From Geothrix sp. 21YS21S-2 (GTDB lineage Bacteria; Acidobacteriota; Holophagae; Holophagales; Holophagaceae), in NCBI RefSeq assembly GCF_030846775.1, contig NZ_CP132910.1, forward strand, positions 468,001 through 532,000: a stretch of DNA of 64,000 nt. The letters are read 5' to 3'. Shown here one piece after another: positions 1 through 64,000 of this stretch. Position 1 is the first letter of the stretch. Each line of letters starts with the position of its first letter. A model generated the notes under the pieces. It searched no databases, was not told where the DNA came from, and saw nothing but the letters and a program-made list of their open reading frames with translations. Position numbers and translations under genes: made by a program.

Positions 1-930
1 GGTGTCGGCTGAAACGGCGGAAAAGCATGGGCTCCCGGGGAAGATGAGGCCGGTCAGTCTGGGCAGGTGGGCCAACGGCGCGCCGAACACCACGCCCAGG
101 GACCTGACGGTGCGGGTCTCGATCCGGCCGAGCCATTCGGCAGTATCCGGGAAGGAAGGTGACAGGAGGGCCCGGGCGGCATCCGCAGGCACCGCCAAGG
201 CCACATGGCCGGCCTGGATGACGCTTCCGGACCTCAGGCGGACCGCGAAGCCCTCCCCGGACCGCTCCACCGCCACGGCTTCCTGACCCGTGGCGCACGT
301 GATCCCGGGTTGGGCCGCCAGGGTCCGGGCCGCGCCGCCCAGGCCGCCGCGAAGGGCGAAACTCCGGAGCACGTCCTTTCGCCGGGAGGGCCGGGGCTTG
401 AACAGGGCGTCCGCGGGGAAGGCTTCCGTTTCCTGGGAGGCCACGGCGTTGAGCATGGGGTGCATGACCTTGGACCAGTTCCCCTTGCCGAGGATCCGGG
501 AATAGTAGGAGGCGGCGGTCTGGCCGGCCTTTTTCTCCCCCAGGAGCAGCCGGGGCAGACAGAGGGCCGCCTCCAGAACATTCAGGCAGGAGGGGATCGA
601 ACGAAGGGAGCCATCGGCCATGATCCTGAAACCGAGGCTCTTGCGTGACACGGTCCGGTCCAGGAGGTCGGTGCCGGCCACGAGGTCAAGGAAGCCGGCA
701 TACGAGTTGTAGCAGGTGTGGGCGCCGAGTTCGAGCCAGCCCCCGGGGGCGTCGTCCGGGCCGATCGGCACCGTGGCAAGGCAGCCGCCGGGCTGCTTTT
801 CCTTTTCCAGGACCAGGGCCTGCATGCTCAGGCGGGAGGACGCCAACTGCGCGAGAGCCAGGCCGCTGATGCCGCCCCCCACGACGCAGAGGTCGAACCG
901 GTCACCATTCTGGGGGCAAGCTTCATTCAT
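1..930 (-). CDS. Protoporphyrinogen oxidase-like FAD enzyme (3' end outside window)
   Basis: The minus-strand frame from the ATG at 930 runs open to the window edge, giving about 310 residues. It opens with a Rossmann FAD motif (GGGISG, residues 18-23) preceded by FDLCVV, followed by the acidic LVLEKE end of the second strand. Later stretches such as GGWLELGAHTCYNSYAGF and HPMLNAVASQETEAF match the amine-oxidase/protoporphyrinogen-oxidase fold. HemY/HemG-type enzymes oxidise protoporphyrinogen IX late in haem synthesis. The C-terminal part is missing, so a related FAD amine oxidase or carotenoid-type desaturase is not excluded. A weak GGTGA lies just upstream of the start. Confidence 0.8.
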   Translation of the reverse strand, partial: MNEACPQNGDRFDLCVVGGGISGLALAQLASSRLSMQALVLEKEKQPGGCLATVPIGPDDAPGGWLELGAHTCYNSYAGFLDLVAGTDLLDRTVSRKSLGFRIMADGSLRSIPSCLNVLEAALCLPRLLLGEKKAGQTAASYYSRILGKGNWSKVMHPMLNAVASQETEAFPADALFKPRPSRRKDVLRSFALRGGLGGAARTLAAQPGITCATGQEAVAVERSGEGFAVRLRSGSVIQAGHVALAVPADAARALLSPSFPDTAEWLGRIETRTVRSLGVVFGAPLAHLPRLTGLIFPGSPCFSAVSADT

Positions 931-1052
931 CGATTCACCATGGCAATTCAAAGGGTTGTGCGGGGCTTCGGCCGCTGTGGCCGAATCCTTCCAAATGCGT
1001 TCGGACCTTCATCCTATCGTCTCCCATCCAATGCAAGCGTTGAAGGTGATCG

Positions 1053-1087
1053 CAAAGGGAAAGCCCCAGGAACGCGTGGTTCCTGGG
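1053..1087 (-). terminator. Possible terminator facing the hem gene
   Basis: A perfect 9-bp stem (CCCAGGAAC / GTTCCTGGG, 1065-1087, 5-nt loop) is followed on the minus strand by GGCTTTCCCTTT. It could stop transcription entering from the right before the haem gene. The T-run is poor, so this is a weak call. Confidence 0.3.
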
Positions 1088-1123
1088 CCGCTCTCGTCAT
1101 GACGATCGAACGGCGTTCTTTTT

Positions 1124-1215
1124 GCGATGGCTTCTCAACTTGATGCGGCCTGCCCCCCACTTCCGAGGGTCATTCCAGGATGCTCACCAGCCTTGCCGGC
1201 TCTTGATTGGCCTTC
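1124..1215 (+). pseudogene. Relic of an integrase 5' region
   Basis: This stretch aligns by eye with 15425-15515, the leader and first codons of the intact tyrosine integrase. Shared blocks are CTTCTCAACT-GATGCGGC, TTC-GAGGGT--TTCCA and GCTCACCAGC, roughly 75% identical over about 68 bases, then CCTTCGCCCTT. No open frame continues, so it is a dead fragment of a related element. The rest of 931-1704 holds no recognisable gene. Confidence 0.45.
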
Positions 1216-1635
1216 GCCCTTTTGGGAAGTTAGGTTCATCGCCTTGACCCCGATCGGCGGTGCTCACGTTCGCATTGGCGGGGATGCACCCATGCCCCGA
1301 CAGGACCCGAGTCCTGCAGGGCCGAGGGATTCGTCGTGAGTTCCGTTTGCGCATGGGTCGGGACGTTCCTCTCCATCCGTTCGCTCAAGGGCTTGAAGCC
1401 CGGGGCGATGCCGGCTCCGCCCGCTCGGGGTCACGGGCCCTGGGAAACCACCCACCACCGATCGCTCCCTCATCCAGCACGGATTCGTTGAACCGCCATC
1501 CGCATGAATGGGAAAGAATTTCGGAGGACTGGGCAAGTCCAGGGCCGGGAAAGGGTTCAAGCTGGATTCAGTCATCGATGCCTGTCGAGCGGCCCGACTG
1601 GAGGGAGTCGGGTGGTTTCAATCCTCCCTCCTCGG

Positions 1636-1663
1636 CACTGATCCTGGGTTTCAAGAATATAAT
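1636..1663 (+). promoter_or_regulatory. Putative promoter of the hydroxylase operon
   Basis: A perfect TATAAT lies at 1658-1663, 41 bases before the first hydroxylase start codon, with a poor -35 match about 17 bases upstream. The start codon at 1705 is preceded by a good GGAGG at a 7-base spacing. Confidence 0.4.
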
Positions 1664-1704
1664 GTGGCATCCCTGCGCCATGCCCCGCTCCTGGAGGATT
1701 CCCG

Positions 1705-2181
1705 ATGAACGCCACCGTCTCGTTCAGGCTCAACGGCAAACCTGTCACCGTCACGAGCCCCCCGGACCGCATGCTCGTGTGGGTGCTGCGGGACGAACTG
1801 GGGCTCACCGGCACCAAGGTGGGCTGCGAGGCGGGTCTCTGCGGGGCCTGCACCGTGCTCGTGGACTTCGAGGCGGTTCCTTCCTGCTCCACCGAGGTGG
1901 GGGACGTGGCCGGGAAGTCGGTGCTCACCATCGAGGGCCTGGCGAAGGACGGCGCCCTGGATCCGGTCCAGAAGGCCTTCCAGGACCACCACGCCTTCCA
2001 GTGCGGCTACTGCACGTCCGGCATGATCCTGGCGGCCTGGGCCTTCCTGAAGAAGAAGCCCAGGGCGACCCGGGCCGAGATCGTGGAGGCCATGGAGGGC
2101 AACATCTGCCGCTGCGGGGCCCACGTGAGGATCCTCGATGCCGTCGAATCGGCCGGCAAGGCCATGGGAGGTGTGCGATGA
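1705..2181 (+). CDS. [2Fe-2S] subunit of a xanthine-oxidase-family hydroxylase
   Basis: This 158-residue protein carries the two iron-sulfur domains of the small subunit of molybdenum hydroxylases. The plant-ferredoxin-like cluster is bound by C41, C46, C49 and C61 (motif CEAGLCGAC) and the second cluster by C100/C103 (CGYC) and C135/C137 (CRC). It passes electrons from the molybdenum subunit to an outside acceptor. Its stop overlaps the start of the large subunit (ATGA), so translation is probably coupled. The GGAGG ribosome site supports the start. Isoquinoline 1-oxidoreductase alpha and aldehyde-oxidase small subunits have the same length and layout; the substrate cannot be read from sequence. 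Confidence 0.93.
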   Translation: MNATVSFRLNGKPVTVTSPPDRMLVWVLRDELGLTGTKVGCEAGLCGACTVLVDFEAVPSCSTEVGDVAGKSVLTIEGLAKDGALDPVQKAFQDHHAFQCGYCTSGMILAAWAFLKKKPRATRAEIVEAMEGNICRCGAHVRILDAVESAGKAMGGVR

Positions 2182-4274
2182 AAAGGCGGACCTTCCTCCA
2201 GGGCGCGGCCGTAGGCACCCTCACGCTCTTCTTCAAGGGCGCCGCCGGCGCCGCGCCCATCGAGCCCACGCGCCCGGGCGCCTACCCCGAGGACTTCAAC
2301 GCCTACCTGAAGATCTCCGCCGACGGCCGCGTGGGCTGCTTCGTGGGGAAGGCGGAGCTGGGGCAGGGCGTCATGACCGTCCTGGCCATGCTCGTCGCCG
2401 AGGAACTGGAGCTGGATCCGGCCCAGGTGGACATGCTCCTGGGCGACACGGACCTCTGCCCCTGGGACCTGCCCACCGGCGGCTCCCTCACCATGTGGCA
2501 CACCGCCCCCGTCATCCGGGGCGCCGCCGCGGAGGCGCGGGCGGTGCTCCTGGGCATGGCGTCCAAGGCCCTGGGCGTGCCGGTCGCGGCCCTGGCGCTG
2601 AAGGACGGCGCCATCTGGGTGAAGGCCGACCCCAAACGCCGCACCACGTTCGGGGCCCTCGTCCAGGGGCGGAAGATGGAACGGAACCTGGGCAAGGTCA
2701 AGCCCAAGTCCCTCTCCCAGTGCACCGTGATCGGCCGCCGCGTCCCCCGCAAGGACGCCCTTCCCAAGATCACAGGCGCCGCCAAGTACGCCGGCGACCT
2801 TCGGCTTCCGGGGACGCTCCACGCCTGCGTGCTCCGGCCCCCCGCCCATGGCCTCACCCTGGCCTCCGCCGACACCGCGGCCGCGGAGCGGATCGCGGGC
2901 GTGCGCATCGTGCGGGACGGCGCCCTCCTGGCCGTGCTCCATCCACAGCCCGACACCGCCCGAAAGGCCCTTGCCCTGGTGAAGGGCACCTTCGAGGGCA
3001 CGGAACCCGATGTGGACGACGTCCGGATCTACCAGCACCTGGTGGACAAGGCCGCCACCGGCCAGCGTGTCATGCTCTCCCGCGGCGACCTTGCCGGCGG
3101 AGAGAAGCGGGCCGCCACGGTCGTCGAAGGGGAATACCGCAACGCCTACGAAAGCCACGCCACCCTAGAGCCCCACACCTCCGTGGCCAGGTGGGAGGGC
3201 GGACGCATGACGGTATGGGCCTCCACCCAGTCCCCCTTCGTCATCCGGGAGGAGGTGGCCAAGGCCATCAAGCTGGGCGAGGACAAGGTCCGCATCATCT
3301 CCCAGTTCGTGGGGGGCGGGTTCGGCGGCAAGCTGGTGGGCCCCGGGGCCGCCGAGGCTGCCCGCATCGCCCTCAAGGTTCCCGGCGTCCCCGTCCAGCT
3401 GGCCTGGAACCGGGAGGAGGACTTCTTCATGGACACCTTCCGTCCCGCCGCCGTGGTGAAGATCCGTTCCGGCCTGGATGCGGGGCGCGGGGCCGTCACC
3501 TTCTGGGACAACATCGTGGCCGGCGTCTCCCAGGGCGAGGCCGAGTTCCCCTATGACATGCAGACGACGCGGTTCCAGGCTCCGGCCGTTCCGGGCCTGC
3601 ATCCCCTGCGCGTCGGCGCCTGGCGGGCCCCCAATGCCCATACCAACGCCTTCGCGAGGGAAAGCCAGCTGGACGCGCTGGCCTCCAAGGCGGGGGTGGA
3701 CCCCGTGACCCTGCGCCGCCGTCTGGTGACCGATGCCCGGCTCCTGCGCCTCATCGACCTGGCGCTGGAATCCTTCGGCTGGGAACCTGCGCCCGGCCCC
3801 ACCGGCCGAGGCATCGGGCTGGCCTGCGGCGCCTGGCGGCAGGCCCTGGTCGTGGCCGTGGCCCAGGTGGCCGTGGACAAGGCCACGGGCAAGGTCCGCG
3901 TGGAGCGCTTCCTGGAGGCCGTCGACGTGGGCCTGGTGGTGAACCCCGACGGGGCCCGCCAGCAGGTGGAGGGCGCGATCACCATGTGCATCGGGCAGGC
4001 CCTCAGCGAGGAGATCCGCTTCAAGGGCGGCCGGATCCTGGACAAGAACTTCGACACCTACCTCCTGCCCCGGTTCTCCGCCATCCCGCCCATCCAGGTC
4101 GTGTTCGCGGAGAACGCCGGCATGGCCACCCAGGGCATCGGCGAACCTCCCGTGGTGCCGGTGGCCGCGGCCCTGGCCAACGCCGTGTTCGACGCCACCG
4201 GTGCCCGGGTGACCCACGTGCCGTTCACGCCCGCGCGGGTCCTCGAGGCCCTGGCGCGGGTGCCAGGGAAATAG
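2178..4274 (+). CDS. Molybdopterin-binding hydroxylase large subunit (IorB/aldehyde oxidase type)
   Basis: The 698-residue protein begins MKRRTFLQGAA, a twin-arginine signal, so the folded cofactor-loaded complex is probably exported, taking the small subunit along. The open frame extends upstream to 1260, but the ATG at 2178 that follows the small subunit is the real start. Typical family stretches are GKAELGQGVMTVLAMLVAEE near residue 60, an FVGGGFGGKL molybdopterin loop near residue 380 and GIGEPPVVP near the C-terminus, whose Glu corresponds to the usual catalytic base. The length fits IorB-like one-chain large subunits. No FAD subunit or cytochrome c lies next to it, so the electron acceptor is unknown. 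Confidence 0.92.
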   Translation: MKRRTFLQGAAVGTLTLFFKGAAGAAPIEPTRPGAYPEDFNAYLKISADGRVGCFVGKAELGQGVMTVLAMLVAEELELDPAQVDMLLGDTDLCPWDLPTGGSLTMWHTAPVIRGAAAEARAVLLGMASKALGVPVAALALKDGAIWVKADPKRRTTFGALVQGRKMERNLGKVKPKSLSQCTVIGRRVPRKDALPKITGAAKYAGDLRLPGTLHACVLRPPAHGLTLASADTAAAERIAGVRIVRDGALLAVLHPQPDTARKALALVKGTFEGTEPDVDDVRIYQHLVDKAATGQRVMLSRGDLAGGEKRAATVVEGEYRNAYESHATLEPHTSVARWEGGRMTVWASTQSPFVIREEVAKAIKLGEDKVRIISQFVGGGFGGKLVGPGAAEAARIALKVPGVPVQLAWNREEDFFMDTFRPAAVVKIRSGLDAGRGAVTFWDNIVAGVSQGEAEFPYDMQTTRFQAPAVPGLHPLRVGAWRAPNAHTNAFARESQLDALASKAGVDPVTLRRRLVTDARLLRLIDLALESFGWEPAPGPTGRGIGLACGAWRQALVVAVAQVAVDKATGKVRVERFLEAVDVGLVVNPDGARQQVEGAITMCIGQALSEEIRFKGGRILDKNFDTYLLPRFSAIPPIQVVFAENAGMATQGIGEPPVVPVAAALANAVFDATGARVTHVPFTPARVLEALARVPGK

Positions 4275-4731
4275 GCGCGCACGCAAACCTCCATTCGGAG
4301 GACATGTCCCTTTTCTCGCCCACGGGAAGCGGCTTGAGCCTCCCGCCCCCATGACGAAGCACTCCGGATCGCGTTGGATGACACCCTTCCGATCCGGATG
4401 CGGGTTGAAGACCGGGAGACGACTGTCGATCCGGAACCGGGCGCCACGGTGGTTGCCCTCGCGCCATCCCGCCACCCTTTCCGTACGTGTGTTCAGGATT
4501 CCGTTCGTCTGGCACTGGGTGGGTCAAGAATCCAGTCGCCAGGGGATCACTTTTCCGAGCCGCCATTTCAATCCCCTCCTTTGCGGGTCCGGATACCTCG
4601 GAGGGATTCAGCCGCGCGACGACGGTGGCGTCCTTTCACCCTGACGCCGATCGAGGGCCCCCTGTGAAATTCCCGGCCCGTCCCGTGGAGGGCAATTGCT
4701 GGGATCCCAACCATTTGATTTTAAGTTATTG

Positions 4732-4745
4732 ATGATAAATATCAT
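4732..4745. promoter_or_regulatory. AT-rich palindrome upstream of the chemoreceptor
   Basis: ATGATA-AA-TATCAT is a perfect 14-base palindrome in a local AT-rich patch (about 4715-4780) inside the otherwise GC-rich gap 4275-4902. It lies 158 bases upstream of the chemoreceptor start and may be its promoter or operator region. Nothing else was recognised in this 628-base gap. Confidence 0.3.
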
Positions 4746-4902
4746 AGCGTCTATTGATATTGTCAACCATTCCCCTACATTGGCCTAGGTAAGGGCGGTC
4801 GGGCCGATCCTGGCTCCTTCCGGGTTTTCCCTCCTCCTGCCCGGGAATTTCCACAAGCCTCGTCTGTTCTCGGGCCACCAGGGCTTTTCGAAAGGCGGCG
4901 CC

Positions 4903-6858
4903 ATGTCATTCCTGTCGGATCTCAACCTGTCCTCCCGTCTCTCCTTGGCTTTCGGGCTGGTGCTCTCCCTGATGATCGGGGTGGTGGTCGTTGACAACCG
5001 GCAGATGGCAAGCATGAAAGCCCGGACGATGGAGATGTTCCAGGTCAACCAGGCTGCCTCGACGGCCGCCCAGGAGATGATCGTGGCGGCTGACCGGATG
5101 CGCGTGGGGTATCGGGACATGGTCCTTTCCGGGGATGCGGGAACCTACGAGCGGGCGAAGGACCTGTACCAGAGGAGCCGGGCCGCTTACGGGGATGCCG
5201 AGTCAAAACTTGCCCGGATAAATGAAAAGCGGAGGGAAACCATGGGCCGTGCGGAGGTGGCTTTGCTGGACCGGATCCGGGTGAACCAGGAGAAGGCCTT
5301 CCCCGCCATCGACCATGTGCTGGACCTTCTTGGCCAGGGCAGGAAAGCCGAAGCCGGCGAGGTCATCCTGGGCACCCTTCGGCCCATCTATGTGGCCTGG
5401 GGCGGGTCGCTGGACGACCTCGGGGCCTTCTTCCTGCGGGAGAACGGCGAGAAGGCCGTGGCCATCCAGGACACCGTGGCCTCCGCCCAGCGTCTCCAGG
5501 TCCTGCTGGTGGTCCTTGCCTTGGCGGCGGGGATTGCCGCCTCCTACTTCGTGACGAGGAGCATCACCCGGGGCCTTGGCGGCGAGCCTTCCGAGGCGAC
5601 GGCCATTGCCCGCCGGGTGGCAGGGGGCGACCTTTCGGTGGAGGTCCAACTTGAGGAGGGCGACACCACAAGCATGATGGCCGCCATGAAGGTCATGGTC
5701 GCCTCCCTTTCAGGCGTGCTCACGGAGACCCAGCGGGTGGTGGAGGCCGCGGGCCAAGGTGATTTCAGCCAGCGGGTGGCCGTGGCGGGAACCCGGGGGT
5801 ACATCCTGGAGCTGGGAACGGCCATGAACCGGTTTTCCGAAACCTGCCAGCGAGGCCTCGGGGATATCGTCAGGGTCCTCGAGGCCATGGCCCGGGGCGA
5901 TCTTACGGAGTCGATCACGGTCGCCTACGCCGGGGAATTCGGGCGGCTCAAGGATGCGTCCAATTCGACGGTGCAGAAGTTGGCCTCCACCATCGGGGAG
6001 GTTCTCGAGGCCTCCGCGAACCTCGTGGGAGCCTCGGACCAGCTCAGCGCGACGGCACAATCCCTAAGCATGGGAGCGAGTGAACAGGCTGCAAGCGTGG
6101 AAGAGACCAGCGCATCGTTGGAAGAGACCAGCGCATCCATGGAAGAGATGAGTGCATCCATCGCCCAGAACAATGAGAACGCCAAAGTGACGGGAGATAT
6201 CGCCACCCGAACGGCCACCGAGGCGGTTGAAGGGGGGCAGGCCGTGAAGGAGACTGTCGGCGCCATGAAGCAGATCGCGAAAAAAATCGCGATCATCGAC
6301 GATATCGCGTACCAGACCAACCTGCTGGCCTTGAACGCGGCCATCGAGGCCGGCCGGGCCGGGGAACACGGCAAGGGCTTCGCCGTGGTGGCGGCGGAGG
6401 TGCGGAAGCTCGCCGAACGAAGCCAGGTGGCCGCGGAGGAGATCAGCGATCTGGCCTCAGGAAGTGTGGACCTGGCGGAAAAGGCCGGGAAACGCCTGGG
6501 AATCATCGTCCCTTCCATTCAGAAGACCTCGGATCTGGTCCTCGAGATTGCCGCGGCTTCCTCCGAACAGAATTCAGGGGTGGCCCAAATCAATGGCGCC
6601 ATCAACCAGATCAGTCAGGCGGTTGGCCAGATCAGCAGGTCCGTGGCCCAGAGCGCGGCCGCTTCCGAGGAGCTGGCCTCCACATCGGAGGAGGTGAGCG
6701 CCCAGGCTCTGGAACTTCAGGCCACCATGGCCTTTTTCCACCTGGGGGACACCAGGGTTCACCCGGGGAGGACCTCGCCAGGGCGGCCCCTCCCCCAGGT
6801 CCGGAAGTCGGCGGCAACCACGGTGGACGCGGGGGCCGGCGAGTTCAGGCGATTCTGA
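4903..6858 (+). CDS. Methyl-accepting chemotaxis protein
   Basis: The 651-residue receptor has an N-terminal transmembrane helix (about 15-32), a periplasmic four-helix-type sensor region, a second helix (about 195-215), a HAMP domain and a further HAMP-like linker, then the long cytoplasmic signalling coiled coil. The conserved hairpin tip lies at about residues 464-508 ([35 protein letters not shown]), where CheW and CheA bind. Next to the methylation helix are three consecutive 7-residue repeats of the EETSAS(L/M) type. No che genes are nearby, so it acts with distant chemotaxis proteins. Confidence 0.95.
6100..6162 (+). repeat. Three tandem 21-bp units inside the chemoreceptor
   Basis: Three direct units of 21 bases (6100-6120, 6121-6141, 6142-6162) each encode one heptad of the EETSASL type. 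The first two differ at only a few bases; the third has diverged. Heptad-sized units keep the coiled-coil register. Confidence 0.75.
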
Positions 6859-6918
6859 GCCGGAGGGGCCGGCCCTGGCAAGTCCTCCAGCCGATGGCCG
6901 GCGGATCGAGTCCTCGGG

Positions 6919-7680
6919 TCAGGGAGGGCCGGCCATCCCGGTCATCCTGCCCATCCAGGGCGGGCGGCTGCGAAGGTACAGGACCACCAGGGCAATGATG
7001 ACGAAACGGAAGCAGATTCCGATCAAACCTGCTTCGGGACCGTAGGCGCCGCCGGTCAGCCAAGCCGGACCGAGGTCCGCAAGCCGCTGCAGTCCGCCCG
7101 CCGGCAGGCCACTGACTGGAAATCCGATGAGCGGGCCCTGCGCGAAATTCCATCCGAAATGCAGGCCGAACGACAGCCACAGTTGCCGGCTTGACACGAA
7201 CGCCATGCCGTAGATCAGGCCACCCAGGGCATTGCCGAACACAGACATCGCAGAAGCACCCGGGTTGCACAGGTGGATCAGTCCAAACGATGCCGCGCTC
7301 AGCGCCACGGCCCATGCGAGGCGCCCCCTCAATGCCAGCACGAGCCCCGACAGGAGCAGGCCACGCATCAACAACTCTTCCTTCAGTGCCGTTAGCAGCA
7401 TGCCGGAGGCCTGCCGGAATAGCAGGAATGCTGAGGAAACGGCGTGGTCGTGGCTGGCCCGGATACCCGAAAGACCCGACTCGATCAGGAAGATCCCGAC
7501 CATCGCGACGCCGGCGATAAGCAGCCCGGCCAGAAAGTCGGCCAGCGCTGCGCGGCCTCCGCGCAAGCCAAGACCGTCCAGGATCCGAATTCCGTTGCGC
7601 CGCCACCGGATGAAAGCAAAAGCACCAAAGCCCAGGGCCGCCAGCAGCATGCCGACTTCGACAACCATGCGAACGTTCAT
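6919..7680 (-). CDS. CPBP family intramembrane glutamic endopeptidase
   Basis: From the ATG at 7680 the protein has 253 residues with several hydrophobic membrane segments. It shows the three CPBP/Abi motifs: EELLMRG at 101-107 (paired glutamates), FGLIHL with His136, and HFGWNF with His174 and Asn178. These proteases cut within the membrane; bacterial members process peptides or serve in immunity or stress. The frame is open further upstream to 7896, but that extension is not hydrophobic and looks non-coding. It lies tail to tail with the chemoreceptor, and its own target is unknown. Confidence 0.85.
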   Translation of the reverse strand: MNVRMVVEVGMLLAALGFGAFAFIRWRRNGIRILDGLGLRGGRAALADFLAGLLIAGVAMVGIFLIESGLSGIRASHDHAVSSAFLLFRQASGMLLTALKEELLMRGLLLSGLVLALRGRLAWAVALSAASFGLIHLCNPGASAMSVFGNALGGLIYGMAFVSSRQLWLSFGLHFGWNFAQGPLIGFPVSGLPAGGLQRLADLGPAWLTGGAYGPEAGLIGICFRFVIIALVVLYLRSRPPWMGRMTGMAGPP

Positions 7681-8008
7681 CCACAGACCCTTTGGAGAAG
7701 GTAGAGGCAGCGAAGGAATTTTATGGACTGTCAGCATCATCCACAAGGCGGCAGGGCTGCATAAGCCACTAATGGCATGGGGATGATGCCCAGACCGCGT
7801 CCAACGGGTCGGATAGCCCAGTGGGGTTTCCCCAACCATAGCCTTGAATCCGGGAGTTGAGACGATGTCACACCGGCGGCCAAACCAGCACCCCAATCTC
7901 GTTGGGATTAAACCCCCTTCATACCAATGGGAGGCCGGTCCTGGAGCATGCCCAGGCCGGTCCTGTACAAAACCTGTTCGGGCGCCAACTGGCGCGACTC
8001 AATCCAAA

Positions 8009-8026
8009 GCGACCCCTTCGGGTCGC
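8009..8026 (+). promoter_or_regulatory. 5'-leader hairpin before the beta-propeller gene
   Basis: GCGACCC-CTTC-GGGTCGC is a perfect 7-bp stem with a 4-base loop. A second small GGCC-TTC-GGCC hairpin follows, then the AGGGAG ribosome site of the gene at 8055. It may stabilise or control the message; it matches no riboswitch I can name. Confidence 0.35.
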
Positions 8027-8054
8027 CATCGGCCTTCGGCCTAGGGAGAAAAAA

Positions 8055-9140
8055 ATGAAAGCAAGATGGACCTCCTTCCCGGCGATCGTGCTCGGCAGTT
8101 CAATGTTCATCGGTTTGGGCCAGCAGGCCGAAGCCCGTGTCCCGTGGACGGGGCCCGGTGCCGTCTATACGCTCAGCAACGCTGTTTCGGGCAACCAGAT
8201 CCTGGAATACCGCCGTTCCGTGGACGGATCCCTGACCTATTCGGGAGCCGTGGCGTCGGGAGGGACGGGAACGGGCGCCAATCTGGGATCGCAGGGCGCC
8301 GTAGTCCTCAGCGATGACCGCGCATGGCTGTTCGCAGTCAATGCCGGCAGCAACTCCATCTCCTCCTTCTCCGTGCATCCGGGTGGTCTGGTGCTTGCGG
8401 ATACGGCCCCTTCCGGCGGCACGACGCCCGTAAGCCTGACGGTTCGCGGCCACCTCCTCTATGTCTTGAACCAGGGCGGAACCGGCAATATCACGGGATT
8501 CTGGGTCGGCGCCCGCGGCCACTTGAAGGCGATACCCGGGTCGACCCTGCCGTTGAGCAGCTCGGCCGCCGGAGCCGCGGAAGTGGCCTTCAGCCCGAAC
8601 CAGGAAACCCTGGTGGTGTCCGAGAAGAACACCATGACCCTTGACACGTACAAGGTCCGGGACCAGGGCTTGGCCGTCGGTCCGACGACCCATCCGTCCA
8701 ATGGCGCGGTTCCGTACGGTTTCACGTTTACCGGACGGGATGAACTGCTGGTCACGGAAGCAGGGTCCAATGCCGTGTCTTCCTACGATCTGGATGGCAA
8801 CACCCTGGCCACCGAAAGTGCCAGCGTGCCCAGCCAGGGCGCCGCGCCGTGCTGGATTGCGGCAACTCCGGACGGAAGCTTCGCCTATGCCACCAACGCC
8901 CACGTCGGAACCATTGCCGGCTTCTCGGTCGGAAGGGAAGGCGCATTGAACTTCCTCGGGCTCACGCCCACGCCCAGCATCCCCGTGCTGGACATCGCTT
9001 CCGCTTCCCGCTTCGTCTACGCCCTGGCTGCGGGCACGAACCAGATTCTTGCCTACCGGGTCCGTGGGGATGGGAGCCTGGCCCCCCTCCTCGGCGCCAG
9101 CGGCCTTCCCGTCACGGCGGTCGGCTTGGCGGCGCGCTGA
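8055..9140 (+). CDS. Secreted lactonase-type beta-propeller protein
   Basis: The 361-residue protein starts with a signal peptide (MKARWTSFPAIVLGSSMFIG, cut after about residue 27). It continues as repeated propeller blades with phrases such as YTLSNAVSGNQILEYRR, LFAVNAGSNSISSF, FAYATNAHVGTIAGF and YALAAGTNQILAYRV. This matches the 6-phosphogluconolactonase-like/YVTN propeller group, whose exported members often have unknown substrates. A start at 8055 is favoured over the longer frame from 7857 because of the AGGGAG site and the signal peptide. No neighbour hints at a pathway. Confidence 0.85.
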   Translation: MKARWTSFPAIVLGSSMFIGLGQQAEARVPWTGPGAVYTLSNAVSGNQILEYRRSVDGSLTYSGAVASGGTGTGANLGSQGAVVLSDDRAWLFAVNAGSNSISSFSVHPGGLVLADTAPSGGTTPVSLTVRGHLLYVLNQGGTGNITGFWVGARGHLKAIPGSTLPLSSSAAGAAEVAFSPNQETLVVSEKNTMTLDTYKVRDQGLAVGPTTHPSNGAVPYGFTFTGRDELLVTEAGSNAVSSYDLDGNTLATESASVPSQGAAPCWIAATPDGSFAYATNAHVGTIAGFSVGREGALNFLGLTPTPSIPVLDIASASRFVYALAAGTNQILAYRVRGDGSLAPLLGASGLPVTAVGLAAR

Positions 9141-9316
9141 CGAGGTCGATGTCTTTGGGCCCAGGCGTGGTCCGGGCTCTCCAGCCAGCCTGGTGTCCTG
9201 ATGGGATCCGGGAAATCATGGGGACGGAATCGCAGGGCAGCAGAATGGCGGGCACCATTCTCGCACGGACACAGATAGCGTTCGCATCTCGATGGGACCT
9301 CTGTCCGAATGCGGTC

Positions 9317-9350
9317 GAGGCGCCCGGTCCCGGCGGGGACCAGGCGCCTC
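9317..9350 (+). terminator. Strong hairpin after the propeller gene
   Basis: GAGGCGCC and GGCGCCTC pair around an inner GGTCCC/GGGACC stem, giving a long GC-rich hairpin. A short pyrimidine stretch (TACCCCTTT) follows within a few bases. It probably ends transcription from one or both sides, but the T-run is short. Confidence 0.45.
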
Positions 9351-9379
9351 GGTCTACCCCTTTGCTTCAGGGAGGAATG

Positions 9380-9505
9380 CGCCCGGCGCTCGCCCAAGGC
9401 AAGCTTGTACTCCACGGTGCTCCGTTCGTCGCAGGGGCCGTCCAGGGCCACGTTCGCCTCGGGGTAGGCCTTCATGAAGTCCGCGATGGCCGCCAGAACC
9501 GGCAT
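9380..9505 (-). pseudogene. Fragment of a Pal/OmpA-type peptidoglycan-binding protein
   Basis: About 42 residues on the minus strand read like the core of the OmpA/Pal C-terminal domain: IADFMKAYPEANVALDG, then CDERSTVEYKLALGERRA. The Asp-Glu-Arg and the NxALxxRRA-type helix are the diaminopimelate-binding signature. Nothing matching the family lies before or after in that frame, so only this piece is left. Confidence 0.7.
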
Positions 9506-9525
9506 TCCGGTATTCGGCTTCCTTC

Positions 9526-10083
9526 ATGGCGGCGTCGCATGAATTCGAGCCTCGCACCACCGGGTCGCTAATTTTACCCTATGGCCTCCTTGTTCTTCTC
9601 TTTGCGGGTGCCGGGATCTGGATGGCGAGGGATCTCCATGCCAGTCGGCGCTCCATCCTGGCGGAGCGATCCGTCTTGGCCCTTCAGACCGCCAAGCTCA
9701 TGACGCAATGGTATGGAACAACGATCACCAGCACCGACTACGTGCTGAGAGATATCACAACCAAGGTGACGCCTGCCGAACTCGATGCGTCCAGTTCGGA
9801 CCCCGGGACTCAAAAGCGGTTGTCGGTCCTCGTCCGGGAAAAGGTGGGTACAAGGCCTGGGGTTTATGGGCTGGGTTTCGTGAACAGGCGATGCATCTTC
9901 ATCGCGGCTGCGGATGAGCGGGTGATCGGGATCCCAAGCAATTCGAGGTTGCGACCGGAGCGAACGCCGGTTTTGGAAAATTGCGCCTTCATCGAATACG
10001 TGCCGGCCAGTCGTTCTGCCAATAAGCAACCGGCCATCCTGGTTTCACGTCCCATCCTGTCGCCTTCCGGAAGGTTCATGGGT
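9526..10083 (+). pseudogene. 5' fragment of a PDC/dCache sensor protein
   Basis: The frame begins near 9526 with a membrane helix (LLVLLFAGAGIWMA) and an extracellular PDC-type sensor (YVLRDITTKVTPAEL, GVYGLGFVNRRCIFI, LVSRPILSPSGRFMGG). Such domains head diguanylate cyclases or histidine kinases. At about 10083 the similarity stops abruptly inside the sensor and a hydrolase fragment begins, so the output domain is lost. Confidence 0.65.
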
Positions 10084-10440
10084 GGGCGAGGGCCGGCCGA
10101 TAACGGTCTTGCGGTTGCATCGGCCCGCCTCCAGGGGCTTCGCGGTCCTCCTGCACGGGTTCGGGGACGATGCCTGGGGTGGCGCCTCCCGGCTCAAGGA
10201 CCGGCCGGAGTTGGATGCGATGGTCTTCACCTTCCGCAACCGGGCCTGGCGCCGGGGACACCCTCCACCTTGAGAGGTTGGGAGCGGGAGGACGCGGCGG
10301 CGGTTGTCCGCCATCTTGCGGCCCAGGGAGTGCCGCGGAACAGGATCGTCCTGGTCGGGGCCAGCCAGGGGGCAGGTTTGACCTTCTTCATGAACAGTCT
10401 GCTGCGGGTTTGCCTCGGGCCGCGTTCTGGCGAGCCCCTC
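10084..10440 (+). pseudogene. Frameshifted fragment of an alpha/beta hydrolase
   Basis: One frame gives FAVLLHGFGDDAWGGASRL, the oxyanion-loop region of an alpha/beta hydrolase, up to about 10250. A second frame then gives DAAAVVRHLAAQGVPRNR followed by IVLVGASQGAGL, the nucleophile elbow GASQGA. The two parts need a frameshift around 10250-10275. The Asp and His part of the triad is missing, because the minus-strand gene at 10460 follows directly. Confidence 0.65.
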
Positions 10441-10459
10441 GGTCGGAGCTGGCAGGACC

Positions 10460-12907
10460 CTAGTAATGGATCGGCGTCTTGCCTGCCCAGGGGCTTGATC
10501 TGTATTTTCCGTGGAGCAGCTTGAAGCACGTTCTCCCAAGGCCTTTTTCCCCACCGACTTTTTCGGCGACGACGGCATAGTGCAGGGCCTCGGGAATTCG
10601 TGGGTCTTCCGGCTCCTTCTTGGCCCAGGCCAGGGCCCGCTCATTCAGCCAGTCCGGACCATCCGCCAGGGCCATGAGCGCCTTCCCTTCTGCCTCACCT
10701 TGGTGTTGTTGGGTCGGGGTGAGCCAGGACAGGTTGGGCACTCGGCTCCCAATCAGGTTGAAAAGGGGGACCTCCATGGCATGAGGCTGTGGGTAGTAGA
10801 AGTAGGATCCCCACACATAGGATTCCTCCACCTTCTCCGTCTGCCCCCGTCCTCTGTTCCATTTCGGGCCTGGCCACCAGCTCGCCGCCAGGTAGGTGTC
10901 CCTTTGGTGAAGGGGGATAGGTTTAGCGCCCGGCTCGGTGAAGGTTCGCCGGTTGATGCCCTGGAAAACCATCCACCGAAGGCCTGGGTGAGACAGAAGG
11001 GCCATCAGGGCCAAGTGCTCCTTTTCCTCCTGGGAGGCCCGGATGAATCCGGCGAGGGCGGGACCCATTCCTGGTTCCGCATCGACCAGGTCCGGGGTCG
11101 CCTCGGCGGCAAGATCCCACCGCTCGAGAAGGACCGCCCGAACCCAAGCTGCACGGGTCCACTCTCGCCGGAGGTGGCCCGGCAGGGCCTTGTTCCTGGC
11201 AAGGCCAAGAATCACCTCCGTCGGCGTGTGCAGGTTCAGGATCCTGGCGGCATCACCCTGGATGAACTGAGGAGGAGCCTGAACATCCTTCAACATTTTG
11301 CGGACTTCAGGGTGGGTCGCCTGGGTCCCGACGTTCCAGGTGGTCAAGCTGCTGCGGGCTAGGGAATCCTCCCCACCCAGGCCGTAAGATCCGGCGGGGA
11401 TTCGCAAGGCATCCGCCAGGAACGCAGTGGGGGATTCGGCCATCGGCATTCTGAGAGCACGCCAGAGGTTGAGAGATGAGGGGGTGGTATTTCCACCTGT
11501 TCGATCCAGGAACTCTGCGATCAGCCCCTTGGCTTCAATGTCCTTGCCACCGGCCGATAGAATGCGAGCCCGATGAAAGGCAATTGTTTCATACCCCGGG
11601 TCGTCCACCTTGACCTTGGCGCCGGCCTCCAACACTTCCTCGATGCCCTTGGAGGAAGGTTCACCGTTCGCCAATGCCATGAGAAGCCACGGCTGACTTC
11701 GCTTCTTGGTCCACCTGGCGAAGGCGATGGAGTAGGCCTTCGGGCCCGTGTCCCTGAACCTGTAAATCCACTCGGTCAGGTCGTTTTTCAGAAGGCCGGG
11801 CTCGATGCCCCGCGGCTTGTCTCGGTCACCCCCCCAGACATTCTCCCCGACGATATTCGCGTCCAGGAGGTTTGAATACCGACCGAGGGTATCCCCGTAA
11901 TCATGACAAGGCACTCGGCCCAGGAGCTCGGAGACCAGGGCGTCCCCGGCAGCCACCGGCGCCCATCTCGCCAAGGCCTGATAGGCCCCAACGTCGATGG
12001 ACTCGACGAGCTCTTTCTCCGGAATGGGCTCTGGGACAGCGCAGGTTGGCCGGGAAGGGAGACCCCGCTTCTTCAGCTCGTCGAAAGTCCGATGAGCTTC
12101 CTGGAAACAACGGGAGGCCTCCTCCCCATTTGAGGCAACGGTACCTTCCCTGAGCCAACATCGCCCCACCAGGTATGCGGCGAGTCGCCGCCAGGGGCTC
12201 GAGGCGTCCTGACTGATGGCGAGGAAGGAATCTCGGGCCGCCTTGAAGTCACCGGAGTAGAAATGGGCGCTGGCCACCTGATAAGTTCGGTCCTGCCTGA
12301 AGAGCTGGTCCCGCCCGGCCGGAATGGGCTCCGGCGCCATCTTGGCGTTTCCACTGGCCGAGAACACCTTGTCCTGTGTCTTAATCCACTCCTGAACCCA
12401 CTCCGGCTTCCACCGTTTTGTCCGGTCCAGGAGGGTGCCCGACGCGACCTCCATGGCACTATCAGAAATTACGGGCCGATAGAAGTTGATGTCCCAACGG
12501 AATCGATTGGGCTCGGGCTGCGGCTCTCGAGTGAATTTTGCTCTGGTTCCTTTCCATCCCCGCGGGGCCCTTTCTTCAGGAACCGCCGCCACCTTGGAAC
12601 CGCGCACGAGCTGGACACCGCCCTGGAGACGATCATCCCAGAGCGATAGAACCCCATTGCGCTCTGCCTTGGTCAGCGGGGCGCCGGTGAGGTACCGGTA
12701 TGCGACCACCAGGTAGGTCCTGGCATAGCTCGGTTGAAGGATGCCCAGCCTCCCGGCGGCGAAGCCATTCAAAGGCAGGTCTGGGTGCTTCTCCCAGGTA
12801 AAGGCCAGGGATGGCCCCTCCGGCGCACACGCGCGGATGATGGGGATCGCGGCCAGGATGCCCATGAGGACGATTGGGGCCATCTTGAGCAGGATGCGGG
12901 GTCTCAT
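10460..12907 (-). CDS. Large exported protein of unknown function with helical-repeat character
   Basis: The 815-residue protein has an N-terminal hydrophobic signal (ILLKMAPIVLMGILAAIP) with a following Cys. Its long body is rich in short helical pairs, for example YQVASAHFYSGDFKAARDSF and AYLVGRCWLREG, resembling tetratricopeptide repeats. It ends CFKLLHGKYRSSPWAGKTP, a tail phrase typical of TPR-containing acidobacterial and proteobacterial hypothetical proteins. Its start overlaps the end of the DUF3142-like gene by four bases (ATGA), so the two are co-translated. I do not recognise a function; a scaffold or envelope role is only a guess. Confidence 0.75.
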   Translation of the reverse strand: MRPRILLKMAPIVLMGILAAIPIIRACAPEGPSLAFTWEKHPDLPLNGFAAGRLGILQPSYARTYLVVAYRYLTGAPLTKAERNGVLSLWDDRLQGGVQLVRGSKVAAVPEERAPRGWKGTRAKFTREPQPEPNRFRWDINFYRPVISDSAMEVASGTLLDRTKRWKPEWVQEWIKTQDKVFSASGNAKMAPEPIPAGRDQLFRQDRTYQVASAHFYSGDFKAARDSFLAISQDASSPWRRLAAYLVGRCWLREGTVASNGEEASRCFQEAHRTFDELKKRGLPSRPTCAVPEPIPEKELVESIDVGAYQALARWAPVAAGDALVSELLGRVPCHDYGDTLGRYSNLLDANIVGENVWGGDRDKPRGIEPGLLKNDLTEWIYRFRDTGPKAYSIAFARWTKKRSQPWLLMALANGEPSSKGIEEVLEAGAKVKVDDPGYETIAFHRARILSAGGKDIEAKGLIAEFLDRTGGNTTPSSLNLWRALRMPMAESPTAFLADALRIPAGSYGLGGEDSLARSSLTTWNVGTQATHPEVRKMLKDVQAPPQFIQGDAARILNLHTPTEVILGLARNKALPGHLRREWTRAAWVRAVLLERWDLAAEATPDLVDAEPGMGPALAGFIRASQEEKEHLALMALLSHPGLRWMVFQGINRRTFTEPGAKPIPLHQRDTYLAASWWPGPKWNRGRGQTEKVEESYVWGSYFYYPQPHAMEVPLFNLIGSRVPNLSWLTPTQQHQGEAEGKALMALADGPDWLNERALAWAKKEPEDPRIPEALHYAVVAEKVGGEKGLGRTCFKLLHGKYRSSPWAGKTPIHY

Positions 12908-13641
12908 TTCGTCACCAAGAAGAGGGCCCTTTTAAATGCTGCCGGGGTCCAGGGGAAGGGGTTGAAGACGAAGGTCCGGGCATTCTCGGGTGGCGAGGCC
13001 GGAAGGGGTTGGTTGGTGGAGATGCCCCAGGACAATGACTTCCCCACTGGTCCCGCCAATGGTCGCCCACGCCGAAGCCAGGCGAGAGCCTCAGATGTGC
13101 CCTGGCCCATCTGAAAAAGCATGACAACCGCACCATCCACAGGCAGGTCCATGATCCAACGGTCGCCCATGCACCACGAGGCCAGTGCGGTCATGGTGAT
13201 GGGAACCTTGATGGCGCCATCGCCTCGGAGCCTCGTGATCAACCTTCGATACAGGGGCCGCTGGCTCCGGCTGGCATCGAAATCCACCTGGAGGCCTTCA
13301 ACTCCCTCAACCAGTGCCTCCATCCGGATGGCCGCCACAACCTCTTCCAGGTGCACATCGTCAAGGTAAGGGGGGACGATGTCCAACCGGACAACGGAAA
13401 TCCGGTGCATCCCCGGGGAAAGGCGCAGCGGGGCAGTTCGATGGCGAAGGGCCAGGCCCTCGGGTCCAACGTGAATGCCTAGTACGAAAATGGCAACCCC
13501 GGCATCATCGGGGGCAAGAAACCTCAAGTCTTCCGGCCTGTCCCATGCCCAAATCCAAACCCGAGGTGCCGGAGGAATTGAGCTCGGCACTCCGGAAAGG
13601 CCCGGGCTAAGGGCAAGAAACCACATTAGAAGGAATTTCAT
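12904..13641 (-). CDS. DUF3142-like secreted protein
   Basis: From the ATG at 13641 the protein has 245 residues with a signal peptide (MKFLLMWFLALSPGLSG). The body begins VWIWAWDRPEDLRFL and includes VVRLDIVPPY and EGLQVDFDASRSQRPLY, phrases like those of DUF3142, a family with a TIM-barrel-like glycosidase look. Function is unknown. The frame is open up to 13689, but the signal peptide favours 13641. It is coupled to the 815-residue gene by a 4-base overlap. Confidence 0.72.
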   Translation of the reverse strand: MKFLLMWFLALSPGLSGVPSSIPPAPRVWIWAWDRPEDLRFLAPDDAGVAIFVLGIHVGPEGLALRHRTAPLRLSPGMHRISVVRLDIVPPYLDDVHLEEVVAAIRMEALVEGVEGLQVDFDASRSQRPLYRRLITRLRGDGAIKVPITMTALASWCMGDRWIMDLPVDGAVVMLFQMGQGTSEALAWLRRGRPLAGPVGKSLSWGISTNQPLPASPPENARTFVFNPFPWTPAAFKRALFLVTK

Positions 13642-13756
13642 TGGCAACTTGCCGGCAGTAAAGGCGTCCGCGGTGACCATGACATCCAAAAAGGGGAATG
13701 GGATGAATCGAACGATGGAAAATCGGTCGCCCTAGGTTCTGGTCCTATGGTCCAGG

Positions 13757-13891
13757 TTACTTCGGAACGGCCTGTGGGGGCCTTGGGTGTGGATTTGGCC
13801 CCTTGCATGCCCCGGCCAGGGCTAGAACCAGGAACAAGGGGGCAAGAAGTCCAAGGATGAGGAGGCGGGGTCGAGAACGAATGTGAGTCAT
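13757..13891 (-). CDS. Small lipoprotein
   Basis: A 44-codon frame encodes MTHIRSRPRLLILGLLAPL, a hydrophobic core, a lipobox LAGAC with Cys29, and a short Pro-rich tail. It lies 115 bases upstream of the DUF3142-like gene on the same strand and may be the first gene of that set. It has the form of small lipoproteins with a 15-residue mature part. No homologue is recognised and the ribosome site is weak. Confidence 0.45.
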   Translation of the reverse strand: MTHIRSRPRLLILGLLAPLFLVLALAGACKGPNPHPRPPQAVPK

Positions 13892-14106
13892 GGCCTGCCT
13901 GCAGATGATGGCGCTGGATGGCAATATGATAAATTATTAAATGCCATTTGGCACGCGCTCTTACGATGCCCTGGAGGCCGCCCATAGCTCTTGCCCAACG
14001 TTCATGACCACGGTCCAGGCCAAGATCGTCGAGAAGGGCTAACTCATGGGCGCCTTGTTGGGCCAAAACTGACTTTGCCGTGAAACGTTGGCATAATAAC
14101 CCATGT
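13892..14106 (+). other. Intergenic region with ECF promoter and a short frame
   Basis: An AT-rich patch (GATAAATTATTAAATGCC near 13929-13946) precedes a 33-codon frame at 13941-14042 that ends in TVQAKIVEKG; it looks like the 3' tail of a lost gene but is not identified. A CTGACT / 17 bases / CATAAT promoter (14069-14097) lies right before the ECF sigma factor. Confidence 0.35.
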
Positions 14107-14646
14107 ATGAATATCCAAGATTTCGAAACGATCCACGCCGACCTTCGACCCAGGGTCGTGTCCCTCCTTCGTCGCCTGGTGGGGCCTGAAGAGGCCGAGG
14201 ATCTGGCTCAGGAGGTCTTTCTCAAGGTTCATCATGGACTCCCTGGTTTCCGGGGGGATAGCAAAGTGTCCACCTGGGTTTTCCGGATCGCGGCGCGGCA
14301 CGGCCTGGACTACCTTCGCCTGCGGCCGGCCCCTTGCGTCCAGGCACTCCCTGATTTCGAATGTGCCGATGCCGACGCCGCCGTCACACCCATGAAGGAA
14401 GAGATGAACACCTGCGTCCGGGATATGATCGATGCCCTTCCCGAGGACTACCGGGTCATCCTGGGCCTCTGCGAACTCAAGGAGTTCCGCATCGGGGAGA
14501 TCGCTGCCCTCCTGGGCATCACGGACGGCGCCGCCAAGATCCGCCTGCACCGGGCCCGGGCCCTGCTCCGGACGCGCATGGAGAAGGGCTGCCGCATCCT
14601 GCTGGACGAGCGGGCGGAACTCCAGTGCGACCGCAAGGCCCCCTGA
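14107..14646 (+). CDS. ECF-type RNA polymerase sigma factor
   Basis: The 179-residue protein has a sigma-70 region 2 (LRPRVVSLLRRLVG, EEAEDLAQEVFLKVHH, STWVFRIAARHGLDYLR) and a region 4 helix-turn-helix (LPEDYRVILGLCELKEF, IGEIAALLGITDGAAKIRLH). It directs RNA polymerase to a small regulon. The ATG at 14107 lies only about 9 bases after the -10 box, so the message may be almost leaderless; a GTG at 14080 would overlap the promoter. The DGC-domain gene 57 bases downstream probably shares its transcript. No anti-sigma gene is adjacent. Confidence 0.9.
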   Translation: MNIQDFETIHADLRPRVVSLLRRLVGPEEAEDLAQEVFLKVHHGLPGFRGDSKVSTWVFRIAARHGLDYLRLRPAPCVQALPDFECADADAAVTPMKEEMNTCVRDMIDALPEDYRVILGLCELKEFRIGEIAALLGITDGAAKIRLHRARALLRTRMEKGCRILLDERAELQCDRKAP

Positions 14647-14703
14647 AAAACCCCGTATCCTTTCACCCGTCGGTCCCGTCTCAAAGGGTGAAAGGAGGAC
14701 ACC

Positions 14704-15153
14704 ATGTCCGAAACCATCACTCTTGAGCCCGCCAAGGCCTCTTGCAGCCTTTGCGAGGCCTACGCAACACGCGAGTCCGTCAAGCCCATCGTCGTCATGT
14801 CCTGCGAAGGCGCCTGTCTGCGGGGAGAATTGGCCCGGCTCGCGGCCAATCAGATCTGCGATGAGCTGGCCCCCGAACGCACGGCCCGGCTCTGCCTGGG
14901 AGGGGCCTTCACCAAGGACACGGGACAACGCAACCTGGCCCGCCGGGCGGAGCGGGTCGTGGCCATTGAAGGCTGCCCCACCGACTGCGGCTCCCGCATG
15001 ATGCGCGCCGTCCTGCCGGGTTTGCAGGTGGAAGTGTTCCACCTGGAGGGCGCCCGGTTCGATCCGAAGCTCTTTTCCATCCGGGAGCTCCCGGAGGCGC
15101 AACGGAAAGCCTGCGCGATTGACATCGCGCAGGCTGTCGCTCTGAACCTTTAG
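14704..15153 (+). CDS. DGC-domain putative zinc-binding protein
   Basis: The 149-residue protein has cysteines at CSLC near residue 17, SCEGACLRGEL near 34-44 and CPTDCGSRM near 97-105. This fits the DGC (putative zinc-binding) family, which is named after its Asp-Gly-Cys motif. Members are small cytoplasmic metal-binding proteins without a proven reaction. An AAAGGAGG ribosome site ends a few bases before the ATG. Because an ECF sigma factor precedes it and a terminator follows, the pair may be a metal- or redox-responsive unit, with the Cys protein as possible sensor. Confidence 0.75.
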   Translation: MSETITLEPAKASCSLCEAYATRESVKPIVVMSCEGACLRGELARLAANQICDELAPERTARLCLGGAFTKDTGQRNLARRAERVVAIEGCPTDCGSRMMRAVLPGLQVEVFHLEGARFDPKLFSIRELPEAQRKACAIDIAQAVALNL

Positions 15154-15183
15154 CGGCTACTTGCACGCAGGTAAAAAGGGAGA

Positions 15184-15214
15184 GCCCCGAGAACTCAAGG
15201 TTCACGGGGCTTTT
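15184..15214 (+). terminator. Rho-independent terminator of the sigma/DGC operon
   Basis: GCCCCGAGAAC and GTTCACGGGGC form an 11-bp stem with one A-A mismatch around a 5-base loop, followed by TTTT at 15211. It lies 30 bases after the DGC-gene stop. Confidence 0.85.
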
Positions 15215-15219
15215 CTATG

Positions 15220-15274
15220 TGGTGGCTGGGCGCGGACTCGAACCGCGGACCTAGGGATTATGAGACCCTCGCTC
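15220..15274 (-). other. 3' fragment of a CAT-anticodon tRNA, candidate attachment site
   Basis: Read on the minus strand, the segment gives the anticodon arm with loop CTCATAA (anticodon CAT), variable loop, T-arm (CGCGG TTCGAGT CCGCG) and the acceptor end GCCCAGCC with encoded ACCA. The 5' half (acceptor and D-arm) is absent; the sequence beyond 15275 is unrelated. This is the typical leftover when a tyrosine integrase inserts an element into the 3' half of a tRNA gene. The complete tRNA should be regenerated at the other, right-hand end of the element, but is not in this window. Confidence 0.8.
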
Positions 15275-15398
15275 GAGATGAATCAGAAGAGCTTCTAAAG
15301 CCTCTTTAGTTATTTGAAAATAGATACTTAAGTGGAGCCATTCCGCCTCCGATAAGAGAAGGGTGGTATTCTAAAACCCCATTTTTCAACGATCAAAC

Positions 15399-15420
15399 TG
15401 TACCCCTAGACTGTACCCTA
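15399..15420 (+). repeat. Short direct repeat ahead of the integrase
   Basis: CTGTACCC occurs twice 12 bases apart between the tRNA fragment and the integrase start, in a low-GC stretch (15276-15420). It could be an integrase arm-binding site, a guess from position only. Confidence 0.3.
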
Positions 15421-15478
15421 TTCTGCGAAACCTTCTCAACTCGATGCGGCTTGGCCACCTTCTTTCGAGGGTTCTTCC

Positions 15479-16837
15479 ATGAAGCTCACCAGCATCACCG
15501 ACTCCTTCGCCCTTCGCGTTGCCCGCCCCACCAAGGACCAGAAGGCGACCTTCTACTTCGACAAGAAGAGCACTGGGTTCGGTCTGAAGGTTTACTACAA
15601 CGGGACCAAGGTCTATGGCGTGCGGATCGCCATGGTGGGGAATGCTGCCCGTTGGCTGACCATCGGGCCCCACGGGGACCCCTGGGACGCGGATGGCGCC
15701 AGGGAGGAAGCCCGCATCATCAAACTCAACGTCGAGAATGGGCTGGACCCATTCGCCCACCGGGCTCCCAAACACGCGTCGCTCAGGAAATTCAAGGATG
15801 TGGCGAAGGCGTTCTTTCAATACTTCAAGGATGAAGTCGAGAAGGACCGGCGGAGCCAGGTCACCCTCACCAAATACGAACGTCAGTGGGAAAGGAACGT
15901 GTCCACCAAGCTCAAGGAACTGTCGGTCGTGAGCTTGAAGCGGTCCCATTTCGAAACGCTCCACAAGTCGATCTCAAAGCGCAATCCGGCCAAGCCGACC
16001 CCGGTTGAAGCCAACCGGACCCTAGCGATGCTTTGCTCGATGTTCAGTTGGGTCCTCGAGCGGGATGAGGAGGACCGGTTCGGGCTGAAGGAGAACCTGG
16101 CGGATGGGGTGTCGCGGAACATGGAATACGAGCGTGGAATCTGGATGGAGGAACAGGACCAGGCGCGCTTGCTGGCCTTCCTCACAGCCCGGCACAATCG
16201 CATCTCAGTCTGGTGGCCCGCGGAATGGCGCGCGAGGAAGGAAGCCAAACTGGCCAAGACCAAACGAAAGCCCATCAAGCGGCCCCCGAATGTGTTGGCC
16301 GACATCGTACTGGATGCATTCCTGCTGGCCTTCCTGACGGGCATGCGGCACTGCGAAGTCTTGGCCCTGAAGTGGGACGATGTGAGCAAAGTGACAGGTA
16401 CGCTCCAGGTGCCGATCTCGAAACGGGGCGGTGACCCGGACGCCAAGGCCGAATTGAAGGCCGTATTCATCACAAAGGAGATCCAGGAAGTGCTCGACCG
16501 AATTCCCAAGATTAGCGAGTGGGTCTTCCCCTCCCAGGGGAAAAGCAAGAAGAGCGAATCGGGGCACCTCGAGAACCTTCAGGATGCGTGGGAGCGGATC
16601 CGAAAGCACTTGAAGCTCCCCGCTGTCCGCCTTCATGATTTCCGTCATACCTGGGCCTCTGAACTTGGCGATCAGTCGAACCTCAACGCCCGCGAGCTGA
16701 AGGAAACCATGGGCTGGAAGACGATGCAGACGGCCATGCGGTACATGCACGCACGGGAACGGCAACAGCAGGAGAAGGTGCAGGAAATCTCCACGTCTCG
16801 GATCAAGCGGTTGCAGGCCGTAAAGGCCAGGTCATGA
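15479..16837 (+). CDS. Tyrosine-family site-specific integrase
   Basis: The 452-residue protein has an N-terminal DUF4102-like arm-binding part (FYFDKKSTGFGLKVYYNGTK), a central SAM-like core-binding domain (about 100-200) and the C-terminal catalytic domain. Catalytic residues visible are Arg289 in GMRHCEVLALKWDD, the HxxR box in LHDFRHTWAS (about 386-389) and the tyrosine in MRYMHA near 421. It integrates and excises a genomic island. The tRNA 3' fragment 205 bases upstream is its likely target site. The gene is intact although the DNA downstream is decayed. Confidence 0.93.
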   Translation: MKLTSITDSFALRVARPTKDQKATFYFDKKSTGFGLKVYYNGTKVYGVRIAMVGNAARWLTIGPHGDPWDADGAREEARIIKLNVENGLDPFAHRAPKHASLRKFKDVAKAFFQYFKDEVEKDRRSQVTLTKYERQWERNVSTKLKELSVVSLKRSHFETLHKSISKRNPAKPTPVEANRTLAMLCSMFSWVLERDEEDRFGLKENLADGVSRNMEYERGIWMEEQDQARLLAFLTARHNRISVWWPAEWRARKEAKLAKTKRKPIKRPPNVLADIVLDAFLLAFLTGMRHCEVLALKWDDVSKVTGTLQVPISKRGGDPDAKAELKAVFITKEIQEVLDRIPKISEWVFPSQGKSKKSESGHLENLQDAWERIRKHLKLPAVRLHDFRHTWASELGDQSNLNARELKETMGWKTMQTAMRYMHARERQQQEKVQEISTSRIKRLQAVKARS

Positions 16838-16868
16838 CCACCGATATGCGCCACTTTCCACGATCGGT

Positions 16869-17110
16869 TTATGGCCCCGTTTGAGGTTTGAGGTGCTTGG
16901 CACAGTTTGGACAGATTGCGTGAGTGAAGGAGGCAGAGACCCTGGCTCCCACGTATTCCTCCAGAGGCACCCACCTGGAATCATCCTCTCGCATCTGTTT
17001 GCACCAGGCACAAATTGGCAATAAACCTTCCATGGACTTTGCTAGGTGCAGTGCCTTGCTCAGTTCTTCCACTTTGGCATTCAGCCTCGCGGTCCACTTC
17101 TCGCTTGTAT
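16869..17110 (-). pseudogene. C-terminal fragment of a signalling protein with a Cys-rich tail
   Basis: The fragment reads ...NAKVEELSKALHLAKSMEGL, then LLPICAWCKQMREDDSRW and FTHAICPNCAKHL. This is the conserved tail (LPIC..CK.IRDD...W, HGICP.C) found after response-regulator, PAS or GAF domains in many Deltaproteobacteria and Acidobacteria; the four cysteines may bind a metal. Upstream of about 17110 the frame has no matching domain, so the N-terminal part is lost. Confidence 0.7.
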
Positions 17111-17439
17111 TGGGTGCCTGCCTTGTCATAAGCCATGGCCACATCGATGGTGTCCACGTAGGCCCCGAAGGGCTTGGTGGAGGGAGAGCTGAAGGTGACG
17201 GTCAACGTGGCCTGGTTGTTCGCCGTCTGAGTTCCAGAGATGTTCGCAATCATGTTGGAAGTGTCCTGCCACCCGTAATAGACCCCAGCGGCAGGCACCG
17301 ACCCTGAAAGGGTTAGGAGGATGGTGGCCGGTAAATGACTGTTGGAATTGGATCCGGAGACCTGGATCGTGCTGGGTGAGGCCGAGAAGGAAAGCGTTGG
17401 TGGCGCGCCGCCACGCCTGCCCTGATGATCAGAGATCAA
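17111..17439 (-). pseudogene. Fragment of an extracellular beta-sandwich protein
   Basis: About 100 residues such as PTLSFSASPSTIQVSGSNSN and GVYYGWQDTSNMIANI, then ATLTVTFSSPSTKPFGAYVD, read like an Ig-like or BACON-type extracellular repeat module of alternating hydrophobic strands. The frame then runs out of register into the sensor tail at 17110, so it is one module torn from a larger surface protein. Confidence 0.5.
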
Positions 17440-17979
17440 GGCATGTAGAGCGGGCCTTCATGATTTATGAAAGTCTTGAGGTCATGCACTCGCTGCTCTG
17501 GAAGGTTCTGGAATTGAGAGATCAAGGTCCATCGGATTCACCCTGAGCGGTTAGATCATCCTGTGTTCCCCTGGTCGGAATGGATTCGATCCAAGCACCA
17601 CCATCCAGGTTCCTGTTTGTCGATTTTTATATCTAATCCTGGGGCTGAGCCTTTAATGGATATCCCATGCGAAGATTATTAGGTGATAAATCTAGGAACC
17701 GCTTATAAAATCTTGTCTTACAGGCGAAGAGTAGCACAAGGCGTGCTCCCGTTCCATTACCGTGGCTTCTTCGCCACCGGCACCACTGGTCGGGCCTTCC
17801 CATAGAAGCTTCTTCTCTAATGGAGGCATGTGATGGCGCTCACCTCCAGGGGTCGGTATGGACTCGGAGGGCACCATTCGGGTTTACAATCCTTTTGGGC
17901 CCGTTTGCCTCCGCATGCAACCGCAGACCGCTTGGCCACAACCAAAGGTTGGGCCATGGGGCAAAGAGAGATTTCTTCC
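17440..17979 (+). other. AT-richer leader of the hybrid kinase
   Basis: No gene was recognised. The stretch 17620-17720 is AT-rich, with TTATATCTAATCC and TTATAAAATCTTGTC, and could hold the promoter of the kinase at 17980. The open frame of the kinase extends back to 17830, but the extra 50 residues look non-coding. Confidence 0.3.
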
Positions 17980-20445
17980 ATGAGTAAAGACCTGCGAAAT
18001 GTCGCCTTGCCCCGATTTGGATTACTACTCATTGTAGTGTCCTTTGTCACCTGCACTGGACTGGTGGCCTTTGGGATTCGCGGTCTTGTGTCAAGTCGAA
18101 AGAGCGATGTGATTCTCGCGGAGGTTCGGACACGGAACCTTGCTCAGTCCATCGATCAAAATATTTCGGGAACCATTAAGATCATCGATATCGTCCTCCA
18201 GAGTGTGGTCAATGAAGTTGAGCGGGAGCAGGCCAGCGGAGGCCTGTCCCTGCAGCGGTTAAGGAATTTTACTGAATCCGAGGAGAAGCTGATTCCGGAA
18301 GCAATGCTCATTCGGGTCATCGACGACGATGGTCGCGTATTAGTTGGGAATAGCAGGGTAAAACCTCAGAAGGGCCTTTCTGCATTTTACAACCCCAGGC
18401 GGTTCCAGGACCGGTCTCGGGTTGAGCCCTTCATTTCAAGACCCATTCTGGATCCCCTCACGAACAGATGGGTATTAATCTGTGAGCGGCGCTATGGAAT
18501 CCCCGACAGTAGCTTTGGTGGCGTTGTCGCAATCCCAGTTTCCCTTGACCACTTCCAGAAGCTTCTGCAGGGGTTCGAGGTCGGGGTTGGGGGAACTCTC
18601 ACACTCCGGGACAACGAACTCGGTTTCATGACCCGAAGCCCCATAGTTCTGAAGGGGCAGACCTTAAACATTGGGGAGAAGATTGTCTCTCCTGAATTGA
18701 GAGAATTCGCTCGCTCTGGGACTGCCCAAGCAACCTATTTCACCAGGACTCCGTTCGATCAAACCCTGCGCACCTTCACCGTTCGGAAACTCCAAAACGC
18801 CCCACTAATTGTTCTGGCGGGCCTCGCCGAGGATGACTACCTTTCGCAGTGGAGGCAAGATCGCAATGTCACCATCGTTGTGATGGCTGCCTTTGTCCTG
18901 GCAATCGGAATTACCTTCTTGGTGATTTGGCATTTTTGGCGCAAGCACGAAAGTGCCGTTCTTGCTCTGCATGAGAATGAACGAAGAGCCTCCGGTCTGC
19001 TTGATGCAATCCCCGATCTGATGCTCCACTTGGATCGAACCGGTTCCATTCTGGACTTCAAAGCAGAGGTTGGTAACGATACTGGCTCTATTCCTCGGGA
19101 TCGTTTTGGTGAAAATCTCCTTGAGGATTTGACTAGCGAACAGACGATATTGATCAAAAGCAAGATCACGGAAACCCTCGCTAGCGACTCTCTTCATACC
19201 TTCGATTTCCAGCGAATGGGAAAGGATGGGACCCATTGCCATTTCGAGGCGCGCATGGTTCCTAGTGGTCCCGACGAGGTGATGGCTATAGTCCGGGATA
19301 CCACTGATCGGGTCCAGGCAGAGGAGACCCGGCAGCATCTCCAAGCCAAACTTCATCAGGCGCAAAAAATGGAAAACCTTGGCAACCTTGCAGGTGGTGT
19401 GGCCCATGATATGAATAATGTCTTGGGAGCGATCCTCGCCTTGGCCTCAGCCAACGTAGAGACACAGGAACAGGGAAGTTCGTCCCTTCATGCTTTCCAA
19501 ACCATTATTAGGGCTGCAGAACGGGGTGCGAAAATGGTCAAAGGCCTATTGACCTTTGCACGCCAGACACCCGCAGAAATCAAAGAGGTGAATTTCAACA
19601 CACTTTTGATCGAGGAGGCTCATCTCCTTGAACGAACAACCATGTCGAAGATTCGTATAGAGTTGGACCTTACTCCTGAGATTAGGCCCGTCAGTGGTGA
19701 TGCCAGCGCTTTATCCCACCTACTCATGAACCTATGTGTCAATGCCGTCGATGCCATGAGAGAAGGCGGGACGCTGACCCTTCGGACGCGAGTCTCTAAT
19801 CAGAAATGGATTGAAGTTCTGGTTGAAGATACGGGAACGGGAATGCCCAAAGCTGTATTGGAAAAGGCCCTGGATCCGTTCTTCACGACCAAAGATGTCG
19901 GGAAGGGCACTGGGCTTGGCCTTGCAATGGTTTACCGAACGGTAATGGCGCACAAGGGAATGATCGATATTCAAAGTGAACCCGGGATAGGGACTAAAGT
20001 GAATATTCGTTTTCCATGCTCGGAGGTTGGGGCTAAGGAGGAGAAGTTTGATCCCGAACCGCAATTTACCCCAAAGGTCAAAGCCCTGGAGATACTTCTG
20101 ATTGATGATGATGAGCTTATCCAGAGCAGTATGGTGGAAGTCCTGGATATGTTGGGGCACCACGCAACCACCGTTTCTTGCGGGGAGGATGCACTGGCAA
20201 TGCTTGAAACAGGCTTTCGGCCAGAGGTTGTGATCCTGGACATGAACATGCCAGGTCTAGGTGGACTTGGAACCCTTCCTCGGCTCCGAAAGTTGCTTCC
20301 CGCCGTGCCAGTTTTGCTTTGCACTGGCCGCGCTGATGATACAGCCTTAGACCTAATGATTGCCCATGCAGACGTAACTCTCCTGCCTAAGCCGTTCACA
20401 ACTAAGGAACTTCAAATTCGTCTCGGCCAGGTAATTCAACGCTAG
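17980..20445 (+). CDS. Membrane hybrid sensor histidine kinase with C-terminal receiver
   Basis: From the ATG at 17980 the protein has 821 residues. In order: transmembrane helix (about 10-30), extracellular PDC/dCache sensor (about 40-290), second helix ([13 protein letters not shown]), PAS domain, HisKA phosphoacceptor box GGVAHDMNN with His near 475, HATPase domain ([23 protein letters not shown]) and receiver (LLIDDDEL, phospho-Asp in [10 protein letters not shown] near 752, Lys in LPKPF). It autophosphorylates and passes phosphate to its own receiver. Base composition is clearly lower in GC than flanking core genes, in keeping with the island. No separate output regulator is adjacent. 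Confidence 0.93.
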
Positions 20446-20769
20446 GGGAAATTGGATCTCAAGGAGGATGGAGAGGCTGTTTTCCCAAGAGCGAAACCGG
20501 GACTTTGGGTGTGCGTTAAGAACAACATTGGCACAGCCTCAAGAGTGCAAAGTGAGACCAACTCTCCTCAAACTCACGCCAGGGAGCGCCGTAGAGGATG
20601 CTGTGGGGGAAAGGCAGGGCAGGGGGCCTGGTGCGCCCGAGAACCGCAGAATGGCCGAGAGACCCGCCAAGACCGTGGGGATATTGGACGGGGGTGCCCA
20701 TGCCTGGACCAAAGCCGGATCCATTGATGTGGCTCACATGGTATCCAATAATTGAGTCGCAGCCGATGC

Positions 20770-21060
20770 TCACCATGGAGCAACTTCGTTTATTATCGCC
20801 GGCTCCAGTTGAAGACGGCGGTGAGGTAGTTCGAATGAAATCGACAGTGAACATCACCTTTCCACCGGGCCAAGTCCCAAACCACCTCCTCTGGTTTTCC
20901 AGGATCTTGGACCACATGGGCGAATCCTGGTCAGCGCTCACCCTGCCCGAGAAGAATCGATTTCTCCGGACTATTATCGACCACGTGGTCGTACACGAAC
21001 CTAAAGGCCGCCTTGATATCGTCTACCGAGATTTCACATTGAGGCTGTCTGTTCCTTTGG
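20770..21060 (+). pseudogene. C-terminal fragment of a large serine recombinase
   Basis: One frame reads SWSALTLPEKNRFLRTIIDH followed by VVVHEPKGRLDIVYRDF, the C-terminal zinc-ribbon/coiled-coil region pattern of large serine recombinases (W-AL-EK-RFLR-I-D-V). The catalytic N-terminal resolvase domain is absent both upstream and in other frames. It is a relic of another mobile element. The surrounding 20446-20769 and 21061-21278 show no gene. Confidence 0.5.
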
Positions 21061-21278
21061 AACTTGGCGGCTGGGCGAAGCGCCTGGGTAACGGCGTCGG
21101 GTTCCGGGGACTGGGCCACCACGACGGCTCCGCTGTGGAGCCTGACGTTGCTGCCCAGGATGGGCAGGAGGTCTCTGCTGAAATCCACCGCGAACTGTTA
21201 CCGCAAACTTTCGCGGATCAGGAATTCTAGGTCTATATTGATCTGCTGTTGCCGCTCGTAACGAACATGGAGGAAGTC

Positions 21279-21860
21279 ATGCCCGAAGGCCCAGAAATTG
21301 AAACCGATCAATTAAGCGAGGCGATTCACGAGGAAATGGAAAAGGAAGGGGGGGCGTTCCTTAAACAGATTGCCCTGAGCACGGCAGTTCTGGCGGCCTT
21401 TGCGGCTGTTGCGGCCTTGAAGGCAGGGTCCACGGTGAACGAGGCACTTGTCTTGAAGACCGAAGCCACCCGGCTGCAAGCCCAGGCTTCGGATCAGTGG
21501 TCCTATTACCAGGCCAAAGGCGTAAAGGCCACGGTCCAGGAAGCCACTCGTGCCACCTGGGAAGTTGCAGGCAAGACGGTTCCCCAGAAGACCCTCGAAC
21601 AAATTTCCAAATACGCTCATGAGCAGGTGGAGATCATGAAAGCGGCCCAGGAAAAGGAAAAGGAACGGGATGAAAAATCCTCAGAAGCAGACGCCCTCCT
21701 GCACCACCACCACCGGTTTGCCAACACCGTAGCACTATTTCAAGTTTCCATAGCCTTGGGAGCTCTCGCGGCCTTGACCCGAAGCCGACCCTTGTGGCGT
21801 GGATCAATCATTCTTGGTTTGTCAGGAATCGGTCTTTTCCTGTTCGCGATCCTAGGTTGA
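21279..21860 (+). CDS. DUF4337 family membrane protein
   Basis: The 193-residue protein begins MPEGPEIETDQLSEAIHEE. It has a first membrane helix (LSTAVLAAFAAVAALKAGST), a central helical part with the family phrase QASDQWSYYQAKG (WxxYQAK motif), a Lys/Glu-rich helix and a C-terminal helix pair (VALFQVSIALGALAALT, GSIILGLSGIGLFLFAIL). DUF4337 proteins are inner-membrane proteins of unknown role. An excellent GGAGGA site precedes the ATG at 21279. It is intact within decayed surroundings. Confidence 0.85.
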   Translation: MPEGPEIETDQLSEAIHEEMEKEGGAFLKQIALSTAVLAAFAAVAALKAGSTVNEALVLKTEATRLQAQASDQWSYYQAKGVKATVQEATRATWEVAGKTVPQKTLEQISKYAHEQVEIMKAAQEKEKERDEKSSEADALLHHHHRFANTVALFQVSIALGALAALTRSRPLWRGSIILGLSGIGLFLFAILG

Positions 21861-22420
21861 ACCCTCAAATTCCTGGCCGGACCGCCACAGGGATCACCTG
21901 ACTTGTCAGGCCGGGAATTCTGCCTCCGAAGGCCAAGGAATTGGGAGAGCCCTTAGCCTTGCCATGGACCTCACTCACAGCACTATCAAGAAGCCTTTGG
22001 CTATCTGAGCCCCCAGAAGGCAATCAGCGCCATCCAAACAACGACCCCCAGGGGACATGGGTCCATGAGGTTCACCGTTCGGAGATCCCAAATCATGTGG
22101 CCTGCAACCACTGGGAATGGAAGTTACAAGGTAGTTCCGGGCAGTCCATTGTTCCCGTTGCCATGAAGCCGTAAATTGAAGCACTTATTTTCGGGGGTGA
22201 ACGCCATGATTGTCCTTGAATTCCGGATTGAAGCGAACTTCCGCGCAGCATGTCACCTGTTGGAACACAATGGCCTCGCCATTGATATGGAGGCCGCCAA
22301 GGATGCCTGGCGCCCCAGTCAAATATGGCTATTTGAAGAGCAAATCACTTGCGAGGCAAAGCGCGTATCGCTCGCACAGGCCCGCTCCCTCGAGAAGATG
22401 GATCGAATCGAGCGAAATGG
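21861..22420. other. Gap without a recognisable gene
   Basis: A few short frames exist, the best being 22206-22454 (MIVLEFRIEANFRAACHLLE), but none shows a family pattern, ribosome site or neighbour logic. It is probably degraded island DNA. Confidence 0.3.
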
Positions 22421-22559
22421 TCATGCTTCCCAATGCTTGGCGATGCCACAGTAGGAATGGATCAGGCGATGATGCACCAGGTGGTGCCGTAAATGCTGAG
22501 CATGGGGAATGCCCAGCCTCGCCCACGAACGCAATTCGATCTGTCGTGCTGGGCTGAAA

Positions 22560-22842
22560 CGGGCATCATTCCTACCCGCAGAGGCCTCTCCTTGGTGACG
22601 CTCTCTTCGCAGGCTTCGGCCCGTTACCGAACCTTCCTGGCAGCATGGGCGGAGCTTTCGGCGAGATTGCCAACATCCCCGACAACCACCGCGAAACCCT
22701 TCCCTGCCTGACCTGCCTTCGTGACCTCGATGAAGGCGTTGTGGCACAGGAGGTTTGTCTGCCTGACGATGGCATCTATCAACCGGGAGGCCTTCGCGAT
22801 GGTGGGAAGGCGTCCTGGATGGCTGCCATGTTCGAGGTACAA
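22560..22842 (-). pseudogene. Fragment of a chemoreceptor signalling domain
   Basis: The minus strand reads ASRLIDAIVRQTNLLCHNAF, then AGQAGKGFAVVVGDVGNLAE. This is the MCP hairpin tip ([33 protein letters not shown]) with many unusual substitutions. The frame breaks on both sides, so only about 60 residues of one receptor remain. Confidence 0.7.
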
Positions 22843-23031
22843 GGTTCCACCTTGGGACTTCTGAACAACGGGGATTTCAATGCTATGGCCAACCGGGCTC
22901 GACCCATGGCAATGGCGACCGGGTTCCCGGAGGAAACCACGGGGAGAGGGAGCAGTGAGAAAAAATGTAACAAAGGATTCACACGCCGTTCCAAGGGAGT
23001 GCCAAGGCTTGGCTCATATTAATCGGGAACT

Positions 23032-23199
23032 ATGCACTTTCTCAGGCCGCTGGAGGCAGCCATGCGCAGCAGCAAGGCTCCAATTGTCTGGTTCTCCCCA
23101 AGGCCGTTGTGCGGAGTGGGAGGCTACGAGTTGATACTGATTGGACTGGGTGCCCTGATCGCATACGCGCTAGGCACAACGATCGACCTGTTGTCCTGA
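23032..23199 (+). CDS. Possible small membrane protein (first of two)
   Basis: A 55-codon frame ends in one hydrophobic helix (GGYELILIGLGALIAYALGT). No strong ribosome site and no known family. It lies 63 bases before a second frame of the same size with one helix, which is the main reason to list it. Confidence 0.25.
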   Translation: MHFLRPLEAAMRSSKAPIVWFSPRPLCGVGGYELILIGLGALIAYALGTTIDLLS

Positions 23200-23262
23200 C
23201 CAAAATCCGTGGAGCCCATCTTGACTCCGGATTCAATGGAATTAATTCTCACAGGAAGCTTG

Positions 23263-23430
23263 ATGAAGACCACTCGTGAATTCATCCTCAAGCAATTCGG
23301 TCGACGCAAGTTGACATTTCGGGACCTGATGCTCTTGGCGATTCTGATTCTCCTGACCGGCGTCATGCTGGCCATCGGGGCGATGGGGCAGAGCGCGATC
23401 GACCCCCAGGGTCACGTGTTCCTTCGTTAG
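23263..23430 (+). CDS. Possible small membrane protein (second of two)
   Basis: From the ATG at 23263 (preceded by AGGAAGC) a 55-residue protein starts MKTTREFILKQFGRRKLTFR and has one transmembrane helix (LMLLAILILLTGVMLAIGA). It is followed by a terminator hairpin. Basic residues before the helix suggest the N-terminus stays inside. Family not recognised. Confidence 0.4.
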   Translation: MKTTREFILKQFGRRKLTFRDLMLLAILILLTGVMLAIGAMGQSAIDPQGHVFLR

Positions 23431-23459
23431 GCACCCTGGAATTGGGACGTGGAACGGAC

Positions 23460-23492
23460 AGAAAAGGGCCAGCTTTCGCCGGCCCCTTTTCT
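23460..23492. terminator. Bidirectional terminator
   Basis: AGAAAAGGGCC pairs with GGCCCCTTTTCT (one bulged C) around a 10-base loop, giving an A-rich left arm and T-rich right arm. It can end both the small membrane gene on the plus strand and the porin on the minus strand. Confidence 0.75.
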
Positions 23493-24755
23493 ATCTTGGT
23501 CATTCAGGTTAGAAGGCCACCTGGAAGGCGGCGATCAGCGTATCCCCGCCCTGCTCGGAGGTCTGGCCCGCCGCGGCGTTGGGCTTGAGGAAGTTCTTGC
23601 TGCGGAGGATGTAATTCAGCTTCAGGTTTGCGGCTTTAACTTTGGCGGGACTGAACGCATAGGTGTAACCGATTGTGGTCTCGGTGAATTTGGGGCTGTA
23701 GTCGGTGGCCGTGGAGATGTAGGGACTGGCAGCCGTGTACCACTGGTCGCCGCTGTTGTAGTTCATCAGGTCGTAGCGTGCCAGAAGCGTATGAGGGCCG
23801 AAGGTGTAACCCGTGGTGACGTAGTAGCCGGCGAACTTCTGATCCAAGTGCTCACGGCCGGCTACGCCCGCCTGAGCGCCCACGCTGGGAGAGCGACGGC
23901 CCAGGAGGCCCGTGATGTATTCGGCCGAGACCTGAAGGCCACCGGACTTGAACGTATAATACGCCCCCATGTTGGTCGTCTTGTCCTTGTTGTCCAGGAC
24001 CAGGGCGTTGGTGGGAACGGCGACGCCCGAGAACGTCTTGCCCAGGAGGGCGCCCTTGTCCGTCTGATCCGTGGAACCTTGGAGGGTGTAGGCGCCGAAG
24101 GCATGGCTGGCGCCCACATTGAAGTCAGCGCGGAGGACGAGGTCCTTTCCCGCGTTGGTGTCCCCGGCCTTGCCCGAAGCCAGGTCGGATACGCCGTTGA
24201 AAGCGCCGGCGGAGAACTTGCCTCCGAAGCCCTTGGCATCGCCGAAGGGCACGGCCAGCACCAGGCCCCGATCGCGCTTGTCTCCGAACACACGACCCAG
24301 TTGGCTGCGTTCCGCGAAGAGCAGTTCGGAGGAGCTGATGTTACCTTCATAAGTCTGAAGCGTCTTGAACTGGCCCACCTTGGCTTGAACACCCATGAAG
24401 CTGTAGGTGATGAAGACATCCTGCAGAACGGTGGGATTGTAGGACGCGTTGCTGTTGGTGGCGTTCGCGGACGTGGTGTTGATCGACGGATCGATCATCA
24501 CCTGGTACTCGACCCCGGGGAGGATCGGCCCCTTGATGCTTAGCTCCGTGCGGCGGAGGTTGAAGCCATTCTCCTTGAATTCGCTGCGAAGGTTGTAGTA
24601 GTTGGCCACGCTGTTCAGGCGGAGGTTGCTGTCCATCATCTGCGTGTACCAGACCTGGACCAGGTGGCCTTTCCCCAAATTGAGAACCAAGTGGAAGGTT
24701 AGTCCTCGGTTAAATTGGGGGCAAAAAGACCGCCAAGCCGCAGGCTTGGTCGGGT

Positions 24756-25745
24756 TCATGATACCTTCTCCGCTGCCTGGGTGGAGGATAGAGCGCCGGA
24801 GGGATCCGACTCGAGCGCCATCCCAGGGGCCTGCACTGCAGGAGCAAGGGGGCCGCGTGCGGTCCTCTTGCTGACCGCGGGTAGGCCCCAAGGCGGTAAA
24901 TCCCGGGGGTCCGGGGGCAGAGCCCCCGACTTGGAAAGCCGGGCAAACTCCCTGGGCGTATAGAATCCGAGGCTGGAATGCGGGTGGCACTCGTTGTATC
25001 GCTTGCTGAAGGCCTTGATGATGACGGCGGCCTCCCGCACGCCGTGGAAGGTTTCCTGGTTAAGGCATTCGTCCCGGAACCTGGCGTTGAAGCTCTCGGC
25101 GTAGCCGTTCTGCCAGGGCTTGCCGGGGTCGATGAGGTGAGTGTCGATGCCCAGGTCCCCGATCCATAATTTCAGGTCGATGGCGATGAACTCTGAGCCG
25201 TTGTCGCTGCGCAAGAACTTGGGTACGCCGCGCTCCTGGAAGACCCGGGCCAGCACGCCACGGACCTGAAGGGAATTGAAGGTGTGCCCAACCTCGATGG
25301 CCAGCGACTCCCGAGTGAACTCGTCTTCCAAGGTCAGGAACTTCAAGGAGACGCCATTGAACGACCAGTCGAAGACGAAGTCGTAGGTCCAGACATGGTT
25401 GATGAACTCGGCCTTCCGAGGAACGCTGTCCCCGGTCCTGATTTTCTTCCGCCTTGGCCGCCGAGAAACCTGAAGGCCGTACTTCTGCCAGATGCGGTTC
25501 ACGGCTTTGATGTTGATGACGACGCCGCTGCGCCGGAGCAGGGCCCAGACGCGGTTCTGCCCGTAGCGAGGGTGTTCGGCGCTCAGGGCCTTGATCAGGT
25601 CAGCCTGGTGGTCCTGGGGCTTGGGCCGGGCTTGGTAGCGCTGCCCAGTCCTTGTGATGCCCAGAAGCACAGCGATCCTGCGCTCCGAAATCCCTTCAGC
25701 CTTCAAGAGCCTTACCCCCTCGCGTTTCTGAGGAGCGCTCACCAT
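24756..25745 (-). CDS. IS3-family transposase OrfB (DDE integrase)
   Basis: The 329-residue OrfB has an N-terminal HTH_21-like region (HPRYGQNRVWALLRR), then the rve integrase core. The catalytic triad is visible as Asp in VWTYDFVFD, Asp in FLRSDNGSEF and Glu in NGYAESFNARFRDECLN, with the D35E spacing of IS3. It is in the -1 frame relative to OrfA and is probably made mostly as the OrfAB fusion by frameshifting. The last 50 residues after TPREFARLSK are extra and Pro-rich. Confidence 0.93.
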   Translation of the reverse strand: MVSAPQKREGVRLLKAEGISERRIAVLLGITRTGQRYQARPKPQDHQADLIKALSAEHPRYGQNRVWALLRRSGVVINIKAVNRIWQKYGLQVSRRPRRKKIRTGDSVPRKAEFINHVWTYDFVFDWSFNGVSLKFLTLEDEFTRESLAIEVGHTFNSLQVRGVLARVFQERGVPKFLRSDNGSEFIAIDLKLWIGDLGIDTHLIDPGKPWQNGYAESFNARFRDECLNQETFHGVREAAVIIKAFSKRYNECHPHSSLGFYTPREFARLSKSGALPPDPRDLPPWGLPAVSKRTARGPLAPAVQAPGMALESDPSGALSSTQAAEKVS

Positions 25746-26008
25746 TTTTTTGCGAGCAGTTCCTTCATGGCGTCGATCTCGACGTCCCGCTGCCCAAGGA
25801 GCCGCAGGAGGCGAGCGTTGTCCTTCTCCAACTGCTTGAGCTTCCGGACGTCCTGCACGGTGTTCCCGGAGAACTTGTTCCGCCACCGGTAGAAGGTCAC
25901 CTCGGAGACGCCGGCCTTTTTGCAAAGCTCGGTGATGGTGTTTTCGCCTCGTTCTGCCTCACGCAGAAGGGCGACGATCTGCTCGTCGGTGAGCTTGGGC
26001 TTGCGCAT
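25739..26008 (-). CDS. IS3-family transposase OrfA
   Basis: The 89-residue OrfA has a HTH_Tnp_1 helix-turn-helix (KLTDEQIVALLREAERGENT, AGVSEVTFYRWRNKF) that binds the element ends, followed by a leucine-zipper-like helix (LEKDNARLLRLLGQRDVEID). It ends LLAKKW. The codons for AKK contain a run of seven A (GCAAAAAAATGG), a fit site for -1 frameshifting into OrfB, which starts six bases before the OrfA stop. Confidence 0.92.
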   Translation of the reverse strand: MRKPKLTDEQIVALLREAERGENTITELCKKAGVSEVTFYRWRNKFSGNTVQDVRKLKQLEKDNARLLRLLGQRDVEIDAMKELLAKKW

Positions 26009-26172
26009 TCAGGGTTCTCCTCGTTCAGGATGAGCCCTAACGTTTCATTTGGTACTCAGATTTGGGGAAAGGCCACAGGCCGCCCACGGTGGGGGTCTGG
26101 GCGGTCAGGGGGACGGATGCGATAAGCAGAGCCAGGGACGCCAGGGAAGTGAGTCTCTTCATTGAATCTCCA

Positions 26173-26189
26173 ATACCGAATGTCGGTAT
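26173..26189. promoter_or_regulatory. Perfect palindrome in the porin leader
   Basis: ATACCGA-ATG-TCGGTAT is a perfect 7-bp inverted repeat lying 11 bases upstream of the porin start codon, just before its GGAG site. It could be a repressor site or an RNA hairpin that controls porin expression. Confidence 0.45.
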
Positions 26190-26286
26190 CGTAAGATTCC
26201 CAGGCCGATGTTAAGACGCTGTGCCTGCTTGGCTCATTCGCCGTTAAGGTTCTCCGGTGCCCTTGCTGTCGCCGTCTCCAGCCGTT

Positions 26287-28389
26287 TCAGGATCGTCGAA
26301 GGGCCGCCGAGGCCGTTCGCCCCTTGGCATAGATGTGCGCCTGGCTCCGGAAGGGGGGCCAGGTGGTGTCGAGGCCCCGGCCGATCACGCTGCCATCCCT
26401 TCCCAGGGCACGGCCCTTGAGTGTGTCGTGAAGTTGGTCCTCCAGCATTTCCACCACCTGGGATGCCAGGGCGGCATCCACTAGGGGAAAGGCGATCTCC
26501 ACCCGGTTGTCCAGGTTCCGGGTCATCAGGTCCCCGGAGGAGAGCAAGGTTTCGGAGGCTCCGCCGTTCTGGAAGTGGTACACGCACGCGTGCTCCAGGA
26601 ACCGGTCGATGATGGAAATGGCGCGGATGTTCTCGGAGAGGCCAGGTACGCCCGGCCGGAGGCAACAGGTACCCCTCACGAGCAGATCGACCTTCACACC
26701 GTCCCGGCTCGCCTCATACAGGCCCTGGATCATCGCCGGATCCACAAGGGCATTCATCTTGAGGATCATCCTGGCCTCACGCCCATTCCGGGCATGGTCC
26801 CGTTCCCGCTGGATCCGGTTCCAGATTCCCTGGCGAAGTCCTTGGGGGGCGATGAGAAGCCGGTGGCATTCCGGAAGGCGGGCATAACCCGTGAGCAGAT
26901 TGAAAAGATTGGAAAGATCCTCCCCGAATTCCGGGCGCGCCGTGAGCAGGCCCAGGTCGCAATACAACCTCGAGGTCTTCTCGTTGTAGTTGCCCGTCGA
27001 GAGGTGGCAATAGCGTCGCATCCCGGTGGCTTCCTGGCGGATGACCAGACAGGCCTTTCCGTGGATCTTGAACCGGGGCATCCCATAGACCACGTGGGCC
27101 CCCGCCTTTTCCAGGCGCCGGGCCCAGGCGATATTCCCTTCCTCGTCGAACCGGGCCCGGAGTTCGATGATGGCCGCGACCTGTTTGCCGCGCTCAGCCG
27201 CCAGTTCGAGAGCCACGGCGATGGGGCTGGATTCCGTGATCCTGTAGAGCGTGATCTTGATCGCAAGGACCTTTGGGTCATTCGCAGCCTCGCGGATGAA
27301 GCGCACCACGCTGTCGTCGAAGCTCTGGTAGGGGTGAAGGAGCAGGATGTCATTCCGGCTGATGGCTTCGAAAAGGGATGGCACAGCCTCGATCTGGGGC
27401 ACCGGCCGTGGCGGGGTGGCGAGGTCCTTGAGGTGGGGCAGATCCAGTTGGGCATAGAGCTGCATCAGGTCCGAGAAGGCCGCGAATCCCTCCGTGGGGT
27501 ACAAATCCTCTGGGGCCAGTTCCAGTTCGTCGATGAGCAGCTTCAGGAGCCCCGGGCTCAGGCCTGCCTCGTACTGGAGGCGCACCACGGCGCCCCTTCG
27601 GCGGCTTCGAAGAAATTCCTCCACCGTATCCATGAGATCTTCACCGCTGCTCTCCTCCACGGGGAGATCCGAATCCCGGGTGACCCTAAGGGCGTGGCAA
27701 TTCCTGATTTCATAACCCTGGAAGACGTGCTTCAAGTTCATCCGGACCACATCCTCCAGCATCACGAAAGCATGGGTGCCCCTGGCAGAGGGGACGCGAA
27801 GGAAACGGGTGGACAGCGTTGTGGGCACATGGATGATCGAAAGGCTGGACGCGGGGAAGGGTGCCTTGCCCGCGTAGGCCGAAGCTTCCAGTTCCGCCAT
27901 GAGGACCAGAACCCGATTGCCAAGGCGGGGGAAGGGATGGCCCGTGTCCACCGCCAGGGGGGAGATGAGGGGCAGGAGGTTGTGTTCGAAGTAAGCCTGG
28001 AGGAATTCCGTTTGCGCCGGGTCCAGATCCCCGGGTTTGAGGATGGCGATGCCTTCCGCGTTCATGGCGGGTTCAATGGACTGGTGCAGAACCCGATGCT
28101 GACGGGAAGCCAGAATGTGGATCCGCTTCGCCACTGCGTCCAGCAATTGACGTGGCGCCAGTCCGTCAGGGCCCGGCTGGGTCACTCCGGCATCGATCTG
28201 ACGATAAATTCCGGCCACCCGAACCATGAAAAATTCGTCCCAGTTGGATGAAACAATGGCGAGGAACTTCACGCGTTCCAGGAGGGGCACGGAGGGGTCC
28301 TCGGCTTCTTCCAGGACCCTTTCGTTGTACGCCAGCCAGCTCAGCTCCCGGTTGAGGAGGTCGTCCGGTCCAGGAACATGTTTATCCAT
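26287..28389 (-). CDS. ppk1: Polyphosphate kinase 1
   Basis: From the ATG at 28389 the enzyme has 700 residues, the usual length. It starts with the N domain (LLNRELSWLAYNERVLEEA), and the head and C1/C2 domains follow. The autophosphorylated histidine lies in RFKIHGKACLV near residue 442 and the second conserved histidine in CHLSTGNYNEKTSRLYCD near 461. The ALDxPAMI-type loop near NALVDPAMIQGLYEAS is also typical. It makes polyphosphate from ATP at the membrane. The split phosphate porin directly upstream on the same strand suggests a joint phosphate uptake and storage role. The upstream frame extension to 28500 looks non-coding. Confidence 0.97.
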   Translation of the reverse strand: MDKHVPGPDDLLNRELSWLAYNERVLEEAEDPSVPLLERVKFLAIVSSNWDEFFMVRVAGIYRQIDAGVTQPGPDGLAPRQLLDAVAKRIHILASRQHRVLHQSIEPAMNAEGIAILKPGDLDPAQTEFLQAYFEHNLLPLISPLAVDTGHPFPRLGNRVLVLMAELEASAYAGKAPFPASSLSIIHVPTTLSTRFLRVPSARGTHAFVMLEDVVRMNLKHVFQGYEIRNCHALRVTRDSDLPVEESSGEDLMDTVEEFLRSRRRGAVVRLQYEAGLSPGLLKLLIDELELAPEDLYPTEGFAAFSDLMQLYAQLDLPHLKDLATPPRPVPQIEAVPSLFEAISRNDILLLHPYQSFDDSVVRFIREAANDPKVLAIKITLYRITESSPIAVALELAAERGKQVAAIIELRARFDEEGNIAWARRLEKAGAHVVYGMPRFKIHGKACLVIRQEATGMRRYCHLSTGNYNEKTSRLYCDLGLLTARPEFGEDLSNLFNLLTGYARLPECHRLLIAPQGLRQGIWNRIQRERDHARNGREARMILKMNALVDPAMIQGLYEASRDGVKVDLLVRGTCCLRPGVPGLSENIRAISIIDRFLEHACVYHFQNGGASETLLSSGDLMTRNLDNRVEIAFPLVDAALASQVVEMLEDQLHDTLKGRALGRDGSVIGRGLDTTWPPFRSQAHIYAKGRTASAALRRS

Positions 28390-28496
28390 GTATTTGAGTA
28401 TGCCTCGCCTGGCCCCATTCCTGCGGACCAAACCGCCCCTCCCGAAGGGGAGGACGGGAAGTCGTCGTTGGGTCCAGCGGCCCCCGGGGGGTGGTT

Positions 28497-29456
28497 TCAC
28501 GAGGTTCCGTGGGTGAGCCTGAAACCCACGCGGCGGCTCACGGTCCGGACCTCGCCGTCGAAGCGGGTATGGAGCGTGTCGTTCTGGCTGTCACGGAAGG
28601 TCTGTACGCTGCCGTGCTGCCGGGCCCGGTCCAGCATCGACAGATCGAGGTCGGCGACGATCACCTGGCCGACATTGGCGGCCGCCTCCGTGGCGATGCC
28701 GTCCACGGGAAAGGCAAAATCGGATGGGGTGTACATTCCGCTCTGGGCGTACTGGCTGGTGAAATAGGTGACGAGCGGCAGGCTTCCCACCATGCCGGCG
28801 GTGACCGTATAGATCTGGTTCTCGATGGCTCTGGCCCGGGCGCACGTGCCGACCCGGCAACTGCCGCGCCGGTCATCGGTCATGTACGGCACTACGATCA
28901 ATTGCACGCCGTGGTGATTGCATAGGATCTTCGCCAGTTCCGGGAACTGCACGTCGTAGCAGACGGCCACGGCGAATTTTCCGAAATCCGAGTCGACCAC
29001 CAGCAGATCCCGGCCTGGGGAGAAGTTCCACAAGGTTCGCTCCGCCGGCGTCAAATGGAGCTTGGCCTGATGAAGGGGGTCGTAGCCCGGGAAATAGATG
29101 GAGGAGACGTTCAGGAGGCGGGCTCCGTCCAGTCGGGGCATGGTTCCTGCGACGATGATCCGCTCGTATTCGTTGGCAAGCCGGCAGAACAGGGCGTCGA
29201 AGGCCCCGGCCTGCTCTTCGGCCAGCCTGCGCATCACCTCCGCGGGTTCACCCTCCCCGCTGGTGAGCCCCAGGAGCTGGGCCCCGAGCAGCTCGGGGAA
29301 GACGATGAGGTCGGCGTCGTAGTCGTCACCTACGTCCACGTAGGATTCCACGTGCCGCGCGAAGTCCTCGAAGTTCGAGATGGACCGCAGGGCATACTGG
29401 ACCGCGCAGACCCGCACCGGCCTGGACATGACGGGAGTGGGAGCGGAGAACCGCAT
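28497..29456 (-). CDS. Carbon-nitrogen hydrolase (nitrilase superfamily)
   Basis: The 319-residue protein carries the Glu-Lys-Cys triad of the nitrilase fold: Glu in LIVFPELLGAQLLG, Lys in PLHQAKLHLTPAE and Cys in VAVCYDVQFPEL. It hydrolyses an amide or nitrile; the substrate is unknown. Its start codon overlaps the stop of the GNAT gene (TGATG). In other bacteria GNAT and carbon-nitrogen hydrolase are fused in one chain of about 500 residues, so here the two halves are separate but translationally coupled. Confidence 0.92.
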   Translation of the reverse strand: MRFSAPTPVMSRPVRVCAVQYALRSISNFEDFARHVESYVDVGDDYDADLIVFPELLGAQLLGLTSGEGEPAEVMRRLAEEQAGAFDALFCRLANEYERIIVAGTMPRLDGARLLNVSSIYFPGYDPLHQAKLHLTPAERTLWNFSPGRDLLVVDSDFGKFAVAVCYDVQFPELAKILCNHHGVQLIVVPYMTDDRRGSCRVGTCARARAIENQIYTVTAGMVGSLPLVTYFTSQYAQSGMYTPSDFAFPVDGIATEAAANVGQVIVADLDLSMLDRARQHGSVQTFRDSQNDTLHTRFDGEVRTVSRRVGFRLTHGTS

Positions 29457-30118
29457 CAGAATTCCATCACGATCAAGGCTGCGCAGTTCCGGCTTTCCGG
29501 ATCGGAGATATAGTCTGGCAGGAGCCCGCGCAAGGTGAACCCCAGGCGGAGTTGGGTGGAGAGGGTCGGGTCGAAGATGAGCCGCCTTTCAACCAGCTTG
29601 AGGTAGCCTTCCGGGGTGAGCAGGTCGGTCGCAAGGTGGTAGCCGGGAATCCGGGCCCCCGCGACAAAGCGCCGGCAACCCATGCGGAGGGCCATGGTAA
29701 TGCGGGCTGAATAGAGCTGGCGGGCCAGTCCCAACCCCTGGAACTCGGGGTCCACGGCCAGATCCACCCCATAGAAGGCGTCGCCGTCCGGGTCGTGGGT
29801 GGAGAGCGTCCCCTTCCCGGTGACCTCGGACCAGCGGTGGGGAGTCAGGGCTTTTGCGGAAGATACCATCATGGAGGTGGCGTCCGCGACCAGCCTTCCC
29901 TGGCTGGTAAGGATCGAGAACTGCCCCTCGGGGAAATGCCTGGCATGTTCGAGGAGGGTTTCCGCCGGCCACACGGCCTCGGGCCCATGGGGCTGGATGT
30001 AGACGCGCTTCATCAGCTCCACCACCGCCGGGATGTCGTCCACCCGGCGGGGCCGGAGGACCCAGCCTTGCGGCAGGGGCTTCATGACCAAGGTTCTGTC
30101 TTTCAGTGCGACGTTCAT
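29456..30118 (-). CDS. GNAT family N-acetyltransferase
   Basis: The 220-residue protein from the ATG at 30118 has the GNAT fold: an N-terminal LRPRRVDDIPAVVELMKRVY, and the acetyl-CoA loop in YGVDLAVDPEFQGLGLARQL (Q/R-x-x-G-x-A/G). It acetylates an amine, substrate unknown. It is the upstream gene of the pair with the carbon-nitrogen hydrolase and corresponds to the N-terminal half of the known GNAT/nitrilase fusion proteins. The frame before 30118 is non-coding in look. Confidence 0.9.
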   Translation of the reverse strand: MNVALKDRTLVMKPLPQGWVLRPRRVDDIPAVVELMKRVYIQPHGPEAVWPAETLLEHARHFPEGQFSILTSQGRLVADATSMMVSSAKALTPHRWSEVTGKGTLSTHDPDGDAFYGVDLAVDPEFQGLGLARQLYSARITMALRMGCRRFVAGARIPGYHLATDLLTPEGYLKLVERRLIFDPTLSTQLRLGFTLRGLLPDYISDPESRNCAALIVMEF

Positions 30119-30251
30119 GCCGGGTCCTCCAGGGGGGACGATTCCAAAGCCTACGAGGCGAAGGTGATTTCGGTGTGACAGGCGTGGAACAGGCGGGCCC
30201 GGTCGCCAACTGGGGTCGATGGCGTTGTCGGCAAGATCCGGTTGCGAAGTT

Positions 30252-30304
30252 TGCAATTTTTAATTGCACAAAATGTTTGACAAACGTGCGGGTCCATCTA
30301 ATTT
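30252..30304 (+). promoter_or_regulatory. Promoter with palindromic operator
   Basis: A perfect TTGACA (30277-30282), 16 bases, then TAATTT (30299-30304) forms a good promoter. Just upstream is a perfect 7-bp palindrome, TGCAATT-TTT-AATTGCA (30252-30268). It lies in the divergent region between the GNAT gene and the small basic-protein pair, and may be the binding site of one of those proteins. Confidence 0.6.
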
Positions 30305-30334
30305 GAACCATAGCTGGTGCTGCGGAGGGACCCA

Positions 30335-30529
30335 ATGGCCAAACTTGAGAAGAGCAGCAAGAAGAAACCGGGGAAGCTCCACGTGGAGATCCCCAAGGCC
30401 AACTGGGCCAGGCTGGAGGCCTTCCTCAAGGCCTACAACGAGGACCCGGGCCGTTTGACCCCGAAACTCAAGCCTGCCCACGTGATCAATCAGGCACTTG
30501 TGCACTACCTTTCCGGGAGGGTCGTCTGA
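30335..30529 (+). CDS. Small basic ribbon-helix-helix-like protein A
   Basis: The 64-residue protein has a Lys-rich start (MAKLEKSSKKKPGK), a likely strand (LHVEIPKANWARL) and two helices (AFLKAYNED, AHVINQALVHYLSG). The layout and size resemble ribbon-helix-helix DNA-binding proteins, but I do not recognise a named family. A strong GGAGGGA site precedes the ATG. Its stop overlaps the start of the next gene (TGATG), whose core is clearly homologous. Confidence 0.7.
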   Translation: MAKLEKSSKKKPGKLHVEIPKANWARLEAFLKAYNEDPGRLTPKLKPAHVINQALVHYLSGRVV

Positions 30530-30819
30530 TGGCCGGCAAGCGGAAGGTGGCAGCCAAGAAGAAACCCCAAGCCAAACGCGTCGTCACCGAAATCGCCCCC
30601 GGAGTGAGGAGGATGCTGGACGGCTACATGAAGGCCTACAACGACGGGCCGGAGCGCGTCTCCTCGCCTCTGAAGTACACGGACATCGTCAACCTGGCGC
30701 TCGATTCCTTTCTCCCCGGAAGGCCGGAGCCTGCCGGGACCCCGGACGAGTCCGCCCCGGAAGGTTCTTCCTCGGCTACGGCTGAGCAGGCCCCGGTGGA
30801 ATCTCCGATGACGGTTTGA
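30529..30819 (+). CDS. Small basic ribbon-helix-helix-like protein B
   Basis: The 96-residue protein repeats the plan of its neighbour: Lys-rich start, VTEIAPGVRRMLDGYMKAYN, and a last helix YTDIVNLALDSFLPG, matching VEIPKANWARLEAFLKAYN and HVINQALVHYLSG of protein A. An acidic, Ser/Pro-rich tail of about 30 residues is added. The pair probably forms a heterodimer. The 3' end overlaps the convergent gene at 30776 by 44 bases. Confidence 0.68.
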   Translation: MAGKRKVAAKKKPQAKRVVTEIAPGVRRMLDGYMKAYNDGPERVSSPLKYTDIVNLALDSFLPGRPEPAGTPDESAPEGSSSATAEQAPVESPMTV

Positions 30820-31156
30820 ATCCCCGGGTCCTCGGGGACCTGCGCCGCGTGGAGGCGCTTGAACCGAAGAGGAACGGTACGTCCACGACCGAGCCATCCT
30901 CCGGGTCCATGAAAGTGAGGCCGCTTTCCACCTTCATCTGCATGGTCTGCCTCAGGAAACCTTGGGCGACCATGAGGGCATGAAAGGAATCCGAACCCCG
31001 GAGATCATGGTTGCCGATCTGAAGGGCCGGCGCTTTGACCGGGCAGGCCCATTCATGATCGTTTACCCGGTAGGGTTTCCCGATCCGGATCGAGACCGGC
31101 TCACGTTCTCCAGAAGGATGGACCAGGATGACGGAACTCTCGGCGACGATTTCCAT
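30776..31156 (-). CDS. Small protein of unknown function (DUF6968-like)
   Basis: The 126-residue protein opens MEIVAESSVILVHPSGE, then REPVSIRIGKPYRVNDHEWA, a beta-rich pattern that reminds me of the DUF6968 group, followed by a helix (SFHALMVAQGFLRQTMQM). The last 30 residues are basic and Ser-rich and overlap the end of the convergent small gene. No function is known. The start is followed by a consistent coding pattern, and a palindrome lies between it and the kinase at 31292. Confidence 0.6.
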   Translation of the reverse strand: MEIVAESSVILVHPSGEREPVSIRIGKPYRVNDHEWACPVKAPALQIGNHDLRGSDSFHALMVAQGFLRQTMQMKVESGLTFMDPEDGSVVDVPFLFGSSASTRRRSPRTRGFKPSSEIPPGPAQP

Positions 31157-31228
31157 GGTGACTCCTCAGGCACTGCAACAACCATTTTACACCCGGCTCC
31201 CGGTGGGGTGATTCCAGGGAGCCTAAAA

Positions 31229-31244
31229 ACGTTTACATAAACGT
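31229..31244. promoter_or_regulatory. Palindrome between divergent genes
   Basis: ACGTTTA-CA-TAAACGT is a perfect 16-base palindrome in the 135-base gap between the minus-strand gene at 30776 and the kinase at 31292. It is a probable operator for one or both genes. Confidence 0.45.
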
Positions 31245-31291
31245 AACCTGATCAAGCATCTCCGTAATAATTCCCCTACGAAAATGCTTGA

Positions 31292-33373
31292 ATGCAGAGA
31301 CGAGAAATCCTGGTTTCAGCCCGCCCCGGGGATCCACCGAGCCGAGTGGATTGGGTTTCCCTGGTGGACCATCAGGAATCCATCCCGATGGGCCTTACCG
31401 TCGAACAAGCTTATGGCTGGTTCCGGGATCATGCCCAGGACTTTGCCGCCGTGGTTGACGGTGGGACGTACATCGGCCTCATTTCCCGTGGACATCTGGG
31501 CTTCCTCCTTGGAACCCGCTTCGGGTTCACCCTTCACAGCCGGCATTCAATCCAGGACCACATGCTCCCTGAGAGCCTTGTGGCAACCTCGACGATGAAC
31601 CTGATGGACGTGCTTGAAGCGGCCTTGTGCCGGACGGGGGACGCCTTCTACCACGATGTGCCCGTGGTGGACCTGGACCGGCGGTTCCTCGGAATCATTC
31701 CGGTGCCGTCCCTGGTCCGGGCGCAGTCCTCGGTTATCGCCGAACAGTTCAATCTCGCGGAGACTCAGCGGCAGGAACTTCTCCTGAGAAATCAGGATCT
31801 ATTCCGGAGCGTCCACCAGTTGCGCCAATCACAGGGACGCTACGAGACACTCTTCCAGAACAGCCCTGTCGGAGTCGCCCTTCTGCAGCGGGACGGACGG
31901 ATCGAGGCCTACAACGGCAAACTGCAGGAACTCCTGGGGACAAGGCCCGAAACAGGCACTCCAGGTTTGAACCTGGCCGACTTGATTCCCCCGAACCATC
32001 GCAGTTCCTTCCTCGAACTGCTCAGTCTCCACGAATCCGGCGCCATGCTTCCCGCCAACCATGCCAACGAGTTCCCGATCAACTTCCCGGGACCAGGGGA
32101 ACGCCTTTTCAAGCTATATACCTCCCTGGTGCGTGAGACCGGTCAGATCTGCACCATCTTCCACGACATAACCGAACAGCGCGTGGTTGAACGCAAACTC
32201 GCCATCCAGGACAAGGCTGCGCTGATGGAATCCCTGGTTGGGGGCATCGCCCATGAGTTGAACAACAAGCTTTCTCCGGTACTCGGGTTCGCCGAGCTTC
32301 TGGAAGTCCGGTTGCGGGCCCTGGAAGGCCAGGATGTCCTGGAGAACTACTGCGGCGCCATCACGCGGAGCGCCCAGGAGTGCGTGCGCATCATCCGGCA
32401 GCTCCTCCAACTGTCCCGACCGGCCACCATGGAACTCCACCCTGTGGACCTCCACGGCATCCTCGATGAAGTGGTCTCGATCATGCGCTTCAGGATCCGG
32501 GGAGCGGACGTCAAGCTTGATCTCACCCTGCCTGAAGAGGGGCTCCGGATTCTGGCCGATGCGCCCCAGATCAAACAGGTATTCGTAAATATCCTGATCA
32601 ATGCGGTGGATGCGATGGATCATTCGAGCCGCAAGGACCTCACGGTCAGCGTTGAAACCGTCCCGGGAGGGTGGGCGGCCGTTTCCGTGCGGGACACGGG
32701 TCATGGCATTCCCCCGGATAAACTAAACCGGATCTTCGATCCCTTCTACACCACCAAGAGCTCGGAGCGGGGAACCGGATTGGGACTTAGCGTCTGCCTT
32801 GGCATTGTCCGGCAGCACTGGGGAGAGATCTCGGTGAACAGCATCCAGGGGGAAGGAACGGAATTCAAAGTCCTGCTTCCCCTCGCGCCTTCCGACCCAA
32901 AGACCGTCCCGGAATCCCTGGAAGCCACCCGCAAGGTTGATCCTCATGCCACAAGGCCTCCAGAGCCGGCCAAGGGTACCGACGTCAACGTGCTGGTCAT
33001 CGATGATGAAGAGTACATCACGAGTTTGGTGCAGGAGTTGCTCCGAAGCTTTCTTGGATGGCGCGTCGAACGCGTACATGACGGACGGGAGGCCATCCAC
33101 CGGATGGAAACCGCCTCCTTCGACCTGATCATCACGGACCTTCGGATGCCCGGCCTCGACGGGTTCGCCATCCTGAACTGGGTCCGCGACTTCCGCCCGT
33201 CCCTGGTCAGCCGGGTGCTGGTGATCACTGGGGACCCTGGCAGCGCCGTCCTGGACCAGGATCTCCTGGAACTCGAAGTTCCAGTGCTCCGCAAGCCCTT
33301 TACACCCCAGGAACTCCTGGCCCAGTGCCGGGACCTGCTCCAGCCAACCCTGACAACGTCCCCCCGGAGCTAG
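31292..33373 (+). CDS. Cytoplasmic hybrid histidine kinase with CBS-like sensor
   Basis: The 693-residue kinase has an N-terminal CBS-like region (FAAVVDGGTYIGLISRGHLG, DVPVVDLDRRFLGIIPV), a coiled linker, a PAS domain (YETLFQNSPVGVALLQRDG), HisKA box GGIAHELNN with His near 319, HATPase (NAVDAMD, RDTGHGIPPDKL, RGTGLGLSV) and a receiver with phospho-Asp in LIITDLRMPG near 614. There is no membrane helix, so it senses an internal ligand, perhaps a nucleotide. It ends four bases before the PP2C phosphatase, which carries a similar CBS-like region, so both likely answer the same signal. Confidence 0.92.
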   Translation: MQRREILVSARPGDPPSRVDWVSLVDHQESIPMGLTVEQAYGWFRDHAQDFAAVVDGGTYIGLISRGHLGFLLGTRFGFTLHSRHSIQDHMLPESLVATSTMNLMDVLEAALCRTGDAFYHDVPVVDLDRRFLGIIPVPSLVRAQSSVIAEQFNLAETQRQELLLRNQDLFRSVHQLRQSQGRYETLFQNSPVGVALLQRDGRIEAYNGKLQELLGTRPETGTPGLNLADLIPPNHRSSFLELLSLHESGAMLPANHANEFPINFPGPGERLFKLYTSLVRETGQICTIFHDITEQRVVERKLAIQDKAALMESLVGGIAHELNNKLSPVLGFAELLEVRLRALEGQDVLENYCGAITRSAQECVRIIRQLLQLSRPATMELHPVDLHGILDEVVSIMRFRIRGADVKLDLTLPEEGLRILADAPQIKQVFVNILINAVDAMDHSSRKDLTVSVETVPGGWAAVSVRDTGHGIPPDKLNRIFDPFYTTKSSERGTGLGLSVCLGIVRQHWGEISVNSIQGEGTEFKVLLPLAPSDPKTVPESLEATRKVDPHATRPPEPAKGTDVNVLVIDDEEYITSLVQELLRSFLGWRVERVHDGREAIHRMETASFDLIITDLRMPGLDGFAILNWVRDFRPSLVSRVLVITGDPGSAVLDQDLLELEVPVLRKPFTPQELLAQCRDLLQPTLTTSPRS

Positions 33374-33376
33374 ATC

Positions 33377-34666
33377 ATGGCCAAGATGGAACAACTGCAC
33401 GCAATGCTGGCCAGGTCCCTGGCTTCGACCCTGGAGGACCGCTCGATCGACATCGTCAACCAGGCCCGGGACCTCTTGCATGAACGGCCTGTGGTCCAGT
33501 TGGATACCACCAACGAAGAAGTTCGCGTGTTCCTGGCCGGCCACCCGGACCTGGAGGTGGTGGCTGTCGTCAACGAACAGAACCGCCCCATCGGCCTCAT
33601 CAACCGCTTCATCTTCGCCGAGGCCTATGCCCACCCCTTCGCAAGGGAAGTGTATGGCAAACGGTCCTGCATCGCGTGGATGGACAAGGATCCCTTGGTC
33701 CTGGACGAGGAAACAGGCATCGAGGCGCTCATCAAGGCGGCCCTGGCCAAGGGCCCCAGGGTCCTCAAGGACGGGTTCATCGGTACGCGGGATGGCCGCT
33801 ACATCGGCCAGGGAACAGGGTTCGCCCTGATGAAGGCCATGGAGGCTCTGGAGACCGAGCGGTCCCGGCAGGTCATGGAGAGCATCGAATACGCGAGCAC
33901 CATCCAACGCTCCCACCTCCGCACGTCCAACCTTCATCTGGCCGAGACGCTGAAGGACTATGCCCTTCATTGGGCTCCCCGGGACGTGGTGGGCGGGGAT
34001 TGCTATTTCTTCCGGCGCACGCAGGCCGGTCTTTTCGGCGCCATCGTCGACTGCACGGGGCATGGCGTTCCCGGAGCCTTCATGAGCCTCATCACCCTTT
34101 CCTTCCTGGGCTTCCTGATCGGGGATGGTCAGGAGCGGGTCGGGCCCGGCCAGGCTCTTACCCTGCTCAACCAGCACATCAAGGCCGTGCTCTCACAGGC
34201 CCAGGCGCCGGAGATGGAGGCCTGGGAAGCCGATTCCCTGCGTGTATCCGACGATGGTCTGGACGCAGCCTGCTTCCTTCTCGCTCCGGACGGGACCAGG
34301 CTGGTATTCGCCGGTGCCCGGATGCCGATGTTCCTTGTCAACGAGGACCCGGAGGAAAGCCGGATCATCGAAGCCGAGCGCATGGGCGTGGGGTACGTCG
34401 GCACGCCCGATGACCACCTCTGGCTGGAGCAGGACGTGTCACTGCCTTGCGGAAGCAGGGTGGTGATCCCCACGGACGGCATCACGGACCAGGTCGGTGG
34501 TCCCAACGGCTTGTCCCTGGGCCGGAGGCGGCTCATGGAGTGGCTCATTGGCACGCGTACGCTGTCCGCGGAGGCCATCGGGCAGCGCTTCCTTGACCTT
34601 CTCGGGGCATGGCAGGGGGAGCAGGTGCGCCGGGATGATGCGACGTTTCTCGTGTTCACGCCCTGA
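33377..34666 (+). CDS. SpoIIE/PP2C phosphatase, SiaA-like, with CBS-like N-terminus
   Basis: The 429-residue protein has a CBS-like first half (VFLAGHPDLEVVAVVNEQNR, PIGLINRFIFAEAYAH, LVLDEETGIEALIKAALAKG) and a C-terminal PP2C/SpoIIE domain: VVGGDCYFF near 205, DCTGHGVPGAFMS near 223 and VRRDDATFLVF at the end, which hold the metal-binding aspartates. In the Pseudomonas SiaABCD system SiaA is the PP2C phosphatase that removes phosphate from SiaC. Here it converges on siaD 8 bases away and is cotranscribed with a histidine kinase. Unlike SiaA it has no membrane or HAMP part. Confidence 0.88.
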   Translation: MAKMEQLHAMLARSLASTLEDRSIDIVNQARDLLHERPVVQLDTTNEEVRVFLAGHPDLEVVAVVNEQNRPIGLINRFIFAEAYAHPFAREVYGKRSCIAWMDKDPLVLDEETGIEALIKAALAKGPRVLKDGFIGTRDGRYIGQGTGFALMKAMEALETERSRQVMESIEYASTIQRSHLRTSNLHLAETLKDYALHWAPRDVVGGDCYFFRRTQAGLFGAIVDCTGHGVPGAFMSLITLSFLGFLIGDGQERVGPGQALTLLNQHIKAVLSQAQAPEMEAWEADSLRVSDDGLDAACFLLAPDGTRLVFAGARMPMFLVNEDPEESRIIEAERMGVGYVGTPDDHLWLEQDVSLPCGSRVVIPTDGITDQVGGPNGLSLGRRRLMEWLIGTRTLSAEAIGQRFLDLLGAWQGEQVRRDDATFLVFTP

Positions 34667-34674
34667 AGGCTCCA

Positions 34675-35529
34675 TCAGCCGGGGCCTACCCCAAAATCGG
34701 GACTCACGCGATTCCTGCCTGCCTCCTTGGCGGCGTAGAGCCGGGAATCGGCCCTCGCCATCAGGGAGGGAAAGGACTCCTCGCCCTCAAGCTGCGCGAC
34801 TCCGATGCTGACGGTAATCCGGAAGGGCGTCTGGCCTGCGGTCATCTCCCAGGCTTCGACGGCAACCCGCATCCGGTGGGCGACCTCGCATGCCTCCGTC
34901 AGGCTTGTCTCCGGCAGAAGCACGCCGAATTCCTCCCCGCCGATTCTCCCGATGGTATCCATCGCCCGGAGGCAGGGGCGGCATAGCTGGACGAAGCGCA
35001 CCAAGGTCTCATCACCTGCTCCGTGGCCATACGTATCATTGACCCGTTTGAAATGATCGAGATCCAGGGCGAGGCAACTCATGCCTCGGCGTGTGCGGAG
35101 TTCCCTCTTGTGTTCATAGTCCCCAAGCTCGAGGAACCTCCGCCGGTTGTATACGCCGGTCAGGGGATCCGTGGTCGCCAGCACCCGGAGCTCCACTTCG
35201 AGGGCCTTCCTGGATTCCACTTCATGGGCCAGTTCCGTGTTCAGGATGAGGAGGTGCTTCGCCTGTTCCTCCAGGAGGCGGGACTTGTCTGAGAGTTCCT
35301 TGCTCACCGCTCGAAGCTGGGCCTGCTGCCGGTCACTCCCTCGCATGAGCCGGTGCTGTTCACGGGCACTCCGCTGGAAGGCTTCGATCAAGTCCCCGAT
35401 GGTCCTCCCCAGGCCGGCAGCGTCCTCAGGATGGTCCTCCAGGAAGGCCGCGGCCTTGCGGATGACGCCATTCTCCTGGTCCAGGAGATCGAAGGCCGGT
35501 TCAGATCTGGATGAGTTCGAAATGGACAT
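34675..35529 (-). CDS. siaD: GGDEF diguanylate cyclase (SiaD-like)
   Basis: The 284-residue cyclase has a helical N-terminal part with a coiled coil (about 50-115, matching the SiaC-binding stalk of SiaD) and a full GGDEF domain: TDPLTGVYNRR, the active-site GGEEF at 197-201 and an inhibitory RxxD site (RAMD, 188-191) at the usual spacing. It makes c-di-GMP from two GTP. The gene starts 29 bases inside the end of siaC, so expression is coupled. In Pseudomonas, SiaD is active only when bound to unphosphorylated SiaC. Confidence 0.93.
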   Translation of the reverse strand: MSISNSSRSEPAFDLLDQENGVIRKAAAFLEDHPEDAAGLGRTIGDLIEAFQRSAREQHRLMRGSDRQQAQLRAVSKELSDKSRLLEEQAKHLLILNTELAHEVESRKALEVELRVLATTDPLTGVYNRRRFLELGDYEHKRELRTRRGMSCLALDLDHFKRVNDTYGHGAGDETLVRFVQLCRPCLRAMDTIGRIGGEEFGVLLPETSLTEACEVAHRMRVAVEAWEMTAGQTPFRITVSIGVAQLEGEESFPSLMARADSRLYAAKEAGRNRVSPDFGVGPG

Positions 35530-35881
35530 TCTTGAGCTCCCCTGAAAAGTCCTCGCCGAATTCCCGCATCACGTCATCGTCTTCCTGGACAAGCCAGCGG
35601 ATGACCACGCGTGTTCCATCCGAGGCCGTGGCTTCCAGGATCTGGATGAGATTCATGAGGGCCTTGGCGCTGCTGGTGTTGAAATAGATGAGCTGGAAGT
35701 CCACCCGCAATTCCCGCCCATGGATGGATTCGCAGTGGGACGCCAGGGCCTTCAGGAGGGGGCCGAAAAACGAGGCCGCATCTTCCGGGTAGGCCTCCCC
35801 CCGCAGGGACAGGTGGTTTTCGGTGAAGCGGAAATCCACTTCCGGGGATCGCTCGCGGGCGGGAAGGTAGATGTTCTCCAT
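35501..35881 (-). CDS. siaC: SiaC-like (DUF1987) regulator of SiaD
   Basis: From the ATG at 35881 this is 126 residues, the same length as Pseudomonas SiaC. It shows the family core LIYFNTSSAKALMNLIQIL; Thr69 corresponds to the threonine that the kinase SiaB phosphorylates and SiaA dephosphorylates. The unphosphorylated form binds and activates SiaD. The preceding siaB ends 14 bases upstream and siaD overlaps downstream, so the order siaB-siaC-siaD is that of the known operon. The frame upstream of 35881 overlaps siaB and is not needed. Confidence 0.92.
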   Translation of the reverse strand: MENIYLPARERSPEVDFRFTENHLSLRGEAYPEDAASFFGPLLKALASHCESIHGRELRVDFQLIYFNTSSAKALMNLIQILEATASDGTRVVIRWLVQEDDDVMREFGEDFSGELKNVHFELIQI

Positions 35882-35895
35882 GGCGGGCTCCGGGT

Positions 35896-36486
35896 TCAGA
35901 TGAAAACTTTCATGCAATAGAAGGTGGTCTGGCCGTCGATGGCCAGGAAATCAAACTGGATCGGTTCACTGGCCCGGCGGGCTATCTCGATGAGGCCCAG
36001 GTTCGCCCCCTTGCTCCCGGGGCTGGCGGGGTCCATGATCCGCTCCCGGTAGTAGGCCTTGATGCCGGCCGGGTCCAGGCCCCGGAGGATCTCAAGGCGG
36101 GCCTGGAGCGGCTCGGCATCCTCGCGCCGCATGACATTGCCGCACACCACGAAAAAGCGGCCCTCTTCGGTTCCCACTGTGATCAGGCCTGAACGGAACT
36201 GCGGGCCTTCCCTTTCAGGGTCGCCGAGGATCTCGGCGGAGTACCTGATGATGTTCTGGGCCTGCTCCACGAAGACCGAGAAGACACGCTTGATCGTGGT
36301 GACGTTGGTCTCGTCGGCGGACATCTTCTTCTTCAGCGCGTCCCCGAGGGCGAACAGGATGGTTTCGGAGATGAAGCCGTTGAAGGAGAATAGGATTCCC
36401 TTCCGGGCGCTCTCGGTCTTCATGCGGAAGTGGTCGGATGCCAGCATGGGGGACGTCTCCAGGGAGTCGTTGGCGGGGGGGATCAT
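35896..36486 (-). CDS. siaB: SiaB-like threonine kinase (DUF6272)
   Basis: The 196-residue protein resembles SiaB, an ATPase of the HATPase fold that phosphorylates SiaC. Helix EQAQNIIRYSAE (74-85) carries the N-box Glu and Asn, and GANLGLIEIARRAS near 161-174 is the glycine lid. Core strands FVVCGNVM and FDFLAIDG fit the fold. It starts at the stop of the pseudokinase gene (ATGA overlap). A second start at 36444 (MLASDHF) would remove 14 N-terminal residues; both are possible. Confidence 0.9.
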   Translation of the reverse strand: MIPPANDSLETSPMLASDHFRMKTESARKGILFSFNGFISETILFALGDALKKKMSADETNVTTIKRVFSVFVEQAQNIIRYSAEILGDPEREGPQFRSGLITVGTEEGRFFVVCGNVMRREDAEPLQARLEILRGLDPAGIKAYYRERIMDPASPGSKGANLGLIEIARRASEPIQFDFLAIDGQTTFYCMKVFI

Positions 36487-38153
36487 GGTTTTACCTGGAC
36501 TTCCACCCAGTCCCGAACGGGTTTTCCGCCCCGGAGTGCCGGAAGGTACCGGCCCTTCAGGACGGTTTCCATGGCCGCCTGCGCGGCTTTCGAACCCGGT
36601 GCCGGGCCCGCCACGGGGGTGGCGCGCAGTGCGTGACCATCCTCGTGCACGAAGACCCTCAAGACTACGGGGACCTTGGGTTCTCCTTGGGGCCAGGGCA
36701 CGGGTGAAAGGCTTCTGACCTGGGCGGGCCGGTCCTGGGTGACGGCAACCGGGGAAGCGTTGGGCGCAACGTCCTTGATGGGCGCCGCGCCGGGCGCGGC
36801 CTTCGGGTTGGCAGGGAAGGGGCCGGTGGGCTCCAACCGGGAGACCGGGGCGGGTTCTTCCCGCCCCGGCATTGCGGATGCCTGCCGTGCCGGTTTTTCC
36901 GCCTGGAGGTGTTCAAGTTCCATCCCCAGCCGTCTCCGTTGTTCCGCATTGGTGGCGGTGGTCGCCGCGCGTTCGAGTCCTTCCTTCAACAGCAGGTGGG
37001 TCCGTTCCAGGGACGCGGCATCCGTACCCTTCTGGACCTGCAGTTGGTAGGTGCTTCTCAAGGAGGCGAGCTCCGTTTCCAGACCCTGCCTGGAACGTTC
37101 CATGTGCCTCAGAGTGAGGAAGCCCGCCACGGCTGCGCAGGCGGCCACCAGGATGCCCGCGACCGTGATGCCCGCATACGTCCTCTTCGGGCCGGACACC
37201 TGAAGCTGGTCCGGGGACCCGGAAGCTTCGACCCACCAGCTTTCATGAGTTCTCAGGGCCTCCAACTCCTTTTCGAGCTGGTCCTGCTGGCTCGTATAGT
37301 CCTGACGGAAAAGGGTGTGCATCAAGTGGGCCAGATTGAAAGTGGAAGGACCGTCCTCATCCTCGAAGACGATCTTCTCGAATGCCTTCAGTGCGCCTTC
37401 AAGCGTCTCGAACGGCATTCCGCCGCCAAGGAGGCGGGCCAGGCCATTCCGGACCGCCTCTGGAAGGGCCACAGGACCCTCGGGAGTCCAGGCCTGGGCT
37501 TGTCCAATGGCCTCTGCCGGCGAGACCCCCGCGGGCAGAGCTTCGAAGGTGATCAGCTCGTAAAGGAACGTTCCGAAACGCAGAGCCTCGTCGCGAAGGT
37601 CCCCCGTCACCGGTCCCCGGGGAAGGCCCGGCAGGGCGGAGCGGAGCCCGGGCTCTTCATCCGCAAGGCGGATGAGGGTCGGCATCCAAGCCAGGTCCGG
37701 CAGGAACAGGCTGCCTTCAAAATCCACCCGTACGGAATCCAGGCTGAGGGCGCCAACGCTCTGGCCCGCGCGCCAGAACTTCGCGCACACATGGGCAAGG
37801 GTCCAGGCGATGTGCAGGGAGAGTGCGAGATCCAGCGGGAAGGCTTCCTCCCGGCACTTTTCCTGGATGCGGCGGATGCTCCGGCTCATCCGGTGGTCCA
37901 GCTTCCAATGGGGGGCAGGGTTCGTTCCGAACTGGTGGCCCGTCCCACAGGATGGAGGAACGTCCTGAGAACGCTGGCTGGCCTCCAACGCCGAAGTCAC
38001 CTGGGGAAGCAGAAGCTCCGGCGCGAACCGACGCAGGAATATCGGGCGCGTCTCCCCTTCCGCATCCCGCTCCCAGGCCCGGCTGAGGGTGCCGAGGCCA
38101 TCCGTGACGAGCTCCTGGGCGACAAGGATCGGACCAAAGGTGCTGAAACCCAT
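36483..38153 (-). CDS. Pseudokinase membrane protein with TonB-like tail
   Basis: From the ATG at 38153 the protein has 556 residues. The first 300 look like a degenerate Ser/Thr kinase C-lobe (TLAHVCAKFWRAGQSVGALS, LDSVRVDFEGSLFLPDLAWM, DEALRFGTFLYELITFEALP) without a clear HRD or DFG motif. A transmembrane helix follows (TYAGITVAGILVAACAAVAG), then a coiled coil, a Pro-rich spacer and a C-terminal VVLRVFVHEDGHALRATPV ... AAMETVLKGRYLPALRGGKP resembling TonB_C energy-transfer domains. It sits between the PstS-like gene (1-base gap) and siaB (4-base overlap). It could carry a signal from the periplasm to SiaB; that is inference. Confidence 0.75.
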   Translation of the reverse strand: MGFSTFGPILVAQELVTDGLGTLSRAWERDAEGETRPIFLRRFAPELLLPQVTSALEASQRSQDVPPSCGTGHQFGTNPAPHWKLDHRMSRSIRRIQEKCREEAFPLDLALSLHIAWTLAHVCAKFWRAGQSVGALSLDSVRVDFEGSLFLPDLAWMPTLIRLADEEPGLRSALPGLPRGPVTGDLRDEALRFGTFLYELITFEALPAGVSPAEAIGQAQAWTPEGPVALPEAVRNGLARLLGGGMPFETLEGALKAFEKIVFEDEDGPSTFNLAHLMHTLFRQDYTSQQDQLEKELEALRTHESWWVEASGSPDQLQVSGPKRTYAGITVAGILVAACAAVAGFLTLRHMERSRQGLETELASLRSTYQLQVQKGTDAASLERTHLLLKEGLERAATTATNAEQRRRLGMELEHLQAEKPARQASAMPGREEPAPVSRLEPTGPFPANPKAAPGAAPIKDVAPNASPVAVTQDRPAQVRSLSPVPWPQGEPKVPVVLRVFVHEDGHALRATPVAGPAPGSKAAQAAMETVLKGRYLPALRGGKPVRDWVEVQVKP

Positions 38154-38154
38154 G

Positions 38155-39102
38155 TCAACGCTCCAGGCTGAGGAGCTGCTTCTCGAGCAGATCCCTGCCC
38201 ACGGGAACGGATCCATATTCCTGGACCAGGCGCTGCCCCTGGGGGCCGAGGATGAACTTCAGGAAGGCCAGCGGGGCCTCGGGCAGCGGTTTGCCGGGTT
38301 CCTTGTCCACGTAGATGTTGAGGCGCCGGGTCAAGGGATAGCGGCCGTTGAGGATGTTCTCCGTGGAGGGCATGTAGTACATCCCTGAGCAAGCGAAGAC
38401 GGGGAGCATCTTCACGTCCGAACTGGCGTAGTTGGCGGGGCCGTAGCCGATGCCCGCGGGGTCCTTGCTGACGGCCTCCTCGATGCCCCACTGGTCACGC
38501 GCCTGGTAGCCGGCCCGAATAATTCCGCCCTTGCCCAGCACCTTCTCGTCGAAGAAGACGCGTGACCCGCTCTTCTCATCGCGACCGTAGACGTGGATTG
38601 GACGTTTTCGCCAACGGCCGCCCGCTCCAAGTTCTCCCCACAGCCCCAGGGGCCTGTCCCAGCCGGAAAGCCGGGTTGTGGAGTAGATGGCGTCGAGCTG
38701 TCCGAGGGCGATCCTGCGCACGGGATTGCCCCTGTGGACGTAGATGGCGAGGGCGTCCATCGCCACCACCAGCCGGGTGACGGGGAAGCCCCGGCGGGAC
38801 TGGAAAGCCGCCTGTTCTTCAGGGTTCATTTCCCGGCTCATATGGCCCAGACGCACCTCGCCTGCCGTCAAGGCGGGAGGGGCCGTATTGGAACCGGGGC
38901 TCTCGATCTTGATTTCAACCTTGGGGTTCTGTTTCTGGAATTCGGAGATCCACAAGCGAATGAGGGGGTCCATGGAATCCGAGCCCTTCATCGAGAAGTG
39001 GCCTTCGATGGCGGATTTTTCTGGCTGTACGTCGCCCGCCGCGAAGGCGAATGCCGTTACGCCAAGACTCAGGAATGCCAGGGCCACCATACGTTTCAAC
39101 AT
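38155..39102 (-). CDS. PstS-like periplasmic phosphate-binding protein
   Basis: The 315-residue protein has a signal peptide (MLKRMVALAFLSLGVTAFAF AA) and the type II periplasmic binding fold of PstS: GSDSMDPLIRLW with the phosphate loop near residue 40, APPALTAGEVRLGHMSREM, then RDEKSGSRVFF and GIGYGPANYA. Such proteins bind phosphate in the periplasm. No pstCAB transporter genes are here; instead the pseudokinase and siaBCD genes follow in one operon, pointing to a sensory rather than transport role. A strong AGGAGG precedes the start. Confidence 0.9.
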   Translation of the reverse strand: MLKRMVALAFLSLGVTAFAFAAGDVQPEKSAIEGHFSMKGSDSMDPLIRLWISEFQKQNPKVEIKIESPGSNTAPPALTAGEVRLGHMSREMNPEEQAAFQSRRGFPVTRLVVAMDALAIYVHRGNPVRRIALGQLDAIYSTTRLSGWDRPLGLWGELGAGGRWRKRPIHVYGRDEKSGSRVFFDEKVLGKGGIIRAGYQARDQWGIEEAVSKDPAGIGYGPANYASSDVKMLPVFACSGMYYMPSTENILNGRYPLTRRLNIYVDKEPGKPLPEAPLAFLKFILGPQGQRLVQEYGSVPVGRDLLEKQLLSLER

Positions 39103-39236
39103 TTGAAGACCTCCTGATACAGATTTTCCTATCGCTCCGTAACCGCAGCGTTAAGAGCACACTACATTTCGCATCCCATCCGGCCTTCCTGGGCCCCCAG
39201 CCCGCCCAGGCGTGAATGCTGAGGGCTTTCGGGCGA

Positions 39237-41924
39237 TCAGATGGCTCTTCCCAGACCTACCACCCGCATCATCTCATCCAAGATCTGATCCGCCCGATAG
39301 CTCCCTGCCGTGGCCAAGGCCCGGTTCCGGAACGCTTCCCGTTCGGCGGGAGGCAGCTTCATGTAGGCGGACGCGCGTTGGCCCATGTCCATGGCGTCCT
39401 CGCACACCAGGCCGTTGACCCCCTCTTGGATCAGGTCCGCAGGCCCTTTGACCGGGTAGCACGCCACCGGCAGGCCGCAGCTCAGCGCCTCCAGGACCGC
39501 GCAGCCGAAGGTGTCGAAGCGTGACGGGAAGAGCAGCAGGGAACTGGCCCGGAACCAGCCCGCGAGGGTCGCGCGGTCCACCCAGCCTGGGAAGTAGGCT
39601 TCCGGAGCCAGGCCCCTGAGCTTGCCTTCGGCAGGCCCGCGGCCCGCAATCACCAACTGGGCTGTGGGGATTTCCCGCTGGATGAGCCGCCAGGCATCAA
39701 CGACTTCAAGGACACCCTTCTCCTCGGAAAGGCGCCCCACGTAGAGAAGGATCGGGCGGTCCGGGTCGATCTCGGGCGGCAACGCTGGATCCTCCCCGGC
39801 CTCCGGCACATACTCCGGAGCCGCCCAGTGGGCGGTGAGGTGGAGGCGGTCGCGGGGGATCTCCATGGCTGGGCCGGCCAGCCATTCGACATGTTGCCGG
39901 TTCAGGACGAACAGTCCCTCCCATTGGCGATAGAACCACCGGAGGAGGCGCCGGGCCCGGTCCAGGCCCTGCTGGTCCAGTTCGGAGTTGTGCACCAGGA
40001 ATTCCAGCCAATCGGTGTGCATGAAGAAGTGGGCAGGGAGCCTCAGGGCGTGCTTGAGGAAGAGCCCCACCCAGCCCATGACGCCTTCGGTGGAGACGAT
40101 CAGCCGGTCGTAACCCTCGGCTTCCACCAGGCGCAGCACCTCCAGGAGATCCGGAATGCGGATGGGCTGATCTCCGAAACCCGGCAACGTGAAGGACTCC
40201 AGGGGGCGCACGACCCGCAGGTGGGTTTCGGACGTCTGCTCCCCATGGCAGATGAGGAAGTCCACCGGCAGATCCCTGCGCCGCACTTCGGCCAGTACGG
40301 ACTGAAGGGCGCTGGAGACGCCGTTGCCGTCGAAGAAGGTATCGGTCAGCCACAGCACCCGCCGGGGATGCCCGGTTCCCCCGATACCGGCGGCAAGGCG
40401 GTTCATCAGCTCGCGGCCGCCGTGCAGGTGGTGGGCTGCGATCCCGGAGGCTCCGGCCAGCATGGTCGTCATGAGGCTCGGGAACGTCAGGTCGTCCAGG
40501 ACCGCCGACACTTGCACGGCGCTCATGGAACGCGGCTCCTTGGGACGCTCGTTGCCCAGGATGGCGCGGAAGTGGCTGGGGACCTCCAGGTGGGCGATCC
40601 AGTCATCAAGGCGCAGCGGGCGGCCGCCCTCCTCCGCGGCCCACCGCGCCGCGATCGGTCCGAGCCCCTTGCGGGCCCTGTGGAGGGTGAGCTTCATCAT
40701 CCCGCTGAAAAGGTCGGAAAGGGCCTCGCGGAGGGTTCCGGGCAAGTCCTCGGGGCGTTTCCGCGCCACTTTCGAGATGTGCTCGAGGTGTTTCAGGAAG
40801 GGCTTGTAGTCCTCCTTCACGGTCAGCTTGAGCATGACGCCCGGCTTCTCTCCCTGCAGGCTGGCGTGCCAGGCCTTGAGGAAGCGCATGGTGTAGGCGT
40901 GCCGGCGCAGCTCGGCCAGCCCGTTGGCCACGACCAGGCACCCGAACTTGTCGGAGGCCTCGCCCTTGTGGAGCAGGATCCGGAGCAGGCCGGGATCCTC
41001 GAATTCCACGGCCGCCTGGGAGAGGAAATCAAGCACGGCACCCGTGAGGTTCTCCTGTTCCACCGCCCGGCCAAAGGGCCCCATGCGCTTGGCGCGGAGG
41101 GCTTCCAGGGCAAGCCGCGAAGGGGGTTCCCCGGCTTCCAGGCGTTCGGCGAGGTCAGGCACCTGCAACCAAGTGCCCGTCAGGCCCGCGAAGACGCCGA
41201 AGTGGTCGTCCGACCCTCCGGAGATGGCCTTCTTCCAGGGGTCGGCGCAGAATTCGAAGGGGTCCAGGCCGTGTTTGCGGGCATACCCGTTCAGCTTCTC
41301 GGGATCCATGGCCGAGACCCATTCCCAGGCCAGGAGGTTCTGCCAGGGGTCCCGCTGGCCGTTGAAGACCTCGAAGCGCTCGAACAACAGGGAGAACTTC
41401 TCGAAGACGTCCAGGTGGGGCTGGCGGTCGCGGGTGTAGAAGTAGAGCGGATGGGGCTGAATGACCGGCAGGTCGTGCTTCCGGCAGTACCGTAGGAAGG
41501 CGTAGATGTCCCGGCGTCTGCTTTCCAGCTCGTGTTCCTGTTCAGGGGTGAACCCGTAGACCAGGACGTGGATGGCGAGGTCGTATTCCGGAAACTGGCA
41601 GGTCCACTCCGCGGCGCTCAGGACGTCCTTGCCCTGTTCCGCCAGCTCCCAGCAGGACCGGGCATTGTTGTGGTTGGTGACGGTCCAGGCCGTGGCGCCC
41701 CGCTTGCGGAGGAGCTTGTGCAGCCGGCGCGGCTCCACCCAGGACTCGGGCAGGCGCAGGATCCGCCCCCACAGCTCGTCCGGCATATCGGAGTGCTTGT
41801 CGTGGCAGTGGAGGTCGATGCGCAGGGCCTCCCCATCGGGACCGCTGGCGTCAAGGCGTCCCGTCAACCTCTGCAGCAGGCCGGCGCGGAAGGAGGGGTC
41901 AGGGAGGAAGGTGGGTTCCGACAC
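39237..41924 (-). CDS. PHP-domain / GT4 glycosyltransferase fusion protein
   Basis: The 895-residue protein joins a PHP-type metal phosphoesterase-like N-terminal half (IDLHCHDKHSDMP near 36-48, TVTNHNNA, HVLVYGF, QPHPLYFY, GGSDDHFGVFAG) to a C-terminal GT-B glycosyltransferase of the GT4 type (ILLYVGRLSEEKGVLEVVDA, LVIAGRGPAEGK, LLLFPSRFDTFGCAVLEALS, the E-x7-E motif). The GT4 half is best related to enzymes that build phospho- and glycolipids. A middle segment of about 200 helical residues links them. The glycosidase-like gene follows upstream. The combined activity is not known. Confidence 0.88.
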   Translation of the reverse strand: MSEPTFLPDPSFRAGLLQRLTGRLDASGPDGEALRIDLHCHDKHSDMPDELWGRILRLPESWVEPRRLHKLLRKRGATAWTVTNHNNARSCWELAEQGKDVLSAAEWTCQFPEYDLAIHVLVYGFTPEQEHELESRRRDIYAFLRYCRKHDLPVIQPHPLYFYTRDRQPHLDVFEKFSLLFERFEVFNGQRDPWQNLLAWEWVSAMDPEKLNGYARKHGLDPFEFCADPWKKAISGGSDDHFGVFAGLTGTWLQVPDLAERLEAGEPPSRLALEALRAKRMGPFGRAVEQENLTGAVLDFLSQAAVEFEDPGLLRILLHKGEASDKFGCLVVANGLAELRRHAYTMRFLKAWHASLQGEKPGVMLKLTVKEDYKPFLKHLEHISKVARKRPEDLPGTLREALSDLFSGMMKLTLHRARKGLGPIAARWAAEEGGRPLRLDDWIAHLEVPSHFRAILGNERPKEPRSMSAVQVSAVLDDLTFPSLMTTMLAGASGIAAHHLHGGRELMNRLAAGIGGTGHPRRVLWLTDTFFDGNGVSSALQSVLAEVRRRDLPVDFLICHGEQTSETHLRVVRPLESFTLPGFGDQPIRIPDLLEVLRLVEAEGYDRLIVSTEGVMGWVGLFLKHALRLPAHFFMHTDWLEFLVHNSELDQQGLDRARRLLRWFYRQWEGLFVLNRQHVEWLAGPAMEIPRDRLHLTAHWAAPEYVPEAGEDPALPPEIDPDRPILLYVGRLSEEKGVLEVVDAWRLIQREIPTAQLVIAGRGPAEGKLRGLAPEAYFPGWVDRATLAGWFRASSLLLFPSRFDTFGCAVLEALSCGLPVACYPVKGPADLIQEGVNGLVCEDAMDMGQRASAYMKLPPAEREAFRNRALATAGSYRADQILDEMMRVVGLGRAI

Positions 41925-41983
41925 GCCACCAGCATCCCGGGCGGATGCTTCCTGGCGGTGGTTGGTGAGTAACGTTTGGGTTA

Positions 41984-44320
41984 CTAATGAAGTTCCAGAC
42001 GGCCCGAGTCCTGCAGGCTCAGAGCCGGGGTCCCCCAGGGGCTCTCGGTGGTTTCGATCCCGTTATCCGGCCGCAAACTTCCGGGAATCACGAGGACCAG
42101 GGGCCAGCCTGTTCGGAGCCCCTTCCGGTCCAGGTTCCAGGCCAGTTCGTAGGCACCCGGGCCCGTGGGCTTCAGCTCGAAGGTCAGCCGGCCCGCGGGA
42201 GTCGGGGCGTCCGTAAGGCCCAGGGGACCGTTGGCCCACCAGGTTCCGGGTGCGTTGGGCAAAAGGAGGATCCGCTCCCCCTGGTCCCGAACCAGGGCCA
42301 ACCGGATCAGCGACAGTACCTCGGCGCAGGCCCACCCGTGGTCGCCGTCCCCCATGCAGCCGCCCCCGGTGCGGGGATGGCTGGCCTCGGGCCACGTGCA
42401 GGTGGGTGTGGCGTGGGCACGGACTCCGGCCAGCAGGTCCAGCCAGCGCCCATCGCCCAGGCACTGCAGGGCCCGGGCCAGTTGCACTGTCAGGTAGGCA
42501 TTGCCTCCGGTATGGATGATGGGCTGGTAGAAGAAACCATCCCTGGCCCAGTTCTCGACCAGGAAGTCCACGTTGCCCTTGGCCCAGACAGCCTGCCCGA
42601 GGTCGAGGTCCAGGGGGCTGAGGGCCGCGAGGGTCCCGATACAGGCGGCGTCCGGGTGGCGGTAGGGGGAGGAGGGCAGGAGACCGGCCTCGCGAAGCGT
42701 GAGCCTTTCAATGTGGACCTGCAAACCGTCTCGGTAGGCGGCCGATTCGGTGGCCAGCCATTCTGCCAGCCGCCTGGCCGCGGCGGGGGCCGCGGGCCAG
42801 CGCTCCAGGGCAAGCCGGAACCGGTCCAGTCCTGCAAGGCTCCAGAAGTTGTCCCAGAGGTAGTGGTCATTGGGACCGAAGTGTTCGGCGGAGAGCCCGG
42901 CGGGGAGCAGGCCCGTCGCCGCGGGGTCCGGGTCCTTCCGGCGCGTCCTGGCGATCCAGCGTGCGCAGCGCTCCAGCTTCCGCCAATTCCGGGCGAGGAA
43001 GTCGCCATCGCCGGTCATCAGGACGTGGGTGGACCAGGTGAAGAGCGTTTCGCCCGAACCATCCCATTCGCCCGAGTGGGAGCGGAAATCGCCCGCCCAG
43101 GTCTGGGTCTTCAGCCAGGCCCGTTCCTTGTCCGCGACCGCCCCGTGCAGGCCCCAGAGATCATGGGCAAAGGCGAGGAAGGCGCTGTCCCGGAGCCAGT
43201 GGTGATTGTAGAAAAAGGCCCCCGGAGCGAAGTGGCTGCCGTTGTCGAAGGCCGGCAGGCGGTGCGTTAGGGTCGAGACCAGGGTCTGGATGCCCGGATC
43301 CGCCACGCGAAACCCCAGAGGCGTGGCACGCCCGGCCCAGGCCTGACTTTCCGCATCGGCCGCCGCCTGCAGTCCCTCCGTGTCCAGGCTGCCCCAACGC
43401 AGCCGGCCGTCGTCTGCGTGCACCAGGACGAAGGAGGACAGGTCCCAGGCCTGGCCGGATTCGAGCCGCACGTTCCACCGGGCGGCTCCCCCCAGCCATC
43501 CGTGCCTGCTCCGACCTCGGGTCATGGGCTCGGGAGGCGTTGCGTCCAGAAGCGGGTCGGTCCGGTCCCGGCCGAAGTGAACGGCGTCGGGTTCCCGGTC
43601 CACCATCAGCGCGGCCTGGCGATTGACGCTCCAGAACCTCCGCTTCATGCGGCTTCGGAAGACGGGGCCAAGGGTCAGGGCATTGTAGGGGCGCAGGCCG
43701 AGCATGAAGGTCAGGTCCGGCGGTCCCGGCCCCGCCCAGGCAAGATGGTGGGTCCAGTGGACCCAGTCCTGCCCCCCATGCCGGAAGGCCATGGCTTCCG
43801 AACTCCAGTCAAGCCCCTCCTCCACCTTGAACCGGGTGACGACCCGATTCTGCCAGCCTTCCCGGAGCTCCTGGGCCACCTGCGACGTTTCCAGGCGCGA
43901 AGGGATCCAGGTTCGACCGCCGACGGCCAGGGCCGGCATCCAGGACGGGGCGAAAGCTTTCGACGTGAGCATGCCGCAGGGATCCACCATGGCCTTCCAT
44001 GGCGCGCCGCGAAGGGCCAGAGCCGTCCAGTTCCGGTTCGTGAGGTTCACGGTGAGTACGTTCACCCCGGTCGGGATGAAGGCAGGCGACTCGCGGCGCA
44101 ACTGCTGCTCGGCCCACCAGGGCAGGGCCCACCCGGCATGGCCTTGGAATCCGAAGGTGTTGGTGATTCCCGTCAGAGCGAAGCTGAGGCCCTGGTCAAT
44201 CAATTCAGGGGGGAAGAACACGGGCGACGGGCGCCCCTGGTTGCTCAGGGCCCGCAGGAAGGGGCTCCAGTGCCCTTTCCCCATCAATCTGAGCAGGAGG
44301 GTGATAATGCGGCGCCACAT
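41984..44320 (-). CDS. Six-hairpin glycosidase-like protein
   Basis: The 778-residue protein has an N-terminal beta-sandwich-like part and a C-terminal (alpha/alpha)6 region: NHHWLRDSAFLAFAHDLWGL, WAGDFRSHSGEWDGSGETLF, LWDNFWSLAGLDRFRLALER and HTGGNAYLTVQLARALQCLG. The pattern fits amylo-alpha-1,6-glucosidase, GH15 or GH63-like six-hairpin enzymes. No signal peptide is seen, only a weak basic-hydrophobic start, so it is probably cytoplasmic. It lies 59 bases upstream of the PHP-glycosyltransferase gene on the same strand, which hints at joint work on a glucan or trehalose-like sugar. Exact activity unknown. Confidence 0.75.
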   Translation of the reverse strand: MWRRIITLLLRLMGKGHWSPFLRALSNQGRPSPVFFPPELIDQGLSFALTGITNTFGFQGHAGWALPWWAEQQLRRESPAFIPTGVNVLTVNLTNRNWTALALRGAPWKAMVDPCGMLTSKAFAPSWMPALAVGGRTWIPSRLETSQVAQELREGWQNRVVTRFKVEEGLDWSSEAMAFRHGGQDWVHWTHHLAWAGPGPPDLTFMLGLRPYNALTLGPVFRSRMKRRFWSVNRQAALMVDREPDAVHFGRDRTDPLLDATPPEPMTRGRSRHGWLGGAARWNVRLESGQAWDLSSFVLVHADDGRLRWGSLDTEGLQAAADAESQAWAGRATPLGFRVADPGIQTLVSTLTHRLPAFDNGSHFAPGAFFYNHHWLRDSAFLAFAHDLWGLHGAVADKERAWLKTQTWAGDFRSHSGEWDGSGETLFTWSTHVLMTGDGDFLARNWRKLERCARWIARTRRKDPDPAATGLLPAGLSAEHFGPNDHYLWDNFWSLAGLDRFRLALERWPAAPAAARRLAEWLATESAAYRDGLQVHIERLTLREAGLLPSSPYRHPDAACIGTLAALSPLDLDLGQAVWAKGNVDFLVENWARDGFFYQPIIHTGGNAYLTVQLARALQCLGDGRWLDLLAGVRAHATPTCTWPEASHPRTGGGCMGDGDHGWACAEVLSLIRLALVRDQGERILLLPNAPGTWWANGPLGLTDAPTPAGRLTFELKPTGPGAYELAWNLDRKGLRTGWPLVLVIPGSLRPDNGIETTESPWGTPALSLQDSGRLELH

Positions 44321-44324
44321 CCTT

Positions 44325-44969
44325 TCAGCGGGGCCATTCCGCTGCGCGGAGTTCTGCCAGACGCGCCTGATTAGTGGGCTTGGAGAGCCATACCCGCGCC
44401 CATTCGGCGCCCAGACGCTGGCCGGCCTCGATGTCGGAAGGGTAATGCACTCCGCCGACCACGCGGTTCACCCCCACCTGCCGGCCTGCCTCCAGGATCG
44501 ATTCCCGATGCCCAGGCGCCAGTTCTGCAAGGATCATGGCAAAGGCGAGGCCACGTGTGGCGTGCCCGCTAGGGTAGGAGAAACTGGCTTCCCGCTCGAT
44601 GGCCGGGCTAACCTGGGGATCGGCATCATAGGGTCGAGGCCGGGCCAATTGTTTTTTCAAAGGGTCGGTGATCGCCTTGAGCTCCCTGGCGACTTCGTCA
44701 AACAGGGCGGACGTGCGCGGCCGGGTGCGGGCGTCCAGCGGCTCGCCTAGCGCCTCCGAGAAGGCCGAGGGCCCCAGGATGACCTCGGACCTCGCCTTCG
44801 CCACGGCTGCGGCCGTGCGGGTCCGCTGGGCCCAGAGAACAATGGCGGTGTCGATCCGGGCCGCCTCCGTGCCTGTGGCCGGGAAGGGCTCGACCTGGGC
44901 ACGCGCGGGTACTAGGCAGACCAGAGCTGCGAGGGGCGCCAGCAGATGACGGGTGGAGAATGGGCTCAT
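44325..44969 (-). CDS. PAP2-family acid phosphatase (class A type)
   Basis: The 214-residue exported protein begins with a signal peptide (LAPLAALVCLVPARAQ). It has the PAP2 signature: KKQLARPRPYD, SYPSGHATRG (catalytic His) and NRVVGGVHYPSDIEAG (second His and Asp). These periplasmic enzymes release phosphate from nucleotides or other esters. The gene is on the same strand as the large alkaline phosphatase and the glycosidase-like gene. Its neighbours fit a phosphate-scavenging role. Confidence 0.92.
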   Translation of the reverse strand: MSPFSTRHLLAPLAALVCLVPARAQVEPFPATGTEAARIDTAIVLWAQRTRTAAAVAKARSEVILGPSAFSEALGEPLDARTRPRTSALFDEVARELKAITDPLKKQLARPRPYDADPQVSPAIEREASFSYPSGHATRGLAFAMILAELAPGHRESILEAGRQVGVNRVVGGVHYPSDIEAGQRLGAEWARVWLSKPTNQARLAELRAAEWPR

Positions 44970-45058
44970 GGCGGCTCCAGGGGGGCAGTCCTGCTCCCAA
45001 CGTACCGGTCGGACGTAACCCCGGAGTTACATCCCTACCCCCCCCGCGTGAAATGAGT

Positions 45059-45085
45059 GCAGCACCGGCCTCCGGCCGGCGCTGC
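45059..45085. terminator. Hairpin between the alkaline phosphatase and PAP2 genes
   Basis: GCAGC-A-CCGGCC and GGCCGG-C-GCTGC form an 11-bp stem with one mismatch and a TCC loop. It lies 30 bases past the alkaline phosphatase stop and may end that transcript, though no long T-run follows. Confidence 0.45.
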
Positions 45086-45114
45086 CCTTCTCCGGTCTGA
45101 CGAACCGGCACTCG

Positions 45115-47160
45115 CTAGTCGTCGTCATCCGGGTCGTTGTCGGCCGGGTGATCGCCACCAAGGGCGGCCTTCATCAGCTTGAAGAACACATCGGTGTTCT
45201 TCTGCACGCCCACGAAGCGAGCCCAGGCCCGGTTTCCGGTGCTGTAGGCGGAAACCGGAATATCCGCCGCCGTGTGTACCGCCTGGCCTTCGCCGTTCAA
45301 CTGGCCCCGGACGAAGAAGCCGTTCCGGTCGATATCCCGCAGCTCAGGGATGGTCGCGTAGCCTTTGGCGCCGAGGAGCCCGCCGGCGCCCTTGAACTGG
45401 CCGGGCAGGAGGCTGTCGATGACGGGCGTGGGCTTGGAGAGCCAGCTCTCGTAGCGGTCACTGTTGGCGCCGAAACCGATCAGCATCTTGTTGTCGATGT
45501 CCATGGTCGCGGGGTAGCCGTCATTCAGGATCTGGTAGCTGGGGAAGCCGGCGAAATCGTAGGTTCCCACGGCGTTCTGGCGCGCCGGGACCACGCCGGG
45601 ATCCAGGGAGGCGCTGTCGGAGGGGAGGTTCTTCAGGGCCGCTATCCCGCCGTTCAGGGAAAGCGCGCCGATCAGGCTGAACCCCGAGCATTCGTGGTCC
45701 GCGAGGACCAGCACGGTGGTGTCGCCGAGCCGGTCCGCCCACTTGCGCGCGACGCCCACGGCCCGGTCGAATTCCAGGGTTTCCCCGATGGCGCGGTCGG
45801 CATCCATCAGGTGGGACTGCTTGTCGATGTGGGCGCCTTCGATCATCAGAACGAAACCTTCGTGGTTGCGGGAAAGCACGTGAAAAGCGGCCTCGGCCAT
45901 CTCGTCGAGCATGGGCTGGTCGGGGGCCTTGTAGTCGTCCACGGCGAACGTGGAGGCGCCCGGAGGCAGGATCCCCCGGCGTTTGGCGACCTTGTCCAGG
46001 GCCACGTTCATGTTCCCGTAGCCGAACAGGCCGAGCAGCTTGTCCGGTGCATGGCCGGCCGCGGCCGCCTTCAGGTCCGTGCTGTTGTCGACGTAGGCGA
46101 ACCCCGCGCTCTTGAAATCCGCGATGAGGTCCCGGTTGGCACTGCCCTGGCCCGCGGGAGTGGCGGGCAGATCCCAACCCGCCAGCACATCGGCGGGAAG
46201 GGCCGGATAGCCGGTTCCGGCGGTGCGGCTTGAGTAGAGGGTCGTGGAAGGAAGGAACCACCTGCGGCCGCCCCCGAGCAGGACACGCAACCCGGTGCTC
46301 TTGCGTTCATCCAGGTACTGGTCCACGACGCCGGTGCCGTTGTTGCGGTTGGCGGTATGGACGGCGTTGGCGGCGGGGGTGGCGTCCTCCACGTCGGCTG
46401 TGGTGACCAGGCCCAGGGCCGTGCCCTTCACGCGATGCAGATACTCGGCCATGTATTCAACGCGCGGCGCGAAGAACGAGTTGGTCACATGCGCCGGATA
46501 GACACCCTCCTGGCTGTTGATGAAGTGGTTCCCGGTGCTGTAGCAGGCCATGCCCGGCGCTGAATCGGTGATGATGCTGTTCAGGGAATGGGTGCTCACC
46601 AGGCCTGTCCCTGGAAACTGGTCCATCTCCAGCCTGCCGTTGGGGTTTCCGGCCGTCACGCCGTACCGGACGATCCTGGCTGCGGTCCGGTGGGCGATGC
46701 CCATGCCGTCGCCCAGCATGATCACGATGTTCCGGGTGCGGTGTCTTCCCCCCATGCCCTGGAAGAAGGGATCGATGATCTGAATGTGCGAAGTGACGGT
46801 GGTGGTGCCCGAGCCATCGGTGAGTTCAGCGGTCAGCGTGTGCTGGCCCTTGTGCTCCAGGTGGGCGCCGCGGAGGTTGAACCCGGCCCACCCGGGGGAT
46901 GAGATTCCGTCGGTGGTGACGGTTCCCTGGGCTCCCGACGTTAAGGTGGCCCGATGCCCATCGACCCAGAGGCGCGCCGAGAAGGGGCCTGAGCCTTGCC
47001 CTTCGATTCGGATGTCGAAGCGCTGGTTGACCAGGAACCTGGCGCCGTCCGGGGGCAACAGGGCGGCGCCGGTGGGAGCCGCCATCGCTTGCGCGGCCCC
47101 CAGTGCGGAGAGCAGGACAAGCAGGGCGCCTGCCCTGCGGATCTGCAGATTCGGATTCAT
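45115..47160 (-). CDS. Large alkaline phosphatase with N-terminal Ig-like domain
   Basis: The 681-residue exported enzyme has a signal peptide, an Ig-like N-terminal domain (PPDGARFLVNQRFDIRIEGQ, RLWVDGHRATL) and an alkaline phosphatase domain. Metal and active-site motifs: IVIMLGDGMGIAHRTAARI near 148, DSAPGMACYSTGNHF near 200 (nucleophile in the DSA box), VLMIEGAHIDKQSH and VLADHECSGFS. It releases phosphate outside the cytoplasm. It ends in an Asp-rich tail (PADNDPDDDD), possibly metal-binding. It overlaps the next gene by four bases. Confidence 0.93.
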   Translation of the reverse strand: MNPNLQIRRAGALLVLLSALGAAQAMAAPTGAALLPPDGARFLVNQRFDIRIEGQGSGPFSARLWVDGHRATLTSGAQGTVTTDGISSPGWAGFNLRGAHLEHKGQHTLTAELTDGSGTTTVTSHIQIIDPFFQGMGGRHRTRNIVIMLGDGMGIAHRTAARIVRYGVTAGNPNGRLEMDQFPGTGLVSTHSLNSIITDSAPGMACYSTGNHFINSQEGVYPAHVTNSFFAPRVEYMAEYLHRVKGTALGLVTTADVEDATPAANAVHTANRNNGTGVVDQYLDERKSTGLRVLLGGGRRWFLPSTTLYSSRTAGTGYPALPADVLAGWDLPATPAGQGSANRDLIADFKSAGFAYVDNSTDLKAAAAGHAPDKLLGLFGYGNMNVALDKVAKRRGILPPGASTFAVDDYKAPDQPMLDEMAEAAFHVLSRNHEGFVLMIEGAHIDKQSHLMDADRAIGETLEFDRAVGVARKWADRLGDTTVLVLADHECSGFSLIGALSLNGGIAALKNLPSDSASLDPGVVPARQNAVGTYDFAGFPSYQILNDGYPATMDIDNKMLIGFGANSDRYESWLSKPTPVIDSLLPGQFKGAGGLLGAKGYATIPELRDIDRNGFFVRGQLNGEGQAVHTAADIPVSAYSTGNRAWARFVGVQKNTDVFFKLMKAALGGDHPADNDPDDDD

Positions 47161-47738
47161 GGATGGGCCTCCGTGGGATGAGGTGGACGTGCATGCTTCG
47201 GCGACATGCCGAGCAGGTCTTCAGGTCGATCCAGAAGCAGTCGGATATGAGTCACCCGCTCGTCCTCCTCCACGCGATAACCGACCTGCAGGCGACCGGT
47301 CACTTCGAGCGCAGAGGGCGTGTAGGGGACCTCCTGGCCGGGGGAGGAACGGACCACCACGTAAACCGCCTCCGGGGGCAGGTCCGCGGTCCCTCCGCCC
47401 TCCTCGTCGCAGGAAACGGGCCGGGGCGTGAGGTAGAACGCGCCCTTGGGCGCCACCTCCATTTTCGCCATGAACCCAACCAGCCTCACGCGCTTGCCGG
47501 AAAGCGCCAGAAGCCGGCCGGAAGGCTTGATCGCCGATGCGTCCACCTCGAAGAAGTCCTTGAAGGCTAGGTGTGGGAGGTCCTGGCCCGGAATGGGCAC
47601 CGGTCCGGTGACCTCCGCCCCCAGGGCCTCCTGGCAGCAGCCAAGGATCAAGACGCTTGTCAGCAGGGTGCACCCGAACCGCCGAACCGTGCGGTAGGCA
47701 GACGTTCGTCTGGGGGATGGGGATGGATTGATCATCAT
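47157..47738 (-). CDS. Exported DUF3299-like protein
   Basis: The 193-residue protein has a hydrophobic signal (FGCTLLTSVLILGCCQEALG) whose two cysteines could allow lipidation. The body, with FFEVDASAIKPSGRLLALSG, KRVRLVGFMAKMEVAPKGAF and ADLPPEAVYVVV, resembles DUF3299, small secreted proteins seen with metal or thiol redox genes. Function unknown. It is coupled to the alkaline phosphatase by a 4-base overlap, so both are exported together. Confidence 0.72.
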   Translation of the reverse strand: MMINPSPSPRRTSAYRTVRRFGCTLLTSVLILGCCQEALGAEVTGPVPIPGQDLPHLAFKDFFEVDASAIKPSGRLLALSGKRVRLVGFMAKMEVAPKGAFYLTPRPVSCDEEGGGTADLPPEAVYVVVRSSPGQEVPYTPSALEVTGRLQVGYRVEEDERVTHIRLLLDRPEDLLGMSPKHARPPHPTEAHP

Positions 47739-48038
47739 GGTTGCCTCTGGGTGAGATGTGTAGGCAACCCACGGGCGCTGTCAACGCACGGCCAGGCTAG
47801 GATATTCCCGCTCCTCCGAGTGGATTTCGTTTGCAAATTTATCGTTCGCGGGCCTTTCCCTCAGCCCGCATGGAACCGGAAGGGATGGGTCCTGCCGACA
47901 ATGTCACTCACAATTTCCCGTTCCGTCACCTGTTCCCGGGGAATGGCACGGCCACCAACCTGCGGGGCTTCGCAAGGCGCCTTCCCTTTTCGTGGGCAGA
48001 GTCCGTTTGCTCAAATGGCAGTTGGCCCCGGGTTGCGG
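47739..48038. other. Gap without a recognisable gene
   Basis: Three hundred bases with no frame of coding quality. It contains one AT-rich stretch (TTTCGTTTGCAAATTTATCG near 47826-47845) that could be the promoter of the minus-strand gene pair ending at 47738. Confidence 0.35.
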
Positions 48039-48221
48039 TCAGATCTCCACCTGCAGCCGGTCGCCCCATTCGTTCTCGACCGTGAGAATCGAGTTGGCCC
48101 GCTGCCTTGGGTCCAACGTTGATTCATACTCGGCTTCCGCCTTCCTGCTATCGCGTAAACGCTTCTCCATTGCACGCGCTTCCCGGGATGCGGGACGGAC
48201 TTCCGCTTGGCGCCTGCTCAT
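48039..48221 (-). CDS. Small hydrophilic protein of unknown function
   Basis: A 60-residue frame starts at 48221 with MSRRQAEVRPASREARAMEK and ends ENEWGDRLQVEI. It has a charged helix (EARAMEKRLRDSRKAEAEYE) and then a strand. The composition looks like a real small helical protein. No strong ribosome site is seen and no family is recognised. Confidence 0.4.
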   Translation of the reverse strand: MSRRQAEVRPASREARAMEKRLRDSRKAEAEYESTLDPRQRANSILTVENEWGDRLQVEI

Positions 48222-48402
48222 GCGTGAGGGGGGCGCATCATGGAATTTTGGTCCTGGAATATTCGGTTGTGCATAGGCGGTCCTTCTTCTTATTCGGCGG
48301 CTAAAGCTCACCAGCCTTGGCCTCATGTCTCCGAAAGAGGCTGTGCTTTGGCCGATCAACGCAATTTTGTACGTGGGTAGAGGGCAGGGGATACCACATG
48401 AA

Positions 48403-48735
48403 TTACCAGATGATGTCTTCCGGTCCGGTCTCCCTCATGTCCAGCACCAGGTGCAGGTTGGCCATGCGCAATACAAGCGCGATCCGCGATCCGATTCCAC
48501 AGAGGATCAACCGCCCGCCAAGGTTTCTGGTCGAAACAAAACTCGCCACGATCTGGCCCACACCCAGGCTGTCAATGAATTCAACCGAAGAGCAGTCAAG
48601 GACGATCTTTCGCACCCCTAAACCAAGGGCTGCATGGACAGCCTCCGAAAGGTCCTCCTTGCCTTCGGCGGCCGTCAACTTCTGGCCCGGGGCTAGGATG
48701 AGGACATCCTTATCCATTATTTGGGTGAGGTGCAT
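48403..48735 (-). CDS. STAS-domain anti-sigma factor antagonist
   Basis: From the ATG at 48735, preceded by GGAGGC, the protein has 110 residues of a STAS fold. The phosphorylatable serine sits in the loop IVLDCSSVEFIDSLGVGQI (FIDSLG, the SpoIIAA pattern), and the Gly-rich strand end RLILCGIGSRIAL follows. Such proteins bind an anti-sigma kinase and are switched by a PP2C phosphatase. No anti-sigma or sigma gene is adjacent. It could be served by a distant partner. Confidence 0.9.
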   Translation of the reverse strand: MHLTQIMDKDVLILAPGQKLTAAEGKEDLSEAVHAALGLGVRKIVLDCSSVEFIDSLGVGQIVASFVSTRNLGGRLILCGIGSRIALVLRMANLHLVLDMRETGPEDIIW

Positions 48736-49055
48736 GGAGCCTCCCGTCCGCCTGGACTGGTTCATTAGAGCAGGGACCCGTAAAATCCGAGTAACGTCTC
48801 GACCCGTAGTGTTTCCGATTGGCCTGCATGATGCCGTGGCGTGAGCTGTTGAACTGGACAGGGAATGCTATGTCCGCCTCCGGCGACCTCCATGCCCACC
48901 ACGCCGCGCACCGCGGCGGCGATAGCGTTCATTCCCGCCAGGACCTGCGCTGGAGGCAGTCCGGCTTCCCGGAGGATGCCAAGGAGGAGGGCTATTGCTT
49001 CAATTTGGCAGGATCTGTTGGTTGATTGTCATTGGAGCCAGGAGGAAGCACTGAC
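48736..49055. other. Divergent gap before the GlxA-type regulator
   Basis: About 320 bases with no convincing gene. The right end carries the AGGAGG site (10 bases before the ATG at 49056). Short frames around 48850-49000 are Pro/Gly rich and have no start signal. Confidence 0.3.
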
Positions 49056-50099
49056 ATGCTTCTTGACATGACGAACGCTTCCTCGCCCCGAAAGCCTTCC
49101 CCGGATCGCCCCGTGGTCAAGGGCCCCAGGCGGATCGCCATGCTTGCCTTCCCAAATGTACAGGTGCTCGATGTCATGGGGCCGCTTGAGGTATTTTCCA
49201 GGGCTTCCCGGTGGCTTCGTGACCAGGGAAAATCCGCCGACCTGGTGTATGAGGTTGAAATCATCGGGCTGGAGCGAGGGCCACTGCTGACCTCATCCGG
49301 GTTGCAGATCTTCGCCGGTCACGGCATGGCCGAGGTCAGGCGGGGAATCGACACCTTGCTGATCGCCGGAGGGGTGGGTGTGGAGCCGTGTCGTACATAC
49401 ACACCCATGCTTCGGTGGATACAGCAGCAAGCCAAACATGTGCGTCGCATGGCCTCGATTTGCACAGGTGCCTTCCTTCTGGCGGAGGCCGGCCTTCTCA
49501 AAGGGCGGAGGGCGACAACGCACTGGCACCATTGCTCGGATTTCACCCGGGCTTTCCCTGACATCAGGGTCGAATCGGACCCGATCTTCGTCCAGGATGG
49601 CGCCATCTACACCTCTGGTGGCGTCACCGCCGGCATGGATCTCGCCCTTGCGATGGTCGAGGAGGATTTCGGGCGCGAGGTAGCACTGGCAACTGCCCGC
49701 GAACTGGTCATGTTCCTGAAGCGGCCAGGCGGTCAGGCCCAGTTCAGTGCCCAACTCTCGGTCCAGCTTGCTGAGCACGCGCCCCTGCGGGCACTCCAGA
49801 CCTACATTCTAGACCATCCAACTGAGGACCTCTCGATCGAGCAGCTTGCGCGCCGGACGGCCATGAGCCCACGAAATTTCGCCCGCCTCTTCACCCAGGA
49901 GATCGGCATCACCCCTGCGCGGTTCGTGACCTCGGCGCGGATCGAGACGGCCCGCCGACTGCTCGAAGAAACCACCGATCCACTGGAAGTCGTGTGTCTG
50001 AAGAGTGGCCTCGGGACTCCCGAGTCCATGCGCCGATCCTTCCTGCACGCCGTGGGCATTCCACCTAACCAATACCGCAAGCGCTTCAACCGTTCCTAA
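49056..50099 (+). CDS. GlxA-type regulator (DJ-1/PfpI domain plus AraC HTH)
   Basis: The 347-residue protein starts with a DJ-1/PfpI-like amidase domain (IAMLAFPNVQVLDVMGPLEV, IDTLLIAGGVGVEP, Cys in ASICTGAFLLAEAGLLKG, GGVTAGMDLALAMV) and ends with an AraC double helix-turn-helix (LRALQTYILDHPTEDLSIEQ, LARRTAMSPRNFARLFTQEI, GIPPNQYRKRF). Such proteins sense small metabolites or redox state and control neighbouring genes. The DJ-1-domain secreted protein directly downstream (52 bases) is the likely target. Confidence 0.93.
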   Translation: MLLDMTNASSPRKPSPDRPVVKGPRRIAMLAFPNVQVLDVMGPLEVFSRASRWLRDQGKSADLVYEVEIIGLERGPLLTSSGLQIFAGHGMAEVRRGIDTLLIAGGVGVEPCRTYTPMLRWIQQQAKHVRRMASICTGAFLLAEAGLLKGRRATTHWHHCSDFTRAFPDIRVESDPIFVQDGAIYTSGGVTAGMDLALAMVEEDFGREVALATARELVMFLKRPGGQAQFSAQLSVQLAEHAPLRALQTYILDHPTEDLSIEQLARRTAMSPRNFARLFTQEIGITPARFVTSARIETARRLLEETTDPLEVVCLKSGLGTPESMRRSFLHAVGIPPNQYRKRFNRS

Positions 50100-50151
50100 C
50101 CAACCGCGACCAAGCTCAGGGGCCGCGCGAACCGACACCCAGGAGGGTCGA

Positions 50152-51231
50152 ATGAACTTCCATGCGCGCCTTGGCGCCCTGCTTTGCTTTGTCCTGCTTT
50201 GGACATCCGGGGCCAGTATCGGGGCCGCTCCGGTACCTCCATCAGAGAAGCACTTTGTGTGTCCACCTTGTGCTCAGGACTGTGACACGAAGGTCTACGC
50301 GGAACCGGGGGTCTGCCCGGCCTGCCACATGGCCTTGGTCGAGGCGACCACCCCACTCCGGCAGAAGGCCAAAGTAGAGGAAGTCGCCCATGGTTATGTC
50401 TGTTCTCCGTGCGATGCTCCCTGCGATACGAAAGTCTACGACCACCCTGGACAATGCCCGACCTGCGGCATGCCCTTGGTCGAGGCCGGTTCCGAGGCTG
50501 CCCATCCTCATCGCAAGAGGGTCGCCATTCTCGTCTTCAACGGCGTCGAAATCATCGATTTCACGGGACCCTATGAAATGTTTGGCGCCGCCGGGTTCGA
50601 GGTCTATACCGTCGCAGGAGCCAAGGGTTCCGTGACCAGTTCCATGGGGCTCACCGTGGTTCCGAAATACACCTTCAGCGACGCGCCCCAGCCTGATGTG
50701 CTCGTGATCCCCGGGGGTGGTGTCGGCGAGGCCAGCGTGGATGGACCCACCATCCAATACATCAAGGATGCCACCGCCCACACGCAAAACACGATGTCGG
50801 TCTGCAACGGATCCTTCATTCTCGCCCATACAGGAATGCTGGACGGCCTCCAAGCGACGACGACGAGAGGGAACCTGCCCCGCCTCGCCAGCCAATTCCC
50901 AAGCATCAAGGTTATCGGCAACCAGCGCTACACGGATAACGGCAAGATCATCACGACGGGAGGACTTTCCGCCGGAATCGACGGCGCGTTGCATGTAATC
51001 GAAAAACTGCTGGGCACTGAGGCCGCAAGGAAGGTGGCCATGCTTGAGGAATACTCTTGGCAGCCGGGCACGAAGTTGCCGGCGTCGATGTCAGCCCAGA
51101 ACCCGCTGTCGCGAAAGGACCATGGTGTGGCGGTTATCTATACCTGTCCCATGAAGGAGCACCCCAAGGAATTCCGCAAACCAGGGAAATGCGCTCTTTG
51201 CGGGATGGAACTCGAAATCCGGAAGGGTTGA
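50152..51231 (+). CDS. Exported DJ-1/PfpI protein with three cysteine metal-binding modules
   Basis: The 359-residue protein starts with a signal peptide (MNFHARLGALLCFVLLWTSG). Two N-terminal modules follow, VCPPC...CPACHM (36-60) and VCSPC...CPTCGM (83-107), each with the pattern seen in heavy-metal-binding domains of copper proteins. A DJ-1/PfpI domain follows (about 122-300, nucleophile Cys218 in SVCNGSF). A third module, YTCPMKEHP...CALCGMELE, closes the chain. The ribosome site AGGAGGG is strong. It is transcribed with the GlxA-type regulator. Metal type and reaction are not known. Confidence 0.85.
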   Translation: MNFHARLGALLCFVLLWTSGASIGAAPVPPSEKHFVCPPCAQDCDTKVYAEPGVCPACHMALVEATTPLRQKAKVEEVAHGYVCSPCDAPCDTKVYDHPGQCPTCGMPLVEAGSEAAHPHRKRVAILVFNGVEIIDFTGPYEMFGAAGFEVYTVAGAKGSVTSSMGLTVVPKYTFSDAPQPDVLVIPGGGVGEASVDGPTIQYIKDATAHTQNTMSVCNGSFILAHTGMLDGLQATTTRGNLPRLASQFPSIKVIGNQRYTDNGKIITTGGLSAGIDGALHVIEKLLGTEAARKVAMLEEYSWQPGTKLPASMSAQNPLSRKDHGVAVIYTCPMKEHPKEFRKPGKCALCGMELEIRKG

Positions 51232-51389
51232 AGCCATACGGAACCGCATTCCATCCATCCTTTGAACCGCCACCCAGCCTCCAGACCATGGGTCCTGCTT
51301 GAAGTGAACAGCGGCCTTCTCCCTTGTTCCAAGTGAACATGAGTCCCGGCAGGGGCCAGGTGGCTTCTGCCGGGAGGCGCCTCGCCCCG

Positions 51390-53342
51390 TCAGGACTTCT
51401 CGATGCCCAGCGCCTTGATCCGCGAGGCGAGGGTGGTGGGTTTCATGGCGAGGATCTCCGCAGCTCCGCCCGTCCCGAAGACCTTGCCCCCGGCCTGCTT
51501 CAGCGCAGCGATGATGCTCTCCCGTTCCTGGTTCTTCTGCGCTTCACGCGTGAGCAGAAGCGGGGATGGTGCCTGGGCCGAGGGCTGCGCTTCGGAATAC
51601 CGGTTCCGGGGCAGGTCAAAGGATAGCGGCCCATCCCCTGCCAGGATCACGGCCCGTTCCACGGCATTCTGGAGCTCCCGGATGTTGCCGGGCCACTCGT
51701 AGGCCGTGAGCCGTTCGGCATCGGCCAAAGTCAGGGGGGGCACTTTGCGGTTCATCTTCTTGGCGGTCGCCCGAACGAAGTGGGTCGCGAGCTTGCTGAT
51801 GTCCTCGCACCGTTCCCTCAGGGGTGGGATCGCCAAGGGGAACACCACGAGGCGGTAGTACAGATCCTGCCGGAAACGGCCAGCTTCCACCTCCTTGATG
51901 AGGTCCCTGTTGGTCGCGGCGATGATCCGGACGTCCACTTTGCGGGTCCGGGTATCCCCGATGCGCTCCAGTTCGTGCTCCTGCAGGACCCGCAGGAGCT
52001 TCGCCTGCATGGCGAGGGGGATCTCGCCGATCTCGTCCAGGAAGAGGGTCCCTCCGTCCGCAAGCTCAAACCGCCCCGGCTTGTCGCGGACCGCGCCCGT
52101 GAAAGCCCCCCGCATGTGCCCGAAGAATTCGCTCTCGAAAAGGGACTCCGGAACGGCGCTGCAATTGACTTTGATCAGCGGGCGGAGCTTGCGCAGGCTG
52201 TTGTCGTGGATCGCCCGCGCCACCAGCTCCTTGCCCGTCCCGCTTTCGCCCGTGATCAGCACCGCCGCGTCTGTGGGGGCCACGAGGTGCATCTGCTGCA
52301 TGACCTTGCGCAGTCCAGGGCTTTCCCCGATGATGTCCCCGAAGTCGTTGGCGTCACGGAGTTCTTCGAGAAGATACTCGTTCTGCGCCTGGAGCCTGGC
52401 CTGCTCACGCTCAAGGAGCACCTGCTCGGTTATGTCCTGGATGACGGTGCGGGTGGCCTCGAGGCCAGGCACCGGCTTGGACCACCACTTCACCCAGACG
52501 GACTGGCCGTTGTCCTTGCGGTGGAGTTCGAGGATGACATCCTTGGTTTCGATGCCCCGGTCAATGGCATCCTTGGCAGCCGCCCAAGATGCCTTGTTTT
52601 CCGGGGTGTCGGCGAGCAGGGTGGCCCCGTTGATGCTGGTGACCTCTTCTGGTTTCACCCCCAGGATTCTCATGGCGGCCCGGTTGATGTGGATGAAGCG
52701 GGTATCAAGGCCTTCAAAAACGTAAGGAACGGGAGCCTCATCAAATAGGTCCCGGAACTGTTGCTCCTGCTCGGAGGCCGCAGCCACGGCCTGCCGAAGC
52801 TTTTCACTGATCTCCCGCTGCCCCTCTTCCAGTTCAGCGATCTTGCGGGCCGCCAACCTGAGTTCCATGAGATCCATGACGAGTGCAGCTAGCATTTCCA
52901 GGTTCCTGGCATCCGGCCCGGTCAACTCGCGTGGTTCACGGTCGATCACGCAGAGGGTGCCCAGGTTGAAGCCATCGTGGGTACGCAGAGGGGCCGCTGC
53001 GTAGAAGCGCAGGCCGAAGGCGCCCGCGACCAGGGGATTGGCCAAGGAGCGCGCGTCCAGTTTGGCGTCGCGCACTTCGTAGATGTCTTCCGAAAGGATG
53101 GCGGAAGCGCAAAGACCCGGTTCCCGCTCCACGCCACTGGCCTCCAGGCCATGGTGCGACTTGAACCAGATGCGGTCGGTATCCACCAGGCTAACGATTG
53201 CGATGGGCACCCGGAGCAGTTCCGCCGCAACGGCCGTGACGTGGTCGAAGGCTCCGTCTGGTGGTGTATCCATGATCTGGTACCTGCGCAGCACGTCGAT
53301 ACGCGCAGACTCCATCTCTCGCCCGGCAAGGTCCACTGTCAT
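51390..53342 (-). CDS. Sigma54-dependent activator with GAF and PAS domains
   Basis: The 650-residue protein has a GAF domain (RVPIAIVSLVDTDRIWFKS, GLCASAIL), a PAS domain (FRDLFDEAPVPYVFEGLDTR), a AAA+ module and a C-terminal Fis-type HTH (GGAAEILAMKPTTLASRIKA). The AAA+ part shows Walker A GESGTGKE near 363, the sigma54 loop GAFTGA near 412, Walker B TLFLDEIGEIP and the GNIRELQNAVERA box. It opens sigma54 promoters in response to a ligand or redox signal. No cognate kinase lies next to it and no receiver is fused, so the GAF and PAS sensors act directly. Confidence 0.95.
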   Translation of the reverse strand: MTVDLAGREMESARIDVLRRYQIMDTPPDGAFDHVTAVAAELLRVPIAIVSLVDTDRIWFKSHHGLEASGVEREPGLCASAILSEDIYEVRDAKLDARSLANPLVAGAFGLRFYAAAPLRTHDGFNLGTLCVIDREPRELTGPDARNLEMLAALVMDLMELRLAARKIAELEEGQREISEKLRQAVAAASEQEQQFRDLFDEAPVPYVFEGLDTRFIHINRAAMRILGVKPEEVTSINGATLLADTPENKASWAAAKDAIDRGIETKDVILELHRKDNGQSVWVKWWSKPVPGLEATRTVIQDITEQVLLEREQARLQAQNEYLLEELRDANDFGDIIGESPGLRKVMQQMHLVAPTDAAVLITGESGTGKELVARAIHDNSLRKLRPLIKVNCSAVPESLFESEFFGHMRGAFTGAVRDKPGRFELADGGTLFLDEIGEIPLAMQAKLLRVLQEHELERIGDTRTRKVDVRIIAATNRDLIKEVEAGRFRQDLYYRLVVFPLAIPPLRERCEDISKLATHFVRATAKKMNRKVPPLTLADAERLTAYEWPGNIRELQNAVERAVILAGDGPLSFDLPRNRYSEAQPSAQAPSPLLLTREAQKNQERESIIAALKQAGGKVFGTGGAAEILAMKPTTLASRIKALGIEKS

Positions 53343-53486
53343 TGGCCAAGGCTACGAGAGTTCAAAATGAATGACAACGGCAATTCGTAGCCGTTCAGGA
53401 TGCAGCCTCCCTGGCGCTCCCCCGCACAATTTCAAACCCATTGTGGTGCGTTGAATTAGATTCTGAAGAAGCGTTAACTCACCGCC

Positions 53487-53720
53487 GTGGCAGTCAGGTT
53501 CACTGAGTCCGGGCAGTGGCTCATCGGCGGTGCCGCCCTGGGTCAGGCCACCGTCCACTCGTTCCACCTTGAGGCCCTCGTTACGGAGGGTCCGAACAAT
53601 AAGGACGAGAAGGCCGAATTCCCTCGCCAGGTTTTTGCCGGCATGGAAGGGCTACTGGGCGCCATCGAACCCGCCAGTTTTATCGTCATCCACGAAGTAC
53701 ACGCCGACGATTGGCCTAGC
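53487..53720 (+). pseudogene. Fragment of a tautomerase-family gene
   Basis: One frame gives NKDEKAEFPRQVFAGMEGLL, then ASFIVIHEVHADDW, close to PptA-like tautomerases (E-V---DW end). The N-terminal proline start is missing and after the Trp the frame loses its pattern. The gap 53343-53486 before it shows no gene. Confidence 0.5.
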
Positions 53721-53789
53721 CAAGGTCCACGCGAACATCGAAGAGGAAGGCGCCATCCGGCTCTACAACCGGGTTGCTACCGAGTTGCT

Positions 53790-54060
53790 CTACCGAGTGC
53801 TGTGGATGAACAAGGCCAAGGAGCCACTGGGGGCGACCCTTAAACCGTCCCCCTGGAGGTTTCCCGTGGTGAGGAGTTGCCGGTTGACTCCGTAATCTGC
53901 GAAGGCAAGTTCTGTCGGGCTCAATACTTTCAGGAAGACTGTGGGGCCACCGCGATATTGGATATAGGGCCAGCCCTCCTGGTTGACGGTGGCCAAGTAG
54001 AATGCCGGCTCCTGGTGGATCGGGGTGCCCAGGTGTTCAACAGTCGTTGTGCCATGGCTC
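53790..54060 (-). pseudogene. N-terminal fragment of a pyridoxamine-phosphate-oxidase-family gene
   Basis: The minus strand reads FYLATVNQEGWPYIQYRGGP, then FLKVLSPTELAFADYGVNRQ and TGNL. This is the N-terminal flavin-binding core of the split-barrel PNPOx family. Frame quality is lost after residue 50 and the 5' end overlaps the DUF302 stop, so this is a truncated relic. Confidence 0.6.
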
Positions 54061-54492
54061 CGGGATGGCTACCGTGCCCACTAGGCGTTGGCAGATGCCG
54101 TCCAATTCAGCGCCAAGTTGGCGTAGATTCAAATAGCGCCGGAAAGCATTTTGGGTATCCGGACGACGCACGAACACCCTCCCATCGGGCATTTCGAGGA
54201 TCACCACTTTCAGGGGAACCTCCACCAGGGCGCTCGGATCCCCTTCCAGAAGGCGGACCATGAAGCGTGGGTGGAAAAACAGGAGCTGACGGATCGGCCA
54301 AGTGACGAATCCACCTCGCGCCATGATGACCTGAGGGTCGATTTCGTGGATCAACAGCAGGTCTTCAGCAGCAATGGCTTCCTTGAGGCCCTGGAGCGTT
54401 TCATGGAATGGGAACCGGGAACGGGCGGACCATAAGGTTCCTGGGCCCCCCGGAGGGTCGCCATAAGTGACAGGGATCGCTTGCTCAGGCAT
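54037..54492 (-). CDS. DUF302 domain protein
   Basis: The 151-residue protein shows the DUF302 pattern FPFHETLQGLKEAIAAEDLL, LIHEIDPQVIMARGG and IRQLLFFHPRFMVRLLEGDP. These small alpha/beta proteins have unknown function and often appear with thioredoxin or heavy-metal genes. It lies 43 bases downstream of the kinase on the same strand and may be in the trx-kinase operon. No signal peptide. Confidence 0.85.
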   Translation of the reverse strand: MPEQAIPVTYGDPPGGPGTLWSARSRFPFHETLQGLKEAIAAEDLLLIHEIDPQVIMARGGFVTWPIRQLLFFHPRFMVRLLEGDPSALVEVPLKVVILEMPDGRVFVRRPDTQNAFRRYLNLRQLGAELDGICQRLVGTVAIPEPWHNDC

Positions 54493-54535
54493 GGGTCACC
54501 GGTTTGGGAGGACAGGGCAGCTTGGGTGGAAAGGC

Positions 54536-55768
54536 CTATTCGGCATCGAGCAATCCCCTGACCCTACTCGAGAGGTCCCGGAAGGAATAGGGTTTCTGAA
54601 GGAACCCGGCCTTCTCCGGAAAGAGACCTTGCCCGTATGCAAGGGGCTCCGGGCAACCCGAGACGAATAGACACCCCAAGCCCGGTTTGGCGCTCCTAAG
54701 TTGTTTCGCCAACTCCTGGCCGTTCATGATCGGCATGATCATATCGGTGATGAGCAGGGCAATTTCGTTCAGGCTTATCTTGGCGTGTTTCAGGGCCTCC
54801 CCTGGAGAATCCGCTTCCAGGACTGTGTAGCCAAGGGAGCGCAACGCCTCGCAGGTCGCGGACCGCAGGCTTTCGTTGTCATCGACCACGAGCAGCAGCT
54901 CTCCACGGCCCCGGGCGACCTGGTCGGCTTTTGGCAGCCAAGAGTACTCGGGCCCCCGCATGGCCCGCGGGAAATAGGCCGTGAACTGGCTCCCGGCCCC
55001 CGGTGCGCTATCGACCTCGATGAAGCCGCCATTCTGCTTGAGGATGCCATGGATGTTGGCCAGTCCGAGTCCGGTGCCCTTCCCAGCCGCTTTGGTGGTG
55101 AAGAACGGCTCGAAGATCTGCTTGATCACGCTAGGGTCTATGCCGGCGCCATTGTCGCAGACGGCCAGGACCACATAGTCCCCTGGCCCTGTGCTCGTCT
55201 GGGGCGCGCACGGGTCTGTACCGAAGGTCACATTCCGCGTCTCCACACGGATGGTTCCAGGACCTACGATCGCGTCCCTGGCATTGACGCATAGATTGGC
55301 CAGAACCTGCTCGACTTGGGCCGGGTCCATGCGTACCGGCCATACCGAGGGCAGGGGTTGCCACTCCAGACGTATTTCCTCCCCGATCAACCTTTTGAGA
55401 ATGGACAGCATGCCTTCAACGGTTGTATTCAGGTCAAGCAGCCGTGGAACGACTTCCTGTTTCCTGGCGAAGGCCAGGAGCTGTCCGGTAAGGTTGGACG
55501 AATGCCGCGCCGCGGTGAGGATTTCATGGAGGGAGGCATGGATCTGGCCGCCAGGTTCGGCCAGGCCCAGCGCCAGATCGGCGCAGCCGAGGATGATGCA
55601 GAGCATGTTGTTAAAGTCGTGGGCTATGCCGCCAGCCAATCGCCCGACCACTTCCAATTTCTGGGCCTGGAGCAATTTCACCTGCAGGATTTCCTTGGTG
55701 TCCTCGTTTCGTCTTCTCTGGGACCAGGCACGAAGGCCATGGCCCAGGCAGGCGCGGCGGGCGGCCAT
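54536..55768 (-). CDS. Sensorless hybrid histidine kinase
   Basis: From the ATG at 55768 the protein has 410 residues. It has no membrane helix and no PAS or GAF domain, only a short basic N-terminus, then HisKA box GRLAGGIAHDFNNML with His near 63, HATPase ([28 protein letters not shown]) and a receiver (LLVVDDNESLRSA, phospho-Asp in LLITDMIMPI, Lys in FLQKPY). The frame upstream to 55909 runs through the thioredoxin gene and is not used. Its start overlaps the thioredoxin stop (TGATG), so the thioredoxin could be its redox partner. Confidence 0.9.
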   Translation of the reverse strand: MAARRACLGHGLRAWSQRRRNEDTKEILQVKLLQAQKLEVVGRLAGGIAHDFNNMLCIILGCADLALGLAEPGGQIHASLHEILTAARHSSNLTGQLLAFARKQEVVPRLLDLNTTVEGMLSILKRLIGEEIRLEWQPLPSVWPVRMDPAQVEQVLANLCVNARDAIVGPGTIRVETRNVTFGTDPCAPQTSTGPGDYVVLAVCDNGAGIDPSVIKQIFEPFFTTKAAGKGTGLGLANIHGILKQNGGFIEVDSAPGAGSQFTAYFPRAMRGPEYSWLPKADQVARGRGELLLVVDDNESLRSATCEALRSLGYTVLEADSPGEALKHAKISLNEIALLITDMIMPIMNGQELAKQLRSAKPGLGCLFVSGCPEPLAYGQGLFPEKAGFLQKPYSFRDLSSRVRGLLDAE

Positions 55769-56115
55769 CAGGGCAGGTACTTTAGGAGCAGCAGTTCCAG
55801 TTCTCTGCGGGACCGCGTTCCCACGATCCTGTCCAGCACGGAACCGTCCCGGAACAGAATCAGGGTCGGAAGGGACAGGACCTGGAAGTGGGCCGCCATT
55901 TCCGGACATTCGTCCGCGTTCACATTAACGATCCTGACCCGGCCCTCAAAGTTCTTGCCAAGCTCATGGAGGACGGGGGTCAAGGCCTTGCAGGGGCTGC
56001 ACCAGGGAGCCCAGAAATCCACCAGGAGGAGCCCACTCCAGGCCAGAAACGCAGCAAGGCCGGAAGTGTCGGCAGGCGGCACCGAAGTAGGTTGAAGGGG
56101 TTGGTCACTGGCCAC
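55768..56115 (-). CDS. Thioredoxin
   Basis: The 115-residue protein is a classical thioredoxin with a short N-terminal extension: LLLVDFWAPWCSPCKALTPV (Cys39, Cys42), VNVNADECPEMAAHFQVLSL and the cis-Pro SLPTLILFRDG. It reduces disulfides in the cytoplasm. The start is GTG with an AGGAG site seven bases upstream. It is followed directly by the sensorless kinase, an unusual neighbour for a thioredoxin. Confidence 0.93.
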   Translation of the reverse strand: MASDQPLQPTSVPPADTSGLAAFLAWSGLLLVDFWAPWCSPCKALTPVLHELGKNFEGRVRIVNVNADECPEMAAHFQVLSLPTLILFRDGSVLDRIVGTRSRRELELLLLKYLP

Positions 56116-56219
56116 GCGTTACTCCTTGGAAGTGAAAATTAACGGCCTACAAAAGTGCCACAATGGACTCGCCAGGAGATGACCGGGAGTCCGTCATTGC
56201 TGACCAGGAGTCCCCGATG

Positions 56220-57041
56220 TCATCTGATGCGATTCAACCTCTGTTCGAGCACTTCCGGGTTCGCGCCCGCACGTTCTTCGTTGGTAACCAGTGCGCCATC
56301 GCCAGCTTCGAAAAGCCCGAGGGCCAGGGGTATCTCCACCTGATGCGAAGAGGGCGGGGCGAGGTCCGGTACAACCAGGGAAGGCGGTCGTTCCAGCTCA
56401 ATGGTCCGGGCATCCTTTTCTACCCGCGGAGCTTGCCGCATCATTTGATTCCTGCAGACGCTGAGGGCCTGGACCTTGTCTGTGCGACCATCACCTTCGG
56501 AACCGGTGTCGGTTGTCCGTTCGCACAGGCGCTCCCAGAAGTGATGCACATGGGCATGGACAAGGTCCAAGCTCTGGGCGACCTCCTTTTCGAGGAGGCC
56601 TTCGGGACCCAGGACGGGAGGCAGGGGATGGTAGATAGACTCTGCGAGGTCGTCCTCATCCATTTTGTCAGGCAGGCGCTGGCCGAAGGCCACACTCAGC
56701 CAGGGCTCCTGTCCGGCCTGGTGCATCCACAATTGCGGAACGCTTTGAGGGCCATCCATTTGGAACCGGGCAAGCCATGGTCCCTGGACGAAATGGCCGC
56801 TTCCGCCGGAATGTCGAGGAGCGCCTTCGCTCAGGCCTTCAAGCAGACCCTCGGAATGACGCCGGGCGAGCACCTGGCGAGGTTCCGTGTTTCGTTGGCC
56901 CAGGAACTCTTGTCCCATGGTACGCCTTTGAAAGTGGCCGCCTTCGACGTAGGCTACGGGAGCTCAACGGCGCTCTCGAGGACCTTTCGGGAGCTCACAG
57001 GCCGTTCACCCCGGGCGTGGCTCCAGCAGCAACGTGGGTGA
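56220..57041 (+). CDS. AraC-family regulator
   Basis: From the ATG at 56220 (AGGAG site) the protein has 273 residues. A cupin-like sensor (RGRGEVRYNQGRRSFQLNG, GILFYPRSLPHHLIPA) is followed by a double helix-turn-helix at the C-terminus (WSLDEMAASAGMSRSAFAQA, FKQTLGMTPGEHLARFR, LKVAAFDVGYGSSTALSRTF). It likely controls the FMN reductase 45-90 bases downstream or itself. The earlier ATG at 56163 has no ribosome site. Confidence 0.92.
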   Translation, partial: SSDAIQPLFEHFRVRARTFFVGNQCAIASFEKPEGQGYLHLMRRGRGEVRYNQGRRSFQLNGPGILFYPRSLPHHLIPADAEGLDLVCATITFGTGVGCPFAQALPEVMHMGMDKVQALGDLLFEEAFGTQDGRQGMVDRLCEVVLIHFVRQALAEGHTQPGLLSGLVHPQLRNALRAIHLEPGKPWSLDEMAASAGMSRSAFAQAFKQTLGMTPGEHLARFRVSLAQELLSHGTPLKVAAFDVGYGSSTALSRTFRELTGRSPRAWLQQQRG

Positions 57042-57085
57042 ACAGCTTGCCGCATGAGGATGCAATGACCAAGAGAACAGGGTAG

Positions 57086-57640
57086 GGGATCCGCCTGCTG
57101 GCCCTTTCTGGCAGTTTGCGAGCGGAGTCCTCGAACTCTGCTCTGCTGAGGGCCTGGGCCCGGATGGCCCCGGAGGGGGTGGACATCGCCTTCTATGAGG
57201 GGCTGGCCGGGCTACCGCCCTTCGACCCTGGTCTGGATCTGGACCCAACCGATTACCATGCTCCCGAACCTGTAGTGGAGTTGAGGAGGCGCCTCTTGGA
57301 GGCGGATGGCCTCTTACTCTGCTCACCTGAATATGCTTTCGGGATGCCAGGAGTCCTGAAGAACCTCTTGGACTGGACCGTGTCCATGAATGCCCTTGAC
57401 CGGATGCCCATAGCCTTCATGGTCGCCTCTCCCCTCGCTGGCGGCGGCGCCAAGGCGCACCAGGGCCTACTGTGGGTTCTGCGCGCCTTGAACGTGGACG
57501 TGGTGAAGGGCGCTTCCTTTCGTGTGGACCGGATCCGGACACGAATGAACCAGGATGGGCAGATCATCGACCCCCCAACGGCCAGGCGCCTGGCGAAGGC
57601 CCTTGAGGCGGTGGTGAACCGCATCAAGGGCCTTCGCTAG
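57086..57640 (+). CDS. NADPH-dependent FMN reductase with uncertain start
   Basis: The frame encodes a flavodoxin-fold FMN reductase: LLALSGSLRAESSNSALLRA at the very N-terminus, LLLCSPEYAFGMPGVLKN (phosphate/flavin loop) and SPLAGGGAKAHQGLL. The conserved first strand begins directly after an in-frame TAG at 57083; the only ATG (57065) is cut off by it. TTG at 57116 would remove the first strand, so CTG (57095 or 57098) or a nonsense mutation must be considered. It follows the AraC gene and the two are probably functionally linked. Confidence 0.8.
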   Translation, partial: GIRLLALSGSLRAESSNSALLRAWARMAPEGVDIAFYEGLAGLPPFDPGLDLDPTDYHAPEPVVELRRRLLEADGLLLCSPEYAFGMPGVLKNLLDWTVSMNALDRMPIAFMVASPLAGGGAKAHQGLLWVLRALNVDVVKGASFRVDRIRTRMNQDGQIIDPPTARRLAKALEAVVNRIKGLR

Positions 57641-57733
57641 GGACGATCTTGGCGCAGAGAAGGGCTGCCGTGACTGGCACCATGGTGCGTCGTATCGGAG
57701 GCGAGTCCGGGCCCGTTGCAGCTCCGAAGGAAA

Positions 57734-58468
57734 TCAGAGCGTCCGTTTGATACTCAGAACCGCCACCGGGTTGTCCCAGCGATTGGCAAGGGTGAGGGCC
57801 GAAGTCGTCAGCCCGTCATCCTTGCTGACGATGCCAGGGTGCAGGTGCACGGAGTTGATCACATCGTCCCGGGTGGCGTTGAAGGCTTCGCGCCGCCCGC
57901 CCGAGTTGGCCGTGGCAGGGCCGGGAACGGTGTCCGCGCTTTCGGTATGGGCTTCGGTGCCGGCATCGTAGCCAAGCAGGTGGGTCGTCACCGTTGCACC
58001 TACGGCGATCCCGGCCAGGGACTGTGCGTTCAGCCCCGTGAACCCGTCATTGGTGTTGCCCAACATGGCGGCCAGGGAAAGCTTGAGGGTGGCGACCTCA
58101 GACGCCGGGACGGTCAGGGTCACGGTCGACTTGTTCCCGGCGACGGGAAGCAGTGGGCCGCCAACGCCGACCGCCGTGGCGAACACGGACTTCGAGTCGT
58201 TGGCGAGGGCGGCCAGGGGGGCTGATTCACCGCCTTCGGCCAAGTGCTCCAGGGCGATGCTCGCCGGTTCACCGATGGTGAAGACCGAGAACCCATCGTT
58301 GTGGGCGATGGCGACCATCGGGGACAGGGGCTGACCGGCGGTCAAATTGACCAGAGTGATCTCGAAAGTGGCGTTGGGATTGTGGGAGGTGGAACCACTG
58401 CAGGCCAGCAACAGGGCGCCAAGGGCCAGGACGGTGATCCCGGCGGGAAGGCTCAAAGGGATTCTCAT
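57734..58468 (-). CDS. Spondin-domain lipoprotein
   Basis: The 244-residue protein has a lipobox signal (LALGALLLACSG). A spondin_N-type beta-sandwich follows, with NATFEITLVNLTAGQPLSPM, LLGYDAGTEAHTES, NSVHLHPGIVSKDD and WDNPVAVLSI. The HxHPGI stretch and the Asp-Ala-Gly-Thr-Glu loop may bind Ca2+ or another metal. It is a paralogue of the next gene and the last of the RiPP-like set. Function unknown, probably outer or inner membrane-anchored. Confidence 0.85.
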   Translation of the reverse strand: MRIPLSLPAGITVLALGALLLACSGSTSHNPNATFEITLVNLTAGQPLSPMVAIAHNDGFSVFTIGEPASIALEHLAEGGESAPLAALANDSKSVFATAVGVGGPLLPVAGNKSTVTLTVPASEVATLKLSLAAMLGNTNDGFTGLNAQSLAGIAVGATVTTHLLGYDAGTEAHTESADTVPGPATANSGGRREAFNATRDDVINSVHLHPGIVSKDDGLTTSALTLANRWDNPVAVLSIKRTL

Positions 58469-58478
58469 GTCAGCCCCT

Positions 58479-59267
58479 CTACTTCACGGTCAGCACGATG
58501 TGCGCCACCGGGTTCAGCCACCGGTAGACGGTGTTGTCGAGGGCGCTGGGGCCGCCGGGGGCGCTGCCGATGATGCCCGGGTGGATGTGGACGAACCCTT
58601 CCTTGGTGGCATTGGCGAAACCGGTGGCGGCAGGGTTGATGGTGCTGGAAAGGTTGCCGGTCGTATCGTTGAGGAAGGCGGGGAAGATCATTCCCGGCTG
58701 GTTGATGCCGCCCGCGGCGGCCTTCTTCTCATCGTTGGCTTCCGTGCCGGCATCGTAGGCGTTGGCGAAATACGTGTAGGTGCCGGGGGCGGTGGGGATG
58801 TCGATGGCGTTGAGGGCGACGAAGCCATCATTGGTGGGAACCAGCATCCCGAGGATCGTCAACTGGGAGTTGGCCGTGCCCGAACCGCCCACGAAGGACG
58901 CGGTCGTGGTGCTGCTGCCGGGCTTCAGGGGGCCGTTGTTGGGATTGAAGACCTTGGCGACGCCGGCGGGGAGGAGGGCCTGCATCGGCGTGGTGTCACC
59001 GGCTTCGGCGATGCTCTGGATCTCGACACTGGCCGCCGCGCCTTCGGTGAACGCCGCGAAGGAGGCCGGGTGCGCGGTCACCAGGAGGGGCGTGAACCAG
59101 GTCGCGCGGGTCAGGTTGGTCACGGTCACGGTCAGCTCGCTCGCGACGGCGGCAGGCGCCAGGGCGAGGACGGCGGAGACAGCCACGAGGCGGTTCAGCA
59201 GAGAGAGGTTGGGGTGGAAGAAGCCGGGAAGGCCCATCTTGATGGGGAAGAGCTTGGTCAGGTACAT
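58479..59267 (-). CDS. Spondin-domain exported protein
   Basis: From the ATG at 59267 the protein has 262 residues: signal peptide (LLNRLVAVSAVLALAPAA), then the same spondin domain as its neighbour (ELTVTVTNLTRATWFTPLLV, ANAYDAGTEANDEK, GFVHIHPGIIGSAPG). It lacks a lipobox, so it is soluble or surface-bound. The frame before 59267 is not coding. Spondin domains of this group occur in metal-stress gene sets of Proteobacteria. Confidence 0.85.
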   Translation of the reverse strand: MYLTKLFPIKMGLPGFFHPNLSLLNRLVAVSAVLALAPAAVASELTVTVTNLTRATWFTPLLVTAHPASFAAFTEGAAASVEIQSIAEAGDTTPMQALLPAGVAKVFNPNNGPLKPGSSTTTASFVGGSGTANSQLTILGMLVPTNDGFVALNAIDIPTAPGTYTYFANAYDAGTEANDEKKAAAGGINQPGMIFPAFLNDTTGNLSSTINPAATGFANATKEGFVHIHPGIIGSAPGGPSALDNTVYRWLNPVAHIVLTVK

Positions 59268-59404
59268 TGCGTTCTCTTTCGAATGAGGGGTTTTCTTGCT
59301 GGGTAAGGGAAGCACTGGGGCGGGGCGCTGTTTTGCGCGTGGGTGGTTGCATCGAACTCCAAGAAGGGGGCCCTGCGGGGGCAGGCGTTGCGCGCGGTCA
59401 GGTC

Positions 59405-60049
59405 TCAACGAGCCGTGCTGCCTTTGGTCCTGGCGGCCCGCGCCTTCACGGGCGCCTTGCGGTCCGGTTCCGGTTGGGCTTCTGCGAAGAAGCCGACCAG
59501 GAGGAGGTTGAGTTTCACGTCGTCCTTCAGGCTGATCTTGGCGGCCACGCTATCGGCACCGATCCCGAACTCCTGACGGTTGATCGATAGGCTGGCCTTG
59601 TACGCCCAGGTCGGTGTGCCGGCTCCGTTCAGGCCCTTCGCCTCGTCGAAGGTGATCTGCAGGGGGCGTTGCCTCCCATGCAGGTCCAGCAGGCCTTGGA
59701 CGATGAGTTGCCCGCCCTGGCGCCAGGCCTTGGAGGACGTGAAGACGATCTTTGGGTAGGTCGCGACCTCGAGGAAATCCGCGGACCGCAGATGGTTGTC
59801 CCGGGACTTGTTGGCGGTGTCGATGGACCTGGCCTCGAGCTCGAGGCGGATCTCCACGGTGGACGGAGCTTCGGGGTCGCCCTTGATCTTCACCTGGTAG
59901 CGATCGAACACCCCTGGAACATCGAAAAGGAGCGTGGAAGCCGTGAAGCCGAGGAGGGTGTGGGTGGTGTCGGGCGTGAACTGCTGTTCACCGGCGAAGG
60001 CGGCCGTGGTGAACAGGAGTCCCGCTGAAAGCAGGGTTCGAAGGAACAT
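59405..60049 (-). CDS. YceI-family periplasmic protein
   Basis: The 214-residue protein from the ATG at 60049 has a signal peptide (MFLRTLLSAGLLFTTAAFA) and the YceI lipocalin-like barrel: FTPDTTHTLLGFTASTLLFD, NHLRSADFLEVATYPKIVFT (HLRSxDFxxxxxxP motif), ITFDEAKGLNGAGTPTWAYK and SLSINRQEFGI. YceI proteins bind long-chain isoprenoids or similar amphiphiles in the periplasm. A basic Lys/Arg tail is added. Confidence 0.92.
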   Translation of the reverse strand: MFLRTLLSAGLLFTTAAFAGEQQFTPDTTHTLLGFTASTLLFDVPGVFDRYQVKIKGDPEAPSTVEIRLELEARSIDTANKSRDNHLRSADFLEVATYPKIVFTSSKAWRQGGQLIVQGLLDLHGRQRPLQITFDEAKGLNGAGTPTWAYKASLSINRQEFGIGADSVAAKISLKDDVKLNLLLVGFFAEAQPEPDRKAPVKARAARTKGSTAR

Positions 60050-60083
60050 TGTTGCCCTTTCAGGAGGCTTGCAACGGGGGGAA

Positions 60084-60485
60084 TCAGGAACCATGGACGA
60101 AACGGGCCAACTCTTCGGGGTTCACGTACCCGACATGGCTGCGCACGAGGTTGCCCTCGGCATCCAGGAGGAACAGGCTGGGAAAGGCCCGGAGCTTGAA
60201 GGTGCGGGCGAGGTCGGTGCCCTCGGCCACGGGGGTGCGGTCGCGCAGCTCCACCAGTTCGTCCAGGGCCACGACCCCTTTCAGGACCGCCTGGGCCTCG
60301 GGCGTGGGGAAGACATTCTTCTTCATCGCCTGGCAGGGGCCGCACCATTCGGCCCAGAGATCGAGGAGGATCATCTTGTGTTCAGCCTTGGCACGGGCTT
60401 TGGCCGCCATCAGGGTCTTCTCCCACCTCACGTCCTGGGCGGATACGGGGAGGATGAGCATCAGGGATAGGAATGCAGCCTTCAT
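60084..60485 (-). CDS. Thioredoxin-fold exported protein
   Basis: The 133-residue protein has a signal peptide (MKAAFLSLMLILPVSAQ) and a DsbD-gamma/thioredoxin-like fold: KMILLDLWAEWCGPCQAMKK (Cys48, Cys51), FKLRAFPSLFLLDAEGN (cis-Pro) and a C-terminal helix. Probably a periplasmic thiol reductase or oxidase. Its start overlaps the stop of the DUF2063 gene (4-base overlap), so it belongs to the RiPP-like operon and could keep the precursor's cysteines reduced. Confidence 0.9.
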   Translation of the reverse strand: MKAAFLSLMLILPVSAQDVRWEKTLMAAKARAKAEHKMILLDLWAEWCGPCQAMKKNVFPTPEAQAVLKGVVALDELVELRDRTPVAEGTDLARTFKLRAFPSLFLLDAEGNLVRSHVGYVNPEELARFVHGS

Positions 60486-61315
60486 GTCGGGTCCTGGGCT
60501 TTGGAGGTTGGGGAGAGAGCTGAGTCGGTCCGGGACGAACCGGGAGCCCCGGCGCCGGACGTGCAGAGGATGGCGCCGGCCTCGGCGAGGCCCTCCAGGA
60601 GGGCCAGGGCCGCCGGTTCGTCCTGGATGCCCAGGTCCGCTAGCGTGGAACCGATCGCGTGCTCTTGCGCCCTGGCCAGGAGGGCGGACGTGGCTGGGGT
60701 GAGCTCACGCACCTGGAAGTCGCCCTCGGGGTCTCTGAAGATCAGGAGGCAGGTGGTCGCCCCGACGGGCTCAGGAGCCTCTTCGGTCGCCCGGTGGACG
60801 GCGCAGGGGTAGGTCAGCAGGTGCGCGCCCTCCGTGAGGGAGATCCTGCCTTCCAGAGAGGGTGGAAGCACCGGCTGATCCCCGGGGCCCTCTGCAGGCC
60901 ACCGGGTGACCATGACTTCCATGAATTCATAGTGGGCGAGCGAAAGGAGAAACGGCCATTTGTCCCGGCCCCACTCCGATTCACTGAGCCAGGCCAGGAA
61001 GGTGGGTGCGATGTCCCGGTAGTGGGGGCTCCGCACCCGCCTGGTGTCCAGGAAGGCCTCTTCACAGGCCGCCCAGTCGTCCCCCAGAAGGGCCTGGCTG
61101 ATGGGGAAGATGTTGGACAGAGGGTCACCCAGGCTTGCCCGGGCGAGATCACGATAGATCAGGAGGCGGTCCTGGAAGCGGAACAGGGCCGCGGAGTCAT
61201 CCGCGTCCAGGTCCCGGGCGCCGCCGAAGGCGGCCGGGTCCCGCTGAAAGGAGGCGCCGGCCCCCGCTTCGAAGATCAGATCCCCCAGGGCTCTCTGGAG
61301 CAGCAGCTCACGCAT
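60482..61315 (-). CDS. DUF2063 (HvfC/BufC-like) partner of the MNIO enzyme
   Basis: From the ATG at 61315 the protein has 277 residues with the DUF2063 layout: an N-terminal helical part (ALFRFQDRLLIYRDLARASL, DPLSNIFPISQALLGDDWAA, RDIAPTFLAWLSES) and a C-terminal alpha/beta part (LLSLAHYEFMEVMVTRWPAE). In hvf, gig and buf operons such proteins act with the DUF692 oxidase and probably hold the precursor leader. The overlap with the upstream MNIO gene is 8 bases and that with the thioredoxin gene is 4. Confidence 0.87.
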   Translation of the reverse strand: MRELLLQRALGDLIFEAGAGASFQRDPAAFGGARDLDADDSAALFRFQDRLLIYRDLARASLGDPLSNIFPISQALLGDDWAACEEAFLDTRRVRSPHYRDIAPTFLAWLSESEWGRDKWPFLLSLAHYEFMEVMVTRWPAEGPGDQPVLPPSLEGRISLTEGAHLLTYPCAVHRATEEAPEPVGATTCLLIFRDPEGDFQVRELTPATSALLARAQEHAIGSTLADLGIQDEPAALALLEGLAEAGAILCTSGAGAPGSSRTDSALSPTSKAQDPT

Positions 61316-62159
61316 GGGCCACCTCCACCGGAGCGAGGGCGCATCCATAGGCCTCTTGCAGCTTTTCCCGTTCCAGGAGGAGGGCGTTGAACTCGGGGAT
61401 CAGGTGGTCCCGCTCCAGGAGGACCGGCACAGGCCGCTGGATTCTGCGGAGGACCCACTGCATCAGCTCAACAACGGGGGCGGCCACGGTGGAGGCGTGG
61501 GTGTCCAGCACCACGGCGCCGGTCCGCGCATGACCGGCTACATGCATCTGCACCACGCGGTGGAGGGGGGTCCGTTCCAGCCAGCGCACCGGGTCGAAGC
61601 CCCAGTTGAGGCTGTTCACATAGACATTGTTCACGTCCAGGAGCCACCCGCAGTCAGCCCCTTCCAGCACGTCGGCGAGGAAGTCCGCTTCCTCCATCTC
61701 GGCGGCGCCAAGCTCGGCGTAGTAGGTGATGTTCTCGAGCGCAAGCGGCACCGGGAGGCTGTCCTGGAGCTGCCGGACCCGCTGGATGGTGTTGCGGGCC
61801 GCGGCGCGCGTGAAGGGAATGGGCAGGAGTTCATGGCTGTTCGCCCCTCCCACCGTTGTGAAGCACAGGTGTTCCGAATGCCAGGGGGCACCGGTGAACG
61901 TGATGAGCTCCCCAAGGGCCCGAAGATACTGAGGGTCGAAAGGGTCATGCCCGCCGACGCTGAGGGTCAGGCCGTGAGTGAGGACCGGATCCCGGGCGAG
62001 GATCGCCATCGTCCGCCGGTGTCCGGCACCACCGTCCCCGAGCACATTCTCCGGCGCGATCTCCCAGAAGGGCACGGAGTGTTCCGGCCCATCCAGGACC
62101 TCCTGGATGTGGGGGCCCCGGAGGCCGAGGCCGACCCCGGTGAAGCCACGGTTCAGCAT
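61308..62159 (-). CDS. DUF692 multinuclear non-heme iron oxidase (MNIO, HvfB/BufB-like)
   Basis: From the ATG at 62159 the protein has 283 residues, the usual DUF692 length. Iron-binding residues are visible in the TIM-barrel motifs HSEHLCF, LALENITYYAELG, WLLDVNNVYVNSLNW, HVAGHART, DTHAS and VLLERDHLIPE. Characterised members (MbnB, TglH, HvfB, BufB) change Cys residues of a ribosomal peptide into oxazolone/thioamide or thiooxazole groups with O2. The gene lies between the radical SAM gene (7-base overlap) and the DUF2063 partner. The peptide at 63243 is its likely substrate. Confidence 0.93.
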   Translation of the reverse strand: MLNRGFTGVGLGLRGPHIQEVLDGPEHSVPFWEIAPENVLGDGGAGHRRTMAILARDPVLTHGLTLSVGGHDPFDPQYLRALGELITFTGAPWHSEHLCFTTVGGANSHELLPIPFTRAAARNTIQRVRQLQDSLPVPLALENITYYAELGAAEMEEADFLADVLEGADCGWLLDVNNVYVNSLNWGFDPVRWLERTPLHRVVQMHVAGHARTGAVVLDTHASTVAAPVVELMQWVLRRIQRPVPVLLERDHLIPEFNALLLEREKLQEAYGCALAPVEVAHA

Positions 62160-63184
62160 GTGCCCACCTCCTGCGGCCTGAGCATTCCGGTCTCGGCGGC
62201 GAAACAGCGGGGGTCCTCTCCGAACAGGTCCCCGGCCAGCAGGGCATGAACCCGGCAACCTCCGCAGTTCTGGGTCAGTTCGCAGTGCCCGCACTGCCCT
62301 CCGAAGGCTCGCTTCCGGATCCGGACCATGTCCGGCGAATACCAGGCGGCCCGCAGGTAGTTCACGTGACCGACCCGATGGGCGAGGGGCCTGCAGGGAT
62401 AGATGGACCCGTCCACATCCACGGAGAAGTGGTTGCGCCCGGCGACACAGCCCGCCCGGTTTTTCGCGAAGCCTGCGTCCGCGGAACAGTGGACGGGGTC
62501 CTCGACGCCCACGGTGGACGCCCCCTCATGGGCGATGGCCCAGCGGTGGAACTCCCTGCGTTGCTCCCGGGTGATCTGGAGGAGTGCGGAACCCGCGCCC
62601 ACCGGGAAGACTTCCCGCAGGTGGAAATGGAGCCCCAGGTCGTCCAGCTCCTCCACGAAACGTTGGAGATACGGATAGTTGGAGGCCGTCACGGTGGTGC
62701 TCACCGTCAGGCGGAAGCCCATGCCCTTCAACATCCTCAAGGTCGCCATCGCGGTGTCGAAGACGCCCTGACCCCGGATGCCGTCGGTGTGCGGCTTCGG
62801 GCCCTCCAGGCTCACCTGGATGAACCTCAGGCCCACCAGGTAGAGATCCCGGGCCAAGGCGCGGTTCATGCGTGTGCCGTTGGTGAAGAGAAGGGCGTCC
62901 CCGCCCTTCGTCCCGATGATGTACTCCACGATCTCCACCAGATCTTTCCGGAGGGTGGGTTCTCCCCCAGAGAGATGGATATCGGGGAGGAACCCCTCGC
63001 TGGCCCCGAACGCGAAGATCGCGTCCAGGCGCCGCTTGATTTCCGGCAGTGCAGGCATCTCGCCACCGCTGTGGTTCGCGTCATAGCAGTGCGCGCAGGA
63101 GAGATTGCACGCGTGGAGAAGATGGAGTTGGACGGAAAAATAGGCATGGCCGCCATAGGAGGCTGCTTGTGCGGGGGTGGTCAT
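62153..63184 (-). CDS. Radical SAM/SPASM peptide-modifying enzyme
   Basis: From the ATG at 63184 the protein has 343 residues. The 4Fe-4S/SAM motif is HACNLSCAHCYD (Cys26, Cys30, Cys33), with SGGEPTLRKDLVEI, the next SAM-binding loop, and LRFIQVSLEGPKPHTD. The C-terminal SPASM part has CVAGRNHFSVDVDGSIYPCR and CGHCELTQNCGGCRVHALLA, for extra iron-sulfur clusters. SPASM enzymes often modify ribosomal peptides (thioether or C-C bonds). It is the first enzyme gene, 58 bases after the peptide gene, and overlaps the MNIO gene by 7 bases. Confidence 0.94.
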   Translation of the reverse strand: MTTPAQAASYGGHAYFSVQLHLLHACNLSCAHCYDANHSGGEMPALPEIKRRLDAIFAFGASEGFLPDIHLSGGEPTLRKDLVEIVEYIIGTKGGDALLFTNGTRMNRALARDLYLVGLRFIQVSLEGPKPHTDGIRGQGVFDTAMATLRMLKGMGFRLTVSTTVTASNYPYLQRFVEELDDLGLHFHLREVFPVGAGSALLQITREQRREFHRWAIAHEGASTVGVEDPVHCSADAGFAKNRAGCVAGRNHFSVDVDGSIYPCRPLAHRVGHVNYLRAAWYSPDMVRIRKRAFGGQCGHCELTQNCGGCRVHALLAGDLFGEDPRCFAAETGMLRPQEVGTC

Positions 63185-63242
63185 GATGCGCCTCCATGGG
63201 CGGCGGGGCGGGGGGGGGCCGAGGGCCCACCCCCAACCGGGT

Positions 63243-63548
63243 CTACTTGGTGGCTTCAGGCTTCTTCTCGGCCTTCTTGGGCTTCTTGGGCTTGGTGTCC
63301 TTGCTGCCGCAGGAACCCGCACCGCAGGCGCCCTCCTTGCCGCCCTTCTTCACTTCGCCGGCGTCCTTCTTCTCGTCGCCCTTCTTGTCCTCCTTGGACT
63401 CCTTGGCACCACAGGAACCGGACATGTCGTGGGCTTCAATGGAAGCCGAGGACTTGGCCACCTGGGCTGCCCCCAGAGTGGGGGCCGCGCCGGTCAGGAG
63501 GACCGTGGCGGCGAAGAGGCCGCTGAGGTGTATCAGTTGATTGGTCAT
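63243..63548 (-). CDS. Cys/Gly/Lys-rich secreted peptide, candidate RiPP precursor
   Basis: The 101-residue protein has a signal peptide (LSGLFAATVLLTGAAPTLGA) and a mature part rich in Lys and Asp/Glu. It carries exactly three Cys, all followed by Gly: SGSCGAK (Cys46) and EGACGAGSCGSK (Cys75, Cys80). The EGxCG core resembles the EGKCG repeats of HvfA/bufferin precursors that MNIO enzymes modify, with Ala in place of Lys. It lies at the head of the radical SAM/MNIO operon, with a GGAG site. Which Cys are changed, if any, is unknown. Confidence 0.8.
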   Translation of the reverse strand: MTNQLIHLSGLFAATVLLTGAAPTLGAAQVAKSSASIEAHDMSGSCGAKESKEDKKGDEKKDAGEVKKGGKEGACGAGSCGSKDTKPKKPKKAEKKPEATK

Positions 63549-63751
63549 AAAATCTCCATGCGGAAGTACCGCGAATGGGCCAGCGGCCCAGGGTGAAAAA
63601 AATCATAGAAACAGAGGCACTGGAGCGCAGCCCACCCAGGCCCCCCCGGAAGGGGACGGGCCTTCCAATTCCATGGCCATATGATGAATTGGCCATGCCG
63701 TTTCGAAGGGTCAAGCCCTAGATCAAAGTGCCACATTCCTTGCGTGGAAAG

Positions 63752-63787
63752 TTGACCTGGAATCCGGGAATGCAGACCTGGAATCCA
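63752..63787 (+). repeat. Short direct repeat
   Basis: GACCTGGAATCC occurs twice about 22 bases apart in the gap before the operon's first gene. It may be a regulator-binding site upstream of the precursor or of nothing; the gap 63549-63814 shows no gene. Confidence 0.25.
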
Positions 63788-63814
63788 GGTTTCGTTGGGA
63801 GGCCCGGGTCCGGA

Positions 63815-64000
63815 CTAGTTGGAACCTTCGGTGAACACACCGGCCTTGACCGGGGGGAAGTCCAGGACAGTCTTCGCGACCCTGTTGAGGTAGTTGGTGA
63901 GGATATTGAGCGCGACGTTCGCAACCGTCTCCACGATCTCCGAATCGGTGAGGCCGGCGGCGCGGGCCGCAGCCAGGTCCTCGTCGTTCAGTTCACCGCG
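63815..64000 (-). CDS. Carboxymuconolactone-decarboxylase/AhpD-like protein (5' end outside window)
   Basis: The last 61 residues read GELNDEDLAAARAAGLTDSE followed by IVETVANVALNILTNYLNRV and end in TVLDFPPVKAG. This is the C-terminal helical pattern of CMD/AhpD-family proteins, whose CxxCH active site would lie upstream, outside the window. Those proteins act on lactones or as alkyl-hydroperoxidase partners. It is convergent with none of the operon genes and has no clear link to them. Confidence 0.8.
   Translation of the reverse strand, partial: RGELNDEDLAAARAAGLTDSEIVETVANVALNILTNYLNRVAKTVLDFPPVKAGVFTEGSN

Follow-up and report, generated by a model that had tools for sequence, protein, structure and literature searches.

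In Pseudomonas aeruginosa, the phosphorylation of SiaC and the activity of SiaD are set by SiaA and SiaB (PMC7278518, PMC8457831), and the signal that reaches SiaA has been described as unknown (PMC7278518). A 64,000-nucleotide stretch of the Geothrix sp. 21YS21S-2 genome, hereafter the window, carries siaB, siaC and siaD genes headed by genes for a PstS-like binding protein and a membrane pseudokinase, raising the question of whether these two proteins pass a periplasmic signal to the Sia switch. The five genes lie on the minus strand in the order PstS-like, pseudokinase, siaB, siaC, siaD (Table 1), and reading that strand reproduced the spacings noted earlier exactly: a single base (38154) between the first two genes, a 4-base overlap (ATGA) between the pseudokinase gene and siaB, 14 bases between siaB and siaC, and a 29-base overlap between siaC and siaD. 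A promoter and terminator scan, with counts at chance level, identified nothing resembling a terminator on the operon's strand from 39400 to 34675, and no clear Pho box was found upstream of the operon in a scan for 10-12-base direct repeats and TGTCA-like motifs. The same Pho-box scan picked up possible 11-base repeats upstream of a porin gene in genome G061, a solo PstS gene in G018 and pstS in G066.

Table 1. Genes of the operon and other features of the window, in window positions.
Feature	Position	Strand	Start and supporting matches
CBS-PAS-histidine kinase-receiver protein	31292..33373	+	Pfam CBS/PAS/HisKA/HATPase/Response_reg
Soluble CBS-type SiaA-like phosphatase, 429 aa, convergent with siaD	33377..34666	+	PF07228, NF038263, 6k4e
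SiaD-type diguanylate cyclase with GGEEF	34675..35529	-	ATG at 35529; PF00990, NF038266, 7e6g
SiaC phosphoprotein	35501..35881	-	ATG at 35881; PF09345, 6kko_C
SiaB-family kinase	35896..36486	-	ATG at 36486; NF038262, DUF6272/SiaB, 6kko
Membrane pseudokinase, 556 aa	36483..38153	-	ATG at 38153; kinase profile, AF2 model, hydropathy, TonB_C
Solo PstS-like periplasmic binding protein, 315 aa	38155..39102	-	PBP_like_2, TIGR02136, 4omb/4pqj
Glycosyltransferase-family-4 protein, upstream of operon	39237..41924	-	Pfam Glyco_trans_1_4
Porin_O_P	23509-24690		
Polyphosphate kinase	26287-28389		

Judged from alignments, the catalytic and phospho-acceptor residues of this Sia branch are intact. SiaB matches DUF6272/SiaB (139.1 bits) and NF038262 (197.3 bits, cut-off 85), falls below the cut-off of the strict equivalog NF038264 (120.4 against 225), and aligns to the SiaB of 6kko (E 1.9e-24) with the catalytic-glutamate region retained. 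In SiaC (PF09345, 126.9 bits) the phospho-acceptor Thr69 corresponds to Thr68 of SiaC in 6kko_C (YLNTSS/YFNTSS alignment). SiaD, encoded downstream of siaC, has its GGEEF active site, scores 145 bits against PF00990 (GGDEF) and 172.8 bits against NF038266, under the equivalog cut-off of 290, and aligns to 7e6g SiaD from residue 59 onward (E 6e-29). The operon contains no membrane HAMP-type SiaA, the sole SiaA relative at the locus being the convergent CBS-type gene, and the locus is therefore a variant Sia branch and not a canonical SiaABCD system. This CBS-type SiaA carries a SpoIIE phosphatase (PF07228, 65.6 bits), matches NF038263 over its phosphatase part only (136.3 bits) and aligns to SiaA-PP2C 6k4e (E 1.2e-29) with the acidic metal-site motifs retained; its residues 30-165 are related to the CBS part of an EAL-CBS-GGDEF protein, and its gene is probably co-transcribed with that of the CBS-PAS-histidine kinase-receiver protein. 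The second Sia locus of the genome (L066) is a canonical siaABCD with a 664-aa SiaA.

The PstS-like protein matches PBP_like_2 at 105.6 bits (cut-off 27) and the PstS family TIGR02136 at 194.7 bits, slightly below the cut-off of 206.6, and its closest solved structures are the P. aeruginosa PstS entries 4omb and 4pqj (E 6e-66). A Sec-type signal peptide was judged by eye. The GSDS, GSxT and MSRxM motifs, R174 and S178-G179-S180 are retained, the PGSSS motif of pst-operon PstS is replaced by a DQW motif, and Ser180 takes the place of the Thr in SGT (SGS). Inorganic phosphate is the most likely ligand, but given the Ser180 and DQW replacements the ligand may not be phosphate. The absence of a phosphate transporter, on which the original prediction had drawn, holds for the operon, with no pstC, pstA or pstB near the PstS-like gene in the window neighbourhood, and fails for the genome, which encodes a full pstSCAB-phoU at C1:716.5 kb. 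A Pit-like permease was also noted elsewhere in the genome by eye.

Its partner had been called a pseudokinase with a TonB tail, and the first part of this description is borne out. The profile of its family retrieved Ser/Thr kinases from the PDB, including PknA over residues 8-243 (E 3e-6), and the AF2 model (mean pLDDT 83.5) matched kinase domains (Foldseek E 6e-8; Z about 21, rmsd 3.3-3.6 over 257 residues). The pseudokinase domain spans residues about 1-290 and is followed by one transmembrane helix at about 328-347, within the only strong hydrophobic segment by hydropathy (324-352), a coiled coil to about 427, a disordered Pro/Ala-rich linker and a small TonB_C-like domain at about 478-556. 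Aligned with PknA, the VAVK Lys is Arg in the family, HRDxKPxN becomes HGxLSPHS in the family profile and VGALSLDS in the window protein, and DFG becomes DAP and PDLA, respectively. Going by profile and model, the protein is a protein kinase fold with its catalytic motifs lost, and is predicted to be inactive. The TonB tail is weakly matched in the window protein (TonB_C, 15.2 bits against a cut-off of 24.6), and relatives exceed the cut-off (29.1 and 30.4 bits). Hydropathy gave no N-terminal transmembrane anchor of the kind found in TonB, the helix lying centrally, behind the 290-residue pseudokinase domain.

Conservation of the five-gene order, set beforehand as a check on the original prediction, was not found: the arrangement is absent from all 76 further genomes of the order (0/76), five congeners included, and siaB, present in 9 of the 77 genomes, is preceded by PstS and pseudokinase genes only in the window genome. 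A search of genome contigs with the alignment of paired PstS proteins as query, which may omit the records of the window genome, yielded six loci, and the five-gene order was present at none of them. The PstS-pseudokinase pair itself recurs in four further Holophagaceae genomes, always without siaBCD, with a 4-base overlap in G054 and in G057, a 7-base gap in G061, and the two genes split over separate contigs in G063. The conserved unit is thus the pair and not the five-gene order, and with all five genes arranged in this way in a single known genome, selection on the pair's link to Sia cannot be shown. The PstS members of the pairs fall into a supported clade (98/97) separate from pst-operon PstS and have the DQ motif change in common. 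All paired pseudokinases group weakly (support 68/24) and may or may not share one origin, and the window protein is highly divergent, with an end branch of 2.25 and 28% identity to the closest pair member.

Gene neighbourhoods across the order tie PstS-like proteins to c-di-GMP genes in further ways. An EAL-CBS-GGDEF gene precedes the paired PstS gene in G061 and G063 (one genus); in G061 it does so directly and within a Pho/Pst cluster, the order there being phoB-like, phoR-like, EAL-CBS-GGDEF, PstS, pseudokinase, Porin_O_P, phoU, pstB, pstA, pstC, pstS, and orthologues of this gene sit ~8-9 kb from pstS, in a pst-phoU-phoB-pit cluster, in five genomes (G000, G066, G067, G068, G069). PstS-like genes adjoin three other CBS-type Sia loci (G052, G051, G070; two genera) in other arrangements; these loci carry no pseudokinase, and two of their PstS genes are incomplete. 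A PstS-like neighbour is present at 4 of the 8 CBS-type Sia loci versus 0 of the 8 canonical loci of the order (Fisher p 0.038) and 0 of 11 Sia loci in the rest of the phylum (p 0.004 with all 19), in groupings that were made post hoc, after seeing the data, from loci that share ancestry. On contig C200 of G070, an orthologue of the CBS-PAS-histidine kinase-receiver gene (910 bits) lies between siaBCD and the PstS-like gene. Orthologues of the glycosyltransferase gene, whose product is a possible polysaccharide output, adjoin the sia locus in G070 and the EAL-CBS-GGDEF gene in G069. These neighbourhoods support a connection of PstS-like proteins with phosphate genes and with genes for CBS-type Sia or c-di-GMP. 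The proposal of a new input branch to Sia accordingly survives in part, sustained by the neighbourhoods and by the conserved pair and weakened by the confinement of the five-gene order to one genome.

The pair occurs without Sia in four genomes, and all other genomes that have Sia lack the pair; this fits a self-contained module that was moved upstream of siaBCD by rearrangement and is co-transcribed with it without signalling meaning, as does the congener G070, where the glycosyltransferase neighbour gene adjoins a CBS-type sia locus and the pair is absent. Such an origin would leave the tight spacing of all five genes, with start-stop overlap, to be explained, together with the repeated proximity of PstS-like genes to CBS-type Sia in other arrangements and of paired PstS to EAL-CBS-GGDEF in G061 and G063; we regard it as somewhat unlikely, with an appreciable chance of being right.

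In G061 the pair's neighbours include Porin_O_P and the Pst operon, which would instead suit an auxiliary phosphate scavenger serving the Pst system encoded elsewhere, in which the TonB_C-like end of the pseudokinase would aid an outer-membrane porin or receptor and the Sia genes would be only expression context. The Porin_O_P and polyphosphate kinase genes of the window and the pseudokinase relatives that exceed the TonB_C cut-off agree with this, but the central helix and the cytosolic pseudokinase domain are unlike TonB, and the separate clade of paired PstS with its common DQ change also argues against it, making it improbable. Less probable still, indeed very unlikely, is a phosphate-independent surface role of the PstS-like protein, in adhesion or matrix, as an output of the Sia operon rather than an input: the glycosyltransferase gene adjoining the operon would suit it, but the pocket motifs are largely retained, and a conserved partner that spans the membrane and has a cytosolic domain fits an input better.

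We tentatively favour, at a little less than even likelihood, a reading in which the pair works as a sensor cassette from periplasm to cytoplasm, feeding the missing periplasmic input of this Sia branch and thereby c-di-GMP. In this two-gene cassette of Holophagaceae, the PstS-like protein, once secreted, would catch a ligand, with inorganic phosphate the likeliest, and dock on the periplasmic coil or TonB_C-like part of the single-pass pseudokinase, whose cytosolic domain would relay the state through binding and not phosphorylation. In the window genome the cassette would be joined to a siaBCD operon served by the soluble CBS-type SiaA, and would alter the balance between SiaB and SiaA at Thr69 of SiaC, and with it SiaD activity and c-di-GMP. 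The cassette probably senses phosphate, and a phosphate-to-biofilm signalling route is plausible. We infer the identity of the ligand, the contacts of the pseudokinase with PstS and with SiaB, and the direction of the effect; for an action on SiaB, the basis is co-location in one genome and topology. In its most specific form the model is unlikely: a periplasmic phosphate-binding protein would gate a pseudokinase that allosterically controls the SiaB/SiaA-SiaC Ser/Thr phosphorylation switch. External phosphate would then determine c-di-GMP synthesis, and neither transport nor two-component phosphotransfer nor a transcriptional step would be involved; across Holophagaceae the same pair could couple to either a Sia switch or an EAL-CBS-GGDEF enzyme. 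Among open papers, we found no report of PstS with a pseudokinase, or of a binding protein with SiaB/DUF1987.

If the favoured reading is true, a Sia branch would have a defined input in the binding protein and pseudokinase of its own operon, a post-translational route from phosphate to c-di-GMP could exist beside the known transcriptional one, and the pair would give a role to an Acidobacteriota-wide pseudokinase family for which we found no assigned function. Compared with SiaABCD of P. aeruginosa, the window operon retains the siaB-siaC-siaD order and the catalytic and phospho-acceptor residues, but is headed by the PstS-like and pseudokinase genes and has a soluble, convergent CBS-type SiaA in place of the membrane HAMP-type protein. 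A PstS-type protein as a possible ligand shuttle to a membrane receptor recalls CtpL of P. aeruginosa, which is stimulated by Pi-loaded PstS (PMC4926252); there, however, the membrane partner is a chemoreceptor and PstS has a second task in the Pst transporter, whereas the PstS-like gene of the window stands alone and is partnered by a single-pass pseudokinase. Phosphate availability is likewise tied to c-di-GMP and biofilm by the Pho-RapA-LapD system of P. fluorescens, in which low Pi lowers c-di-GMP through RapA (PMC3032545), but that system acts through phosphodiesterase expression under low Pi, and the one proposed here would be a post-translational Ser/Thr phosphorylation switch. With PknB-type transmembrane Ser/Thr kinases, finally, the window pseudokinase shares a cytosolic kinase fold, one transmembrane helix and an extracytoplasmic sensor part, but its catalytic motifs are altered, and outside the membrane it has a coiled coil and a TonB_C-like end.

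The PstS-like, pseudokinase, siaB, siaC and siaD genes run along the minus strand with, successively, a 1-base gap, a 4-base overlap, a 14-base gap and a 29-base overlap, confirming the order and spacing of the original prediction. Pfam and NCBIfam place the first product in the PstS family of binding proteins, the third in the SiaB kinase family (DUF6272) and the last two as SiaC and a GGDEF protein; the sole match for the second gene was a sub-threshold hit to TonB_C. The PstS-like protein keeps most pocket motifs of pst-operon PstS, with SGT changed to SGS and the PGSSS loop to DQW, a type of change that solo PstS proteins elsewhere in the family have in part.

Features discussed in the text (window positions unless a genome or stretch read, G or L, is named)
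Feature	Location	Detail
PstS-like gene	38155..39102	minus strand
Pseudokinase gene	36483..38153	minus strand
siaB	35896..36486	minus strand
siaC	35501..35881	minus strand
siaD	34675..35529	minus strand
CBS-type siaA	33377-34666	convergent
Glycosyltransferase gene	39237-41924	upstream of operon
Polyphosphate kinase gene	26287-28389	phosphate-linked
Porin_O_P gene	23509-24690	phosphate-linked
Second siaABCD	C1:4125618-4129314 (L066:5619-9315)	SiaA of 664 residues
EAL-CBS-GGDEF gene in pst cluster	G000:C1:726148-727878 (L143:11047-12912)	also L144, L159, L162, L163
Pair, other genus	G054	adjacent, 4-base overlap
Pair, other genus	G057	adjacent, 4-base overlap; the PstS gene is interrupted in this contig
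Pair, other genus	G061	adjacent, 7-base gap
Pair, other genus	G063	genes on separate contigs
CBS-type Sia locus 1 with PstS-like gene	window	
CBS-type Sia locus 2 with PstS-like gene	G052 (L065)	PstS divergent from siaA
CBS-type Sia locus 3 with PstS-like gene	G051 (L114/L151)	placed as in G052; PstS with internal deletion
CBS-type Sia locus 4 with PstS-like gene	G070 C200 (L099)	PstS fragment beside CBS histidine kinase

Searched against the PDB, a profile built from ten relatives of the second protein matched Ser/Thr kinases (PknA at E 3e-6, covering profile positions 8-243), with a weak C-terminal match to TonB2. In an AlphaFold2 prediction (mean pLDDT 83.5, pTM 0.58), a kinase-like domain at 4-286 (Z about 21 against kinase domains, rmsd 3.3-3.6 over 257 residues) precedes a long helix that includes the TM segment (about 328-347); a disordered linker and, C-terminally, a small alpha/beta domain follow. 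The protein has one TM helix, and its C-terminus probably lies outside. Aligned with PknA, the profile has Arg in place of the VAVK lysine, HGxLSPHS in place of HRDxKPxN and DAP in place of DFG; at the last two motifs the window protein itself reads VGALSLDS and PDLA. These alterations identify the product, by sequence, as a pseudokinase. Relatives sharing this layout occur throughout Acidobacteriota, and PstS is mostly absent beside those whose surroundings were read. In other families of the phylum (L138, L140, L142 with L139), the pseudokinase-TonB_C gene recurs, by eye, near ruvX (YqgF)-, mltG- and acetyl-CoA acetyltransferase-like genes, without PstS.

The conserved unit is the PstS-pseudokinase pair, which recurs in genomes where siaB was not found (G054, G057, G061 and G063). 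In the tree, the PstS proteins of the pairs group together with good support (98/97), separate from pst-operon PstS; paired pseudokinases group weakly. The G061 series (L110), with several gene names assigned by eye, reads phoB-like, phoR-like, EAL-CBS-GGDEF, PstS, pseudokinase, an unknown gene, Porin_O_P, phoU, pstB, pstA, pstC and pstS; G063 has the same start, an EAL-CBS-GGDEF gene (94% identical to that of G061) and then PstS, where the contig stops. The G061 record (JAIFMW010000111.1) is titled Deltaproteobacteria, yet genome tools place it in the window's family. The G057 paired PstS gene carries ~280 non-PstS-like bases (L113:6730-7008) between residues 228 and 229, an assembly error or an insertion.

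Across the order, a PstS-like gene lies close to four of eight CBS-type Sia loci, defined by CBS-type SiaA and/or window-type siaBCD. None was found near the others (two G070 loci on short contigs, two lone siaBCD loci), nor, within the stretches read, at eight canonical siaABCD loci of the order or 11 SiaB loci elsewhere in the phylum. Fisher tests gave p = 0.038 (against the eight canonical loci) and 0.004 (against all nineteen), rough values given groups drawn after the data were seen, shared ancestry of several loci, two short contigs, and gene calls trained on the window and thin in low-GC stretches (L125, L131, L134). About 0.08 PstS-like neighbours within 3 kb are expected by chance; that in G070 C200 lies slightly beyond.

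In five of six searched genomes of the window's genus, an EAL-CBS-GGDEF gene lies within the pstSCAB-phoU-phoB-DUF47-pit cluster, ~8-9 kb from pstS, which suggests that in these bacteria the turnover of c-di-GMP is coupled to phosphate uptake. The CBS part of these proteins is related to that of the window SiaA, and the operon-adjoining glycosyltransferase gene has an orthologue next to a sia locus of G070 and another next to the EAL-CBS-GGDEF gene of G069. The long N-terminal part of this glycosyltransferase resembles, by eye, a PHP-type metal hydrolase (DLHCHDKHSD); Pfam covers the glycosyltransferase part only. The other side of the operon carries the phosphate-linked polyphosphate kinase and Porin_O_P genes, the latter directly 3' of two genes resembling, by eye, an IS3-type transposase pair (porin gene and pair together, 23509-26008).

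Most probably the two genes encode a sensor cassette, in which the PstS-like protein would bind a ligand and dock on the pseudokinase from outside, and the inner domain of the pseudokinase would act through binding; joined to siaBCD, the pair would supply a periplasmic input beyond the reach of the soluble CBS-type SiaA. The proposed phosphate input to c-di-GMP is partly supported: the family repeatedly brings phosphate, c-di-GMP and CBS functions together, but the complete five-gene operon was seen in one genome only (a single 5.25-Mb contig). The connection of the pair to the Sia genes, the surprising element if real, comes from that genome. There are precedents: the receptor CtpL is acted on by PstS (PMC4926252), and RapA mediates phosphate control of c-di-GMP (PMC3032545).

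The window SiaB, SiaC and SiaD align with their P. aeruginosa counterparts, with conservation of the SiaB glutamate region, the SiaC phospho-acceptor (Thr69, P. aeruginosa Thr68) and GGEEF in SiaD. The second operon of this genome (within the stretch G000:C1:4120000-4135000) is a canonical siaABCD without PstS nearby. In P. aeruginosa, SiaD is activated by unphosphorylated SiaC and SiaA is a membrane HAMP protein (PMC7647112, PMC8457831, PMC7278518), whereas the window's SiaA relative is soluble, with a CBS-type N-terminus, and retains the acidic phosphatase motifs of 6k4e.
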